A DNA stretch of 49,201 bases from Phycisphaera mikurensis NBRC 102666 (GTDB lineage Bacteria; Planctomycetota; Phycisphaerae; Phycisphaerales; SM1A02): positions 1 to 49,201 of the forward strand of contig CAMDCW010000002.1 in assembly GCA_945890745.1 (NCBI GenBank). The letters run 5' to 3'. How positions within the stretch are numbered: position 1 is the first letter of the stretch; each line of letters starts with the position of its first letter. Both the position numbers and the translations under genes were made by a program. Positions 1 through 49,201 of the stretch are shown one piece after another. Under the pieces are notes generated by a model. That model had not been told where the DNA came from and did not search any database. It worked only from the letters and a program-made list of their open reading frames with translations.

Positions 1-107
1 CACCTGTCCTGAAGATCCGGGAGTCTATCGCAGCGTGTGCGCAGACTCAACCAACATTGCTCGAACCGCCGCGCGCGGATTACGCGCCGTTACTGAACAC
101 GGCGTAG
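1..107 (+). CDS. possible 3' end of an upstream gene
   Basis: One plus-strand frame is open from the window edge and ends in a TAG at 105-107, ten bases before the truB start. It would encode about 34 residues, including LKIRESIAACAQTQ and PPRADYAPLL. I do not recognise the family. In many bacteria the gene before truB is rbfA, and a C-terminal tail would fit, but nothing in these residues proves it. A non-coding leader for truB is the alternative. Confidence 0.25.
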   Translation, partial: PVLKIRESIAACAQTQPTLLEPPRADYAPLLNTA

Positions 108-117
108 GCTCAAATGC

Positions 118-831
118 ATGTCCGACCTGCACGGCATCCTGGCCATTGACAAGCCCGTGGGCTTTTCAAGCATGAAAGCAGTGGCGATCGTCCGCCGACG
201 AGCGGGCGGCGTTCGCACGGGACATGCGGGGACGCTGGATCCGCTGGCAACCGGCGTATTGGTGCTGGCACTGGGCAAATGCACGAAGCAGATTGCCGGG
301 CTCATGGCCACGGAGAAGCGGTACCTGACCACCATTGACCTTTCGGCATTCACAGACACTGATGACCTTGAGGGCGTGCGCACGGAGGTTCCACTTGGCT
401 CGGCAGGCGCGGCAACCACGGCACCGACGCGTGCGCACATCGAAGCCGTGCTTGCGGCGCAGTTCACCGGCGATGTCTTACAACGTCCGCCCGTCTACAG
501 CGCGATGAAGGTTGGTGGTCGCCGCGCATACAAAATGGCGCGCAAGGGTCAAGCGCCAGAAATGCATCCACGACCAGTGACCATTCATTCGATCGCAGTC
601 ACGGACTATCAGTGGCCGCTTCTTTCGCTTGACATCCATTGTGCTAAGGGAACCTATGTGCGCAGCATTGCCCGCGAACTCGGCGGCGTGCTAAGCACTG
701 GTGGTCACTGCACCATGATTCGACGCACTGCAGTGGGCGCGTTCACCATCGACCAAGCCGTATCAATGGATGCGCTGCCAGAGGTGATTACCCAAGAGTG
801 GATGGATTCGCATCGAATAGCGACCTGCTAG
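118..831 (+). CDS. truB: tRNA pseudouridine(55) synthase TruB
   Basis: TruB isomerises U55 in the T-loop of nearly all tRNAs to pseudouridine. The N-terminus has the family opening GILAIDKPVGFSSM (residues 6-19). The catalytic motif GHAGTLDPLATGVL follows at about 35-48, with D41 as the expected catalytic aspartate. Further on are RPPVYSAMKVGGRRAYKMAR and the KGTYVRSIARELG block that contacts RNA. At 237 residues it is a compact TruB: the catalytic domain is complete and the C-terminal PUA-like part is short or absent. The ATG at 118 is chosen because the family motif begins directly behind it. The SulP gene follows after 30 bp on the same strand. Function and start are both well supported. 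Confidence 0.96.
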   Translation: MSDLHGILAIDKPVGFSSMKAVAIVRRRAGGVRTGHAGTLDPLATGVLVLALGKCTKQIAGLMATEKRYLTTIDLSAFTDTDDLEGVRTEVPLGSAGAATTAPTRAHIEAVLAAQFTGDVLQRPPVYSAMKVGGRRAYKMARKGQAPEMHPRPVTIHSIAVTDYQWPLLSLDIHCAKGTYVRSIARELGGVLSTGGHCTMIRRTAVGAFTIDQAVSMDALPEVITQEWMDSHRIATC

Positions 832-861
832 AGTTCGAAGCGCCACACTGAGAGAATTACT

Positions 862-2358
862 ATGAATACGTCACAGGACATCAAGGCGTTCTTTTCCTAT
901 CCCCGACAAGACTTCGTTGCTGGAATAGTTGTATTTCTTGTTGCACTGCCGCTGTGCCTTGGCATTGCTATCGCCAGTGGGGTGTCGCCCCTCAGTGGAC
1001 TTGTGGCCGGGATTGTGGGCGGCATCGTTGTCCCACTGATCAGCCGCTCACCGCTCTCCGTGTCCGGTCCCGCTGCGGGCTTGATCTCCATCGTGCTGAT
1101 GGAGGTTGATCGCCTTGGAACAATTGAACGCTTCCTCACTGCCGTGATTCTGGCTGGCGCCATACAGTTTCTCTTTGGCGTGTTCCGCACAGGAAAGTAT
1201 GCATCACTGGTTCCATCCTCAGTGATCAAGGGGATGCTGGCTGCCATCGGAATCACCATTGTCATCAAGCAGGCACCAGTGGCACTGGGCGTCTCCGGCG
1301 GGCTGTCAGACATCAGTGCTGGCTTCGCCGTGGGGCCAACCATCATTACCGTCCTTTCGCTGATCATGCTGTATGGCTGGAAGCGCACGCCGCTTGCTAA
1401 ATTTGCGCTGCTGTCACCGGCACTCGTCCTCGTAGTCGTTTCGAGCGTATTGGCGATGATCTTCCGCAATGTCCCTTCGCTTGCACTCACGCCAAGCCAG
1501 TTTGTGGATGTTCCCCTCGGTGGATTCAAGGAACTCGCCAACGCCCTCCCGCGGCCGGACTTTGGCGCATTCATGGATAAGGACATTTGGATCCTGGCGG
1601 GAACGATCGCCATTGTGGCGAGCATCGAAACGCTGCTCTCATTGCAGGCGGTTGATCGACTCGATCCCCTGCAGCGTCAGAGCCCACCGAACCGTGAACT
1701 GTTAGCGCAAGGCATCGCCAACTCGCTTTCTGGATTCTTAGGCGGGCTACCAGTCACATCCGTGATCGTTCGCTCCGGTGCCAATATTTCTGCCGGCGGT
1801 CGCGAACGTCTTTCTGCACTCGTCCATGGATTGCTACTACTGATTGCGGTTGTGTTTGCAGGCACGGCGTTGAACTTGATACCACTCGCCTGCCTTGCAG
1901 CCGTATTGATACAGGTCGGTCTGAACCTTGCGAAGCCATCGCTGTTCCGCTCACAGGCAAAGTTAGGTGCCATGCAATTCCTGCCGTTTGCACTCACCAT
2001 TGCAGCAGTCTTGGGGCTTGATCTACTCAAGGGCGTGATCGTTGGAACGGTCATTGGGGTGCTCTTTGTCCTGCATCAGAATTGCAAGGGAGTAGTGAAG
2101 GTCACGACCGAAGAAGACGGGGTGGTGCGCATGCGATTCCGTCGAGATGGAACCTTTCTTTCCAAGCCCGGCATTCTGATGGCGCTCGAAAGCATCAAGG
2201 ACGACACCACTGTGGAGATTGTTGCCACTGGCGAGTTCCTTGACCAGGATGTGAAGGAAATGCTGGCAGGCTTCATTCACAGTGCGCGTACGCGGAACAT
2301 CAAGGTCCATCTGGTGGATGTTGATCTCCAGGGCGCGGCGGCTGGCGGAGGCCACTGA
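862..2358 (+). CDS. SulP-family anion permease (bicarbonate/sulfate type)
   Basis: This is an inner-membrane SulP/SLC26-type anion transporter of 498 residues. The N-terminal signature FVAGIVVFLVALPLCLGIAI is followed by GLVAGIVGGIVVPLISRSPLSVSGPAAGL, the conserved substrate-site region. The late core motif LGGLPVTSVIVRSGANISAG lies near residues 294-313. The last 80 or so residues (RRDGTFLSKPGILMALESI onward) look like a short STAS domain. The LPLCLGIAIASG/SGPAAGL subfamily is the one often proposed to carry bicarbonate with sodium, but substrate cannot be read from sequence alone. It is one of three SulP genes in this window and resembles the two at 34.8 and 36.4 kb, which sit with carbonic anhydrases. 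It starts 30 bp after truB and may be co-transcribed with it. Confidence 0.9.
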   Translation: MNTSQDIKAFFSYPRQDFVAGIVVFLVALPLCLGIAIASGVSPLSGLVAGIVGGIVVPLISRSPLSVSGPAAGLISIVLMEVDRLGTIERFLTAVILAGAIQFLFGVFRTGKYASLVPSSVIKGMLAAIGITIVIKQAPVALGVSGGLSDISAGFAVGPTIITVLSLIMLYGWKRTPLAKFALLSPALVLVVVSSVLAMIFRNVPSLALTPSQFVDVPLGGFKELANALPRPDFGAFMDKDIWILAGTIAIVASIETLLSLQAVDRLDPLQRQSPPNRELLAQGIANSLSGFLGGLPVTSVIVRSGANISAGGRERLSALVHGLLLLIAVVFAGTALNLIPLACLAAVLIQVGLNLAKPSLFRSQAKLGAMQFLPFALTIAAVLGLDLLKGVIVGTVIGVLFVLHQNCKGVVKVTTEEDGVVRMRFRRDGTFLSKPGILMALESIKDDTTVEIVATGEFLDQDVKEMLAGFIHSARTRNIKVHLVDVDLQGAAAGGGH

Positions 2359-2421
2359 GCAGGTTGTCACATCTGAATCAGTGTTGATACGACGCCATTG
2401 CTGGCGCAGATCGCACAGCGA

Positions 2422-3198
2422 TCACTTGACCACTCGCGCAGCCGCTCCCGCTGCTGCCATGGCCTGACGCCGTTCATTCAAATGGATGGCCAGCATTAAG
2501 ATCAACATGCCGGCAATGAGTTCCGAGTCTGCAATGTTGAAGACCCACGGGAACCATTCGTTACTTCCACCTGGCCAGTGCAAACCCCACGGAAGTTCGC
2601 GGTGTGGAAAGAGATGCAGGAAGTCACGGACTGCACCCACCGCAACGCGGTCGTACATATTGCCGACCCCGCCTGCGAGGACCAACGCCAAGCCGATGTG
2701 ACTCAGGTGACTGCGCGAACTGGTGTGCTTACCGAACACCCAAAGTGCAGTGCAAACAGCCAGCACTGTGAATGCAATGAAGAGCGGTCCACGCCCTTGG
2801 CCGATTCCGAAGACTGCACCGTGGTTGAGGACGAGATGGAAGTCAAGAAGATCAGGAGCGATGGCAGTGACGCCCGGGTGCCACGGCAATGAGTAGCCAG
2901 GGTTGCCAGAAACTTGCTCATAGACAAGCACCACTGGCTGTGGAGCGACGGTGCGGAAAGCCCAGTCTTTGCTCCAGAGATCCAACGACACTGCAGCCAT
3001 GAACACCAGGAAGAGCACACACCACGCGGCGGGCGAGCGCCAGGCGGGAATTGCGTTGAATGCAGCGGGGGCGGTAGGAGCGACCAGCGCAGATGGAGCA
3101 GTGGGCTCAGCGGGTGCAGAAACTACGAGCGCCTCAGACCCTGCAGAGGCTGCAGAATCGGTCGTCGATGCAGGAGTGTCCGAGTCTGCGGAAGTCAT
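2422..3198 (-). CDS. lspA: lipoprotein signal peptidase (signal peptidase II)
   Basis: LspA is the inner-membrane aspartyl protease that removes signal peptides from prolipoproteins. The core motifs are present: LNHGAVFGI (about 124-132), GGVGNMYDRV (176-185), VRDFLHLF and FNIADSELI (220-228). D192 and D224 are the expected catalytic pair. Two features are odd. The first 55 residues are an Ala/Pro/Ser/Thr-rich cytoplasmic extension, and there is an extra loop (PHRELPWGLHWPGGSNEW) between the two catalytic aspartates, making them 32 residues apart, whereas I recall about 19 in Pseudomonas LspA. The gene lies 20 bp behind the DksA-like gene on the same strand, so the two are probably one operon. 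Lipoproteins that would need it occur in this window (MltA, SCO). Confidence 0.93.
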   Translation of the reverse strand: MTSADSDTPASTTDSAASAGSEALVVSAPAEPTAPSALVAPTAPAAFNAIPAWRSPAAWCVLFLVFMAAVSLDLWSKDWAFRTVAPQPVVLVYEQVSGNPGYSLPWHPGVTAIAPDLLDFHLVLNHGAVFGIGQGRGPLFIAFTVLAVCTALWVFGKHTSSRSHLSHIGLALVLAGGVGNMYDRVAVGAVRDFLHLFPHRELPWGLHWPGGSNEWFPWVFNIADSELIAGMLILMLAIHLNERRQAMAAAGAAARVVK

Positions 3199-3218
3199 TG
3201 ACGGCGGCCAACGTTCGT

Positions 3219-4319
3219 TTAGCGGCCGCCCATTTTTTCAATGTGACGGGCAGACTCAATCGTGTACTTCGCCCACGGCTTTGCGTCGAGACGAGTCTTT
3301 GGAATTGGCTTGCCGGTGAGCTGGCACACGCCGTAGGTCTTGCCAACCACGCGATCGAGGGCTTCATCGATTTCCCGCAGAAGTTCGCGTTCGGTTTCAG
3401 CCATGCCAATGGCAAGGTCCTGATCGAACGTGTCGGTGCCGATGTCCGCCATGTGAATAGGCATGTTGGACAAATTGCCGCCGGAACTGCGGAGTGCGTC
3501 TTCTTCAAGACCAGTCACGCGGTCGATGAGCTCGGAGCGTGCCTCAAGGAGGATGGCTTTGTACTCATTCAGTTCTTTGGTGGTGAGTCGCGTCTTGATG
3601 GCAGCGATCTGCGCATCAGTCGGACCTTCATCACGAGCCTTCTCAACGACAGCCTTGACCGTCTTCTTCTTGCTCGTGGGCACCTTGCCAACGATGACAC
3701 GCACGCGGCGACCGTTGACCATCACGTAGCCGTTTGCATCGGGCTTCATGTGTGCTGCAACTTGCGCGACACTCTTGATGGTGTTGAAATCGATCTTGCG
3801 GCCCTTGTTGGCAGCGCGCTCGACAGCGATTTGCTGCTGGCGCATCGCTTCAAGTGCTTCCTTGCGTGGGTCGCGGATTGATGGCGGAGGAGCACCCTTG
3901 CCTGGCTTCTTCTTTGGAGGGGCTGCCTCGTTGGAAGCGCGCCACACTTGCTTGGGCGCAACAGCGGGGATGACTTCCTTTGGACCAGAGTTAATGATCT
4001 TGGGCATCACCAACGGCGCAGCTTTGACTTCCACCTTGGCGACCGACTTGGCGGGAGCCTTGACTGGGGCTTTGACTGGAGCCTTGACCGGAGTCTTGGC
4101 TGGCGCCTTCACCGGGGCCTTGACTGGGGCTTTGACTGGGGCCTTGACGGGCGCCTTGACAGGGGTCTTCACGGCGGATTTAGCGGGGGTCTTGGAGGCT
4201 GATTTCACGGGAGGCTTTGGTGCCGATTTTGAGGCGGGTTTGCCCGCAGGCTTGGCAGCAGATTTGGCCGCCGGCTTGGATGGCTTCTTCACATCAGCCT
4301 TCTTATTGGATTTCGCCAT
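3219..4319 (-). CDS. DksA/TraR-like regulator with histone H1-like lysine/proline tail
   Basis: The C-terminal part (about residues 245-366) is a DksA/TraR-type domain: a coiled coil, the ADIGTDTFDQDLAI block, then the degenerate zinc finger GVCQLTGKPIPKTRLDAKPW. DksA-family proteins act in the secondary channel of RNA polymerase. Only one of the four zinc cysteines remains (C332); the others are T335, T353 and S356, so zinc binding is probably lost. The N-terminal 100 residues are a Lys/Pro/Ala-rich tail containing ten tandem tetrapeptides of the KAPV type (residues 51-90), like bacterial histone H1-type tails that bind DNA. A middle segment (about 180-215) is a basic domain I do not recognise. 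The gene lies just upstream of lspA. Family assignment is good; the role of the tail is inferred. Confidence 0.85.
   Translation of the reverse strand: MAKSNKKADVKKPSKPAAKSAAKPAGKPASKSAPKPPVKSASKTPAKSAVKTPVKAPVKAPVKAPVKAPVKAPAKTPVKAPVKAPVKAPAKSVAKVEVKAAPLVMPKIINSGPKEVIPAVAPKQVWRASNEAAPPKKKPGKGAPPPSIRDPRKEALEAMRQQQIAVERAANKGRKIDFNTIKSVAQVAAHMKPDANGYVMVNGRRVRVIVGKVPTSKKKTVKAVVEKARDEGPTDAQIAAIKTRLTTKELNEYKAILLEARSELIDRVTGLEEDALRSSGGNLSNMPIHMADIGTDTFDQDLAIGMAETERELLREIDEALDRVVGKTYGVCQLTGKPIPKTRLDAKPWAKYTIESARHIEKMGGR
4050..4169 (-). repeat. 12-bp coding tandem repeat (ten KAPV/KTPV/KAPA units)
   Basis: Ten consecutive in-frame 12-base units encode KTPV, KAPV or KAPA in the N-terminal tail of the DksA-like protein. 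On the plus strand the unit reads approximately GGGGCCTTGACT. The units differ at synonymous positions. Such an array could change length by slippage in steps of four residues without breaking the frame. Confidence 0.9.
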
Positions 4320-4460
4320 GGAAAGAGCACCCTCGTCAAAGCAGGAAACGCCGACGAACGAGCGACCAGTGTCGCTGAAGAACTGATAATTCTAGCAGAA
4401 TTCGTGCGAAGCGTCAAAACCGACCGCGCGTTACCGATCGGAGACAGGCAGCAGATCGAT

Positions 4461-5420
4461 TCACTTCACACTGCCGATGGCGCGGAACTTTTCGAACCGC
4501 TTTCGCACCAATGTTGCAGGGTCAAGACGCTGCAACTCGCGCACCCAATCGACCACGTAGTGCTGAATGCGCTCCGCCATCTCCTTGGGATGACGATGCG
4601 CTCCACCGAGCGGCTCTTCGATGACGTCGTCCACGAGGCCATTCTTCAGATTGTGGATAGCCGTCAGCGCGAGTGCATTCGCCGCCAAATTGTTGGTGCG
4701 CTCGTTGGCTTCCTTCCACAGAATCGCGGCGCAACCCTCCGGACTGATGACGCTGTACCAACTGTTCTGCAGCATCGCCACGCGGTCGCCAATGGCGATG
4801 CCCAGCGCACCGCCGGAGCCACCTTCGCCGATCACGATGCACACCACCGGCACGCGCAATCGACTCATTTCACGGAGATTGACCGCAATGCTCTCCGCTT
4901 GCCCGCGCTGTTCCGCGCCGATGCCGGGATAGGCGCCGGGGGTATCAACGAACGTCACGATCGGTAGCTTGAATTTCTCGGCAAGCTTCATCTTGAGAAG
5001 CGCCTTGCGGTACCCCTCGGGATGCGCGCAGCCGAAGTGGCAGCGCAATCGCTCCTTGGTGTCGCGCCCCTTTTGGTGACCCACCACCAGGCACTTGATG
5101 CTGCCGATACGTCCAAAGCCCGTCACGATCGCCGGATCATCTCCGTGGCGACGGTCGCCGTGCAATTCACACCAATCGCGACAGATCATCTGGATGTAAT
5201 CAAGGGTCTGCGGGCGCTGCGGATGGCGCGCCACGCGGACGGTCTGCCACGGCGTCAGGTTGCCGTAGGTCTTACTCAGCAAACTGTTGCGCGTGTGCTG
5301 AAGCGTTTCAATCTCTTCACGGATCGTGTCAGCATCGGGCCGAGCCTCAAGCGCCTCAATCTGGCGTTGAATCTCCGCGATCGGCTGCTCGAAATCAAGG
5401 GTCTGGACGGCAGAAGACAT
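4461..5420 (-). CDS. accA: acetyl-CoA carboxylase carboxyltransferase subunit alpha
   Basis: AccA, with AccD, transfers the carboxyl group from biotin-BCCP to acetyl-CoA, the first step of fatty acid synthesis. The protein has the N-terminal helix typical of AccA (FEQPIAEIQRQIEALEAR) and the family segment HGDRRHGDDPAIVTGFGRI. The crotonase-fold active site is visible as VTFVDTPGAYPGIGAE (about 155-170), GEGGSGGALGIAIGD and SVISPEGCAAILWKE. An in-frame upstream ATG at 5465 would add 15 residues. I prefer 5420 because the protein then opens as MSSAVQTLDFEQP, as AccA usually does, and it keeps a 43-bp divergent spacer to proC. The 319 residues are normal for the family. Confidence 0.96.
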   Translation of the reverse strand: MSSAVQTLDFEQPIAEIQRQIEALEARPDADTIREEIETLQHTRNSLLSKTYGNLTPWQTVRVARHPQRPQTLDYIQMICRDWCELHGDRRHGDDPAIVTGFGRIGSIKCLVVGHQKGRDTKERLRCHFGCAHPEGYRKALLKMKLAEKFKLPIVTFVDTPGAYPGIGAEQRGQAESIAVNLREMSRLRVPVVCIVIGEGGSGGALGIAIGDRVAMLQNSWYSVISPEGCAAILWKEANERTNNLAANALALTAIHNLKNGLVDDVIEEPLGGAHRHPKEMAERIQHYVVDWVRELQRLDPATLVRKRFEKFRAIGSVK

Positions 5421-5463
5421 GCGGAGATCGTAGCGGATCGTGGGCGCCGATAGGCTTTGTGCC

Positions 5464-6297
5464 ATGAGTGAAGATCACGGCGGCTCGGCCAACATCGCTT
5501 TCGTAGGTTGTGGCAACCTCGGCATGGCGATCCTTTCGCGCGCGATCCGCAGCGAAGTGATCGACCCAGCGACCACCGTTGTCATCGAACGTGATGCCGG
5601 ACGCCGAGCGGAAGCGAGCGGGCTGGGCGCGCGCGCGACGGATGACGCGGCTGCCGCGCGTGGAGCGCAATTGCTGGTACTCGCCGTGAAACCGCAGCAC
5701 TTTCTGGAAGCGGCGCAGGCGATCGGTGCGCTGAGTCATGCAACATGCGTGGTCAGCGTCATGGCGGGATGGTCGAGCGCGGCGATCCGCGCAACGCTGG
5801 TTGCTGGTGGTGATGTTGACCGTGGCCCACGCGTCGTTCGCGCCATGCCAAACATGGCAGCGCAGGTTGGTGTTTCCATGACAGCGATCGCGCGTGGAGC
5901 AGGCGCAACGGGCGATGACGTGGCCGATGCAGTGCGATTATTTTCAGCGATCGGCACCGCTGTCGAAATTCGCGAAGAGTTGATGGACGCGGCAGTGGCT
6001 GCTGTGGGCAGCGCGCCCGCGTACCTGTATTTACTGGCAGAAGCGCAGATTTCCGCAGCGGAAACCATGGGATTTGATGCAGCGACCGCGCGTGCGATGG
6101 CGATCCAATCCATTCTTGGTGCAGCGACGCTGCTCGCACACGATGGGCGCGATCCAGCGCAGTTGCGTGCGGCAGTTACCAGCGCGGGGGGCACCACTGC
6201 CGCCGCGATGCGCGTCTTTGAGCAAGGCGGATTCACCGCCATGGTTGCCGCTGCCATGGAAGCAGCACGCGCACGCAGTGTTGAGTTAGGGAAGTAA
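5464..6297 (+). CDS. proC: pyrroline-5-carboxylate reductase
   Basis: ProC reduces 1-pyrroline-5-carboxylate to L-proline with NAD(P)H. The Rossmann motif FVGCGNLGMAI is at about residues 13-23. It is followed by LLVLAVKPQHF, VVSVMAGWS and RVVRAMPNMAAQVGVSMTA, all characteristic of the family. The C-terminal dimer/active-site signature is LRAAVTSAGGTTAAAMRVFEQGGF. An upstream GTG at 5440 would add eight residues; the ATG at 5464 is better because the nucleotide-binding strand then starts at the usual distance. The protein is 277 residues, standard length. It is divergent from accA. Confidence 0.95.
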   Translation: MSEDHGGSANIAFVGCGNLGMAILSRAIRSEVIDPATTVVIERDAGRRAEASGLGARATDDAAAARGAQLLVLAVKPQHFLEAAQAIGALSHATCVVSVMAGWSSAAIRATLVAGGDVDRGPRVVRAMPNMAAQVGVSMTAIARGAGATGDDVADAVRLFSAIGTAVEIREELMDAAVAAVGSAPAYLYLLAEAQISAAETMGFDAATARAMAIQSILGAATLLAHDGRDPAQLRAAVTSAGGTTAAAMRVFEQGGFTAMVAAAMEAARARSVELGK

Positions 6298-6320
6298 GGG
6301 AACAGCAACCAGCGCGCGCG

Positions 6321-6911
6321 TCACGAACGAATGTGAATAGCGAAGCCGGAAGCGGCGTATTCAAGGGGACGCGATTTCCGCATGGCATTGCGCACGGAGC
6401 GCAAGCCGGAGGCAGTCATCGGGTGCTTCTGCAACTCCAAGAGCAGCGTGGTTTCAAAGAGCGTGGATTCAGTCCAATCGACTTCTTCGCGGAAACCGGA
6501 GACTGCTACGGCGCCAGAGGTTCGTAAGAACTTTCGAATGCGCGCCGGTGGCATGGCAATGGTGCGGCAGCCGCCGAAATGGATCACTTTCCCCTTACAT
6601 TTCCCGGCCAAAATCTCTTCGAGGCGGTCGATGTGCATCTTCTCATCGGGGCGGCGCATGTCACCTGGCAGCAGTAATCCACGTCGAGAATGCATGGCCA
6701 GCCAGAGAATCTCGAAGCCGGTGTGTCGCTCTTGGAACCACTTGCGCAAGTAATGCTCCAGCTCGGCGCGCGTGGCAACATCGCGATGGATGTACGCCAC
6801 GTGGTAGTCCGAGGAACGAAGCAGTTCCAGCGCCGGCCGAACGCTCACGGTGGAGCGCAGGCCGAACCATTCGGACTCCAGGCAGAAGACACCTTTGCGA
6901 TAGACAAGCAC
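6321..6911 (-). CDS. uncharacterised protein with possible caspase-like (CHAT/DUF6642-like) fold
   Basis: This 196-residue cytoplasmic protein starts with GTG. It opens with VYRKGVFCLESEW, a pattern I associate with the DUF6642 family, though I could not check this. Two spaced motifs recall the His/Cys dyad of CHAT and caspase-fold proteases: a hydrophobic strand ending in LAMHSRRG (H74) and a second ending in IHFGGCRT (C115). The usual His-Gly is His-Ser here. It may therefore be a small peptidase or an inactive relative. It lies 21 bp behind the ABC permease gene on the same strand, so it could belong to that operon. The gene is likely real; its function is not established. Confidence 0.65.
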   Translation of the reverse strand: MLVYRKGVFCLESEWFGLRSTVSVRPALELLRSSDYHVAYIHRDVATRAELEHYLRKWFQERHTGFEILWLAMHSRRGLLLPGDMRRPDEKMHIDRLEEILAGKCKGKVIHFGGCRTIAMPPARIRKFLRTSGAVAVSGFREEVDWTESTLFETTLLLELQKHPMTASGLRSVRNAMRKSRPLEYAASGFAIHIRS

Positions 6912-6932
6912 AAAGGGAATCGTAACGCGCGA

Positions 6933-7997
6933 TCAGAAGTCGCGACGGCGGAACAGCCAGACGCAACCACCGAGCATCACGGCTTCAAACATCAAGCTGG
7001 TGCCGATGGTCCAAAGCGCGCCCTTGCGGGACTCTGCGTCGTCGTAGGTGGCTTGCTCAAACTCTTTGCGTTTCACGCGGCTGCTACCAAAGAAGCGCAT
7101 CTCATCGTCATCTTTCGCGGGGGGTCGAAAGTTTGATTGCTTGACCAGTGTGCGCGAAAGCCACTCGGTGGTTTCGTTGGTCTTGGGCAACACGGTGACG
7201 ATTGCATAGGCAGGCCAGTAGCCGGAATTCCAGCGGCCGGCAGAGATGGTCTCACTTACAAGTTCGGCACGAAGCTTGTCCACATCGGCGTCGGCATTCT
7301 TTTCAAGACGCGAGGCGATGGTGCGTTCAATAGCGGTCACTTCCATGCTGGAAGCGAGCCGCCCGTAATTGAGAAATTGCTCTGCTTTTTGGGCACCAAA
7401 GAGGGCCAGCCAGAAGACCAGCGTGAGTAGAAGGCTGGCCACGGTACTGCGCGTCAGCACGCCCATCAGGGCGCAGAAGCAGTACAGGTAACTGAAGAAC
7501 ACCACCACCACTGGGATAGCCAAGAACAGCCCCGGCTCCCACGCGCCGCCACGGATACCGATCACCAGAAAGCTAGCGATCACAAAGACTGCTGCTTGGA
7601 ATCCGGCGAAGAACAAGCCTGTCACCCAACGCGTCAAGAAGAGCCGCGAACGAGTGATCGGCTTGGACAGCATCATGTCGATCGAACCGTTGGCGATGAG
7701 CTCTGGCACGATGCTGGCGGTAGAGATCAACGCAAGAATGGCGGCGAGCCAGGTCAGCCAAATGTTGATTCCCAAGTTCTGGAAGATCAACTTGTAGAAA
7801 AGGTCGCGCGGGAAGAACAGCGTGTTGACAAACTTGCTGTTGAAGTGAAAGCCAAGCGCGGAGACACCGGTGTCATCAATGCCAAGTGCGCCAACAATGG
7901 CAACCACCAGCGCGCTGATGACCATGGCAAGCCAAAAGAGTTTGCGCGAGTTGAGGTCGCGGTACGCGTCGAGGAAGATCGCCAAAGTCTGCGTCAT
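6933..7997 (-). CDS. ABC-2-type transporter permease (NosY-like)
   Basis: This is an integral membrane subunit of 354 residues. It has an N-terminal helix (LFWLAMVISALVVAIVGALG), a large non-cytoplasmic segment, and a cluster of about five helices in the middle including IWLTWLAAILALISTASIVPELIANGSIDMMLSKPITRSRLFL. That helix-loop with 'GSIDMMLSKPI(T)R' is typical of ABC-2/NosY permeases. A second soluble region with charged residues and a last helix (MFEAVMLGGCVWLF) follow. Its ATG overlaps the stop of the upstream ATPase gene (ATGA at 7994-7997), so the pair is translationally coupled. The cargo is unknown; drug, lipid or enzyme-maturation export are all possible. Confidence 0.85.
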   Translation of the reverse strand: MTQTLAIFLDAYRDLNSRKLFWLAMVISALVVAIVGALGIDDTGVSALGFHFNSKFVNTLFFPRDLFYKLIFQNLGINIWLTWLAAILALISTASIVPELIANGSIDMMLSKPITRSRLFLTRWVTGLFFAGFQAAVFVIASFLVIGIRGGAWEPGLFLAIPVVVVFFSYLYCFCALMGVLTRSTVASLLLTLVFWLALFGAQKAEQFLNYGRLASSMEVTAIERTIASRLEKNADADVDKLRAELVSETISAGRWNSGYWPAYAIVTVLPKTNETTEWLSRTLVKQSNFRPPAKDDDEMRFFGSSRVKRKEFEQATYDDAESRKGALWTIGTSLMFEAVMLGGCVWLFRRRDF

Positions 7998-9022
7998 GAG
8001 CGGATCTCCGGCGGGGTGCGCGATGCGGGAGGCGCGGTGGAAGGCGTCGTAGCGGGCGCTATCGGCGGCGCAGCGGACGCTCGTTGCGCACCGGGCATGG
8101 CGCGGCCGCGTTCGTCAATCACGCTGCGGACAAAGAGATCTTCCAGTGTTTCGCGGGCGCGCTCGACGCGCGTGACGGTGGCGCCGGCGGCGCGAAGTGC
8201 ATCAATTGCAGGCTGAATAATGGCAGCATCACGCGTCGGGATCACGAACGTGCGCAGCGCCGGGTCAGCGACGGAGACAACGCCGGCAACGGGACCAACG
8301 GCGGTCACCACCACGTCGGGCGCATGCATCGCTTCGATCTCATACCGGTGGCTTTCGTGCGTGAGTTCCTCAATGGTGCCTTGCGCAAGCGTGGTTCCTT
8401 GGTTGATGATGGCGACGCGGTCGGCCAACATTTCCACTTCGCTGAGAAGGTGGCTGTTCACCAATACGGTGCGACCTTCGCCGCGCAGACGCAAGAGCAT
8501 GTCGCGAATCTCGCGGCGGCCCACGGGGTCAACACCGTCGGTTGGTTCGTCAAGGACCACCAGCTCCGGGTCATTGATGAGCGCCGCAGCGATACCGATC
8601 CGTTGCTGCATGCCCTTTGAGTACATCGTGACGCGGCGGTTACCCCATTCGCGCATACCGACCAGCTCAAGCAGTTCCTCGGTACGCGGACGGCGAACCG
8701 CACGGGGAACCTTGCCGAGTGCGCCAAAGAAATCGATCACTTGCCGGCCAGTGAGGTACTGGGGGAATCGATGATGCTCTGGCAAGTAGCCGATGCGTGC
8801 AAGCACGGCCTGTGTGCCAGCGGGCTGACCCAGCACGGTGCCGCGCAGGGATGTGGGCCGCACCACGGTCATGATGATCTTGACAAGGGTGCTCTTTCCG
8901 GCGCCATTTGGCCCAAGCAGCCCAAAGATCTCGCCCGCCTGCACGGCCAGCGAAACCCCGCGCAGCGCTTGCACGCCGCCGCGGTAGGTCTTGGTGACAT
9001 CATGAAGATCGATCGCAAGCAT
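7994..9022 (-). CDS. ABC transporter ATP-binding protein
   Basis: This is the nucleotide-binding subunit of the exporter whose permease follows. Walker A is GPNGAGKST (about 37-45), the Q-loop region is RIGYLPEHHRFP, the signature is YSKGMQQRIGIA, Walker B is LVVLDEPTDGVDP, and the switch is SHLLSEVEMLADR. The C-terminal 100 residues form the accessory domain usual in the CcmA/DrrA type, then an Ala/Pro-rich tail. The reading frame extends upstream to 9295, but the family N-terminus is MLAIDLHDVTKTY, so I place the start at ATG 9022. The divergent UbiD gene begins 37 bp away at 9060. Confidence 0.93.
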   Translation of the reverse strand: MLAIDLHDVTKTYRGGVQALRGVSLAVQAGEIFGLLGPNGAGKSTLVKIIMTVVRPTSLRGTVLGQPAGTQAVLARIGYLPEHHRFPQYLTGRQVIDFFGALGKVPRAVRRPRTEELLELVGMREWGNRRVTMYSKGMQQRIGIAAALINDPELVVLDEPTDGVDPVGRREIRDMLLRLRGEGRTVLVNSHLLSEVEMLADRVAIINQGTTLAQGTIEELTHESHRYEIEAMHAPDVVVTAVGPVAGVVSVADPALRTFVIPTRDAAIIQPAIDALRAAGATVTRVERARETLEDLFVRSVIDERGRAMPGAQRASAAPPIAPATTPSTAPPASRTPPEIRS

Positions 9023-9059
9023 CAGGACGACAATCGTAGACAGACCTACCATCCTGCGC

Positions 9060-11261
9060 ATGCACGCTGGACTTCGCGATTTCATTTCTGCACTTGAACA
9101 GGCCGGTGAACTCCACCGCGTGACCGCGGAGGTGAACCCACAACTTGAAATCACCGAGATCGCCGACCGGGTCAGTCGTATGCCTGCCCGTGAAAGTAGC
9201 GGCGCCCGCGAATTTGATCCCGCTATGGCCGCCATGGGCGGACGTGCCCTGCTCTTTGAACGCGTGACTGGGAGCGACTTCCCGCTTGCCATCAATCTCT
9301 GGGGTAGCTATCGCCGCATGGAACACGCGCTTGGCTGCGCCGCCGATCCGCGCGGAATTTCATCGATCGGTGCGCGTATTGCAAGCCTCACTAAGCCCGT
9401 GCCGCCACGCACCGCGCGCGAATTTCTTGCCAAGGCACGCGAGTTTGCTCCACTTCTAAAGATCGGCCCCAAGCGCGTTCGCCGCGGACCGTGCCAAGAA
9501 GTAGTGAAACTCACCGAGCGCAATGAAGTAGATCTCACGCGCCTTCCCATCATCAAGTGCTGGCCACTTGATGGCAACCCCACTGCGGTTGGATTTCCAA
9601 TCGACGCGCGCGCCGCTGGCACTGCCGCCGGCTCCGGCCGCTACATCACGCTTGCTGGCATGCACACCGTCCATGCTGATGACCGTGACGCTACGCGCCC
9701 CGCCAGTCACAACATCGGCATGTACCGCAGCCAGTTGCTCGGGCCAACATCGCTTGCCATGCATTGGCACATGCACCACGACGGCGCCTCGCACTGGCGC
9801 AGTTGGAAGAAACTGGGGCAGCGCATGCCGATCGCTATCTGCCTTGGCGGCGAAAGCGTCATGCCGTACGGCGCCACCGCACCACTGCCGCCGGGAATCA
9901 GCGAACTGCTTATGTGCGGCTTCTTGCATGGGCGCGGCATTCCGCTGGTGCGCGCCAAGACCGTGCCGCTGTGGGTGCCCGCGAATTCGGAAATCGTGAT
10001 CGAAGGTTGGGTGAGCACTGAATGCGGCAGCATCGGTTGGCATCCGGACAGCGGCGAACCACTTGGCCCCGGCGCTGTATTTGAAGGCCCGTTTGGTGAT
10101 CACACTGGTTTCTACAGCCTGCCGGACCGCTACCCGCGCGTGGAAGTTTCCGCCATCACGCATCGCCGCGATGCCATCTACCCGACCACCGTGGTGGGAC
10201 TTCCGCCGCAAGAGGATTACTACTTAGGCAAGACCACCGAACGCGTCTTCCTGCCGCTCCTCAAGACCATCGTTCACGATATTGATGACTACCACCTGCC
10301 GATGTTCGGCTGCTTCCACAACGCGGCGTTCGTGCGCATTCACAAGGCGTACCCGCTGCAAGGTCGGCGCGTCATGTCAAGCGTGTGGGGCGCTGGGCAA
10401 ATGGCGTGGACCAAGATGGTGTTTGTGTTTGATGCCAACGCACCGATCCATGATGAAGATGCGGCGATGCGTCACTTCTTTACGCACTGCGATTTCCTGC
10501 GCGACGTAGTGAGTGTGCAAGGACCGCTCGACATTCTGGATCACAGTGCACCGTGGATCGGCGCTGGTACCAAGCTCGGTTTCGACTGCACCACCAAGAT
10601 CACCGGCGAAGCATGGAACGGCGTGCCGCTAGGCGATCCTGCGCAACCGACAGCGAGCGGCATTGCCAGTGCACGCGCGCGGATTGAAGCCGCGGTGCAT
10701 GTCATGGCGCCTGGCGCACACATTGAATTCCCCGCCGTTGCTTCTGGTCGACTGTGCACGATCACGCTCCCTGCGCGTACCAGCGCTACTTCAGAGCAGC
10801 GATCTGCAACGAGAAATCAAGGCGAAACGATCGCCGCCGCTATCGCACGCGCTGCTGTTGATGCCGCTGGTCCAGCCGATGTTCACGCGCCGCATGACGG
10901 TGCAGCAGACTTCATCATTGTACTTGACGAGCACGCGGATGCGAAGACTTCTGACAGCGCGCACGCGCACGACAACGCGCACAACAACGCGCTCGCGTCT
11001 ACGCACACCGCTGGTTGGCGCGCGCCATTCTTCTTCCTGGCATCAAACGCTGATCCAACGCGCGATACTTTCCGCGCCGCGCGTCGCATCGCCTTTGATG
11101 CAACACGCAAGGAACCGGGCATCGGGCGCGTAGATCTACCGGTCCGCGAATATCCGCCGCTGGTTTCCATGGACGCAGCCACCGCGGCACTGGTCGACCG
11201 CCGCTGGCGCGAGTATGGATTTGAGGGAACTCCCGTGCCAACGCGCGGAGCGCACCCGTGA
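9060..11261 (+). CDS. UbiD-family decarboxylase (menaquinone/ubiquinone type), enlarged
   Basis: UbiD-family enzymes are prenylated-FMN-dependent decarboxylases of aromatic and unsaturated acids. The first 550 residues match: LRDFISALEQAGELHRV at the start, ALLFERVTGSDFPLAINLWGS, LPIIKCWPLDGNP, AICLGGE, then ANSEIVIEGWV, EGPFGDHTGFYS and the HNAAFVRIHKAYPLQGRRVMSSVWG segment. The protein is 733 residues; I would expect about 490-620. The extra length is near the C-terminus, where a Ser/Ala/His/Asp-rich segment (around 580-670, including HADAKTSDSAHAHDNAHNNA) interrupts the last domain before the conserved ending REYPPLVSMDAATAALVDRRW. A role in menaquinone synthesis is plausible but not shown. 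It overlaps the next gene by 4 bp. Confidence 0.88.
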   Translation: MHAGLRDFISALEQAGELHRVTAEVNPQLEITEIADRVSRMPARESSGAREFDPAMAAMGGRALLFERVTGSDFPLAINLWGSYRRMEHALGCAADPRGISSIGARIASLTKPVPPRTAREFLAKAREFAPLLKIGPKRVRRGPCQEVVKLTERNEVDLTRLPIIKCWPLDGNPTAVGFPIDARAAGTAAGSGRYITLAGMHTVHADDRDATRPASHNIGMYRSQLLGPTSLAMHWHMHHDGASHWRSWKKLGQRMPIAICLGGESVMPYGATAPLPPGISELLMCGFLHGRGIPLVRAKTVPLWVPANSEIVIEGWVSTECGSIGWHPDSGEPLGPGAVFEGPFGDHTGFYSLPDRYPRVEVSAITHRRDAIYPTTVVGLPPQEDYYLGKTTERVFLPLLKTIVHDIDDYHLPMFGCFHNAAFVRIHKAYPLQGRRVMSSVWGAGQMAWTKMVFVFDANAPIHDEDAAMRHFFTHCDFLRDVVSVQGPLDILDHSAPWIGAGTKLGFDCTTKITGEAWNGVPLGDPAQPTASGIASARARIEAAVHVMAPGAHIEFPAVASGRLCTITLPARTSATSEQRSATRNQGETIAAAIARAAVDAAGPADVHAPHDGAADFIIVLDEHADAKTSDSAHAHDNAHNNALASTHTAGWRAPFFFLASNADPTRDTFRAARRIAFDATRKEPGIGRVDLPVREYPPLVSMDAATAALVDRRWREYGFEGTPVPTRGAHP

Positions 11262-11938
11262 CCACGCCGGCCGTTCCGGTGAATACGCCCGCCGTTTCCG
11301 CGACTATCCCGGTCGATCCGGTCAACATGCCCGCTGTTCCTGGCCGCGTCGTTGCTACGTGGCGCATGCTGCTGGTTGCGCTCGTCACCATCTATTGCAC
11401 GCTGGCGACACTTGTGGTGCGTGGGTTGATCGGCGGCTTCGGACTCGGACCCGTCGATTGCTTTGTGATCGCTATCTCAACGCTGATTGCAACGCTTGCA
11501 GTGCTACCAATGGGCGCGGTGATTGATCTACCGGAAGCACTCTGGCAACACTGGATTCCGGAACGCCGATGGCGCGCGGGTCGATGCCCAACGTGTGGAT
11601 ACGACGCACATCGCACGCTTTGCCCCGAGTGTGGCACACCGTTTGCGCCGCCGGTTGCTTATGCATCCGACTGGCACACGCTGCGGCGCACGTTATGGAT
11701 TGTGTTCCCATCGTGGGCGATGGGCGTCGCCGCCGGCCTGGTGCTGATGCACTTCGACGAGCGCTCGTTTGTCAGCAAAGTTGACAGCATGCGGCGCAGC
11801 GAACCGGAGCTACGCGAACATTCGCTCACGCGCGCGTGGCCTGCAGAATTTGCGACGATGACGTGGACCGCCGGTCGCGGCTTCGCTGGCCTGCCACCCT
11901 TTGAGTCACCAAAGACTGATCGAACAATCGACAAGTAA
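11258..11938 (+). CDS. membrane protein with CPxCG zinc ribbon
   Basis: This 226-residue protein starts at a GTG that overlaps the UbiD stop (GTGA at 11258-11261), so it is translationally coupled. After a Pro/Val/Thr-rich leader there are two membrane helices (MLLVALVTIYCTLATLVVRG and FVIAISTLIATLAVLPMGAVI). A zinc ribbon follows, CPTCGYDAHRTLCPECGTPF (about 108-127), then a third helix (TLWIVFPSWAMGVAAGLVLM) and a soluble tail. The 'CPxCGYD...CPECG' ribbon beside membrane helices is very common in planctomycete proteins of unknown role. I cannot assign a function. Confidence 0.78.
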   Translation: MTTPAVPVNTPAVSATIPVDPVNMPAVPGRVVATWRMLLVALVTIYCTLATLVVRGLIGGFGLGPVDCFVIAISTLIATLAVLPMGAVIDLPEALWQHWIPERRWRAGRCPTCGYDAHRTLCPECGTPFAPPVAYASDWHTLRRTLWIVFPSWAMGVAAGLVLMHFDERSFVSKVDSMRRSEPELREHSLTRAWPAEFATMTWTAGRGFAGLPPFESPKTDRTIDK

Positions 11939-11958
11939 ATCGCTACCGTCGCGTGCAA

Positions 11959-13425
11959 TCACTTTGGCGCTGGAGCCGGCGCAGGCGTGGATGCTGGTGG
12001 CTGCGCTAACGGCGGCGCCGGAACCTGCGTCAAATTTGCCGCCGCTGGTGCGGATGCACCCTTTGCGTTCGGTGCTGCAGCTGGTGTCCCGCGCACAATG
12101 TTTGCGGGCGTGGTCTTTGTTGAAGTTGGCAGCGGATACTTCGCCATGAACTCTGGCTTCAATACGAAGTAATAGAACGTGCCGTCAGCGTATTGGTTGC
12201 CTGCCAGAATCTCTGCGGCAGCACCGACACCCATATAGATGTCCGCTCGACCAGCGGCGCGAATGGCGCCACCGGTGTCTTGGTCCATCATGAATTGATC
12301 GAATTCGTTCTGGCGACCGGCATAATCAGCAACCTTCGTGTCAAACAACATCACGAGGCCGCGCGGGAAGATCTTCTTGTCCGTGGCAACACTGGCATGG
12401 TCGGTCACTGGCACGCCAAGCGAACCCGCGGGCCAACTCTTGCCGTCATACATGCCAAAGAACACCATGTTCTCATTCTTATCGATGTACTGCTGCACCA
12501 ACGCACTGTCTCGCTCATAGAGCCGACGAATGGTTGGCAGATTGCGCTCGCGCTTGGTGATCACGCCGCCATCAACCAGGCTGGTTCCAAGTCCGATGTA
12601 CGGACGACCAGTCTTACCTGCATAGCCCACGTACTTCACCGTGTTGTCCGGCATGATCAACTTGGCGCTGCCGTTGACTTCGCAAACATACACCTCAAAT
12701 GCACTGGAAAGCCAGATAAGTTCCGAGCCAGCAAGTTGGTTGGACGCCAGCAATTCCTTACGCGAAGGCCACGGCACAATGCTGCCATCCGCAGCGCGAC
12801 GGCCAAGCGGCTCGCCGGTGACTGAGTCAGTCACCAGATCTGCGGGACGACGATAAAGCGGATACTTGAAGGTCTCCGTGGCAATCATGCTGGCCTTGAG
12901 CTCAGGGGAGCAATAGCCAGTGATCAGCGACTTACCCTTGCCGTCGTATCCACGAGTCTGCCAGATATCAAACTGTTCGTACACCGCATCTTGGAACGCC
13001 TTGGCATCGCTGCTCTTGGCGGCGACTTCGCGGAAGGCGTAGACGCTGGCGGCGGCTTGGTCATGACCAGCAACCACCTGTGAGATGGGACCCATCTGCT
13101 CGGAACTGTAATTCTGCCGGCTAGTACCGGTCATGAACCACTGCGCGCTGTAATCGATCGCCTTGGCAAACTTGTCGTCGCGCGCCTTGTACGCAGCGCC
13201 GAGGTCCGGGTATTCCTCCCGCGAAAGTTTGCGCAGGCCGTGCTCACCGGGCGGTAACTGGAAGTCAGGGTCGAGCGGGGGCGTTGGCTTCTCGGGCGTT
13301 TCGCAACCCCCCAGGAAGATGGTGGAGGCTGCCGCAAGGGCGCCAACGGCTACCAGCATGGCGCCGGTATGGGCGCGGCGAAGGCGGCGAGCGGAAAGAG
13401 CGTGGGTCGGGATGCGTCCGTGCAT
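11959..13425 (-). CDS. mltA: MltA-type lytic murein transglycosylase, lipoprotein
   Basis: MltA cleaves the MurNAc-GlcNAc bond of peptidoglycan with formation of anhydro-muramic acid. A lipoprotein signal ends at FLGGC (C41), so the enzyme should be membrane-anchored. The MltA domain runs from SLITGYCSPELKASM through KYPLYRRP and ELIWLSSAFEVYVCEVNGSAKL. It is followed by the 3D domain DQDTGGAIRAAGRADIYMG near residue 400, which holds the expected catalytic aspartate. The C-terminus is an Ala/Pro-rich low-complexity tail of about 60 residues. The start could also be M23 (13359), which leaves a shorter signal peptide. Neighbours: it is divergent from tatA and convergent with the zinc-ribbon gene. 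Confidence 0.92.
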   Translation of the reverse strand: MHGRIPTHALSARRLRRAHTGAMLVAVGALAAASTIFLGGCETPEKPTPPLDPDFQLPPGEHGLRKLSREEYPDLGAAYKARDDKFAKAIDYSAQWFMTGTSRQNYSSEQMGPISQVVAGHDQAAASVYAFREVAAKSSDAKAFQDAVYEQFDIWQTRGYDGKGKSLITGYCSPELKASMIATETFKYPLYRRPADLVTDSVTGEPLGRRAADGSIVPWPSRKELLASNQLAGSELIWLSSAFEVYVCEVNGSAKLIMPDNTVKYVGYAGKTGRPYIGLGTSLVDGGVITKRERNLPTIRRLYERDSALVQQYIDKNENMVFFGMYDGKSWPAGSLGVPVTDHASVATDKKIFPRGLVMLFDTKVADYAGRQNEFDQFMMDQDTGGAIRAAGRADIYMGVGAAAEILAGNQYADGTFYYFVLKPEFMAKYPLPTSTKTTPANIVRGTPAAAPNAKGASAPAAANLTQVPAPPLAQPPASTPAPAPAPK

Positions 13426-13483
13426 CCGGTGGGTATCGGCATAGGGGCTGCGAAAAGTGCAGAACTGTGGCTACACTTCTGAG

Positions 13484-13783
13484 ATGACTATTGCTACTTC
13501 CCCGGTCCTTGCGGCGTTCGGGCTCCCTGGCGGAGCGGAGATGATCATCATCCTGGTGATCGGCCTCCTGCTCTTTGGCAGCCGCCTGCCGTCCGTGGGT
13601 CGAAACATCGGTAAATCCATCACCGAGTTCAAGAAGGGCATGAAGGAAGCCGGAGAAGAGTTGTCCAAGGACGATTCCCAGCCCGTCACCACGCCGCGCC
13701 AGCTGACCGAAGACCAAATGGAACGCGCCACGCAAGAAGCTGTGCGCCGCGTCAAGGCTGAGCAGGCCGCGCAGACGAAGTAA
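13484..13783 (+). CDS. tatA: Sec-independent translocase subunit TatA/TatE
   Basis: TatA forms the pore of the twin-arginine pathway. The protein has a single N-terminal helix (MIIILVIGLLLFG), the hinge FGSRLPSVGRNIG, and an amphipathic helix (KSITEFKKGMKEAGEELSKD), the complete TatA architecture in 99 residues. An upstream in-frame ATG at 13457 would add nine residues ahead of the helix. The ATG at 13484 gives the usual short N-terminus. A Tat substrate is present in this window (the multicopper oxidase, with SRRRFLGG). The gene's 3' end overlaps the convergent esterase gene by 32 bp. Confidence 0.94.
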   Translation: MTIATSPVLAAFGLPGGAEMIIILVIGLLLFGSRLPSVGRNIGKSITEFKKGMKEAGEELSKDDSQPVTTPRQLTEDQMERATQEAVRRVKAEQAAQTK

Positions 13784-14831
13784 CTGGTGCTGGAGCAGGA
13801 GCGAGGGCTGGCGCTGGGCGCGGGTCCGGCGCAAGTTGCACCGCCGCCTTGCCGAGCGCGTCACCAATCAACAAGTAACTTTCCCCGCTCCCGAACCAGT
13901 GATGGCCGTGGCCGGGGTTTGGGCATTCCTTTGCGTCGCGGAGGAATTGTCGCGTGGGCACGAAGCCGGTTCCGGTTGCCACTTTCTTATGCAGGCAGCC
14001 GTCGCGCTGCGCGTGGCGGAGGACCGCGTTGTCCATGTTGCCGGTCTCGCCGACGACAAACGAAAGTTTCGGGTTTCCAAACTCCGCACGCATATCGGTG
14101 ATGAGGTGCACCAGATTGCCTTCGTACTCGGCGGCAGCCTTTTCATCGCATCCATCGTTCCAGCCTTGGAACCAAATGACACCATCGAGGCGCGGCGTGT
14201 AGCCAGCAAGTGCGGGGAACTGCGTGGGAATGGCCGCCACCGCGGCGCGGTACTCGGCGATCATCTGCTTGTAATACGGTCCGACCTCGCCGCCTGAACT
14301 TGGCGGACGAAAGTCCTTCGCCAAACTCTTGCCGCCCCACGCTGTCTTGATGAGAAGCACTGGCTCGGCGAATGCATTGCCGAGCGCGCGACCAATGCCA
14401 AGCTCTGGCCCAATGTGATGTTTGTCGTCGTAGACCGCAAAGCCCACCGAAAGCGGACCGGCTTTCTGCGAGCCCTGTTCCGTGAGATACGAAACGAACA
14501 CATCATCGCGCACGAACCACGAGCCGTCCGCCGCGCGGAGATCGCCCCATGCTGCCTTGTTGGCGGGGTTGTCCACGAATTGAGCAAGCGTGCCGCGACC
14601 GCCGTTGTAATCACGCGCATCGTTCAGATCAACAACGCCGTGGCCTTCCATGTTGGACTGACCAGCCAAGAGATAGACGCGGAGGAGTTTGGCGGAAGGC
14701 GATGAAGCAGGTGCGGGCGATGCGGGCGGCGCCACGCCAGCAGCGAGGGCGGCGCAGAGCATGGTGGCTGCGGCAAGAGTCGCTAGCGCAGCGCGGGCAT
14801 GACTACGAACGACACGAAATGGAAGCGGCAT
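13752..14831 (-). CDS. secreted SASA-family (sialate O-acetylesterase-like) carbohydrate esterase
   Basis: This is a predicted exported SGNH-type esterase removing acetyl groups from sugars. A signal peptide (ATLAAATMLCAALAAGVAPP) is followed by LLRVYLLAGQSNMEGHG, the SASA motif with the nucleophile serine in GQSN. The oxyanion and block III residues are in WGGKSLAKDF and VIWFQGWNDG. A plausible Asp/His block is near the end (HGHHWFGSGESYLLIGDALGKA). M15 (14831) is chosen because the signal peptide then begins directly; the frame is open to 14873. Length is about 359 residues. With the sulfatase at 46.2 kb it fits a planctomycete that degrades modified polysaccharides. Confidence 0.87.
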   Translation of the reverse strand: MPLPFRVVRSHARAALATLAAATMLCAALAAGVAPPASPAPASSPSAKLLRVYLLAGQSNMEGHGVVDLNDARDYNGGRGTLAQFVDNPANKAAWGDLRAADGSWFVRDDVFVSYLTEQGSQKAGPLSVGFAVYDDKHHIGPELGIGRALGNAFAEPVLLIKTAWGGKSLAKDFRPPSSGGEVGPYYKQMIAEYRAAVAAIPTQFPALAGYTPRLDGVIWFQGWNDGCDEKAAAEYEGNLVHLITDMRAEFGNPKLSFVVGETGNMDNAVLRHAQRDGCLHKKVATGTGFVPTRQFLRDAKECPNPGHGHHWFGSGESYLLIGDALGKAAVQLAPDPRPAPALAPAPAPVTSSARPAQP

Positions 14832-14945
14832 CATGACGGCAGGGTATGCGGCGAGCATCAAGCGCCGACCCACGAGCGCGCAATGTCCCCATGGGTTATT
14901 GCGTTGCGAATCACTCTTTGCAATGCTGCTACAATCCCTTCCCTT

Positions 14946-15019
14946 GGGCGCTTAGCTCAGCTGGCTAGAGCGCACGGATCACACCCGTGAGGTCACTGGT
15001 TCGAGTCCAGTATCGCCCA
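14946..15019 (+). tRNA. tRNA-Val(CAC)
   Basis: A complete 74-nt cloverleaf can be drawn. The acceptor is GGGCGCT pairing with ATCGCCC (one C-T mismatch). The D-arm stem is GCTC/GAGC, the anticodon stem CACGG/CCGTG with loop ATCACAC, and the T-arm is ACTGG-TTCGAGT-CCAGT. The anticodon is CAC, reading the valine codon GUG. The discriminator is A at 15019 and CCA is not encoded. A hairpin with a T-run follows. The compositional shift into the two GC-rich dockerin genes begins just behind it. Confidence 0.95.
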
Positions 15020-15033
15020 TTGAGATGAACGCA

Positions 15034-15081
15034 CGTGGTTGCGCCGGTTCGCAAGAACTCGCGCGACCACGCTGCGTTTTT
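15034..15081 (+). terminator. probable terminator hairpin behind tRNA-Val
   Basis: The arms CGTGGTTGCGC (15034-15044) and GCGCGACCACG (15061-15071) pair with one mismatch around a 16-nt loop. A run of five T follows at 15077-15081. Its position 15 nt behind the tRNA and its orientation fit termination of the tRNA transcript. The large loop keeps confidence moderate. The rest of 15082-15247 shows nothing I can name. Confidence 0.5.
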
Positions 15082-15247
15082 AGGGTTGCGTGTTCGTACG
15101 CCGAACGGGTTCCGTCGACAGCGGACGCCAGCTGCAACCGACTTTGCATCTTCCTGCGCACGGCCCGTCGCCATGTGGCTGGAAATCGACTCATCGTCGA
15201 CGGGTCATCTGGCAGGAATCCGCTTCAGGTCGAGGACATCCCCGCGA

Positions 15248-17488
15248 TCACGCCCCAGGGGTGAAGTTCCCGAGCAGGATCCCGAGGTCGAGACCGTCGA
15301 CCGATCCGTCGTTGTTCAGGTCGTACGGCGAGCCCTGCGCGGGCCCCCAGGCGCCGAGCAGCAGCCCGAGGTCGCGGCCGCTGACCTTGCCGTCGCCGTC
15401 GAAGTCGCCGCCGAGCGGGCAGCCGTTGGCGACGACGTCGATGTCGGGGAACCAGATCCCGGCGATCGCGACCGAGAGCAGGTCTCGCGGATCCGTCCCC
15501 GCTTGCGAGCCGATCGCGCTCCAGCCGCGGTCGATCCGCGCCGCCGGGTTCGTACCGAAGTCGGCACGTGCTCCGCGCATGGTCGGCGCTTCCGAGCCGC
15601 CGCTCGCGCTGTTGAAGCTGCCCGATGGAATGGAGTAGCAGACGAAGAAACCCGGCGGCTCCACCACGACCGACGGCGTCGAAAGCGACTGCAGCGACTG
15701 GTGGCGGTACGAACCGGTCCCGGTCCACTCGACCTGCGCCCGCCGGAGGTCGGCGCTCCCGTCGACGTCCTGCGCGACGATGATCGTGAACGGCTTCCCA
15801 AAAGGACTCGCGGGGTGCGTCGGATCCGGGCCGGGGTTGATGCGGAAGCGCGCGGCGTCGATCCGCATCGGGCGGTCGATGGGGAAGTAGGCACCAGCGA
15901 GTTTCACGCCCGGGAAGGAATCGAACACCCAACCCAAGATCTCCGACTCCTGCGCCAGCTGCTCCGCCGCGATGCCGACCACCGGCGCCCCGTTCGGGAT
16001 CCCGTCGTTGTTGCAGTCCGGCGCGCCGGCCGCGATGTCGAGGACGTCGGGAATACCGTTGCCGTCGCGGTCCGGCCCGCACTGGTCGGGCACGCCGTCG
16101 CCGTTCAAGTCCGAGGCGCCGCCCGCGATCGCGCAGCTCGCAAGGACGGTGGTCGATCCGCACACAGCGGCGGCGCCGTCGCGCAGTTCCGTAAGGTCGG
16201 GGATGCCGTCAAGGTCGCAGTCCTGCTCGCATGCATCCGGCAGGCCGTTGCCGTCCGCGTCCGCGAGGCGAAGAGCGGCGATGTCGGCCGCATCGGTCGC
16301 GCCGTTTCGGTTGCAGTCCTCCGCGGTGCCGTCCGACACCTGCTCCGCGTCGCGGCGGCCGTCGCCGTCGGCGTCCCAAGGACGGGGCCAGATGCGGAGC
16401 GTCGTGCTGCTCGCGGACACGGCGATCGAGCGGTCGGTGCCGAACGCCGAGGTCGCGTTCGAAGTGCCCGCGAGCCACGTCCACCGCTCATCGACGCCCT
16501 GCGTGCCGCGGAACCGGACACGGTCCGCGCGGGCGACGTTGCCCACGGGCGTGATCAAAGTTGCGTAGTCCGATGCGTCGGCCCCCTGCCACTGCGCCAC
16601 CGGAGTGACGTTGCCGCCCTCGCCGATCTCGACCAGGCGATTGACGTGCCGCCCCTGGCCGATTCGCAGCTCGGTGTAGGCAACCCAGCGACCACCCGCC
16701 GCGATGCGCTCGCCGGAGAGTTGGGACCCGGCGGAGGCGGGAAGCCGAACGGCCGCGGCAGCGCCCCCCGCGCGAAGATCGATCACCGAGGTACGGACCG
16801 CGCCGGGAGTGGCCTCCGCATCACCGGGCGCAACGACGCCAGAGGTCACGACGAAGCCGTCGCCCACCTTGACCGGTGCGACGCGCTCGCTGAATCCGAA
16901 GTCCGCGATGGTCAGGCTGCGGAAGAGCTGCCATGCCCCGCCCTCGAAGCGATGAACGTCCCACGAGGATGCCCGCTCGACCACGATCGTGACGGAGCCG
17001 GGCCCGCCGACGATCGACGCCGAGAACACGACCGGCACTACGAGCGGCGGGAGCGTCTCCCATGATCCTTTGACCTTCCGCGCGACAACGACCGAGTCAT
17101 CGGATCGCACCGCGGCGAAGGCGTCGATTCCGTTGCCGGAGATCGAGGTGACGCTCGCGAGGTTCAGACCCGGGATGTCGATCATCCCGGTGATCCCCCA
17201 CTCGCCGTTCGCGCCGGGCCGGAACTCGACGAGCTCCTGAGGCAGCGTGCTGTCGAAGTTCGACGGTCGTCGGATCGCGGCGATCGAGTCACGGAACATC
17301 AACGGCGCGGGCCGCCACTGCATGCCCGTGCCCGGTTCGAACGCCTGCGTCGCGGCGATCCGTTCCGGCTGCGGAACGCTTGTCGCGGACTGCGCGAGCG
17401 CGGTCGTCGGGACAGCCATCAAGACGGCTGCGGCAAGCACCGAGGCGCCGTGGCGCATGAAGGTCGGTCCGTTGGTTTCGCGGATCAT
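15248..17488 (-). CDS. large secreted protein with calcium-repeat region and dockerin-like C-terminus
   Basis: This exported protein of 746 residues has a signal peptide (FMRHGASVLAAAVLMAVPTTALAQ) and then a beta-rich N-terminal half probably forming a propeller-like repeat. An Asp-rich thrombospondin type 3-like stretch follows (DADGDGRRDAEQ, DCNRNGATDAADI, DCDLDGIPDLTEL, DRDGNGIPDVLDI). A Cys-poor beta-sandwich comes next. The C-terminus holds two EF-hand/dockerin-like motifs: DFDGDGKVSGRDLGLLLGAWG and DLNNDGSVDGLDLGILLGNF. The ATG at 17488 overlaps the stop of the upstream gene (ATGA, 17485-17488), so the two are translationally coupled. The frame stays open further upstream, but that part is out-of-frame translation of the preceding gene. 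Base composition is much more GC-rich than the flanks. Function unknown; cell-surface or matrix protein. Confidence 0.85.
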   Translation of the reverse strand: MIRETNGPTFMRHGASVLAAAVLMAVPTTALAQSATSVPQPERIAATQAFEPGTGMQWRPAPLMFRDSIAAIRRPSNFDSTLPQELVEFRPGANGEWGITGMIDIPGLNLASVTSISGNGIDAFAAVRSDDSVVVARKVKGSWETLPPLVVPVVFSASIVGGPGSVTIVVERASSWDVHRFEGGAWQLFRSLTIADFGFSERVAPVKVGDGFVVTSGVVAPGDAEATPGAVRTSVIDLRAGGAAAAVRLPASAGSQLSGERIAAGGRWVAYTELRIGQGRHVNRLVEIGEGGNVTPVAQWQGADASDYATLITPVGNVARADRVRFRGTQGVDERWTWLAGTSNATSAFGTDRSIAVSASSTTLRIWPRPWDADGDGRRDAEQVSDGTAEDCNRNGATDAADIAALRLADADGNGLPDACEQDCDLDGIPDLTELRDGAAAVCGSTTVLASCAIAGGASDLNGDGVPDQCGPDRDGNGIPDVLDIAAGAPDCNNDGIPNGAPVVGIAAEQLAQESEILGWVFDSFPGVKLAGAYFPIDRPMRIDAARFRINPGPDPTHPASPFGKPFTIIVAQDVDGSADLRRAQVEWTGTGSYRHQSLQSLSTPSVVVEPPGFFVCYSIPSGSFNSASGGSEAPTMRGARADFGTNPAARIDRGWSAIGSQAGTDPRDLLSVAIAGIWFPDIDVVANGCPLGGDFDGDGKVSGRDLGLLLGAWGPAQGSPYDLNNDGSVDGLDLGILLGNFTPGA

Positions 17489-19755
17489 CGGTGGCTCCAG
17501 GAGGAAAGTAGGATCGCAAGGTCGCCGCCCGCGACGATTCCGTTGCGGTCGAGGTCGAAGAGGGGGTCGGCTTGGCCCCAGGCTCCGAGGAGCATGCCGA
17601 GGTCCACACCGCCAACGGTGCCGTCGAGATTGAAGTCGCCGACCGGGATGCACGGCACCGAGCGAACCGAGAACGTCGGCTGCCGATTCGTGAGCGCGGC
17701 GCTTCCGTAGAATCCGGAGAACCAAGCCGCGCCGTTGACGACCGTCGGGAAGGTCGTATGCACGTAGTGGCCGGACTCGCCGGCCGCAGGAGCGGGATCC
17801 CCGTAAGCAAGCGTCACGTTCTCGACGGCCACCCAGAAGGCGGGAGCACCCGAGAGATCGATCGCCGGCAGCGGGACGGTCACCGACTGCACCGTGCCGT
17901 CGGGCAGCCGCGGGCAGACGATCGAGGGCAGCCGCACGAAGTGCACGATGTCACCGTCGGTCACGCTGGCGCGGTTGCCGGTGCCGGAGCGGTCGAGGAC
18001 GATCATCACGCGCCGAGCGGTCGCAAACGTCGAGGTCGAGCGGAACTCGAGCGCGTTGATCACCGGCGACTCAGCGCTCACCCGCTGCCAACGCACCGCG
18101 GTGAAGCCGCCCGATCCGTCACCCTGAATGTCGGGGGCGAGGTAGCCCTGGCAGCCGTCCGGAATCCCGTTCGCGTCGCAGTCGGCGACGGAACCGTTGA
18201 ATAGCTCGATCTCGTCGGGGATGCCATTTCGATCACAGTCGGCGCCGCACGCGTCGAGCCGGCCGTTGCCGTCGACGTCGCGCAAGGGGTTCTGCAGATC
18301 GCACGGCTCGTCGGGCACGCCGTTGCGGTTGCAGTCGGTCGCGCCGGCGAGGAGCTCGGCGAAATCGGTCGCGCCGTCGCCGTCGCAGTCGGCCGAGCAC
18401 GCGTCGAGCCGGCCGTCGCCGTCAACGTCGGTCCCGATGCCCAGAAGCAGGTCACCGGCATCGGGAATGCCGTTGGCGTTGCAGTCGACCGCCGCGCCGG
18501 CGCCGAGCTGATCGCGGTCGTCCGTGCCGTCGCGATCAAGGTCTGCGACAGACTCGATCGAGAGCCTGAGCGGCTGCTGCACCGGCAACGTCGGAACCGG
18601 CGTGGGAAGCACACTGAGCGTGCCGCCGACGACGGCGATCCCCCACGTCGACGACGACGCCGTGGTGGCATGCACCTCCGCGCGGAACGTCCGCCGGCGC
18701 ACGAAGCCGAGCGAGAGCTCCTCGTCGATCTCGTCGACCCAGGCGGTTCCATCGGCGAAGGAACGAGAGAGGACGAAGACGGAGTCGTCATGGCTTCCGA
18801 GTCCGACGCCGATCCGCGGCAGCGTCAGGTTGGGCGCATCGAGCAGGATCGACTGCGTTCGCACGAACGTCGCGGGCGGGGCCCAGTAGGTGAATTCCGC
18901 CAGTTGGCACGCGGTGCTCGCCGAGGGCGAGGAGCGCACGGCCACGCACACGCGGCCCTGCGAGGTGATCGCGGGCGACGACCCGATGCCGCCGAGCGAG
19001 ACCGAGCCGTTGTACGGCGCGAACCATCCTTGCGTCGCCTGGTCGAACCGGGCGAACCGGATTGATGAATCGGTCGATGTCCGCCGCACGACGGCAATCA
19101 CGCCGGCTCGGATCGCGGGCGCGTAGTCGGGCAGCGTGCCGCCGGAGACGGGCTGGAGGAATCCGAGCGGCTGCTCGAACCAGCCGAAGCCCGGGATGTC
19201 CTCGCAGACGCTCCACGCGACAGCGGAGCTCTGCTCCCACACGGCGACGAACTGCCGTGAGTCCGGCGAGGTGACCAGGCGCGATAGATTGCGGGCGGCA
19301 GTCGCGGTCGCGGGTGCTCCGGCGAGCGGCACCACGCCGACGTGCTGCCACGACGCACCCGGCTTTGACTGGCGGAAGCGGTGCACCGCCGGTCCCGAGG
19401 CCGGCGTCGAACCGGCGCGCGCGAAGACCAGCAACTCGTCAGTGCCGAGCAGCGCCACAGCGGCGCCGAAGCTTCGGTCCTGCCCCTTCGCGGCGGTGGG
19501 GTCGACGAGCGTCTGCAGGACGGTGCCGTCGACGGCCTGCAACGTCACCCGATTCAGCGCCAGGTCGCCGATCGCGATCGATCCATCCGGGAGCGAAGCC
19601 CCCGTCCCGCCCCAGGCGCCGGCGTCGGTGGGCGGCTGCAGCAGGTCGGTGCGCAGCGGAGCGGGAGCGAAGGGAAGCTGGCCGAGGGCCGGAACATCAA
19701 CAGCGCCGGCGAGCAGCAGGATCCCAACCCGGATGGTGGCTTGGATGTAGTTCAT
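17485..19755 (-). CDS. large secreted protein with calcium-repeat region and dockerin-like C-terminus, upstream partner
   Basis: This 756-residue protein has the same architecture as the coupled downstream gene. A signal peptide (VGILLLAGAVDVPALGQ) is followed by a repeated beta-propeller-like half with units such as WGGTGASLPDGSIAIGDLALNR. A thrombospondin type 3-like Asp-rich region follows (DLDRDGTDDRDQL, DCNANGIPDAGDL, DVDGDGRLDACSADCDGDGATDFAEL and more). A beta-sandwich comes next, then two dockerin-like motifs: DFNLDGTVGGVDLGMLLGAWG and DLDRNGIVAGGDLAILLSSW. The two genes look like an ancient tandem duplication. Both are strongly GC-rich at third codon positions compared with the genes around them. 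No cohesin or other binding partner is in this window, so anchoring through the tail is inferred. Confidence 0.85.
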   Translation of the reverse strand: MNYIQATIRVGILLLAGAVDVPALGQLPFAPAPLRTDLLQPPTDAGAWGGTGASLPDGSIAIGDLALNRVTLQAVDGTVLQTLVDPTAAKGQDRSFGAAVALLGTDELLVFARAGSTPASGPAVHRFRQSKPGASWQHVGVVPLAGAPATATAARNLSRLVTSPDSRQFVAVWEQSSAVAWSVCEDIPGFGWFEQPLGFLQPVSGGTLPDYAPAIRAGVIAVVRRTSTDSSIRFARFDQATQGWFAPYNGSVSLGGIGSSPAITSQGRVCVAVRSSPSASTACQLAEFTYWAPPATFVRTQSILLDAPNLTLPRIGVGLGSHDDSVFVLSRSFADGTAWVDEIDEELSLGFVRRRTFRAEVHATTASSSTWGIAVVGGTLSVLPTPVPTLPVQQPLRLSIESVADLDRDGTDDRDQLGAGAAVDCNANGIPDAGDLLLGIGTDVDGDGRLDACSADCDGDGATDFAELLAGATDCNRNGVPDEPCDLQNPLRDVDGNGRLDACGADCDRNGIPDEIELFNGSVADCDANGIPDGCQGYLAPDIQGDGSGGFTAVRWQRVSAESPVINALEFRSTSTFATARRVMIVLDRSGTGNRASVTDGDIVHFVRLPSIVCPRLPDGTVQSVTVPLPAIDLSGAPAFWVAVENVTLAYGDPAPAAGESGHYVHTTFPTVVNGAAWFSGFYGSAALTNRQPTFSVRSVPCIPVGDFNLDGTVGGVDLGMLLGAWGQADPLFDLDRNGIVAGGDLAILLSSWSHR

Positions 19756-19898
19756 GAAGGTGCGTCTGAAATGTATACGGACGGAATGGGAGAACGGACT
19801 GAGAAATCACAAAATAATGGACCACCGAGCCCGGAGGTGCCGCAATTCCGCCCTCCGTTGCTTCCCCCCGGTCAATGGCGGTGCGTTGCTGCAAGCAC

Positions 19899-19915
19899 GT
19901 GTCCGCCACGGACAC
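19899..19915. promoter_or_regulatory. palindrome, diverged copy of the GTGTCCG...CGGACAC element
   Basis: Arms GTGTCCG and CGGACAC are separated by CCA. The bases behind it (CTGGTCCG...CGCGTGATG) match the bases behind the copies at 20765 and 21560, so this is the same element with drift. It lies about 200 bp before the first PEP-CTERM-like gene. Confidence 0.6.
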
Positions 19916-19966
19916 CTGGTCCGCACGCGCGTGATGCACCCGTGCCCTGCTTTGCGTTTAAGTCAA

Positions 19967-19997
19967 TGGAAGCAACGGCATCGTGCCGTGGCTTCCA
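19967..19997. repeat. 31-nt near-perfect inverted repeat
   Basis: The arms TGGAAGCAACGGCA and TGCCGTGGCTTCCA pair over 14 positions with one mismatch around a 3-nt loop (TCG). There is no T-run. It could be an operator or an RNA hairpin in the leader of the PEP-CTERM-like gene at 20118. Confidence 0.6.
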
Positions 19998-20009
19998 CGG
20001 CCGGGCTAT

Positions 20010-20022
20010 GTCCGTGACGGAC
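20010..20022. promoter_or_regulatory. 13-bp palindrome GTCCGTGACGGAC, core of the shared element
   Basis: On the minus strand this reads GTCCGTCACGGAC, identical to the centre of the longer palindromes at 20765 and 21560. It lies 95 bp before the start codon at 20118. Confidence 0.55.
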
Positions 20023-20117
20023 GGCCCGTTCGTGCGTGTGTTGGAATCGGCGCTACGTTCAGAGGACTCCCGTCACGTTCCTCTTCCCTTTCACACTTCT
20101 GTAGGACATCTCGAAAC

Positions 20118-20687
20118 ATGAGCACCATTCGTTCCGCTTCAGTCGTCGCTTTCGCACTCATTGCCACCTCGGCAGCAAGCGCTGGCGTGATTGATATCAC
20201 GTACAGCGGCATTGCTTCCGGCAGTTGGCTCTCCGGCATCTATGCCGGCCAGTCCTTCTCCGGCAAGGCCTTCAGCATCCACTCCTCCTACCTGACGGAC
20301 GCGATTACGACGTACTCGCAGGGCTACAAAGCCACCAACGGCGCCGCAGATGTCACGGTCGAGGACTACGGCAACTTTGCCGTGACCAGCTCGACGGGTA
20401 ACTTCGCGGCCAACGTGCAGAGCCGTGCAGGCTTCTCCGTGATCGGCCAGGGCGACGTCCTCAGCTTCGGCAACGGCGCCCTCTCTTCCTGGAATATGCA
20501 GAGCAACATCGGCCCGATCACCGGCACCGGCGTCTTCAACACCCAGAACCTCTTCACCACCGCGGGAGCCCTTCGGTTCAGCGGGACAACGACCGTGACG
20601 TTCACGTCCACCGTCGTCCCCACCCCCGGCGCCATCGCGCTGGTCGGCCTAGCCGGCCTCGCTGGCAGCCGCCGTCGTCGCGCCTGA
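20118..20687 (+). CDS. small secreted protein with PEP-CTERM-like sorting tail (first of tandem three)
   Basis: This 189-residue exported protein has a signal peptide (SVVAFALIATSAASAG) and a Ser/Thr/Gly-rich beta-type body. The C-terminus is VPTPGAIALVGLAGLAGSRRRRA, a Pro-Gly-Ala motif, a short hydrophobic helix and an arginine cluster, the planctomycete form of a PEP-CTERM signal. Such tails are cut and re-anchored by exosortase-type enzymes; none is in this window. The frame is open upstream to 19983, but ATG 20118 is directly followed by the signal peptide and preceded by AGGACA. The leader resembles that of the third gene (21693). A terminator hairpin follows 23 bp after the stop. Confidence 0.85.
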   Translation: MSTIRSASVVAFALIATSAASAGVIDITYSGIASGSWLSGIYAGQSFSGKAFSIHSSYLTDAITTYSQGYKATNGAADVTVEDYGNFAVTSSTGNFAANVQSRAGFSVIGQGDVLSFGNGALSSWNMQSNIGPITGTGVFNTQNLFTTAGALRFSGTTTVTFTSTVVPTPGAIALVGLAGLAGSRRRRA

Positions 20688-20710
20688 CGCGCAGCTTCAA
20701 TGCATGCATT

Positions 20711-20742
20711 CAGTCGCCCCGTTCTCACGAGCGGGGCGACTG
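20711..20742 (+). terminator. terminator hairpin of first PEP-CTERM-like gene
   Basis: The arms CAGTCGCCCCG and CGGGGCGACTG pair over 11 bp and are followed by TGATTTTA. The same hairpin stands at 21506 and 22361 behind the other two genes of the tandem. Confidence 0.8.
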
Positions 20743-20764
20743 TGATTTTAGGGGGTTTTGTCGT

Positions 20765-20787
20765 CAAGTGTCCGTCACGGACACTTG
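20765..20787. promoter_or_regulatory. perfect 23-bp palindrome upstream of second PEP-CTERM-like gene
   Basis: The arm CAAGTGTCCGT is mirrored exactly around a central C. The start codon of the next gene is 111 bp downstream. The identical 23-mer occurs at 21560. The symmetry, size and position suggest an operator for a dimeric regulator. It is too symmetrical and too short of T's to be a terminator. Confidence 0.7.
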
Positions 20788-20897
20788 GTCCGGATCGGCG
20801 TGATGGTTGTTTAGCGCGGACTTCGTGTTCATAAATGGAGCGTGCTTACATGCCATCGCGGCACAGCGCTAACGAACCCTGTCATTACAAGGAAATC

Positions 20898-21482
20898 ATG
20901 AATCTGCTTACCAACCGTTTCACTATCCTGACCGGCGCCCTGAGCGCGGTCGTCGCGTCCACCGCCAGCGGAAACATCGTCACCAACGGCGGCTTCACCA
21001 ACGGTTTCAACGGCTGGACGATGTGGGGCACGGCAGCGCCCGGCGGAGGCGGACTCGCGTACTTGGGCAGCATAGGCGGCGATCCAATGGGAGGAGGCGG
21101 CTTGACCGTTGCCCAGTTCGACTGCCCCGGACCCGGCGGCATGTACCAAGACCTGAGCACCGTGGCTGGCGAGGAGTACACCGTGAGCTTCGGACTGAGG
21201 AAGGTCACGGGTTCGGGCAATACGAACAGCTTCTCGCTGGACTTCGGCAGCCAGACGGTGATGTCCCTGGTCAATAGCCCGACCATCAATCCGATTGCGT
21301 ACTACTCGTTCGATATGACGGCGACCGGTTCGACCACGCGACTGCAGTTCAACTTCCAGTCTACGACCTTTACTTGGACGGTCGCGGCCATCTCCGTCAC
21401 GCCGGTGCCCGTCCCCGCGCCGGGCGCAATCGCGCTGATCGGGCTGGCTGGCCTGGCCGGCGGACGCCGTCGCCGCGCCTGA
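20898..21482 (+). CDS. small secreted protein with PEP-CTERM-like sorting tail (second of tandem three)
   Basis: This 194-residue protein has a signal peptide (FTILTGALSAVVASTASG). The body begins NIVTNGGFTNGFNGWTMWG, the usual opening of a jelly-roll carbohydrate-binding-like domain ('NGGFE...GW'), and continues with SFGLRKVTGSGNTNSFSLDFG and TTRLQFNFQST. The C-terminus is VPAPGAIALIGLAGLAGGRRRRA, the PEP-CTERM-like tail. ATG 20898 has AAGGAAA just upstream and is chosen over the in-frame ATG at 20835, which would put 21 polar residues before the signal peptide. Ligand unknown. Confidence 0.86.
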   Translation: MNLLTNRFTILTGALSAVVASTASGNIVTNGGFTNGFNGWTMWGTAAPGGGGLAYLGSIGGDPMGGGGLTVAQFDCPGPGGMYQDLSTVAGEEYTVSFGLRKVTGSGNTNSFSLDFGSQTVMSLVNSPTINPIAYYSFDMTATGSTTRLQFNFQSTTFTWTVAAISVTPVPVPAPGAIALIGLAGLAGGRRRRA

Positions 21483-21505
21483 CGCGCAGCTTCAACGCAT
21501 GCATT

Positions 21506-21537
21506 CAGTCGCCCCGCTTTCACGAGCGGGGCGACTG
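21506..21537 (+). terminator. terminator hairpin of second PEP-CTERM-like gene
   Basis: A 13-bp perfect stem (CAGTCGCCCCGCT with AGCGGGGCGACTG) around a 6-nt loop, followed by TGATTTTA. It starts 24 bp behind the stop codon. Confidence 0.82.
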
Positions 21538-21559
21538 TGATTTTAGGGGGTTTTGTCGT

Positions 21560-21582
21560 CAAGTGTCCGTCACGGACACTTG
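21560..21582. promoter_or_regulatory. perfect 23-bp palindrome upstream of third PEP-CTERM-like gene
   Basis: It is identical to the palindrome at 20765 and embedded in the same surroundings. It lies 111 bp before the start codon of the next gene, the same distance as the first copy. Confidence 0.7.
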
Positions 21583-21692
21583 GTCCCGATCGACGTGATG
21601 GGTCCGCGCCTTCACCTTCGTTTGTAAGGGTAAGGCGCGCTATCGCGCCGCCGAGATCACGTTCCTTTACCCCTTTCAGGACACCCCGAAAC

Positions 21693-22337
21693 ATGAGCAC
21701 TGATCGTTACACCCAGAACTTCGCCGCGGCAGCGGCCGTCGCAATCGTGACCGTGGCAGGATCGGCACACGCCGATTTTCTCACCGGGACTTCGTACTAC
21801 ACGTCGGCCGTCGCAAGCAGCGAGTTCAGCCCGTCATATGTCATCAACAACATCTTTGACAACGACATGGCCACCCAGTGGGCGATCGCCAGTTACGCCG
21901 GGACGAACCCCCAGGGTCGAGACGTTGGTTGGTTCTCCTTCACGCTCGATCAGTCGTACTCCATCGACGCCCTCCGCCTCGCGCCGCGGTTTGCAACCAA
22001 CACCGTGGACGGCTTCAACACCGCCAACATGTGGATCGGTACGAGCTCGTTCGGCGTCGACGTCACCAGTGCAAGTTCCACCAGCAGTTTCCTCGCCTCC
22101 AACACCCCCGCAACGTGGAGCAGGACTGGCATGTTTGACGGCTTGCAGACCTTTACGCTGGGCGCCCCGGTCACCGGCCGGTATGTCCTTGTGCAACTGA
22201 TCAACACCGTTGACAACGGCACCTTCCGCAACCTCGGCCTTCGGGAGTTTGCATTGTCCGCAACGGTGGTTCCTGCGCCGGGCGCCATCGCCATGCTCGG
22301 CCTCGCTGGTCTCGCCAGCCGCCGTCGTCGCGCCTGA
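21693..22337 (+). CDS. secreted discoidin-like protein with PEP-CTERM-like tail (third of tandem three)
   Basis: This 214-residue protein has a signal peptide (FAAAAAVAIVTVAGSAHA). The body resembles an F5/8 type C (discoidin) domain: ASSEFSPSYVINNIFDNDMATQWA, then WFSFTLDQSYSIDALRLAPR and a last strand VTGRYVLVQLINTVDNGTFRNLGLREFAL. Such domains commonly bind sugars or surfaces. The tail is VPAPGAIAMLGLAGLASRRRRA. ATG 21693 is preceded by AGGACACCCCGAAAC, nearly the leader of the first gene (20118); the frame is open further upstream to 21537. A terminator with the shared hairpin follows, but no palindrome block comes after it. Confidence 0.87.
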   Translation: MSTDRYTQNFAAAAAVAIVTVAGSAHADFLTGTSYYTSAVASSEFSPSYVINNIFDNDMATQWAIASYAGTNPQGRDVGWFSFTLDQSYSIDALRLAPRFATNTVDGFNTANMWIGTSSFGVDVTSASSTSSFLASNTPATWSRTGMFDGLQTFTLGAPVTGRYVLVQLINTVDNGTFRNLGLREFALSATVVPAPGAIAMLGLAGLASRRRRA

Positions 22338-22360
22338 ACCGATTCTTCAACGCACGAATC

Positions 22361-22392
22361 CAGTCGCCCCGCTTTCATGAGCGGGGCGACTG
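22361..22392 (+). terminator. terminator hairpin of third PEP-CTERM-like gene
   Basis: The same 13-bp stem as at 21506 (CAGTCGCCCCGCT), here with loop TTCATG and followed by CCTTTC. It ends the three-gene tandem. Confidence 0.78.
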
Positions 22393-22443
22393 CCTTTCAG
22401 GGATTGCAACGGATAGCCTGACACGTTCGAGCAAACGACTGCT

Positions 22444-23649
22444 ATGTCACACACCAAGTCACCGAACTTCGAAATTGCCAGCGCGCAGATCACAGATACT
22501 GCACTGGCGTTGCACCGGGCCCTGCGTGACACGTTGGAGCGGGTGCTGCCCGCCATGGACGGTGCGCGCGCGTGTGGTCGTGGGCTCGGGTTGCGAAGGA
22601 ACCTGGGCTGGCAGGTCTACACCATCGCGCACACTGCCGACCATGCATCAGTCATCCGCGCACTGCCGAAGTTGCGGGGTTGGGAACTGGTGCTGAAGTC
22701 GCTCGAAACACGCGGCTGCCCGGCCAAGCCATTACAAACGCTGCGCACGGCGATCCGAAACATGGAGGCGCAATTGGTACCAGGCGCCACCAGCCAGCCG
22801 CTGCTGCGCGCCGTGGCCGCGGGCGCGCTTGACACCCCTGCGCAGCGGACCGCCATGCTCCGAGCTCGCGCCAATGCCACGCGAGCAAACGAATATCTGC
22901 ATGGCATCGGGCTGGCGACGTATCTCTCGTCGTTCCTCATCGGCCCCGCAGGAACTGGCGGTGCAGTGGGCATGGCGGCGGCGACCAGCATCCACGGGAT
23001 TCACCGCATCCGCCCCAGCGCAGCGTGGCCGATCTACTACACACTGGAGGCGCACGAAAAGGGGAGCCAGCGTGGCGTAACCACCATGAAGCACGGCACC
23101 AAGGGCATCCCCGCCTTGGTGCGCGACCTCTCCTCGCCAGACGCCACGAACGGATGCCTGCGCATGCACCGCGATGGTGAGACGCAGATGGTGGAACTCC
23201 TTGACCGAGGCACCGCAAACGCGGACCCGCTTGACCTGGCATTCCTTGAGCACCTTGATCATGTCGGCACGCTGCAAGAAGCGCGCGCTCATTGGCGACT
23301 CATGTTCTTGATGACGACACCAACCGAGCGCACGGTGACCGAGGTGTGGTTCCACCGCTCAGTGAAGTTAGCGAACGATCCTTCAGCGATGCTGATGAGT
23401 TCGCCGAACCTCAATCGGCGCGTTCTGGCGGAGCATGGTCTCGAACGCCTCCCGCTCGAAGCGAGCGCCGTTCCGATAGAGGGACCGACGTTGCCCGCGT
23501 CAGCGCGACGGCATTCGGCAGTGCATGCAGAACTCTTGGAGCGCGCCGCTCAACGCTTGGGCGCGCCGCTCAGCGAGTTCACGGGCTTTCAGTTAGTCGT
23601 GCCAAATCCACCATGGATGTCAATGGTGGCGATGGCATTTGACTGCTGA
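22444..23649 (+). CDS. uncharacterised 401-residue protein
   Basis: No signal peptide is visible, so it is probably cytoplasmic. The N-terminal part is helical (ALALHRALRDTLERVLPAMDGARACGRGLGLRRNLGWQVYTIAH) with a possible helix-turn-helix between about 45 and 90. The middle carries a Gly/Ala-rich hydrophobic stretch (LSSFLIGPAGTGGAVGMAAATS). The C-terminal half is mixed and reads like an alpha/beta domain, with DPLDLAFLEHLDHV and HWRLMFLMTTPTERTVTEVWFH. Composition and length support a real gene. I recognise no family; a planctomycete-specific regulator is one guess. The gene follows the last terminator of the PEP-CTERM-like tandem by about 50 bp. Confidence 0.7.
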   Translation: MSHTKSPNFEIASAQITDTALALHRALRDTLERVLPAMDGARACGRGLGLRRNLGWQVYTIAHTADHASVIRALPKLRGWELVLKSLETRGCPAKPLQTLRTAIRNMEAQLVPGATSQPLLRAVAAGALDTPAQRTAMLRARANATRANEYLHGIGLATYLSSFLIGPAGTGGAVGMAAATSIHGIHRIRPSAAWPIYYTLEAHEKGSQRGVTTMKHGTKGIPALVRDLSSPDATNGCLRMHRDGETQMVELLDRGTANADPLDLAFLEHLDHVGTLQEARAHWRLMFLMTTPTERTVTEVWFHRSVKLANDPSAMLMSSPNLNRRVLAEHGLERLPLEASAVPIEGPTLPASARRHSAVHAELLERAAQRLGAPLSEFTGFQLVVPNPPWMSMVAMAFDC

Positions 23650-23741
23650 TGGTTTCACTACTCCCACGAGAAACATGGCTGCTGCAGCTGTACCAGTGCG
23701 ACCAACCATGCGTTCCAAATCCATTGGCGTGAATGCCGTGA

Positions 23742-24635
23742 TTAACTCGGACGGCCCCAGTTGACAAGCAAGACTCCGAGATCAAGACCATCAAAGATGT
23801 TGTCTCCGTTGCAGTCACGGATCCCTGGGTTTGGCTGGCCCCACTTCACGAGCATCAAACCGAGATCCACGCCATCGACGATTCCCGAAAGATCCAAGTC
23901 ACCGACGGCGTATTGGCACGCATCAAGCCGACCATCCTGATTGATATCTGCGACCAAGTTGACCTGGCAATCGTCGGCGATGCCATCATTGTTGCAGTCC
24001 GCATACGTACTGGCATCGCACACATCGCCGATCCCGTCGTTGTCGCAGTCTGACTGCTGTTCATTCGCCACGAACGGGCAGTTGTCGATGGTGTTCACAA
24101 AGCCGTCACCATCATCATCCCGCATTGACGGCACCCAGTTGACACCGTGCAGGGTGATTGTGCCATTCCATTCGGCACTGGCCCGCGGAGTGCCGTATCC
24201 GTTACCGACATAGATTGCCAATTGCGACTTCGACATCTGCACTGGCTGCGCCAATACAACCGTTCCGACCACCGGCGTTCCGTCACGGTAGAAATCACCG
24301 CTCGGCCACATAGCATGCGTACCATTGTCGCTGATTGGCGTGAAACCACCCACCTGCAACTCGCCACCACCATTGAGCGGCGGCACATCGAGGTACACGC
24401 ACAGATCCTTCGCGTAGGTGTTCGAAACCGAACCACTGATCGTGGCGTCTACTGAGATAGACGTCAACTCGCCGACCAGGTCGCGCGCGCCCACCATCTG
24501 CACGAAGTTCAGCCGACCCATCTGGAAGTCCTTGATTTGGAGGACCACGTCAGCACTCGCTGGCGCAGAGAGGGCGAAGGTTGCTCCAACGACAGATGCC
24601 GCGAGCTGTTTGGAAATTGTGGATCGAGTCTTCAT
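23742..24635 (-). CDS. secreted protein with thrombospondin-3 repeats and dockerin-like tail
   Basis: This 297-residue exported protein has a signal peptide (LAASVVGATFALSAPASA) and an N-terminal beta-sandwich of about 150 residues. A calcium-binding thrombospondin type 3-like stretch follows (DDDGDGFVNTIDNCPFVANEQQ, DCDNDGIGDVCD, DCNNDGIADDCQ). Two dockerin/EF-hand-like motifs end the protein: DLDLSGIVDGVDLGLMLVKWG and DCNGDNIFDGLDLGVLLVNWG. It lies 60 bp behind the SCO gene on the same strand and may be in that operon. The N-terminal domain has no known family that I can name. Confidence 0.85.
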   Translation of the reverse strand: MKTRSTISKQLAASVVGATFALSAPASADVVLQIKDFQMGRLNFVQMVGARDLVGELTSISVDATISGSVSNTYAKDLCVYLDVPPLNGGGELQVGGFTPISDNGTHAMWPSGDFYRDGTPVVGTVVLAQPVQMSKSQLAIYVGNGYGTPRASAEWNGTITLHGVNWVPSMRDDDGDGFVNTIDNCPFVANEQQSDCDNDGIGDVCDASTYADCNNDGIADDCQVNLVADINQDGRLDACQYAVGDLDLSGIVDGVDLGLMLVKWGQPNPGIRDCNGDNIFDGLDLGVLLVNWGRPS

Positions 24636-24695
24636 ATGGTGTCTTGTTTAATAGTGTGATGCGATTCGTTCACGAGCGGTGCGAGCAGTGGTACG

Positions 24696-25493
24696 TCAAA
24701 CCTGTGCGAGCAGTGGCTTCGATGGCGTCCAGCCTGGAATGGCGCGAGCGCTGTTTGGAACATTGCGATTCATGCGCGCAAACTCTGGGCGGCGGTCCGG
24801 TGGCAACAGCCATCCCACGCTGCTCGCGATGCTGGTCGGGGTGCCAAGGCCGGGGCAGGAACTCCACTTGTCGAGTGAGTGATGACCAAACCGGATCATG
24901 CCTGTGTGGGTGGCAGGAGTGCCCTGCGTATCTTCCTTGCCCGAGTCAAAGAATCCAAAGGAGCAACGGACATACCGGATCGCCTCGGGGGATCCTGTCA
25001 AATACTTCCAGCCGGGCTTGCCAAGAATGCCGCGAATCTCCATCGCCTCCCGCATGTCAGCAGGTGAATCCTGAGCGAGCGAGAACGTGTAGAAGCGCAC
25101 CGGGTTCCCCATCAAGCCACCAAGCATTCCTGAAGCTTCAACGAGGTTGCCAGAGATACGACCGCAGATGCCTTGGCACTTCGCATAGCCGAAGCCCGCT
25201 GCAAAGATCTGGCCACGTATGAGGTCATCATGGAAGTACAACTTCCGACCATCTTGGTCATAGAGCACGTAGTTTTTGAATGTGCGCACCCCACTGGCAT
25301 CTCGACGCATCCGACCAACCTCCTCATCGGAGACGGCAGGCGCCGGCTCCTGAGCAAGGCGAGTGACGGATGAGCAGCCACTGAGCACAGCGGCACCGGC
25401 GGGGATCATCAGCGCGCGGAGCGCTGAGCGACGATTGGCGAACTGAACTAGCACCGATGGATCGGAACTAACAACCTGGATTCGATTATTCAT
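24696..25493 (-). CDS. SCO1/SenC-family copper chaperone, lipoprotein
   Basis: SCO proteins deliver copper to, or reduce, copper sites such as CuA of cytochrome oxidase. This 265-residue protein has a lipoprotein signal with two arginines (NRRSALRALMIPAGAAVLSGC, lipid C40). The thioredoxin-like domain carries the copper motif CQGIC (C106, C110) and a downstream candidate histidine ligand in THTGMIRFG (H196). The segment YVLYDQDGRKLYFHDDLIRGQIFAAGFGYAKC is the usual SCO lead-in. It lies 32 bp behind a multicopper oxidase gene on the same strand and no cytochrome oxidase gene is near, so the oxidase may be its client. That last point is inference. Confidence 0.85.
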   Translation of the reverse strand: MNNRIQVVSSDPSVLVQFANRRSALRALMIPAGAAVLSGCSSVTRLAQEPAPAVSDEEVGRMRRDASGVRTFKNYVLYDQDGRKLYFHDDLIRGQIFAAGFGYAKCQGICGRISGNLVEASGMLGGLMGNPVRFYTFSLAQDSPADMREAMEIRGILGKPGWKYLTGSPEAIRYVRCSFGFFDSGKEDTQGTPATHTGMIRFGHHSLDKWSSCPGLGTPTSIASSVGWLLPPDRRPEFARMNRNVPNSARAIPGWTPSKPLLAQV

Positions 25494-25525
25494 ATTTTTA
25501 ACTCAGTAACTGTTGGTGTTTGCTA

Positions 25526-27190
25526 TCAAGGAACTACATCGATGCGAACCATCATGGCGTGATCTTCATGGATGGTGTTATGGCAATGCATGACATAACG
25601 ACCAGTCCAGTCACGGAACCGGATGTACAACTCCATCTCGTCACCGGGATACAACGTGAACACGTCTTTTCTGCAGTGAAGAATGCCACTGTCAACGGGC
25701 TTGCCGTTCAGTGAAAGGATCCGGTTCTCTTCCATGTGGATGTGCACGGGGTGCGCCCATCCGCCAGCGGTACTGATGCGCCAGATCTCGGCCGTACCTT
25801 GCTTGAAAGTGATGTCCGCCCGATCGTTGTCAAAGATCCTGCCGTTCACCGTCCACATGCCATTCTTGCGGTCGAACGCAAGGGTGCGAGTGCGGACAAC
25901 GGGGGTGTCCATCTCCGGCAACGGTCGGAAGTTCGCAGGAACCCGGCTGTGGTCGACAACATTCCTCTCGGGACTGATGATGAACTTAATCAGTTGATTG
26001 CTGTCGGCATACGACAACAGAACACCCTCTGGCTTCGCGCCTTCGATTTGCATCTCGCGGTTAACAAGATAAAGCTCGTTGACGCCATCGGGCACTTGAC
26101 TAAAGTCAACAACAATGTCCGCACGTTCCGAAACGCCGAGTTGAACGTGGTCAGTCTCGATTGGATGCGGCAACATATTGCCATCGTTCGCGATGTGGTG
26201 GAACGTCATGCCATTGGACATCCAAAAGCTGTAGAACCGGGACGGGCCACCATCAAGCAGACGGAACCGGTACTTGCGACGCTCGACCTCAAAGTACGGC
26301 TGAACGCGCCCGTTTACTAGGTACTTGTCACCAAGATGCCCGTCCATGTTCATGACGTCCATCACTAGAACGCCGTTCGCGTCATACCGGCGGTCGGTGA
26401 AGATCAGTGGAATGTCATAGCACCCGCGCCAACGCGGACCATCGGGCACACCGCTCGGCAAGCGGAACGCCTCGGAGTTTGGATCATTCTCGTTGCCGCT
26501 ATCAAGGTGGTCGAACAACAGGAAGAAGCCGGCCAACCCGCGGTAGGTGTTCTGAGCCGTGTAATCCATCCGGTGATCGTGGTACCAGAGCGTGCCCTTG
26601 GCCTCACGCCAGTCGCCGCCGGCATAGATCATTGGCCAGTGATGATCCCTGAATGAACCAGGACTGAACCAGTAGCCCGGGTAGCCATCAGACTCCGAGG
26701 CATGATGGCCATTGTGCACATGGGTAATGATGTCGGGACTGCCAATACCATTGAGTTCCAGGGGCAAATCGTTCCGAATACGGCACAGCACTGGCTCGCC
26801 GTAGTGATTGATGAATGTGACACCCGGCACGGAACCTTGGTAGGCCATGACGCGACTCTCAGCAAGCTCCGGATGCGGACGCGACAAGATCTCGGTCACG
26901 CTCATGTCATAGAACTTGACGGGCGCGAACTCGTCGTAACGCTGATGGTCAGCCGGAATCACTGGCGGATCCAGGGCCTCCCAAGCTGGCAGCGGCACTG
27001 CGTGTCGCGCGAACGCGAGCGGCCATACCCACGGCGTGGTGGCCGGGCTTCCAAAGTTGACTTGAACTGGAACGGTGACCTGGGCGCTCGCCTGCTTGGA
27101 GAGGACGGAAAGACTTCCGGCCGCTACTGCAGTGCCACCGAGGAACCGACGCCTGGAAACGACGGGTGAACTACTTGTTTTGCGCAACAT
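25526..27190 (-). CDS. Tat-exported multicopper oxidase (CotA/bilirubin-oxidase-like)
   Basis: Multicopper oxidases oxidise phenols or metal ions and reduce O2 to water. A twin-arginine signal is clear (VSRRRFLGGTAVAAGSLSVL). All copper-ligand motifs are present in order: THVHNGHHASESDGYPG, TLWYHDHRMDYT, WAHPVHIHMEENRIL and MHCHNTIHEDHAMM, giving type 1, 2 and 3 sites. The ESDGYPGYWFSPG sequence places it near CotA and bilirubin oxidases. From the ATG at 27190 the protein is 554 residues; the frame extends seven codons further to a TTG. SCO lies 32 bp downstream. Substrate is not predictable; Mn(II), Cu(I) and phenols are all possible. Confidence 0.93.
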   Translation of the reverse strand: MLRKTSSSPVVSRRRFLGGTAVAAGSLSVLSKQASAQVTVPVQVNFGSPATTPWVWPLAFARHAVPLPAWEALDPPVIPADHQRYDEFAPVKFYDMSVTEILSRPHPELAESRVMAYQGSVPGVTFINHYGEPVLCRIRNDLPLELNGIGSPDIITHVHNGHHASESDGYPGYWFSPGSFRDHHWPMIYAGGDWREAKGTLWYHDHRMDYTAQNTYRGLAGFFLLFDHLDSGNENDPNSEAFRLPSGVPDGPRWRGCYDIPLIFTDRRYDANGVLVMDVMNMDGHLGDKYLVNGRVQPYFEVERRKYRFRLLDGGPSRFYSFWMSNGMTFHHIANDGNMLPHPIETDHVQLGVSERADIVVDFSQVPDGVNELYLVNREMQIEGAKPEGVLLSYADSNQLIKFIISPERNVVDHSRVPANFRPLPEMDTPVVRTRTLAFDRKNGMWTVNGRIFDNDRADITFKQGTAEIWRISTAGGWAHPVHIHMEENRILSLNGKPVDSGILHCRKDVFTLYPGDEMELYIRFRDWTGRYVMHCHNTIHEDHAMMVRIDVVP

Positions 27191-27241
27191 ACGGAACGTC
27201 CTGGAGAACAAAGGAACAAATGAATAAATGCCCGACAGCTG

Positions 27242-27269
27242 ACTGTAGTCCGTGAATCTAAAAGGTCAA
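27242..27269 (-). promoter_or_regulatory. possible sigma70-type promoter of the multicopper oxidase
   Basis: On the minus strand TTGACC and TACAGT are separated by 16 bp, about 50 bp before the ATG at 27190. Both boxes are partial matches, so this is a weak call. It lies downstream of the terminator of the preceding gene, as a new transcript would need. Confidence 0.35.
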
Positions 27270-27326
27270 TCACCAATGCTGATGTAAATACTGTCATTCA
27301 CTTGCTCGGAATCGAGAGTCAATAAA

Positions 27327-27358
27327 AAGCGCCCGGAACTGCTTAGTTCCGGGCGCTT
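27327..27358 (-). terminator. rho-independent terminator of the unknown exported-protein gene
   Basis: A perfect 13-bp stem, AAGCGCCCGGAAC pairing with GTTCCGGGCGCTT around a 6-nt loop. On the minus strand it is followed by TTTTATT. It lies about 40 bp behind the stop at 27396 and separates that gene from the multicopper oxidase. Confidence 0.9.
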
Positions 27359-27395
27359 CATGTTCTGACAGGGTCTGCGGCAGCGCTTGGGCGAA

Positions 27396-28688
27396 TCAGG
27401 GCGCTATGGAATCGGTGAAGTCAAAGTGTTGGCGATGGAGTTCTGCACCCGTCGCAGCATCTCGGACAACCATGTCGAGGGCCGTGACGACTTCGAGGTC
27501 AATGCCGTCAAGGCGCATGTCATAGGTACCGATTCCGTTCGCGGGATCCACGACGAATGGCACGGCAAGGGGCTTCTTTGAACCAGCGAGCTGCACCCAC
27601 AGCGTCTTGCCAGCCGGCGGGTAGAACTGCCCGCGCCAGCGGAGGAGACCAGTATCCACCCGCGCGGTGAAGCGGTCGGCGGACACAATAATACCCATCG
27701 ATTCAACATAAAGCGTCGGCGCATCGATCTCGATTCCGAACATCATGTGTTCACCGACGAGGTACCCAACCACGACTACCTCATCGCCCACTTGAAGACT
27801 CGCCGCAAGTACGGAGGGATCAACCTCAGCACCCGCAATCCCAAGAATCTTTGTTTCGATTCGCGGATCTTGGTTGAGTGTTACGATCGTTTCGTTAACG
27901 ACGAACGATATGGGCGTTAAGTCACTGCCCTTCTGCACAGATCGAACCTTGCCTGCCGTCACGTTTTCCGCCAACTCAATCACGCAGCCATCATGGGGGA
28001 TTCGATACTCATTACCCGCGGAATCGACATAGATAGTGCCTGCGGACTTCAGCGTGCCGCCGGTGCTGTGCGGGTACTTCCAATAGGTTCGTGGCGGGAG
28101 CTGGAATGGGTTCGTTGGGTACTGCCCTTGAGCCGTACGAACGCCGCAGCGACCAAGGAATTCCGCTGACAGCACCGATTGGTGGACGTTGAACAGGTTG
28201 ATGAGGATGCGAAAGTAGTTGTCCTCAATCACCCGTTGCGTGGCAGGGCTTCGGTCGAGTGCCCCGACGACATTCGAACGAGCTTCGGATGTACTAAAGA
28301 GCGAACGCACCGGACCAAGCCGATAGGGACCGGCATCAGGACCGGCGCTCGCGTTTACAAGATCTCGCCCGATGGCATTGATGTCACTGAGACGGTCAAA
28401 GTCCGCGACGGTGATCGATCCCAAGGTAGCGCCGTTCGGACTGAGTTTCTCAGTGCCCTCCAAAGTGAACGGCACGCCGTTGATACTGGCGGGAATCTGA
28501 ATGACCTGACCAACAGCCGTCAGCGTGCGACCAGGGATATCGATGTCCCAGATCGGTCCCTCGGTCAGAAAGATCTCGACGGGCAACTTCTGTGTGACCG
28601 TGGTGCCATTGAAGAGGATGACTTGGGCCGATGCAGTGACTGTGATGAACGTGGTACTAGCGGCAATGAATGTAAACAAAGTATTCAT
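27396..28688 (-). CDS. uncharacterised exported protein in the redox block
   Basis: This 430-residue protein has a signal peptide (FTFIAASTTFITVTASAQ). The first part has the repeated strand pattern of OB-like or DUF5666-type modules, for example GRTLTAVGQVIQIPASINGVPF. The C-terminal half has similar strands (LQVGDEVVVVGYLVGEHMMFGIEIDAPTL, GIIVSADRFTARVDTGLLRWRG). A helical middle contains VEDNYFRI-like and Cys-containing segments (LGRCGVRTAQG, HDGCVIEL). The start is ATG 28688, preceded by GGAG at good spacing; the frame is open to 28736. I know no function. It follows a PEP-CTERM-like gene by 69 bp and ends in a strong terminator, before the multicopper oxidase. Confidence 0.75.
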   Translation of the reverse strand: MNTLFTFIAASTTFITVTASAQVILFNGTTVTQKLPVEIFLTEGPIWDIDIPGRTLTAVGQVIQIPASINGVPFTLEGTEKLSPNGATLGSITVADFDRLSDINAIGRDLVNASAGPDAGPYRLGPVRSLFSTSEARSNVVGALDRSPATQRVIEDNYFRILINLFNVHQSVLSAEFLGRCGVRTAQGQYPTNPFQLPPRTYWKYPHSTGGTLKSAGTIYVDSAGNEYRIPHDGCVIELAENVTAGKVRSVQKGSDLTPISFVVNETIVTLNQDPRIETKILGIAGAEVDPSVLAASLQVGDEVVVVGYLVGEHMMFGIEIDAPTLYVESMGIIVSADRFTARVDTGLLRWRGQFYPPAGKTLWVQLAGSKKPLAVPFVVDPANGIGTYDMRLDGIDLEVVTALDMVVRDAATGAELHRQHFDFTDSIAP

Positions 28689-28710
28689 GGGTAGAGCTCC
28701 AAACGGGAGT

Positions 28711-28740
28711 GTGAGAGACTGTGAGAGAGTGTGCAAGAGT
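28711..28740. repeat. 10-bp direct repeat in a 5' leader
   Basis: Three adjoining decamers GTGAGAGACT, GTGAGAGAGT and GTGCAAGAGT, with a weaker fourth (GTGCGTCAGC). They lie 23-52 bp upstream of the start codon at 28688 on the minus strand, between two genes. One repeat per turn of the helix would put each unit on the same face of the DNA. Confidence 0.7.
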
Positions 28741-28757
28741 GTGCGTCAGCGGATTGA

Positions 28758-29573
28758 TCAACGGCGTCGGCGCATTCCCACCAGACCGGCTGCCGCCAGT
28801 AGCGCCACTGCACCCGGTGCAGGAACGATGGAGATCGAACCAACTTGATAGGAGCCAGCGACTTCCGGAACAGCAGCTCCGAATGCGTTGCACTGATATG
28901 CGAAGTTCATTGAGAATGACGTTACTTGTGTCAGGTCAATCGACTCCTCAGGATTGAACGGGGCGAAGTCCGCGAAGTTTGCGAGTAGACCACCATTCAG
29001 GCCACTGAAGCCGCCAGCGGCATAGCCGAAGAAGGTGTAGTTCGCCTGCACTCCGTATGCATCGGTCAACACCAGATCGAGCGTCAGGCCTTGAAGGGAG
29101 GGATTGGTGATGCCAGTCGATCCGACAAGAGATCCGTTGATCCCGATGCCATGGCCCTGGGAGGCAAAATCCATTGATGTGCCGGTCACAGCGTTGTAGG
29201 CAAGGCTTCCAGTTGCTTCGCCGAGTTTGCCGCCGAAGTTGAAGTTGGCAGTGCCGGCGGCTGTATCAATCGTGGTCGAGGAGAATCGGTTCCCCTTATC
29301 TGCCGTTGAGTAACCGTTGTCACCGAAAGAAGACCAGCTCGCACGAGCCACGCGATTGCGGCGCGAGTTGGCGATGGGTGCGATTGCAGCATTCACTGCC
29401 GATACCGATGCGCCAGAATCAACGGCGCTCGAAGTGGTCGAGCCCCCGGCGAGGGCCATCTGGCTAGACGCATCAAAGCTGTCGATGATGATCCCCGCCT
29501 GGGCAGAGGCGGTGATTAGGGACAAGGACGTGGTAAGGACAAACGTGGGGTGAGTGAAATGAGAGGTGTGCAT
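28758..29573 (-). CDS. secreted protein with PEP-CTERM-like tail (paired-palindrome control)
   Basis: This 271-residue exported protein has a signal peptide (FVLTTSLSLITASAQA). The body is rich in Gly, Ser, Asn and Ala with alternating strands and no cysteine until a single one near the end. The C-terminal tail is VPAPGAVALLAAAGLVGMRRRR. ATG 29573 has AAGGAGTTTCAG directly upstream, an excellent ribosome-binding site, and is preferred over the open frame to 29615. Its upstream region holds the paired palindromes at 29722-29752, shared with the gene at 33341. It follows the di-haem peroxidase gene on the same strand but with a 385-bp gap, so it probably has its own promoter. Confidence 0.85.
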   Translation of the reverse strand: MHTSHFTHPTFVLTTSLSLITASAQAGIIIDSFDASSQMALAGGSTTSSAVDSGASVSAVNAAIAPIANSRRNRVARASWSSFGDNGYSTADKGNRFSSTTIDTAAGTANFNFGGKLGEATGSLAYNAVTGTSMDFASQGHGIGINGSLVGSTGITNPSLQGLTLDLVLTDAYGVQANYTFFGYAAGGFSGLNGGLLANFADFAPFNPEESIDLTQVTSFSMNFAYQCNAFGAAVPEVAGSYQVGSISIVPAPGAVALLAAAGLVGMRRRR

Positions 29574-29721
29574 CTGAAACTCCTTTATGCTTGACACCGT
29601 TCGAATGACTCCCAATGACTTGGGGGTTGAGGGATCGCCGATTCCGTCGGCGCGCGGCGTGGACTTCCACTTGAATCACCCACTTCTCAGAGATGCCGGA
29701 TGTGTTTCACACCGGAGATCA

Positions 29722-29752
29722 TTCTCTGGAGAAGTAGTGCTTCTCTAGAGAT
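29722..29752. promoter_or_regulatory. paired 12-bp palindromes, candidate operator, copy 1
   Basis: TTCTCTGGAGAA (29722-29733) and TTCTCTAGAGAT (29741-29752) start 19 bp apart. The first is imperfect at its centre and the second differs in its last base from a perfect palindrome. AACGTAATC follows at once. The nearest downstream start codon (minus strand, 29573) is about 150 bp away. The same arrangement and spacing occurs at 33483-33513. Confidence 0.68.
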
Positions 29753-29850
29753 AACGTAATCGACTCGCCGAACCCATCATCCACTGACATGATTAATCCT
29801 AGAAATGGCGATGTAAAGTCCCATATAGCAAACGCTTATGCATGAGCAAC

Positions 29851-29888
29851 GCACGAGATGAACCCAGCATGGCTGGATCACCTCGTGC
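29851..29888 (-). terminator. hairpin behind the di-haem peroxidase gene, possible terminator
   Basis: The outer arms GCACGAG and CTCGTGC and the inner arms CCAGC and GCTGG form one imperfect hairpin about 70 bp behind the stop at 29959. There is no T-run on the minus strand, so a rho-dependent or mRNA-stabilising role is equally possible. Confidence 0.45.
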
Positions 29889-29958
29889 GCCGCTCCGCAA
29901 GCCCGTACCTGCTACTAATATGTCCGATAAGTCAAGATCCGAAGCCCTGAATCTGCCT

Positions 29959-32472
29959 TTAGCCGCCGCACGCCCCCCAGCCCATCAGGACGAGACCAAG
30001 ATCCATTCCATCGACGGCGCCGTCGCGGTTCACATCTCCCGTGAGGCCGGTGCCGCTTTGACCCCACTGCATCAACAGGATGCCCAGATCCGAACCGTCG
30101 ATAAAGCCGTCCACCACGATGTCGCCGACGCACCGGCACGTATCAGGGATGCCATCGTGGTCCATGTCGAGGGATGGATCCGCTGCGATCGCGCATGAGT
30201 CAATCCGCCCATCGCCGTCACAATCCGGAGGCGCACTCACGACTGTGAAGTCAGCATCGAAAGACTGAAGTTGCATCCGGCAGTCAGCGGCTCGACCCGC
30301 GGCACCGATCGCCGCCAACGTGTAACCGTTGGGCTGCGGCAGTTCTGGATGATCAAATGGCGCGCTTTCGTTACGGACACGTTCATCCGTCAGCGTCTTC
30401 ATGAACGCAACGACCGCGTCAATGTCCGGCTCCGAAAGGTCCAGTGCGAACATCTCCGGTGTGAGATCAACAAGGTTCGCCTCATGGAAGTCGCCGCCGC
30501 GATTGTAGAACTCCATCACCTGTCGCAGCGTGGATTGGCCACCATTATGGAAGTACGGTCCGGTCAATTCGATATTGCGTAGCGTTGGTGTCTTGAACGC
30601 TCCATCCACCTGAGCGTGGATATTTGCTGGAACAACTGGCACATCGGTTGGTGCATCAGGAATCGGGAGGCCTTGTTGTATCCGTCGCGTGTAGGAAAGC
30701 GGAACCCCACCAGCCTGCAAGCCGCCAACCCCAAGATCCTCCGCGGTTGGTCGAACGCCGATGTTGTAGAACCCAAGGTCATAGGCTCCCGAGGCGTGCA
30801 CCTCAGTAACCGCACGGACGATGCCGTTCACCCTGACTTCATAAAGACCCTCGCGGAATCCCATGATGCGGACGAACATCGATGTGCCGCATGAGCCGTT
30901 CGGCAACACTCGACGGCGCACGGACGCCGAGAAGATGGCCTCCCGCTCTTGAACTACAACGGCCGCCGTGCGAGCGACATCAGTCGGACAGCCCAGTGGC
31001 GTCAAGTCCGGGAGCGTCACACTTGCCTCAAGGATCAACTCAGCACCCTCGGCGCCCTCTGGCGGCACAGTGTGGAACAATTCAATGTTCGCGTTGTCCA
31101 GGGTGAAGTTCAATGGCAGCGCAGCAGGAGCCTCCTCAACAGGGTGATCCGCGAAGACCACTTGCGCAACCTGCGCCACAGCCGCTGATGGCATGAGCTC
31201 AACCACCGAGGTGCCGGGAACTTGGTCGATGAATGTCCAGGTTGCGCTGGAGAATGCGGCACTCGTATGACAGGCGATGCAGTTACCAACAGGAACGCCA
31301 GTCAGCGTCCCATGGTTGGAAAATATGTCTAAACCACGTCGCTCTTGCGGCGTAAGTAGACCTGCCGCATCGCCACCCACGGGACCGCCGGCAGCAGCCC
31401 AACGGTCATAACGCGAGTCATCAGAGATAAGCGTTGCCTCGTACATTTGGATGGCTATGCCAAAGAACAGACTGAAGTTCGCCTCTACCTGCGGAATGCC
31501 ATCGGGGGTTGGCAGGGTCGTCCGCCACTGCGGCAAGAATGCCGCGTCGATCAGTTCACGGTAGGTATTGAACAACCCCATGCCATCAGGCATTGCCAAT
31601 GCACCAAGAACTGAGTCAGAATGCGATACGCGTTGTGATGCCAGTGCGCGCTGGTCCAGCAACCGGCGCGCGAGCGTCGACAACACCTTGCCCGAACAAC
31701 TCATCTCCACCGAACTGACTACGGGGCCGACCGCCTGCGAGGCGAGCGATCCCATCTCCAATAGCACGGGCACCGGTTCAAGGGCGTTCGTTCCGTTGAT
31801 CTGGCGCCAGACCCGCGCGGTTGGATCGAGCGGCCCGAGCGCATTCACGCCGTTGAACTGCGCATTGGCTCGACCGTCCCAAAAATTACGCACATTGAGT
31901 ACCGCATTGATGACTGATGGAGAATTGCGACCAGTGACCTGGCGCACGTTTCCTTCGGCACCGTGGAACACCGGATCGGTCGTATCGTCGCAGAGCTCCA
32001 CAAGGTTGCCCGATGCAAGCTCGCGGTACGCACGCTTGAGCACGCCCTGCGAACCAACCACGTCGTCGATATCACGAAGCCGCGCGCCGAATCGCGAGCG
32101 TGGATCCTCAAAGACCAACGTCGGGAAAAAGTCGCCACCCTTCGTCTGTCCAGGCAGGATGCCCGCATCGAATGTTCCGTTGGCGCCCGGATGCAATGCG
32201 TTGGTACGTCGGGGGTCGACGCCCGCATGCCCGTGGCACGAGGCACAGGCAGTCTGACCGTCACTGCCAAGGTTGGTATCCCAGAAGAGTGACTTACCCA
32301 GCGCAATCGCTGCCGATCGGCTGCGGACATACTCCAGGATGGTTGGAGGCTCAGGAACCGCCAGACCGCGCAGGCTTGGAGGGTAATCAGGGACCTGCGC
32401 AACCGTGGTTCTCGCTGCGAGAGCGAGAACCACGGCACTGATAGCGCCCGAAATAACGAATTGCTTGAACAT
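29959..32472 (-). CDS. di-haem cytochrome c peroxidase/MauG-like protein with dockerin-like tail
   Basis: This exported di-haem protein of about 837 residues belongs to the bacterial cytochrome c peroxidase/MauG superfamily. A signal peptide (AVVLALAARTTVAQ) is followed by haem site CASCH (about 77-81), the NSPSVINAVLNVRNFWDGRA block, haem site CIACH (about 399-403), and TLRNIELTGPYFHNGGQSTLRQVMEFYNRGGDF. Between haem 2 and that last block are about 200 residues with a beta-domain, where canonical peroxidases have only a short linker. The C-terminus has calcium-type repeats (DCDGDGRIDSCAI, DMDHDGIPDTCRC) and two dockerin-like motifs (GFIDGSDLGILLMQWG, DVNRDGAVDGMDLGLVLMGWG). The activity, peroxidase or oxidative maturation, is unknown. 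Confidence 0.88.
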   Translation of the reverse strand: MFKQFVISGAISAVVLALAARTTVAQVPDYPPSLRGLAVPEPPTILEYVRSRSAAIALGKSLFWDTNLGSDGQTACASCHGHAGVDPRRTNALHPGANGTFDAGILPGQTKGGDFFPTLVFEDPRSRFGARLRDIDDVVGSQGVLKRAYRELASGNLVELCDDTTDPVFHGAEGNVRQVTGRNSPSVINAVLNVRNFWDGRANAQFNGVNALGPLDPTARVWRQINGTNALEPVPVLLEMGSLASQAVGPVVSSVEMSCSGKVLSTLARRLLDQRALASQRVSHSDSVLGALAMPDGMGLFNTYRELIDAAFLPQWRTTLPTPDGIPQVEANFSLFFGIAIQMYEATLISDDSRYDRWAAAGGPVGGDAAGLLTPQERRGLDIFSNHGTLTGVPVGNCIACHTSAAFSSATWTFIDQVPGTSVVELMPSAAVAQVAQVVFADHPVEEAPAALPLNFTLDNANIELFHTVPPEGAEGAELILEASVTLPDLTPLGCPTDVARTAAVVVQEREAIFSASVRRRVLPNGSCGTSMFVRIMGFREGLYEVRVNGIVRAVTEVHASGAYDLGFYNIGVRPTAEDLGVGGLQAGGVPLSYTRRIQQGLPIPDAPTDVPVVPANIHAQVDGAFKTPTLRNIELTGPYFHNGGQSTLRQVMEFYNRGGDFHEANLVDLTPEMFALDLSEPDIDAVVAFMKTLTDERVRNESAPFDHPELPQPNGYTLAAIGAAGRAADCRMQLQSFDADFTVVSAPPDCDGDGRIDSCAIAADPSLDMDHDGIPDTCRCVGDIVVDGFIDGSDLGILLMQWGQSGTGLTGDVNRDGAVDGMDLGLVLMGWGACGG

Positions 32473-32537
32473 CATGAGCTAAACCCAAACGAAGGGGTGA
32501 ACAAATCAAAGAAGAAGTGTAGGCAGGTAAACAATGA

Positions 32538-33341
32538 TCAACAAACGGACCGGCGCCGATGCGCTCCTGACAGCAGACCAGAGATCGCAAGAAGCGCGAC
32601 TGCTCCTGGCGCGGGGACAATCTGCAAGGAGAATGTCTTCTGGTCAGCCGTGCCGTTGCCTCGACCGATAGTCGCGCCCATCTTCCAGTCAAGATTGAGT
32701 TCGCTCATGTGAAGTTGTGCCACCATGATGCCCAATGTTCCTGCAGCAGCGTCCGGCGTTGAACTGGCTACCCGGTTTGTCAGCGATGCAAGGCTGACGG
32801 CGTCTGCTGCGGATCCCGCCAAGTAGAACCCTGCTGTGTCTGGCACGGAGTGCGTGTTCGGATTGACGAATTCGCTATTGGTGAAAGAACCTGAGACGAC
32901 ACTGAAACTGTTGGCGGTTTTAGACGTGCCGGCGAGGGTTGTGTAGGTCACGTTCCACGTCGGATCACCGATGGTCGCGCTGTCCGCAAGCCAATCGACA
33001 CCATCGAGTGTTGAACTGATCGTCAGGAAGCTATCCTCGGAAGTCCAGTTTTGGAACTCCGTGGCAGCGAAGACGCTTTGGGTACCAGATCCCTGAAGGA
33101 ATCCACCCGTGGAAGTGGTTTGAATGTAGCCAGCGTTCGGCGATTTCAGGTTTGAGCCGTAAACGTTATAAAGTTTGTCGGACGCGCTACTCGTGACGGC
33201 GAAGACGTTGACGAGGTAGCCGCCGTTGGTGGCCGAACGCACGTTGGCGGTCCAGCCCAGGAAGTCAGCACTTGCGGATCCGGCGATCAGTCCGATGGCG
33301 AGGGGTGCAGCGAGCCGCGAAACAAAGGTGGGGGTAAACAT
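32538..33341 (-). CDS. secreted protein with PEP-CTERM-like tail, first gene of the redox block
   Basis: This 267-residue exported protein has a signal peptide (LAAPLAIGLIAGSASA) and a beta-rich body. It opens with FLGWTANVRSATNGGYLVNVFAVT and contains STLDGVDWLADSATIGDPTW and GTLGIMVAQLHMSE, segments I recall from planctomycete PEP-CTERM proteins of unknown function. The tail is VPAPGAVALLAISGLLSGAHRRR with a short end (SVC). ATG 33341 has AAGGAGTTGATTC upstream, a strong ribosome-binding site, and is preferred over the long open frame to 33449. The peroxidase gene starts 65 bp downstream, so both could be one transcript. Paired palindromes lie 142-173 bp upstream of the start. Confidence 0.84.
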   Translation of the reverse strand: MFTPTFVSRLAAPLAIGLIAGSASADFLGWTANVRSATNGGYLVNVFAVTSSASDKLYNVYGSNLKSPNAGYIQTTSTGGFLQGSGTQSVFAATEFQNWTSEDSFLTISSTLDGVDWLADSATIGDPTWNVTYTTLAGTSKTANSFSVVSGSFTNSEFVNPNTHSVPDTAGFYLAGSAADAVSLASLTNRVASSTPDAAAGTLGIMVAQLHMSELNLDWKMGATIGRGNGTADQKTFSLQIVPAPGAVALLAISGLLSGAHRRRSVC

Positions 33342-33434
33342 ATGAATCAACTCCTTTGACGGGTGGCAGGAACACTCCGCTCCACGGCACACGTCAACAC
33401 ACAACCGAACCCGTCGGCGAGCGGCCCATTTCCC

Positions 33435-33460
33435 ACGCGCAGAGAACAACTGCTGCGCGT
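33435..33460. repeat. 8-bp hairpin in the leader of a PEP-CTERM-like gene
   Basis: ACGCGCAG (33435-33442) pairs with CTGCGCGT (33453-33460) around a 10-nt loop. It lies about 95 bp before the start codon at 33341, between the paired palindromes and the gene. Role unknown. Confidence 0.4.
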
Positions 33461-33482
33461 CTGATTCTCCGTCATCCGGGGC

Positions 33483-33513
33483 TTCTCTGAAGAACTTTGA
33501 TTTCTCCGGAGAA
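33483..33513. promoter_or_regulatory. paired 12-bp palindromes, candidate operator, copy 2
   Basis: TTCTCTGAAGAA (33483-33494) and TTCTCCGGAGAA (33502-33513) again start 19 bp apart, and AACGTAATC follows 20 bp further on. The second is a perfect palindrome. The distance to the minus-strand start codon at 33341 (about 142 bp) nearly equals that of copy 1 to its gene (about 149 bp). Confidence 0.68.
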
Positions 33514-33675
33514 ACTCTGATGACACCTAAGCAAACGTAATCCGCACCACCAACCCCTCACGGGTTGGCCTCAAAAGCTGCATTTGTGTCCTATAACTGG
33601 GTCTGCAGAGGAATTTCGCCCTGATAACCCCAGTTATCGAACGAAACATCACCATGTGAGCCTCAAGCACATCAA

Positions 33676-33704
33676 TTGCCGGAGACTGGGGTTGGTGCTA
33701 TAGT
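33676..33704 (+). promoter_or_regulatory. sigma70-type promoter of the arsR-carbonic anhydrase-SulP operon
   Basis: TTGCCG and TATAGT are separated by exactly 17 bp, four and five matches to the consensus boxes. Transcription would start near 33711, at the edge of the inverted repeat at 33710-33743. Confidence 0.75.
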
Positions 33705-33709
33705 CTAGA

Positions 33710-33743
33710 CATTCAAATATTCAGAATATTGAATATGTGAATG
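33710..33743. promoter_or_regulatory. ArsR-type operator at the transcription start
   Basis: The arms CATTCAAATATTC (33710-33722) and GAATATGTGAATG (33731-33743) pair at 12 of 13 positions around 8 bp. ArsR/SmtB sites are AT-rich inverted repeats of similar form. Its position directly at the predicted +1 of the arsR gene is what autorepression needs. Confidence 0.72.
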
Positions 33744-33773
33744 TGTACTGCTTACTGCAAAGGACACCGCTCC

Positions 33774-34136
33774 GTGCCATTCCGAACCATTGCTAGCCGA
33801 GAACTTGCCGAGGTACTTGCTGTCCTTGGTCACCCATGTCGGCTGCGAATCATCGAAGAAATTGGTAGCGGCGAGCGCGACGTGGCAACGCTTGCAGAAC
33901 TCCTTGGCATATCGCACTCCGGGACGTCGCAGCACCTCTCGCATCTGCGCGCGCATCGCTTGGTCACCGAAAGGCGCGAAGGGCGGCGTGTGTTCTACAA
34001 GCTTGCCAACCCTGCCCTTTCAAAGTGGTTGCTCGCTGGCCTCGAGGTCCTTGAGAAAGACGCTGAATCATCACAAGTGATCAAGGTCAGCCTGCGGCGC
34101 GCGCGCGTGGCCTGGTCAAAGTCCCGAACTCCATAA
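33774..34136 (+). CDS. ArsR-family winged-helix regulator
   Basis: This is a small dimeric repressor. The winged-helix domain is clear: SRELAEVLAVLGHPCRLRIIEEIGSGERDV, then TLAELLGISHSGTSQHLSHLRAHRLVTERREGRRVFYKL. The metal-binding CxC pattern of classical ArsR is absent, so the inducer may be another metal, a redox change or a metabolite. I choose GTG 33774 because AAAGGA stands 9 bp upstream. An ATG at 33741 in the same frame would add eleven residues (with C2 and C6), but it has no ribosome-binding site and overlaps the operator. Carbonic anhydrase follows 40 bp later, then a SulP transporter, so the regulator probably controls inorganic carbon uptake. Confidence 0.9.
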   Translation: MPFRTIASRELAEVLAVLGHPCRLRIIEEIGSGERDVATLAELLGISHSGTSQHLSHLRAHRLVTERREGRRVFYKLANPALSKWLLAGLEVLEKDAESSQVIKVSLRRARVAWSKSRTP

Positions 34137-34176
34137 CGATTACCAATATCCATTCACCATTTTTTAGAGGATTCAC

Positions 34177-34845
34177 ATGCAAAAGCTCATCAACGGCATC
34201 CACCACTTCCAAGAGTCAATCTTTGGATCGCAGCGGGAACTCTTTGAACGCCTCGCGCACGGCCAGTCGCCCGAGACGCTCTTTATCACCTGTTCCGACT
34301 CGCGCATCAACCCCAATCTGATCACGCAGACGGAACCGGGTGAACTATTCATCCTTCGCAACGCTGGCAACATTGTGCCGCCACATGGCGCATCAAACGG
34401 CGGCGAGGCGGCCACGATTGAGTTTGCAGTAGCCGGCCTCGGCGTGCGCGACATCATCATTTGCGGCCATTCACACTGCGGCGCCATGAAGGGGCTACTT
34501 GACGAGACGTTGGTGGCGGATACACCGGCGGTACGTCAGTGGCTCACGCACGCGGACGCGGCACGACGCACAGTGCAGGAGAACTACGCCGATCTTGAAG
34601 GTGCGCCGCGTATCTCCGCATGCGTTCAGGAAAACGTACTGACACAGTTAGAGAACCTCCGAACGCACCCGTCGGTTGCAGCCCGACTGGCGCGCGGCCA
34701 ACTCAACGTGCATGGCTGGGTCTACAAGATCGAGACCGGGCAGGTCTTTGCATACGACCCGGTCATTGGGCAGTTCGCCGCGCTCACCCAAGCATCGATC
34801 CCAGCACCTTCAACGCCGAAGCGCCACCTCACCGTCTCCATTTGA
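34177..34845 (+). CDS. beta-carbonic anhydrase
   Basis: It interconverts CO2 and bicarbonate with a zinc ion. The zinc ligands and the Asp/Arg pair are visible: [10 protein letters not shown] (C39, D41, R43) and [11 protein letters not shown] (H98, C101). [14 protein letters not shown] and [10 protein letters not shown] are further family blocks. The 222 residues are standard, and there is no signal peptide, so it is cytoplasmic. It lies between the ArsR gene (40 bp) and a SulP transporter (10 bp) on one strand, an arrangement that would hydrate CO2 or use bicarbonate brought in by the transporter. AGAGGATTCAC upstream is an acceptable ribosome-binding site. Confidence 0.96.
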
Positions 34846-34855
34846 ACGAACCCTC

Positions 34856-36406
34856 ATGACAAGTACACAAGCAACCTGGCCTTCCTGGCGCTCCTGCCTA
34901 GGTGCAGATGCCCTCGCTTCCGTGGTGGTGTTCCTGGTAGCGCTACCCCTGTGCATGGGCGTGGCGATTGCCTCCGGGCTACCGCCCGCAGCGGGACTCG
35001 TCACAGGGATTGTTGGCGGCATCGTGGTGGGAGCAATCGCGGGCTCGCCACTGCAGGTCAGTGGACCGGCCGCGGGGCTGGCGGTCATGGTGTGGCAATT
35101 GGTGCAGGAGTTTGGAGTAGCGACGCTCGGGATCATTGTTCTCCTGGCTGGCGTTGTGCAAATCGCGGCCGGGTTGTTCCGCGTGGGGCAAGTGTTTCGC
35201 GCGGTATCGCCGGCGGTCATCCATGGAATGCTCGCCGGTATCGGCGTACTGATCTTTGCTTCGCAATTCCATGTGATGCTTGATGACTCCCCCAAGGGCT
35301 CAGGGCTGCAGAACCTCATCTCCATTCCCGCGGCGATCAAGGCCGGCTTGGTGCCGGTCGACGGTTCGTTCCAGCATCAAGCAGCGATTGTCGGCGTGAT
35401 CACTATTGTGACCGTGCTGCTCTGGGTGCGATTTGCGCCCAAGCGGCTACGTCTGGTGCCAGCGCCGCTTGTCGGCGTGATCGCGGGTGTGGCGGCGGCG
35501 CATTCCATGTCCTTCGGCGTGAAGTTCGTCAACGTCCCGGACGACCTGCTTGCCACTCTCCAGTTCCCCACCATGGAGAGCCTCGGCTCCGCACTGAATC
35601 CGGCGGTACTGAAGGCCGCTGTTGCCGTCGCCATCATTGCCAGTGCTGAAACGCTCTTGTGCGCAACTGCGATCGACCAACGACATGATGGACCGCGCAC
35701 CAATTACGACCGTGAGCTCGTTGCCCAAGGTGTCGGCAATTCCATCTGCGGTGTTCTTGGTTCGCTGCCGATGACGGGCGTCATTGTGCGCTCTTCTGCC
35801 AATGTTGAGGCGGGAGCCCGAACGCGCACGAGTGCCATCCTGCACGGCGTGTGGATTCTGGTGCTGGTGATGGCGGCGCCTTCGGTACTGGAAGCGATTC
35901 CGGTCTCCGCGCTCGCCGCCATTCTTGTATTCACCGGATACAAGCTCGTCAATCCAACGCAAGCCAAGGCGCTGTGGAAGCAAGGACGCGCTGAGTTTGG
36001 GATATTTGCGTTGACGCTGGTGGGAATCGTGGGCATCGACCTACTCACCGGTGTCGCCTTGGGTGTTGCGGCATCGTTTATCAAGCTGGTCTACACGTTT
36101 ACGCACCTGCGGATCCGCAAGGACGTGCGTGGAGAAACGGTCCACCTGCACCTTGATGGTGCAGCAACATTCTTGCGTCTGCCTGCCCTCGCTGCGGCGC
36201 TTGAATCGATTCCGCGCTCATCAGAACTGCACGTGCACGTGGAGCGCCTCACCCATGTTGACCATGCGGCACTTGAGGTGATCATGGGATGGGAACGCCA
36301 AGCCACGCGAGCTGGTGGCAAGCTTGTCATGGAGTGGGACGAAGTGCACACGCTCTACAAACGAGCGCGTCCAATACCCGAGCTCGCTGTGGCAGCGGTC
36401 AATTAG
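34856..36406 (+). CDS. SulP-family transporter with C-terminal STAS domain (bicarbonate type)
   Basis: This inner-membrane SulP permease has 516 residues. The signature blocks are ADALASVVVFLVALPLCMGVAIASG, GIVGGIVVGAIAGSPLQVSGPAAGL and LGSLPMTGVIVRSSANVEAGA. The C-terminal part (KDVRGETVHLHLDGAATFLRLPALAAALESIPRSSELHVHVE) is a short STAS domain. The start is ATG 34856; the open frame reaches back to 34676, but there it only overlaps carbonic anhydrase in another frame. Its place 10 bp behind carbonic anhydrase makes bicarbonate the likely substrate. The stop codon interleaves with that of the convergent fusion gene (TTAG at 36403-36406). Confidence 0.92.
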   Translation: MTSTQATWPSWRSCLGADALASVVVFLVALPLCMGVAIASGLPPAAGLVTGIVGGIVVGAIAGSPLQVSGPAAGLAVMVWQLVQEFGVATLGIIVLLAGVVQIAAGLFRVGQVFRAVSPAVIHGMLAGIGVLIFASQFHVMLDDSPKGSGLQNLISIPAAIKAGLVPVDGSFQHQAAIVGVITIVTVLLWVRFAPKRLRLVPAPLVGVIAGVAAAHSMSFGVKFVNVPDDLLATLQFPTMESLGSALNPAVLKAAVAVAIIASAETLLCATAIDQRHDGPRTNYDRELVAQGVGNSICGVLGSLPMTGVIVRSSANVEAGARTRTSAILHGVWILVLVMAAPSVLEAIPVSALAAILVFTGYKLVNPTQAKALWKQGRAEFGIFALTLVGIVGIDLLTGVALGVAASFIKLVYTFTHLRIRKDVRGETVHLHLDGAATFLRLPALAAALESIPRSSELHVHVERLTHVDHAALEVIMGWERQATRAGGKLVMEWDEVHTLYKRARPIPELAVAAVN

Positions 36407-38637
36407 TCGGGCGCATCCAAGAACGTCACAATGCCCGTCTTCACGTCGTACATGGCGCCGACCATGATGATGTCGCCAGAATCCAGCATCGACTGAAGCG
36501 TGGAACTGCCGGCTTTGATCGTCCGGATCACGTTCCGCACGTTCAGTTCCGCCACGCGATCAACAAACACCGCGTTGTGGGAGGTGCGGTCTGCCGCAAT
36601 GGTGGTCTCCAGGTGGACGGCTTCGCGAAGGGGTTCAAGAAGATATGGCAGGTTTTCCAGTCCCAACGCTGCGACTGTGGGCGCGTCGGCGGTGGCAAGA
36701 TCGCAGGCAACCTTGACGGCACCGCATCCCGTGTGACCAAGCACCATGACTAACTTGGCGCCGGCCACCTTACAAGCGAACTCCATACTGGCCATCGCCT
36801 TGCGGGATGGCACGTTTCCTGCAAGGCGGCAACTGAATACATCGCCAATCCCTTGGTCAAACAGCATCTCGACTGGAGCGCGGGAATCGATACAACTCAG
36901 TACGACCGCTATCGGGTGCTGACCAGTGCTGGTGGCATCGACCTGCCGCGCTAGGTCACGGTGCAGGCGATGCCCGGACGTGAAACGCTGATTGCCAGCA
37001 CGCAAAAGCTCTAAAGCGCGCTGCGGAGTGAGCGAAGCCTGCACATCACGAGTAGTCACATCGACATACTGGATGCGGTCGGGCAGTTGGTATCGATCCT
37101 GAAAACCAACCAGACTCACACTGATTCCACGGGCTGGCCCAGTCTCGTCGCGGAAGGCGCGAATCAATCCAAGAATGTCTGGATCAATGTAATCACAGGT
37201 GCGCGCGTCAAGCATGACCCGCTCGCCAGGCTTGATTGACTCCAGCGCATCACGAATGGCCGCGCGATTGAGGAAACTGACTTGGTCCGCCAATTCAATC
37301 CGGTTCACCGTTCCACTGGCGTGATTTTCACGGCTAATGCTCATGCCGCGACGCAGGCTGCTATGCAGCAGGAAGAGGAGGCTGGTGCCCAGGCCGATCA
37401 ATACACCGACCAGAAGATCGGTGAACACAATGGCGACCACGGTGGCGATGAAGGGCAGGAACTGCGCTCGACCATCACGCCACATTTGCTTGAAGAGTTC
37501 CGGGCTCGCAAGCTTGAACCCCGTCACCACCAGGATGGCGGCCAGGGCCGAAAGTGGAATCCGATTAATCACAGTAGGTAGAAGGAACACACACCCGGCG
37601 AGCAAGACTCCGTGGGTGATTGTGGAAAGCCGGGTCCGCGCGCCGGCGGCAGCGTTTACAGAACTACGCACGATCACCGAGGTGATCGGCATGGCTCCAA
37701 TGAATCCAGCCAACATATTGCCTGCACCCTGCGCGAACAATTCACGATTCGGCGGGGCGATGCGCCGCTGCGGATCCAACTTGTCGGTGGCCTCAAGGTT
37801 GAGGAGCGTCTCCAGGCTTGAAACAATGGCCAGCGTGGCTGCCGCCATGTAGATCTTTGGATTGCTGATCTGCGTAAAGTCCGGAAGCCGGAAAATGCTG
37901 TCCCACCCTTGACCCTCCGTCCCCAAGACTGGCACTGAGACCAAGTGCGAATCTTCGATCGCCCACGACGATCCGGTCATACGGAGTATCTCGCTCACGG
38001 CCACACCAAGAAGTACGGCGGCGAGCGGCGCCGGGAACAGGGACTTCTTCAGGCGACTCCTGTTCCAGAAGAGCATCAAGGCGACGCACAGCAAACCGAT
38101 GAGCGCTGAGCCAAGAACGAAACTGTTCAGCACATCTGCAATTTCCGTCAGCGTGTTACGCCCGTCGGCCTGTACGAAAGACATATCGCCTTCGTAGTCC
38201 GCGTCATGACCAAGAAGATGCGGGAACTGCTTCAAGATGAGGATGATGCCGATGGCAGCCAGGAGACCCTTGATGACGTTGTTTGGCAGGTAGTTCGCCA
38301 CGGCACCTGCACGAAGCATGCCAAAGACAATCTGCAGGACGCCGCTGATCGAAACCGCTAGAAGAAACGCTTCGAACGATCCAAGGATCTGCATCTGCGA
38401 CAGCACGATGGCGGTGAGGCCTGCCGCGGGACCCGAAACGCTGACATGCGAACCGCTGAACAGTCCAACAACGACACCGCCGATGATGCCGGACAGGATG
38501 CCTGCGATGATGGGCAAACCAGAGGCATGCGCAATTCCCAAGCACAGCGGCAGGGCAACAAGAAAGACCACGACGCCAGCAAGGACGTCACGACCGATGG
38601 ATGGGGAGGTACCGGGTGTAGAAATACTGGTGTTCAT
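36403..38637 (-). CDS. SulP-STAS-beta-carbonic anhydrase fusion
   Basis: This 744-residue protein joins a transporter to an enzyme. Residues 15-430 are a SulP permease (DVLAGVVVFLVALPLCLGIA, SGPAAGL, GAMPITSVIVRSSVNAAAG). About 445-525 is a STAS domain (LADQVSFLNRAAIRDALESI, LVGFQDRYQLPD). From 537 a beta-carbonic anhydrase follows, with SCIDSR (C582, D584, R586) and GHTGCGAVK (H635, C638), so all catalytic residues are present. SulP-carbonic anhydrase fusions are known in other bacteria and are thought to move bicarbonate and convert it on arrival. M25 of the open frame (38637) is chosen, since the 24 residues before it lack family sequence. No clear ribosome-binding site precedes it. Confidence 0.94.
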   Translation of the reverse strand: MNTSISTPGTSPSIGRDVLAGVVVFLVALPLCLGIAHASGLPIIAGILSGIIGGVVVGLFSGSHVSVSGPAAGLTAIVLSQMQILGSFEAFLLAVSISGVLQIVFGMLRAGAVANYLPNNVIKGLLAAIGIILILKQFPHLLGHDADYEGDMSFVQADGRNTLTEIADVLNSFVLGSALIGLLCVALMLFWNRSRLKKSLFPAPLAAVLLGVAVSEILRMTGSSWAIEDSHLVSVPVLGTEGQGWDSIFRLPDFTQISNPKIYMAAATLAIVSSLETLLNLEATDKLDPQRRIAPPNRELFAQGAGNMLAGFIGAMPITSVIVRSSVNAAAGARTRLSTITHGVLLAGCVFLLPTVINRIPLSALAAILVVTGFKLASPELFKQMWRDGRAQFLPFIATVVAIVFTDLLVGVLIGLGTSLLFLLHSSLRRGMSISRENHASGTVNRIELADQVSFLNRAAIRDALESIKPGERVMLDARTCDYIDPDILGLIRAFRDETGPARGISVSLVGFQDRYQLPDRIQYVDVTTRDVQASLTPQRALELLRAGNQRFTSGHRLHRDLARQVDATSTGQHPIAVVLSCIDSRAPVEMLFDQGIGDVFSCRLAGNVPSRKAMASMEFACKVAGAKLVMVLGHTGCGAVKVACDLATADAPTVAALGLENLPYLLEPLREAVHLETTIAADRTSHNAVFVDRVAELNVRNVIRTIKAGSSTLQSMLDSGDIIMVGAMYDVKTGIVTFLDAPD

Positions 38638-38778
38638 AGGTGGATCGCGGGAGGTGGACGGGGGACAATACAGCGTCTGTGTGAAGGGCGGATTGAAAGC
38701 GCCAAACACCGAACAGCGTCATGGTGCGTTATCTGTGGGATTTGCCAATCGCGCCTGAGTTCGTAGCATTCCCTGAAC

Positions 38779-40641
38779 ATGCTTCGAAATCACCATGCTC
38801 ACGGAATGGCACGATTAGTAGTCAGTATTTTTGGACTTTTTATGATTGGCGGCAATGCTCCGGTGGGCGCTGCAGCAGCCATACCCGCAGGAGCGAGCGC
38901 GCCGCTGGGAAGTTCATGGAACTCCCGCGCGGATCAATACGTTGCTGCCGCGCGCACGCGAACACTTGATGAGTGCAAGGCGAAGGGCATTGCCCTACCG
39001 AAAGACTTTCTGGCATGGATTGATCGCGACCCAGTGTTGCGCGCTTCGGTCTACGGTTGCCGCAACAACCCGCTGCCGGTGCTATTGGCGCTGCGGTCTT
39101 TGGAGATTGATCTTGGTGAGAAGACGGTACGCACCGATTACCCACAGTTAGCGCTGGCGTTTGCCATTCAAGACTCGTATGCGAAGCGCACGCCGAAAGC
39201 TGGCGCATGGAACGATGCCGACGGTGCGGTCGCTCCGGATTCTTTACCTGACGTTTCGCCGCGTGCTCCTCTTGTCCTGAATATTCCGGGTGATCCGCGC
39301 ATGCCCGTGGATACGAAGGACTCAAAGCGCACGCTTGATCGCGACGACTCCATAGTGAATTTCTTGGAAGACCACGCGCCGGTTGAAGTGGATGTGAAGG
39401 CGCAGGAACTCCCGCCGCTTGAGTATGACAGCAAGGGTATTGCGAAGCCGCGTGGGCAGGCAGTCGAGGTCACTCGGAAGATGGCCCGCCCACTGGTTGC
39501 GGCGGATGTGATTGCATCCGCTGGACTGCAGCGCGAATTCAATGCGTACATGGAGGCGCATGGGCAGAGCGTTCGGCTCGAGTGCGGCGACGGCGCGGTG
39601 GGCTGGAATTCCACCGATGCCGTGAATGACGATGAACTTCGCAAGCGAATCGCGGCGGCGCATGAGATGTTTCAGGCTGCGTACCGGGCGAAGGGCCGCA
39701 TGCCTGCTGAACGTGATGCGGCGCCGACGCCTTCGGAATCGATGGCGTGGTTCATCCGTAATGACCGGTGGAGATTCCCTGACGATGTGCGAGCGGCGCG
39801 CGCATGGCCGCGCTTTCCGCTCAATGCACCGTGGCCGGTGTTATTGATGCTGGCTGCTGATGATCAGCCGCTCCGTGAGCGCGAAGAAATCTGGGCGAAG
39901 TTTCGTGATACCGGCGAGATGCGCACCTACGGCGAATACATCGGCGACATCGCGCAGCAGTTTGATATGCAGAGCGCGCGGCGGTTGAGTCCGTTTCCGT
40001 ACAGTTACGGCAGCATTCAAATGATGTGGAAAGATGGCGGCGTGTGCGGCACCATGGGAAACATCGGCGCGCGCACTGAACGCATTTGCGGCGTGCCCGC
40101 ATCCACCGCTGGGCAGCCCGGTCACTGCGCGATGGTACAGATGGACTTTGATGCAAAGGCTCGCACATACACGTGCAAGGGTGGGCAGTATGCCACTGGT
40201 GGCGATGAAGTCACCGGTGTGCACGCCGGATGGAACTACGACGACAAGGGTGGCCGGCGCCCGATGATCTTCCACCAAACCGTGGCATGGGGTGTTAATG
40301 TGGGGCTGGAGTCATTGGTGGACACCATGGTGATGCGCCGCGCGTGGGATGCGCTGCCCGCGGAGCAACGCGCCAAGGATTGCGGCAAATTCTTGGCCGC
40401 CGGATTGGCACGTAATCCGTACGCGATGACAGTGGTGGAAGCAGCATTCGCGGATGCACCGGACGCCAAATCCGCCAAGAGCATGCTTGATGACTTCAAC
40501 GCGGCGCTCGACAAAGCGGGTGTTCCTGCGGAGCGCGCGTTGTACCGCGACACCGTCCGAGGCATGGTGCAAGCGCGCTTTCCGGATGACGGCGCGCCCA
40601 AGAAGGCCACTGGGAAGAAGTCGCGCGCAGGCCAGCGCTAA
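38779..40641 (+). CDS. secreted transglutaminase-like protein
   Basis: This 620-residue protein has a signal peptide (MARLVVSIFGLFMIGGNAPVGAAAA, after a nine-residue leader; M10 at 38806 is an alternative start). The body is largely helical with no known domain until GGVCGTMGNIGARTERICG and GVPASTAGQPGHCA. A Cys (C423) within GVCG followed by a His (H449) in PGHCA is the pattern of transglutaminase-type enzymes. I did not identify the third residue with certainty. The C-terminus is Lys/Arg-rich (PKKATGKKSRAGQR). The family is likely a planctomycete one of unknown function; the catalytic idea rests on two motifs. It is divergent from the SulP-carbonic anhydrase fusion and convergent with agmatinase. 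Confidence 0.7.
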   Translation: MLRNHHAHGMARLVVSIFGLFMIGGNAPVGAAAAIPAGASAPLGSSWNSRADQYVAAARTRTLDECKAKGIALPKDFLAWIDRDPVLRASVYGCRNNPLPVLLALRSLEIDLGEKTVRTDYPQLALAFAIQDSYAKRTPKAGAWNDADGAVAPDSLPDVSPRAPLVLNIPGDPRMPVDTKDSKRTLDRDDSIVNFLEDHAPVEVDVKAQELPPLEYDSKGIAKPRGQAVEVTRKMARPLVAADVIASAGLQREFNAYMEAHGQSVRLECGDGAVGWNSTDAVNDDELRKRIAAAHEMFQAAYRAKGRMPAERDAAPTPSESMAWFIRNDRWRFPDDVRAARAWPRFPLNAPWPVLLMLAADDQPLREREEIWAKFRDTGEMRTYGEYIGDIAQQFDMQSARRLSPFPYSYGSIQMMWKDGGVCGTMGNIGARTERICGVPASTAGQPGHCAMVQMDFDAKARTYTCKGGQYATGGDEVTGVHAGWNYDDKGGRRPMIFHQTVAWGVNVGLESLVDTMVMRRAWDALPAEQRAKDCGKFLAAGLARNPYAMTVVEAAFADAPDAKSAKSMLDDFNAALDKAGVPAERALYRDTVRGMVQARFPDDGAPKKATGKKSRAGQR

Positions 40642-40690
40642 CGAGTGGGATGAACGAGCAAGGCGATCGAGTTAGCGTCACGAGCCAACA

Positions 40691-41881
40691 CTAGCGGGCG
40701 GAGCGCGCTTTCTTGACTTCACGTCGGAAGTCATTCAACAGCGTGCAGCCCATCAACTTGTACAGGACGCGCGCGCCGACGCTGCCGTTCCATTCATCGC
40801 CGGATGTACTTGGGGTGACTTCGCAGAGATCAAATCCGATCACGCGGCGGCCGGTCTTGGCAAGCATCTCCAGCAGGTGACACACCTCGGGGAACGTGAG
40901 GCCGCCGGGAACCGGCGTACCTGTTTGCGGGCAATGCTCGCTGGTCAGGCCATCGATGTCAAACGAGATGTACACCTCGTGCGGAAGCGCAGCGATGATG
41001 TCCTTGCACACTGCGCTCCACGTGGCACCGTTGAACTGACGGTCACGGATGCGTTGGTCGAAGAACGTGGTGACACGGCCCTTGGAATTCTCAATGAACT
41101 CCGCTTCGCGCTGGCCGAAATCTCTGATTCCCACCTGCACCAACTTCTTGACGCCGGGCAGACGCGTCATCACATTGTGGAAGATGCTGGCGTGGCTCCA
41201 CGTGAAACCTTCGAACGAATCACGTAGGTCCGCGTGCGCATCGATCTGCAGAATGCCCATGCCTGGATGGCGCAGCGAGAGTTCAGCAATCAAACCGAAC
41301 GGGCTGGAGTGGTCGCCGCCAAGCACCGCTGGAATGGCACCGCGGTCCAAGATGCGTTCGGCTTCGCGCGCAACGTAACCGTGCACGCGTTCGCTGGCGG
41401 CATTCACTGTTGCGAGTGCCTTCGCGTGGGCCTTTGCTTTCGCCTTGTTGCTCGGCACTGCGCCGCCAACCTTGATGATGGGCTCCGCCACGCGGCGCGC
41501 CTTCTTTGAAAGCGCGGCGATGTCCTTGGGAATGGGAAGCATGGCGATGCCGGCCTGCCAAACCGCGCCAAACTGAATGTCTTGCAAATCAACCTGCTTG
41601 CTCGCCTCCATCACATGCGCGGGACCAGCGGCGGTGCCGGCACCGTAACTGGTGGTGGCATCAAACGGCACCGGGATCACCACGATCCGCGCGTCCTTCG
41701 GGCCGATGGCAAGACCGAAGAGACCGTCGCCAGTAGCGGCGGCATCCGGGTCGAAACCAGCGGGGACGAATGGCGGCTTGGCGGGCTGCGTCGCGGGTTT
41801 TTTAGCGCTCCGCGCGACGGGCTTCTTGACGGGCTGCTTGGTGGGCTTCACAGTGGGCATTGCGGGCGCAGGATATGGCAT
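40691..41881 (-). CDS. speB: agmatinase (ureohydrolase family) with basic N-terminal extension
   Basis: Agmatinase splits agmatine into putrescine and urea. The two-manganese motifs are complete: VLGGDHSS, QIDAHADLRDSF and SFDIDGLTSEHCPQTGTPVPGG. GYGAGTAAGPAH-like VPFDATTSYGAGTAAGPAHVMEAS marks the N-terminal core. An insertion rich in Lys/Ala sits in the middle (VPSNKAKAKAHAKALAT). The N-terminal 35 residues are Lys/Pro/Ala-rich (KPTKQPVKKPVARSAKKPAT). The start could be ATG 41881 or 41860; I use 41881. The gene diverges from the deoxyhypusine-synthase-like gene, the usual partner in putrescine-to-polyamine synthesis. Substrate specificity (agmatine rather than arginine or guanidinobutyrate) is inferred from this neighbour. 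Confidence 0.88.
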   Translation of the reverse strand: MPYPAPAMPTVKPTKQPVKKPVARSAKKPATQPAKPPFVPAGFDPDAAATGDGLFGLAIGPKDARIVVIPVPFDATTSYGAGTAAGPAHVMEASKQVDLQDIQFGAVWQAGIAMLPIPKDIAALSKKARRVAEPIIKVGGAVPSNKAKAKAHAKALATVNAASERVHGYVAREAERILDRGAIPAVLGGDHSSPFGLIAELSLRHPGMGILQIDAHADLRDSFEGFTWSHASIFHNVMTRLPGVKKLVQVGIRDFGQREAEFIENSKGRVTTFFDQRIRDRQFNGATWSAVCKDIIAALPHEVYISFDIDGLTSEHCPQTGTPVPGGLTFPEVCHLLEMLAKTGRRVIGFDLCEVTPSTSGDEWNGSVGARVLYKLMGCTLLNDFRREVKKARSAR

Positions 41882-41946
41882 TCGCTGTCCTCGGCACGCG
41901 GCACAAGGCACGAGCGGCACCCCACCTCCGGTACATTCCGTCCCCC

Positions 41947-42999
41947 ATGCCAACGCCGACCCTCCCCGTACTTGAGTTCGTTGCCAACAACTATCGCAAC
42001 TTCAATGCCCGCGCCACGCGCGATGCGTTGTACTCCTACTGGGATCACGTTGGTAGCGGCGGCAAGATGTACTGGGCGGTGGCGGGCGCCATGAGTTCTG
42101 CGCAGCTCGGCATTACCCTTGCGCCAGCGATCCGTGCGGGCCTGGTGCACGGACTCAGCGTGACCGGCGCCAATCTGGAGGAGTCACTCTTTCGCTTGGT
42201 AGCGCATCACGGATACAAGGACTTCCCCGACTATCGCTACTTCACAAAGAAGGATGACACCAAGATCCTCAAGCAGCGCATGCGCCGCGTGACGGACACC
42301 AGCATCCCGGAAGACGAAGCGTTCCGCGCGGTTGAGAAGATCCTTGTGCCCATGTGGAAGAAGGCCAGCAAGAACGGCGACCGCCGCTTCTGGCATGAGT
42401 ACTTCTATGAGCTGATTCTCTCGATCCCAAAGAGCAAGTACCAAGGCAACCCTGAAGAGTGCTGGCTACTGGCCGCAGCGAAGGCCAAGCTACCGATGGT
42501 GGTTCCGGGTCACGAAGATTCCACGTTCGGAAACATCTTTGCGTCGCATGTGAAGTTCAATGATTGCAGTGCAAACATTGTGAAGAGCGGCATCGAATAC
42601 ATGGGTCAGCTCTACGACGATTACAAGGTGCTTTCCAAGGGCAAGGGCGTTGGGTTCTTCCAAATCGGCGGCGGTATTTCTGGCGACTTCCCGATTTGCG
42701 TTGTGCCCAGCATTAAGTACGACCTGCAGCAACCGGTGAAGCCATGGGCGTACTTCTGCCAGATCTCTGACAGCACTACCAGTTACGGCAGCTACTCCGG
42801 TGCAACGCCCAATGAGAAGATCACTTGGGACAAACTCACCGAGAAGACGCCGATGTTCGTCATTGAATCGGATGCCACGATTGTGGCGCCGCTGATGCTT
42901 GCCGCGCTGCTTGAGTGCTGCAAGAATCCAAAGGCCGCGGCCGCCATCATCAAGGCATCGCGGGCCCAGACGGCGAAAAGTGCGGTTCACACTTCCTGA
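41947..42999 (+). CDS. speY: deoxyhypusine synthase-like enzyme (homospermidine-type SpeY)
   Basis: Bacterial members of the deoxyhypusine synthase family are thought to make homospermidine or related polyamines by transferring an aminobutyl group. Family blocks visible are GSGGKMYWAVAGAMSSAQLG, LVHGLSVTGANLEESL, VVPGHEDSTFGNIFASH, GKGVGFFQIGGGISGDFPICVVP and SGATPNEKITWDKL. The last matches the segment containing the active-site lysine of the eukaryotic enzyme. The start is ATG 41947 (350 residues). It is divergent from agmatinase by 65 bp and overlaps the Nudix gene's 3' end by 13 bp. Since bacteria lack eIF5A, hypusine formation is unlikely. Confidence 0.9.
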   Translation: MPTPTLPVLEFVANNYRNFNARATRDALYSYWDHVGSGGKMYWAVAGAMSSAQLGITLAPAIRAGLVHGLSVTGANLEESLFRLVAHHGYKDFPDYRYFTKKDDTKILKQRMRRVTDTSIPEDEAFRAVEKILVPMWKKASKNGDRRFWHEYFYELILSIPKSKYQGNPEECWLLAAAKAKLPMVVPGHEDSTFGNIFASHVKFNDCSANIVKSGIEYMGQLYDDYKVLSKGKGVGFFQIGGGISGDFPICVVPSIKYDLQQPVKPWAYFCQISDSTTSYGSYSGATPNEKITWDKLTEKTPMFVIESDATIVAPLMLAALLECCKNPKAAAAIIKASRAQTAKSAVHTS

Positions 43000-43454
43000 A
43001 TCGCAGTGCGGCAATAGAACTTCACCGCATCGCTCATTGCTGGCTCAAGTGCCTCTAACTCCTGTGAATCGCACCAGCGGATTTGGTGATGCTCGGCCGG
43101 CGCAAGCGTCACCTGCCCCGCCGAGCCCTGTCCTGACTTGGGACGGGCGAAATAGATCATGCCAATGTGCTCATGCGTTTCGCTGATGCGGTGAATGTCT
43201 AGGAATCGTGGCGCGATCAGCGCGCGGGTACCGGGGCCAGTGGTCGGCGGGCGTTCGCCGATCAGCTCCACTTCCAAACCGCTTTCTTCGAGCGTTTCGC
43301 GCAGCGCGGCCTGTTCCGGGTCTTCATGCAACTCAATGTGTCCCCCGAGTGGCAGCCATCGATCAAGCTTCTTGTGGTGGATCACTAACACCTTGCCGGC
43401 ATGCACAACAAAGATGGCAACGGTGAAATCAATCTGTTCGTGGATGTGTGGCAT
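42987..43454 (-). CDS. Nudix hydrolase
   Basis: A 155-residue phosphohydrolase of nucleotide or nucleotide-sugar derivatives. The Nudix box is present: GGHIELHEDPEQAALRETLEESGL (about 38-61), with the metal-binding REXXEE core intact. FTVAIFVVHAGKVLVIHHKKLDRWLPLGG is the usual preceding strand-loop. It lies 7 bp behind the thymidine kinase gene on the same strand, so it is likely co-transcribed in a nucleotide salvage operon. It overlaps the convergent speY gene by 13 bp. Substrate unknown. Confidence 0.9.
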   Translation of the reverse strand: MPHIHEQIDFTVAIFVVHAGKVLVIHHKKLDRWLPLGGHIELHEDPEQAALRETLEESGLEVELIGERPPTTGPGTRALIAPRFLDIHRISETHEHIGMIYFARPKSGQGSAGQVTLAPAEHHQIRWCDSQELEALEPAMSDAVKFYCRTAIQEV

Positions 43455-43461
43455 GGTTGAT

Positions 43462-44031
43462 TCAAGGAGTTAGCGGAATACAGCGCGCGCTTGGTCGAAA
43501 GCACGCGGCGCAGGTGGCGTGGAAGTCTCCGATGCCCCCCACGATGATTCGATCCGTGATCGCCGATATCCGCTCGCTGTGAGTGGATGGAGCGCCGCAG
43601 CGAGCGCAGGTGCCAGCGATGCGAGTCACCGTGCCCGCCATGGGGATGAGTGAATCAAACGGCGCAAATACCTCGCCGAAATGATCGATATCGCAACCGG
43701 CAACCACCACGCGTGTTCCACGCGCGAGCAGGGCTTGAATGGGCGCCACTGCCTCTTCCGCGAAGAAGTGAATCTCATCAATGGCCACGAAATCGTGCAC
43801 GTGCTCCAACGTATCGGCGATGCGATCCACGGCGAGCGCTGGAATGCGCAACCCAGTGTGGGTCACAAGTTCACTGTGACCGTACCGGGTATCGCGCGTT
43901 GGCTTCACCGCGATTGCACGCGATCCGGCAGCATGTGCCTGGGCCACTCGACTCATCAACTCGGTGGTCTTGCCAGCGAACATCGGGCCGCAGATCACTT
44001 CAAGGTGGCTGTTGGTAGTGGCGTGGTTCAT
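43462..44031 (-). CDS. tdk: thymidine kinase
   Basis: Phosphorylates thymidine to dTMP. The P-loop is CGPMFAGKTTEL (about 14-25). VAIDEIHFF is the Walker B region and VVVAGCDIDHFGEVF the lid. Zinc cysteines are in CARCGAPST and CAACFRPSA. The 189 residues match type II thymidine kinases. ATG 44031 is chosen: the frame is open to 44235, but those residues are a Cys/Trp-rich nonsense stretch over the intergenic region and the end of the transporter gene. It sits between the nucleoside transporter and the Nudix gene. Confidence 0.95.
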   Translation of the reverse strand: MNHATTNSHLEVICGPMFAGKTTELMSRVAQAHAAGSRAIAVKPTRDTRYGHSELVTHTGLRIPALAVDRIADTLEHVHDFVAIDEIHFFAEEAVAPIQALLARGTRVVVAGCDIDHFGEVFAPFDSLIPMAGTVTRIAGTCARCGAPSTHSERISAITDRIIVGGIGDFHATCAACFRPSARCIPLTP

Positions 44032-44066
44032 GGCGGAGCAGCGGCTAACGGACGGAATGGCACGGG

Positions 44067-45362
44067 TTACAGGGGCACCAACACACCAGCGATCGCACCA
44101 GTCATCCAACACGCCAGCGCACCAGCCACCATAGCGCGCGGCGCAATCTTCGCAAAGTCTGCACGCCGACTTGGCGCCAGCGCACTCAGCCCACCAATCT
44201 GAATCGCGATCGATGGAAGGTTGGCGAACCCGCACAGGGCGTAGGTAGCAATGGTCTCTGCGCGCGGCGAGATCGTGTGCGCTTTCACTTGATTGGCCAG
44301 GTCAACATACGCAACAAACTCGGTGGCGATCACCTGCTCGCCCATCAGCGAACCCACCGTACGCGCCTCCGCACCAGCGCCCATGAGCCACGCGAGCGGT
44401 TGCAGCACAACTCCCAAGATGTTCTGGAACGAAAGCACAGGAATACCCATGTTTTGACGCCATTGCGCTATCGGCAGCCAGTCGACATTGACTTCGCTCA
44501 GAGCAGCCAGCGGCCAGTTGAGCAGCGCAATCAACGCGACGAACGCCACCAACATGGCCGCCACATTGAGTGCTAGTTTCAAGCCATCGGTAGCGCCTTC
44601 TGCTGCAGCATCCATGACGTTGGCGGTAGTGCGCGGCAGGGTATGCAGATCCGCAATGGACTCCTTGCGCGGGATTTCTGTTTCTGGAAGCATCAGCTTG
44701 GCCATCACAATGCCCGCAAATGCAGACATGACGCTGGCCGTCATGAAGTGTGTGGCAACAACGACGCGCGCGCCTTCGTCTTGACCCCCAATCAGCACGA
44801 TGTACGCAGCCATCACACTTCCAGCGATCGTTGCAAACCCGCCCACCATGATGCACATGATCTGTGACCGCGTCATGCCTGCAATGAACGGCTTCACGGT
44901 CAAGGGCGCTTCAGTCTGCCCGAGGAAGATGTTCGCGGCGGCCGAAAGTGCCTCTGATCCAGTGATGCCGAGCGCACGCTGAATGATTGACGCCAACACT
45001 GCAACGACGCGCTGCATCACTCCCAAGTGATAGAGGACCGCCATCAGCGATGCAAAGAAGATAATCACCGGCAACACTTGCACTACAAATATGAAGCCCC
45101 ACGCGCCCGACGCATCGGCTGCGTTTCCAAAGATGAAACGAGTGCCTTCATCAGCGAAAGAGATCACCCGCGTCACTGCTCTTGCAAAGAGCGTGAACAG
45201 CGCCGCGATGGGCGGAAACCGGAGCAAGAGAAATGCGACCGCAAATTGAATCGCCACGCCAACAATAATGGTGCGGCGATTGATGGCGCGGCGATTGGTG
45301 GAACACAGCCAGCCGATGAACAGAATGGCGACGACACCAAGAATTCCAATGTATTGCTGCAT
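44067..45362 (-). CDS. nupC: concentrative nucleoside transporter (NupC/CNT family)
   Basis: This multi-helix importer couples nucleoside uptake to protons or sodium. Family blocks are GAWGFIFVVQVLPVIIFFASLMAVLYHLG, GSEALSAAANIFLGQTEAPLTVKPFI, MVGGFATIAGSVMAAYI and GFANLPSIAIQIGGL. The ATG at 45362 gives 431 residues, a normal length; the frame is open 17 codons further. Thymidine kinase follows 35 bp downstream, then a Nudix hydrolase, so this reads as a nucleoside uptake and salvage operon. The uridine-kinase-like gene runs divergently. Confidence 0.94.
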   Translation of the reverse strand: MQQYIGILGVVAILFIGWLCSTNRRAINRRTIIVGVAIQFAVAFLLLRFPPIAALFTLFARAVTRVISFADEGTRFIFGNAADASGAWGFIFVVQVLPVIIFFASLMAVLYHLGVMQRVVAVLASIIQRALGITGSEALSAAANIFLGQTEAPLTVKPFIAGMTRSQIMCIMVGGFATIAGSVMAAYIVLIGGQDEGARVVVATHFMTASVMSAFAGIVMAKLMLPETEIPRKESIADLHTLPRTTANVMDAAAEGATDGLKLALNVAAMLVAFVALIALLNWPLAALSEVNVDWLPIAQWRQNMGIPVLSFQNILGVVLQPLAWLMGAGAEARTVGSLMGEQVIATEFVAYVDLANQVKAHTISPRAETIATYALCGFANLPSIAIQIGGLSALAPSRRADFAKIAPRAMVAGALACWMTGAIAGVLVPL

Positions 45363-45450
45363 GTGTGCTCCGGCAGGCGGTTGCTCCCGCCACATGCGGT
45401 GCGGATGCAGCATACGGATAGCAGACCCGCCGCCGCCCTATCCTGCCATT

Positions 45451-46062
45451 GTGATTCCCACTCCGCGCACCGTCACATTTGCAGATGCCGCCGACGCGAT
45501 TCTGGCAGTGGTACGCGCTCGCGGCCAGCGAACGGTGATTGGCGTCACCGGCGCGGTGGCTGCTGGAAAGTCAACACTGGCGCGCAGACTTTCCGAGTGC
45601 GTGGTCAGCACCGACAACTATCTGCCCGACTACCAAACGATGGCGGAGCACCTGCGTGACCTCCCGGAATCCTCTGACCTTGAACGACTGGCACAGGACT
45701 TGGCAGCACTGCGCAGTGGCTCTGGCACCAACATCCCCTTGTGGACGTTTGCAGAGCATCGCCGCATTGGCGAGCAACACGTGCAAACGGCCGATGTAGT
45801 GGTAGTGGAAGGCTTGCATGCCCTGCATGCGCTTCCACGCCAGCACATTGATATTGCTGTCTTTGTTGATGCTCCACAGCCAACTCGATGGCAACGCGCC
45901 GTTACCCGTGAGCAAGCCGGTGATCGGCCGTGGCAGATTGAATATTTGGATAAGTTCTTTCACACCGTGGCTGAGCCAACGTTTGCGCTGCATGCGGAGG
46001 GCTACCGGCGTGCATCACACTTCGTAGTGATCAATGACGTAGCGCATGTACCGGGGAGCTGA
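45451..46062 (+). CDS. uridine kinase-like P-loop kinase
   Basis: This 203-residue kinase has the P-loop VIGVTGAVAAGKSTLARRL (about 29-47). The substrate region STDNYLPDY ('TDNY' matches the DxFY/DNFY type of uridine kinases and PanK) and VVVVEGLHALH are also present, and the lid carries several arginines (RWQRAVTREQ). The start is GTG 45451 (IPTPRTVTFADAADAIL follows); upstream reading to 45268 is intergenic. It is divergent from the nucleoside transporter, which supports a nucleoside substrate. Phosphoribulokinase-type or uridine/cytidine kinase are the main alternatives. Confidence 0.85.
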   Translation: MIPTPRTVTFADAADAILAVVRARGQRTVIGVTGAVAAGKSTLARRLSECVVSTDNYLPDYQTMAEHLRDLPESSDLERLAQDLAALRSGSGTNIPLWTFAEHRRIGEQHVQTADVVVVEGLHALHALPRQHIDIAVFVDAPQPTRWQRAVTREQAGDRPWQIEYLDKFFHTVAEPTFALHAEGYRRASHFVVINDVAHVPGS

Positions 46063-46173
46063 CAGCCAATCTGCTAGCGTCTGCCACACACGCGCCAGCG
46101 AAACTGATGGATCACGCGTACGAAATTTCACAACACCTACTACCTGCGCCTGTGCCACAAGGATTGCCAGATG

Positions 46174-47826
46174 ATGCACTGCTTTACATCACGTTTCATT
46201 GCTTCCCTGCTCAGCGCGGCACTCGTGCAAACACACGCTCTTGCCCAGGCTGGCGCGCAGAAATCTGGCGCAATACCAGTCACGCCGTCGACGGCACTGG
46301 CCGGCCCGGCGTCAGTACTCAGTAAGGCAGTGCGAACTTCCGCGACCATGGAACCCGCGGTGCCGCATGCAGAACAGGACAAGTCTGTAGCGGCACGCCT
46401 CGCTGCGTGGCAAAGCGCATCTGGCAAGAAGCCAAACATTGTGTGGATGATTGTCGATGACATGGGGTACGGAGATCCAGGCTGCTTCGGCGGCGGCGCG
46501 GCCATTGGTGCAGCGACACCGAATATTGATGCGCTGGCACAGAGTGGATTGAAACTCACCTCGTGCTACTCGCAGCCCACCTGCACGCCGACGCGCTCGG
46601 CGATCTTGACCGGTCGCTTGCCGGTCCGCACTGGGTTAACACGCCCGATTCTTACTGGCGACAAACTCACCAAGAACCCATGGGCTGATGAGACTTCCCT
46701 GCCCGCGATTCTTGGAGCGGTTGGCTACAAGACCGTGCTTTCCGGCAAGTGGCACGTCGGCGAAACCGAAGGCATGCGCCCGCAGGATGTGGGGTTCGAT
46801 GAGTTCTACGGGTTCTATCCAGCGCAGAAGGAACTTTCACAGGGCGTCGACAAGCGGCGCTATCCGGATCTTGTGCTCAATCCCGACCGGCTGGAGATGC
46901 TCCACAAGACCGGCGCCAGCGAAGGGTTGATGCACGGATTCAAGGGCGGAGCCACTACGGAAGTCATGCACATTGACTGCATTGAGAATGTTGCCGAAGG
47001 CGATCGCATGCTTAAGGAATTCACTGTTGCCAAGATTGCGGAGCTTGCCAAGAGTGGACAGCCGTTCTTTCTGGAGCACGCGTTTGCGAAGGTGCATGCG
47101 GACAACTTTCCATCCAAGGCCTTTGAAGGCAAGAGCGCAAGTAAGTACGCCTACAAGGATGCGGTGGTTGAAGTCGACGCGTACGTCGGCGAGATTGTGG
47201 CGGCACTTGACAAAGCCGGCGTCCTGGAAAACACCTTTATCTTCCTGACATCTGACAATGGTCCGCAACTCGACTCTTGGCCAGATACTGGCTACACCCC
47301 ATTCCGTGGCGGCAAAGCAACCACGTGGGAAGGCGGGGTGCGCGTCCCTGGCATTGCATCATGGAAGGGCATGATCACGCCCGGTCGCCAGAGCGATGAC
47401 CTGTTCGACTTGATGGACTTGTTCAATACATCGCTTGCACTTGCTGGCGCAACGGACCGCATCCCTACGGATCGGTACATCGACGGCATTGATCAAACTT
47501 CGTTTCTACTTGCCGATGCTGGCCTCTCGCACCGAGAAAAGGTCTACATGTGGAACGAGGGGACACTCATGGCCATGCGCATGTATGAGTACAAAATGCA
47601 TTTGCACGTCACTGAAGCGGAATCGCAATGGCTTGCCATTGACATGGCCACCGAACGCCAAGTTGGAATCTCGCCGTGGCTCTTCAATTTGTACATCGAC
47701 CCCAAAGAGCAGTGCGCTGTGGGGCATCGAATGAACGCGTGGCTGGCATCAATGGGCGCGGAAATGAAGGCGCATGGTGCTACTTTCAGAAAGTATCCGC
47801 CCAAGGACATCGGACTTGGCAAGTGA
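46174..47826 (+). CDS. secreted arylsulfatase
   Basis: Hydrolyses sulfate esters, often of polysaccharides. A signal peptide (FIASLLSAALVQTHALAQ) is followed by a spacer and the alkaline-phosphatase-like fold: NIVWMIVDDMGYGD (metal-binding DD), PTCTPTRSAILTGR with the C-T-P-T-R formylglycine motif (about C138), GKWHVGE, and FLTSDNGPQLD. The cysteine needs conversion to formylglycine by a separate enzyme not in this window. The protein is about 550 residues. The start is ATG 46174; an adjacent ATG at 46171 gives one more residue. The 3' end may overlap the DNA glycosylase gene. Confidence 0.94.
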   Translation: MHCFTSRFIASLLSAALVQTHALAQAGAQKSGAIPVTPSTALAGPASVLSKAVRTSATMEPAVPHAEQDKSVAARLAAWQSASGKKPNIVWMIVDDMGYGDPGCFGGGAAIGAATPNIDALAQSGLKLTSCYSQPTCTPTRSAILTGRLPVRTGLTRPILTGDKLTKNPWADETSLPAILGAVGYKTVLSGKWHVGETEGMRPQDVGFDEFYGFYPAQKELSQGVDKRRYPDLVLNPDRLEMLHKTGASEGLMHGFKGGATTEVMHIDCIENVAEGDRMLKEFTVAKIAELAKSGQPFFLEHAFAKVHADNFPSKAFEGKSASKYAYKDAVVEVDAYVGEIVAALDKAGVLENTFIFLTSDNGPQLDSWPDTGYTPFRGGKATTWEGGVRVPGIASWKGMITPGRQSDDLFDLMDLFNTSLALAGATDRIPTDRYIDGIDQTSFLLADAGLSHREKVYMWNEGTLMAMRMYEYKMHLHVTEAESQWLAIDMATERQVGISPWLFNLYIDPKEQCAVGHRMNAWLASMGAEMKAHGATFRKYPPKDIGLGK

Positions 47827-49027
47827 TCCGAACGATCGTGCCCGGAAGGCTGCGCGGCGAGCGAGCACCACTCCGGTAGTGGATCAGCAAGCCGCGCGCC
47901 GCCTGCTGATTGCCGGCTGCGGCTTGGACCAAGCGCCGACCAAAGCAACTCGCGCTTCGGTGCTGCGGGTCATTCGGCAATTGGGATTCGTGCAGGTGGA
48001 CAGCATTAGTTCAGTGGAACGTGCTCATCATCTGATTCTGCATGCCAGGCTGGATGGCTATGCCCCTACATTGCTCACGCATCACACGGAGGTTGCACGC
48101 ACCGTATTTGAACATTGGACGCACGACGCAAGCATCATTCGCCGCGACTGGATGCCATGGTGGACACATCGCTTTGCAGGCAGCAAGGAACGCATGCTGC
48201 GCGACGAATGGATGCGCGAACGCCTTGGTAGAAATTGGCGCGCCACACTTGCTTCTGTGAAAGCAACCATCACCGAACGCGGCGCGTTGGCAACGCGAGA
48301 CTTTCCGCGTCCCCCACGCGCGGGCGAAGGATGGTGGGACTGGTCACCACACAAATCCGCGCTGGAATTTCTGTGGCGTGCCGGCGAGTTGGCGATCCAC
48401 TCGCGGATTGGCTTTGAGAAGGTGTACGACCTGAGCGAACGCGTCTACGGAACACCACCACCTACTTCCACGCGCGCCGACCTGGTGACGTGGGCATGTA
48501 ATGAAGCACTGACGCGGCTCGGTGCCGCCACCGCGCGCGAAGTCTCACAGTTCATGAACGCCGTGACAGTTGCTGAAGCAAATGCGTGGTGCAAAGAGCA
48601 GGCCGCTGCGGGCACCGTGGTGCGCGTACTACTTGAACGCGAAACTCGTCGCGACGTGCCGGGTTTCGCGCAACGCAATTGGCAAGCCGCCGCTGCGCGA
48701 GTCGACCCACATACAACACCACGACTTCTCACGCCGTTCGATCCATTGGTGCGAGACCGAGCCCGGCTGAAAGCGTTGTTCAACTTTGACTATCGCTTCG
48801 AAGCCTTTGTACCAAAGGCAAAGCGCGTGCATGGCTACTACACCATGCCGGTACTGGTGGGCGATGCACTGATCGCCCGCGTTGACCTTGCAAGCGATCG
48901 CGCCGCGGGCGTCCTGCGTATTGACCGAGTCTGGATCGAACCCGGCGTGCCCAAGCGGCGCGGCAGCGCGCAGACCACATCCGCTTGCCTCCGCCTTGCC
49001 AGTCAATTGAGCCTGGCGCTGAAGTAG
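47816..49027 (+). CDS. YcaQ-type DNA glycosylase (HTH_42 family)
   Basis: Members of this family unhook DNA interstrand crosslinks. The protein is a winged-helix-type fold with the family's start VVDQQAARRLLIAGCGL, the catalytic-type QVD in FVQVDSISSVERAHH, and later TLLTHHTEVARTVFEHW, WDWSPHKSALEFLWRAGELAI and LLTPFDPLVRDRARLKALFNFDYRFEAFVPKAKRVHGYYTMPVL. I place the start at TTG 47816, which has AAGGA 8 bp upstream and overlaps the sulfatase stop by 11 bp. An ATG at 47774 (longer overlap, poor ribosome-binding site) and GTG 47879 (at the first domain residue) are alternatives. Length is about 403 residues. Confidence 0.88.
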   Translation: MASDPNDRARKAARRASTTPVVDQQAARRLLIAGCGLDQAPTKATRASVLRVIRQLGFVQVDSISSVERAHHLILHARLDGYAPTLLTHHTEVARTVFEHWTHDASIIRRDWMPWWTHRFAGSKERMLRDEWMRERLGRNWRATLASVKATITERGALATRDFPRPPRAGEGWWDWSPHKSALEFLWRAGELAIHSRIGFEKVYDLSERVYGTPPPTSTRADLVTWACNEALTRLGAATAREVSQFMNAVTVAEANAWCKEQAAAGTVVRVLLERETRRDVPGFAQRNWQAAAARVDPHTTPRLLTPFDPLVRDRARLKALFNFDYRFEAFVPKAKRVHGYYTMPVLVGDALIARVDLASDRAAGVLRIDRVWIEPGVPKRRGSAQTTSACLRLASQLSLALK

Positions 49028-49078
49028 CTGCCGCGTGCCGCGCATCCGCTGCAGTTGCCTCGACTATCATTCCGCCCC

Positions 49079-49201
49079 ATGTCAACAGCAACCATCAAGA
49101 CCGCCAAGGGCGATATGACCGTCGAGTTCTTCGACACCGACGCCCCACTCACCGTCGCAAACTTCTGCAAGCTCGCCAAGAGCGGCTTCTATGACGGGCT
49201 C
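49079..49201 (+). CDS. cyclophilin-type peptidyl-prolyl isomerase, partial
   Basis: The reading frame starts with ATG at 49079 and runs off the window after 41 residues. The visible part, TIKTAKGDMTVEFFDTDAP and TVANFCKLAKSGFYDGL, is the standard N-terminus of bacterial cyclophilins (PpiA/PpiB type). There is no signal peptide, so a cytoplasmic enzyme is likely. The catalytic residues lie beyond the window. Confidence 0.9.
   Translation, partial: MSTATIKTAKGDMTVEFFDTDAPLTVANFCKLAKSGFYDGL

Follow-up and report, generated by a model that had tools for sequence, protein, structure and literature searches.

The window, the whole 49,201-nt stretch of DNA analysed here, is contig C2 of the G000 assembly (250 contigs, 2.7 Mb, 90% complete). 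Three PEP-CTERM-like genes follow one another on its forward strand, linked by repeated sequence:

20118–20687, + strand: gene 1, PEP-CTERM-like, 189 aa; body without a family match
20898–21482, + strand: gene 2, PEP-CTERM-like, 194 aa; weak match to CBM_4_9 (carbohydrate-binding)
21693–22337, + strand: gene 3, PEP-CTERM-like, 214 aa; F5/8 type C domain, E 1.1e-7
20615–20806, + strand: joint copy 1, with sorting-tag codons, stop, terminator, palindrome and −35 element
21410–21601, + strand: joint copy 2, 192 bp, homologous to copy 1
20711–20742, + strand: terminator hairpin of gene 1, −28.9 kcal/mol
21506–21537, + strand: terminator hairpin of gene 2
22361–22392, + strand: terminator hairpin of gene 3, palindrome absent behind it
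20765–20787, no strand: perfect 23-bp palindrome, putative operator of gene 2
21560–21582, no strand: perfect 23-bp palindrome, putative operator of gene 3
19896–19918, no strand: diverged, putative operator palindrome CACGTGTCCGCCACGGACACCTG, 5′ of gene 1 and 11 nt before CGTGATGC
20009–20022, no strand: second palindromic core TGTCCGTGACGGAC, in a predicted hairpin 3′ of gene 1's promoter

A sequence-only reading of this DNA had described three unrelated PEP-CTERM-like genes in tandem, and the description holds: all three carry the C-terminal tail, and BLASTP detected no mutual similarity among their mature bodies. Across 13 congeners, the body of gene 2 is without a match except for one of 31% in G010. 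Farther along, the gene at 22444–23649 has no Pfam or NCBIfam match and a 96% counterpart in G006. Synteny is rearranged there: in G006 and G013, its homologue adjoins homologues of the genes at 38779–41953.

The same reading had reported that 119 bp after the stop codons of genes 1 and 2 are nearly identical. These blocks (20688–20806 and 21483–21601) differ at exactly five positions, both hold a perfect palindrome and a terminator hairpin, and gene 3 ends with the same terminator as genes 1 and 2 without the palindrome (22361–22392), all as it had said. The block hairpins fold at −29 kcal/mol. The full homology reaches beyond the 119 bp to 192 bp, with 18 differences (91% identity) and a longest exact run of 67 bp; it starts in the C-terminal tag codons (the last 24 or so) and ends directly after CGTGATGG. 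Outside these limits, on both sides, identity is at chance level (8 of 20 bp). The repeated block is a real joint between PEP-CTERM-like genes.

The three genes belong to a large family. G000 has 60 tail-pattern candidates for PEP-CTERM-like genes, about 52 of them good, and tails of the VPAPGAIALIGLAGLAGGRRRRA type are found in genes 1–3 and about 50 others. The tag comprises a short Pro motif (P-A/T-P, not P-E-P), a hydrophobic helix and a basic cluster. Genes 2 and 3 score 15.1 and 14.7 bits with TIGR02595 (cut-off 16), and genes 1–3 score 12.5, 18.1 and 14.7 bits with PF07589 (cut-off 20.7); because these scores lie under the curated cut-offs, we use the label PEP-CTERM-like. The N-terminal leaders, judged by eye from the translations, resemble signal peptides, being hydrophobic with A-x-A ends. 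An exosortase (PF09721) scores above its cut-off at G000:C84 and in 10 of the 14 genus genomes, G000 included; the neighbours of the exosortase gene include no obvious regulator.

A shared bipartite motif precedes many of these genes, with the following instances in the window:

19932–19958, + strand: promoter of gene 1, TGATGC-N17-CGTT, PWM score 21 bits
20801–20827, + strand: promoter of gene 2, TGATGG-N17-CGTG
21596–21622, + strand: promoter of gene 3, TGATGG-N17-CGTT
28758–29573, − strand: PEP-CTERM-like gene with the same promoter motif at 29752–29779 (−)
32538–33341, − strand: PEP-CTERM-like gene with the same promoter motif at 33533–33560 (−)

The motif, obtained by EM, is present in about 26 of 54 regions upstream of PEP-CTERM-like genes, at scores of 34 to 14 bits (best reversed/complement control, 11). 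Matches to the motif and to its reversed control numbered 27 and 2 in G000, and 17 and 1, 16 and 1, 22 and 0, and 21 and 0 in four congeners. Searches with off-length spacers served as spacing controls, and lengthening the N17 spacer by one base abolished the signal. Ten of the 11 best matches in G000 (two mismatches at most) precede PEP-CTERM-like genes. Pooled across the genus, 57 distinct sites give TGATGG-N17-CGTT at a median of 101 nt from the start codon, and in the −10 element C is conserved in 56 of them, G in 56 and T in 51. Beyond this genus, an order-wide search returned counts near background. Judged from sequence, the predicted promoter is a genus-specific bipartite class serving about half of the PEP-CTERM-like genes. 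ECF sigma factor promoters have CGT as a hallmark of the −10 element (PMC8103513), and it is present here, whereas their usual −35 AAC is replaced by TGATGG; it is possible that group-specific −35 elements account for TGATGG in an ECF-like promoter.

Other upstream sequences were seen as well. Several PEP-CTERM-like genes (upstream regions of L060, L062, L069, L079 and L091) are preceded by a second flavour of the motif, GTGATCCA...ATCTCGCC or TGATCCA...CGC, which may be a sister promoter class. The main motif also lies 5′ of a large dockerin-like secreted protein (L210:1956, G002:C38) and, in several congeners, 5′ of a possible small-peptide region (L191:4935, L208:425 and L247:2269; MTNNKKLKAKDLASIKG in L247).

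The palindrome, CAAGTGTCCGT-C-ACGGACACTTG (CAAGTGTCCGTNACGGACACTTG in full), has two exact sites in G000, together with a copy on contig C234 with one mismatch and a copy 5′ of gene 1 with three; its inner 17-bp core, GTGTCCGTNACGGACAC, has three exact sites and one with a single mismatch. A genome-wide search, set beforehand as a check, placed four of four copies 5′ of PEP-CTERM-like genes, and a reversed control pattern had no match in G000 at up to one mismatch. Two diverged copies had been proposed upstream of gene 1. That at 19896–19918 is one, whereas the other (20009–20022) amounts to a 14-bp core within a larger hairpin. The proposed fixed distance between palindrome and start codon likewise survives for genes 2 and 3, at 110 nt to the ATG, but not for gene 1 (199 nt) or for the fourth copy, on C234 (about 122 nt). 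What is constant in four of four copies is an 11-nt gap to CGTGATGG/C (CGTGATGC at gene 1).

By chance, about 0.7 palindromes with 11-bp arms are expected per 2.7-Mb genome, so one lone palindrome is weak evidence; its recurrence before four promoters, all of a single gene class, at constant spacing and with no control match, is not a chance occurrence. Among 60 relatives, the exact palindrome occurs only in UBA966 (a Phycisphaerales bacterium, G002; a metagenome-assembled congener), as a single copy, and a scan of 84,980 genomes, a set that perhaps did not include G000 itself, returned UBA966 only. Six other relatives among the 60 have one-mismatch matches, which we attribute to chance: those in G004, G022, G037, G041 and G056 read as coding sequence, and that in G054 is in seemingly intergenic DNA that lacks the promoter motif. 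Viral contigs contained no copy, and no shared palindrome was found 5′ of other TGATGG promoters.

The palindrome is probably an operator, a regulator binding site, rather than the joint itself. Its unvarying position upstream of the promoter points to this, and an activator would be the probable ligand. Its centre lies about 60 bp 5′ of the inferred transcription start, and class I activators act about 60 bp before the transcription start. The palindrome might instead work as an RNA hairpin, a transcript end or processing signal of the preceding gene: its RNA is predicted to fold at −15.9 kcal/mol, and in both window copies it stands behind the terminator. We regard this as unlikely, given that a strong terminator already lies 5′ of the palindrome and that at C234, at its UBA966 counterpart C207 and at gene 1 no PEP-CTERM-like gene precedes the palindrome, yet the 11 nt to CGTGATGG/C are kept.

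The operator reading of the palindrome bears on the proposal that the block is a portable cassette joint. This proposal stands in so far as the blocks join PEP-CTERM-like genes and carry common control elements, and as the same joint type flanks bodies that have been exchanged between related species. It does not stand for the palindrome as a universal or portable joint: there are four sites here and one in the sister genome, most PEP-CTERM-like genes lack it, and the exchange junctions lie elsewhere.

The window trio is one case of a wider pattern in which genes share a frame and differ in body. The shared frame consists of promoter, leader and signal peptide at one end and of sorting-tag codons and terminator at the other. 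Within G000, L066 and L072, on separate contigs, share 155 bp of upstream sequence at 90% identity and 92 bp of downstream sequence at 88%, and L066 and L093 are 81% and 87% identical on the respective sides; the bodies of such frame-sharing genes on separate contigs have no similarity. Between species, the palindrome locus on G000 C234 is orthologous to UBA966 C207, with flanks of 94–98% identity and the palindrome block in both. Identity breaks off about 30 bp before the G000 start codon and is back at the arginine codons beside the stop; in between, protein identity is 36% across 180 residues. In one orthologous array (G000:C158, G010:C8, G009:C2 and G008:C152), a gene has kept its leader and 25 signal-peptide codons (MKNMNTMTLLAAGTCAMIAASAANA, at most two substitutions) in four species, together with tag codons and downstream DNA of 86–98% identity, and its four bodies show marginal similarity at best (33% over 102 residues with E 6e-5 for one pair). 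The first junction coincides with the presumed signal-peptidase site (about +75 nt), and the second with the start of the tag, 60–75 nt ahead of where the stop codon ends. The neighbouring gene of this array also has a changed body in UBA966 (C139), and at C211/C265 one species has one gene where the other has two. In 46 gene pairs, flank identity is 80% or more on both sides; the body is shared in 25 of them, of low similarity in 4 and without similarity in 17; many of these pairs are of common ancestry, and the events are not independent.

Could the joints in the window have arisen from local tandem duplication of a single joint, with no cassette role and with bodies that came to differ later through unrelated events? 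The window copies are adjacent and 91–96% identical, and the same three-gene set was found in no relative. We consider this origin quite unlikely, since frames are shared around unrelated bodies on separate contigs and at orthologous loci in several species, and the fourth palindrome has identical geometry on another contig; as a full account, duplication is largely refuted by these dispersed and cross-species cases. The bodies could also have diverged in place under strong diversifying selection, with promoter, signal peptide and tag conserved and no recombination, and the C234/C207 bodies are indeed still distant homologues (36% aa). Most bodies, however, have no detectable similarity and differ in length between flanks of 92–97% identity, and the junctions are abrupt, falling within about 15 bp, which makes divergence in place very unlikely.

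Every genome compared is a fragmented assembly (at least several come from metagenomes), and some contigs begin or end close to joints, so that apparent exchanges might be chimeras assembled at repeated tag or promoter sequences. Against this, apart from the 22-bp palindrome core, the only further match of the G000 C234 leader in the window is a stretch of 67 bp at 84%. Because leader matches are so few and the UBA966 palindrome is single, C234/C207 offers no long exact repeat for a misjoin. The window copies themselves share no exact run longer than 67 bp, and several separate assemblies have the same array layout. We find an assembly artefact hardly credible. Finally, a symmetric repeat beside exchangeable genes is reminiscent of an integron- or Xer-like site for site-specific capture of gene cassettes, an extremely improbable function here: there are four copies for about 52 genes, the junctions lie at signal-peptidase codons, in the leader or in the tag, the spacing between palindrome and promoter is fixed, and a 1-nt palindrome centre is ill-suited to a tyrosine-recombinase core. 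The position of the palindrome away from the crossovers argues against a site-specific system. A Pfam scan of the seven genes at 15.2–24.6 kb gave no match to a recombinase family. The precision of the junctions is by itself no proof of a dedicated mechanism, because display needs in-frame fusions to signal peptide and tag.

We think it likely that homologous recombination between shared frames swaps bodies under common control. Read 5′ to 3′, a joint brings together the tag codons and intrinsic terminator of one gene, the putative operator and the −35 element of the next gene. Shared leaders and tags would act as homology arms, and the body between the frames would be replaced from another family member or from a relative's DNA. 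Where a joint is duplicated, as in the window, a whole gene could be gained or lost between the copies. The palindrome, just 5′ of the promoter, would add a second layer of control on four genes. Shared frames, unrelated and exchanged bodies, a difference in gene number and a fixed promoter/operator geometry are read directly from the compared DNA; we infer that the route is RecA-type homologous recombination, that a dedicated sigma factor reads the promoter and that an activator binds the palindrome. At the window itself, exchange is deduced from the sister loci because its bodies were not seen in other frames, in a search made with gene 2. On balance, we lean towards a genus-wide modular display in which a dedicated non-sigma-54 promoter and standard leader and tag ends are retained and bodies are swapped with exact junctions at the tag and the signal-peptidase site. 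If so, a species would keep the expression and sorting address and alter the displayed body.

Conserved ends around variable genes that recombine are also a feature of the S-layer genes of Campylobacter fetus (sap) and Lactobacillus acidophilus (slp), where switching is an inversion with one promoter; here, by contrast, there seems to be a promoter copy for each gene, and inversions were not observed. In Porphyromonas gingivalis, surface-protein alleles of less than 43% identity lie beside regions of more than 96% (PMC5266723). Recombination was inferred there too, from strain comparison; however, that case concerns the T9SS in one species and no dispersed family with common promoter and tag frames. 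Another close precedent is the PEP-CTERM/EpsH system (Haft et al. 2006, PMC1569441), for which that paper describes, as here, diverse secreted proteins with a common C-terminal tag, a genomic exosortase, large upstream regions with a common cis-regulatory sequence and tags closer within species than between them. According to the same paper, its sigma-54 (−24/−12) motif pair with PrsR/PrsK has been reported from Proteobacteria only, whereas we find another bipartite promoter and a palindrome in a Phycisphaerales genus. The motif shared here is TGATGG-N17-CGTT and has no −24 GG/−12 GC pair, so that, as the known Proteobacteria promoter described in that paper is sigma-54, the one here represents a different solution. 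The text consulted (PMC1569441) covers paralogous expansion of the tag and reports no body exchange between conserved leader and tag, and we found no paper on body exchange in PEP-CTERM genes in the open-access literature. Both the expansion of PEP-CTERM families and allele exchange in surface proteins are known; the organisation and the promoter described here appear to be new.

PEP-CTERM families have many members with very diverse mature regions, and at issue are the origin of this diversity and its co-regulation outside Proteobacteria. The cross-species comparison provides a testable mechanism, in which mature bodies are swapped while leader and tag stay fixed, as well as a specific promoter. 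If the mechanism is true, these uncultured planctomycetes would alter their surface identity by replacing bodies, with a bearing on escape from phages and predators, attachment and polymer binding. The frames might also be used to search metagenomes for repertoires of surface proteins.

A candidate for the protein that reads the palindrome is encoded beside it in UBA966, where a LuxR-type regulator with an N-terminal winged helix-turn-helix adjoins the palindrome locus (L047:4453–5322, − strand, on UBA966 C207). Its G000 orthologue is at G000:C80:1068–1934, and among the 14 genomes orthologues of at least 99% identity occur in G000, UBA966 and G009 only. With this mixed distribution, the LuxR-type protein is a possible reader; it stays a lead because its gene lies on a different contig from the palindrome locus in G000 and the sequence adjoining it in G009 has no palindrome. 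Directly 5′ of the G000 gene, the glycosyltransferase-like sequence G000:C80:1–960 (L290) is AT-rich and unlike the remaining genome, pointing to a possible transfer or assembly join.
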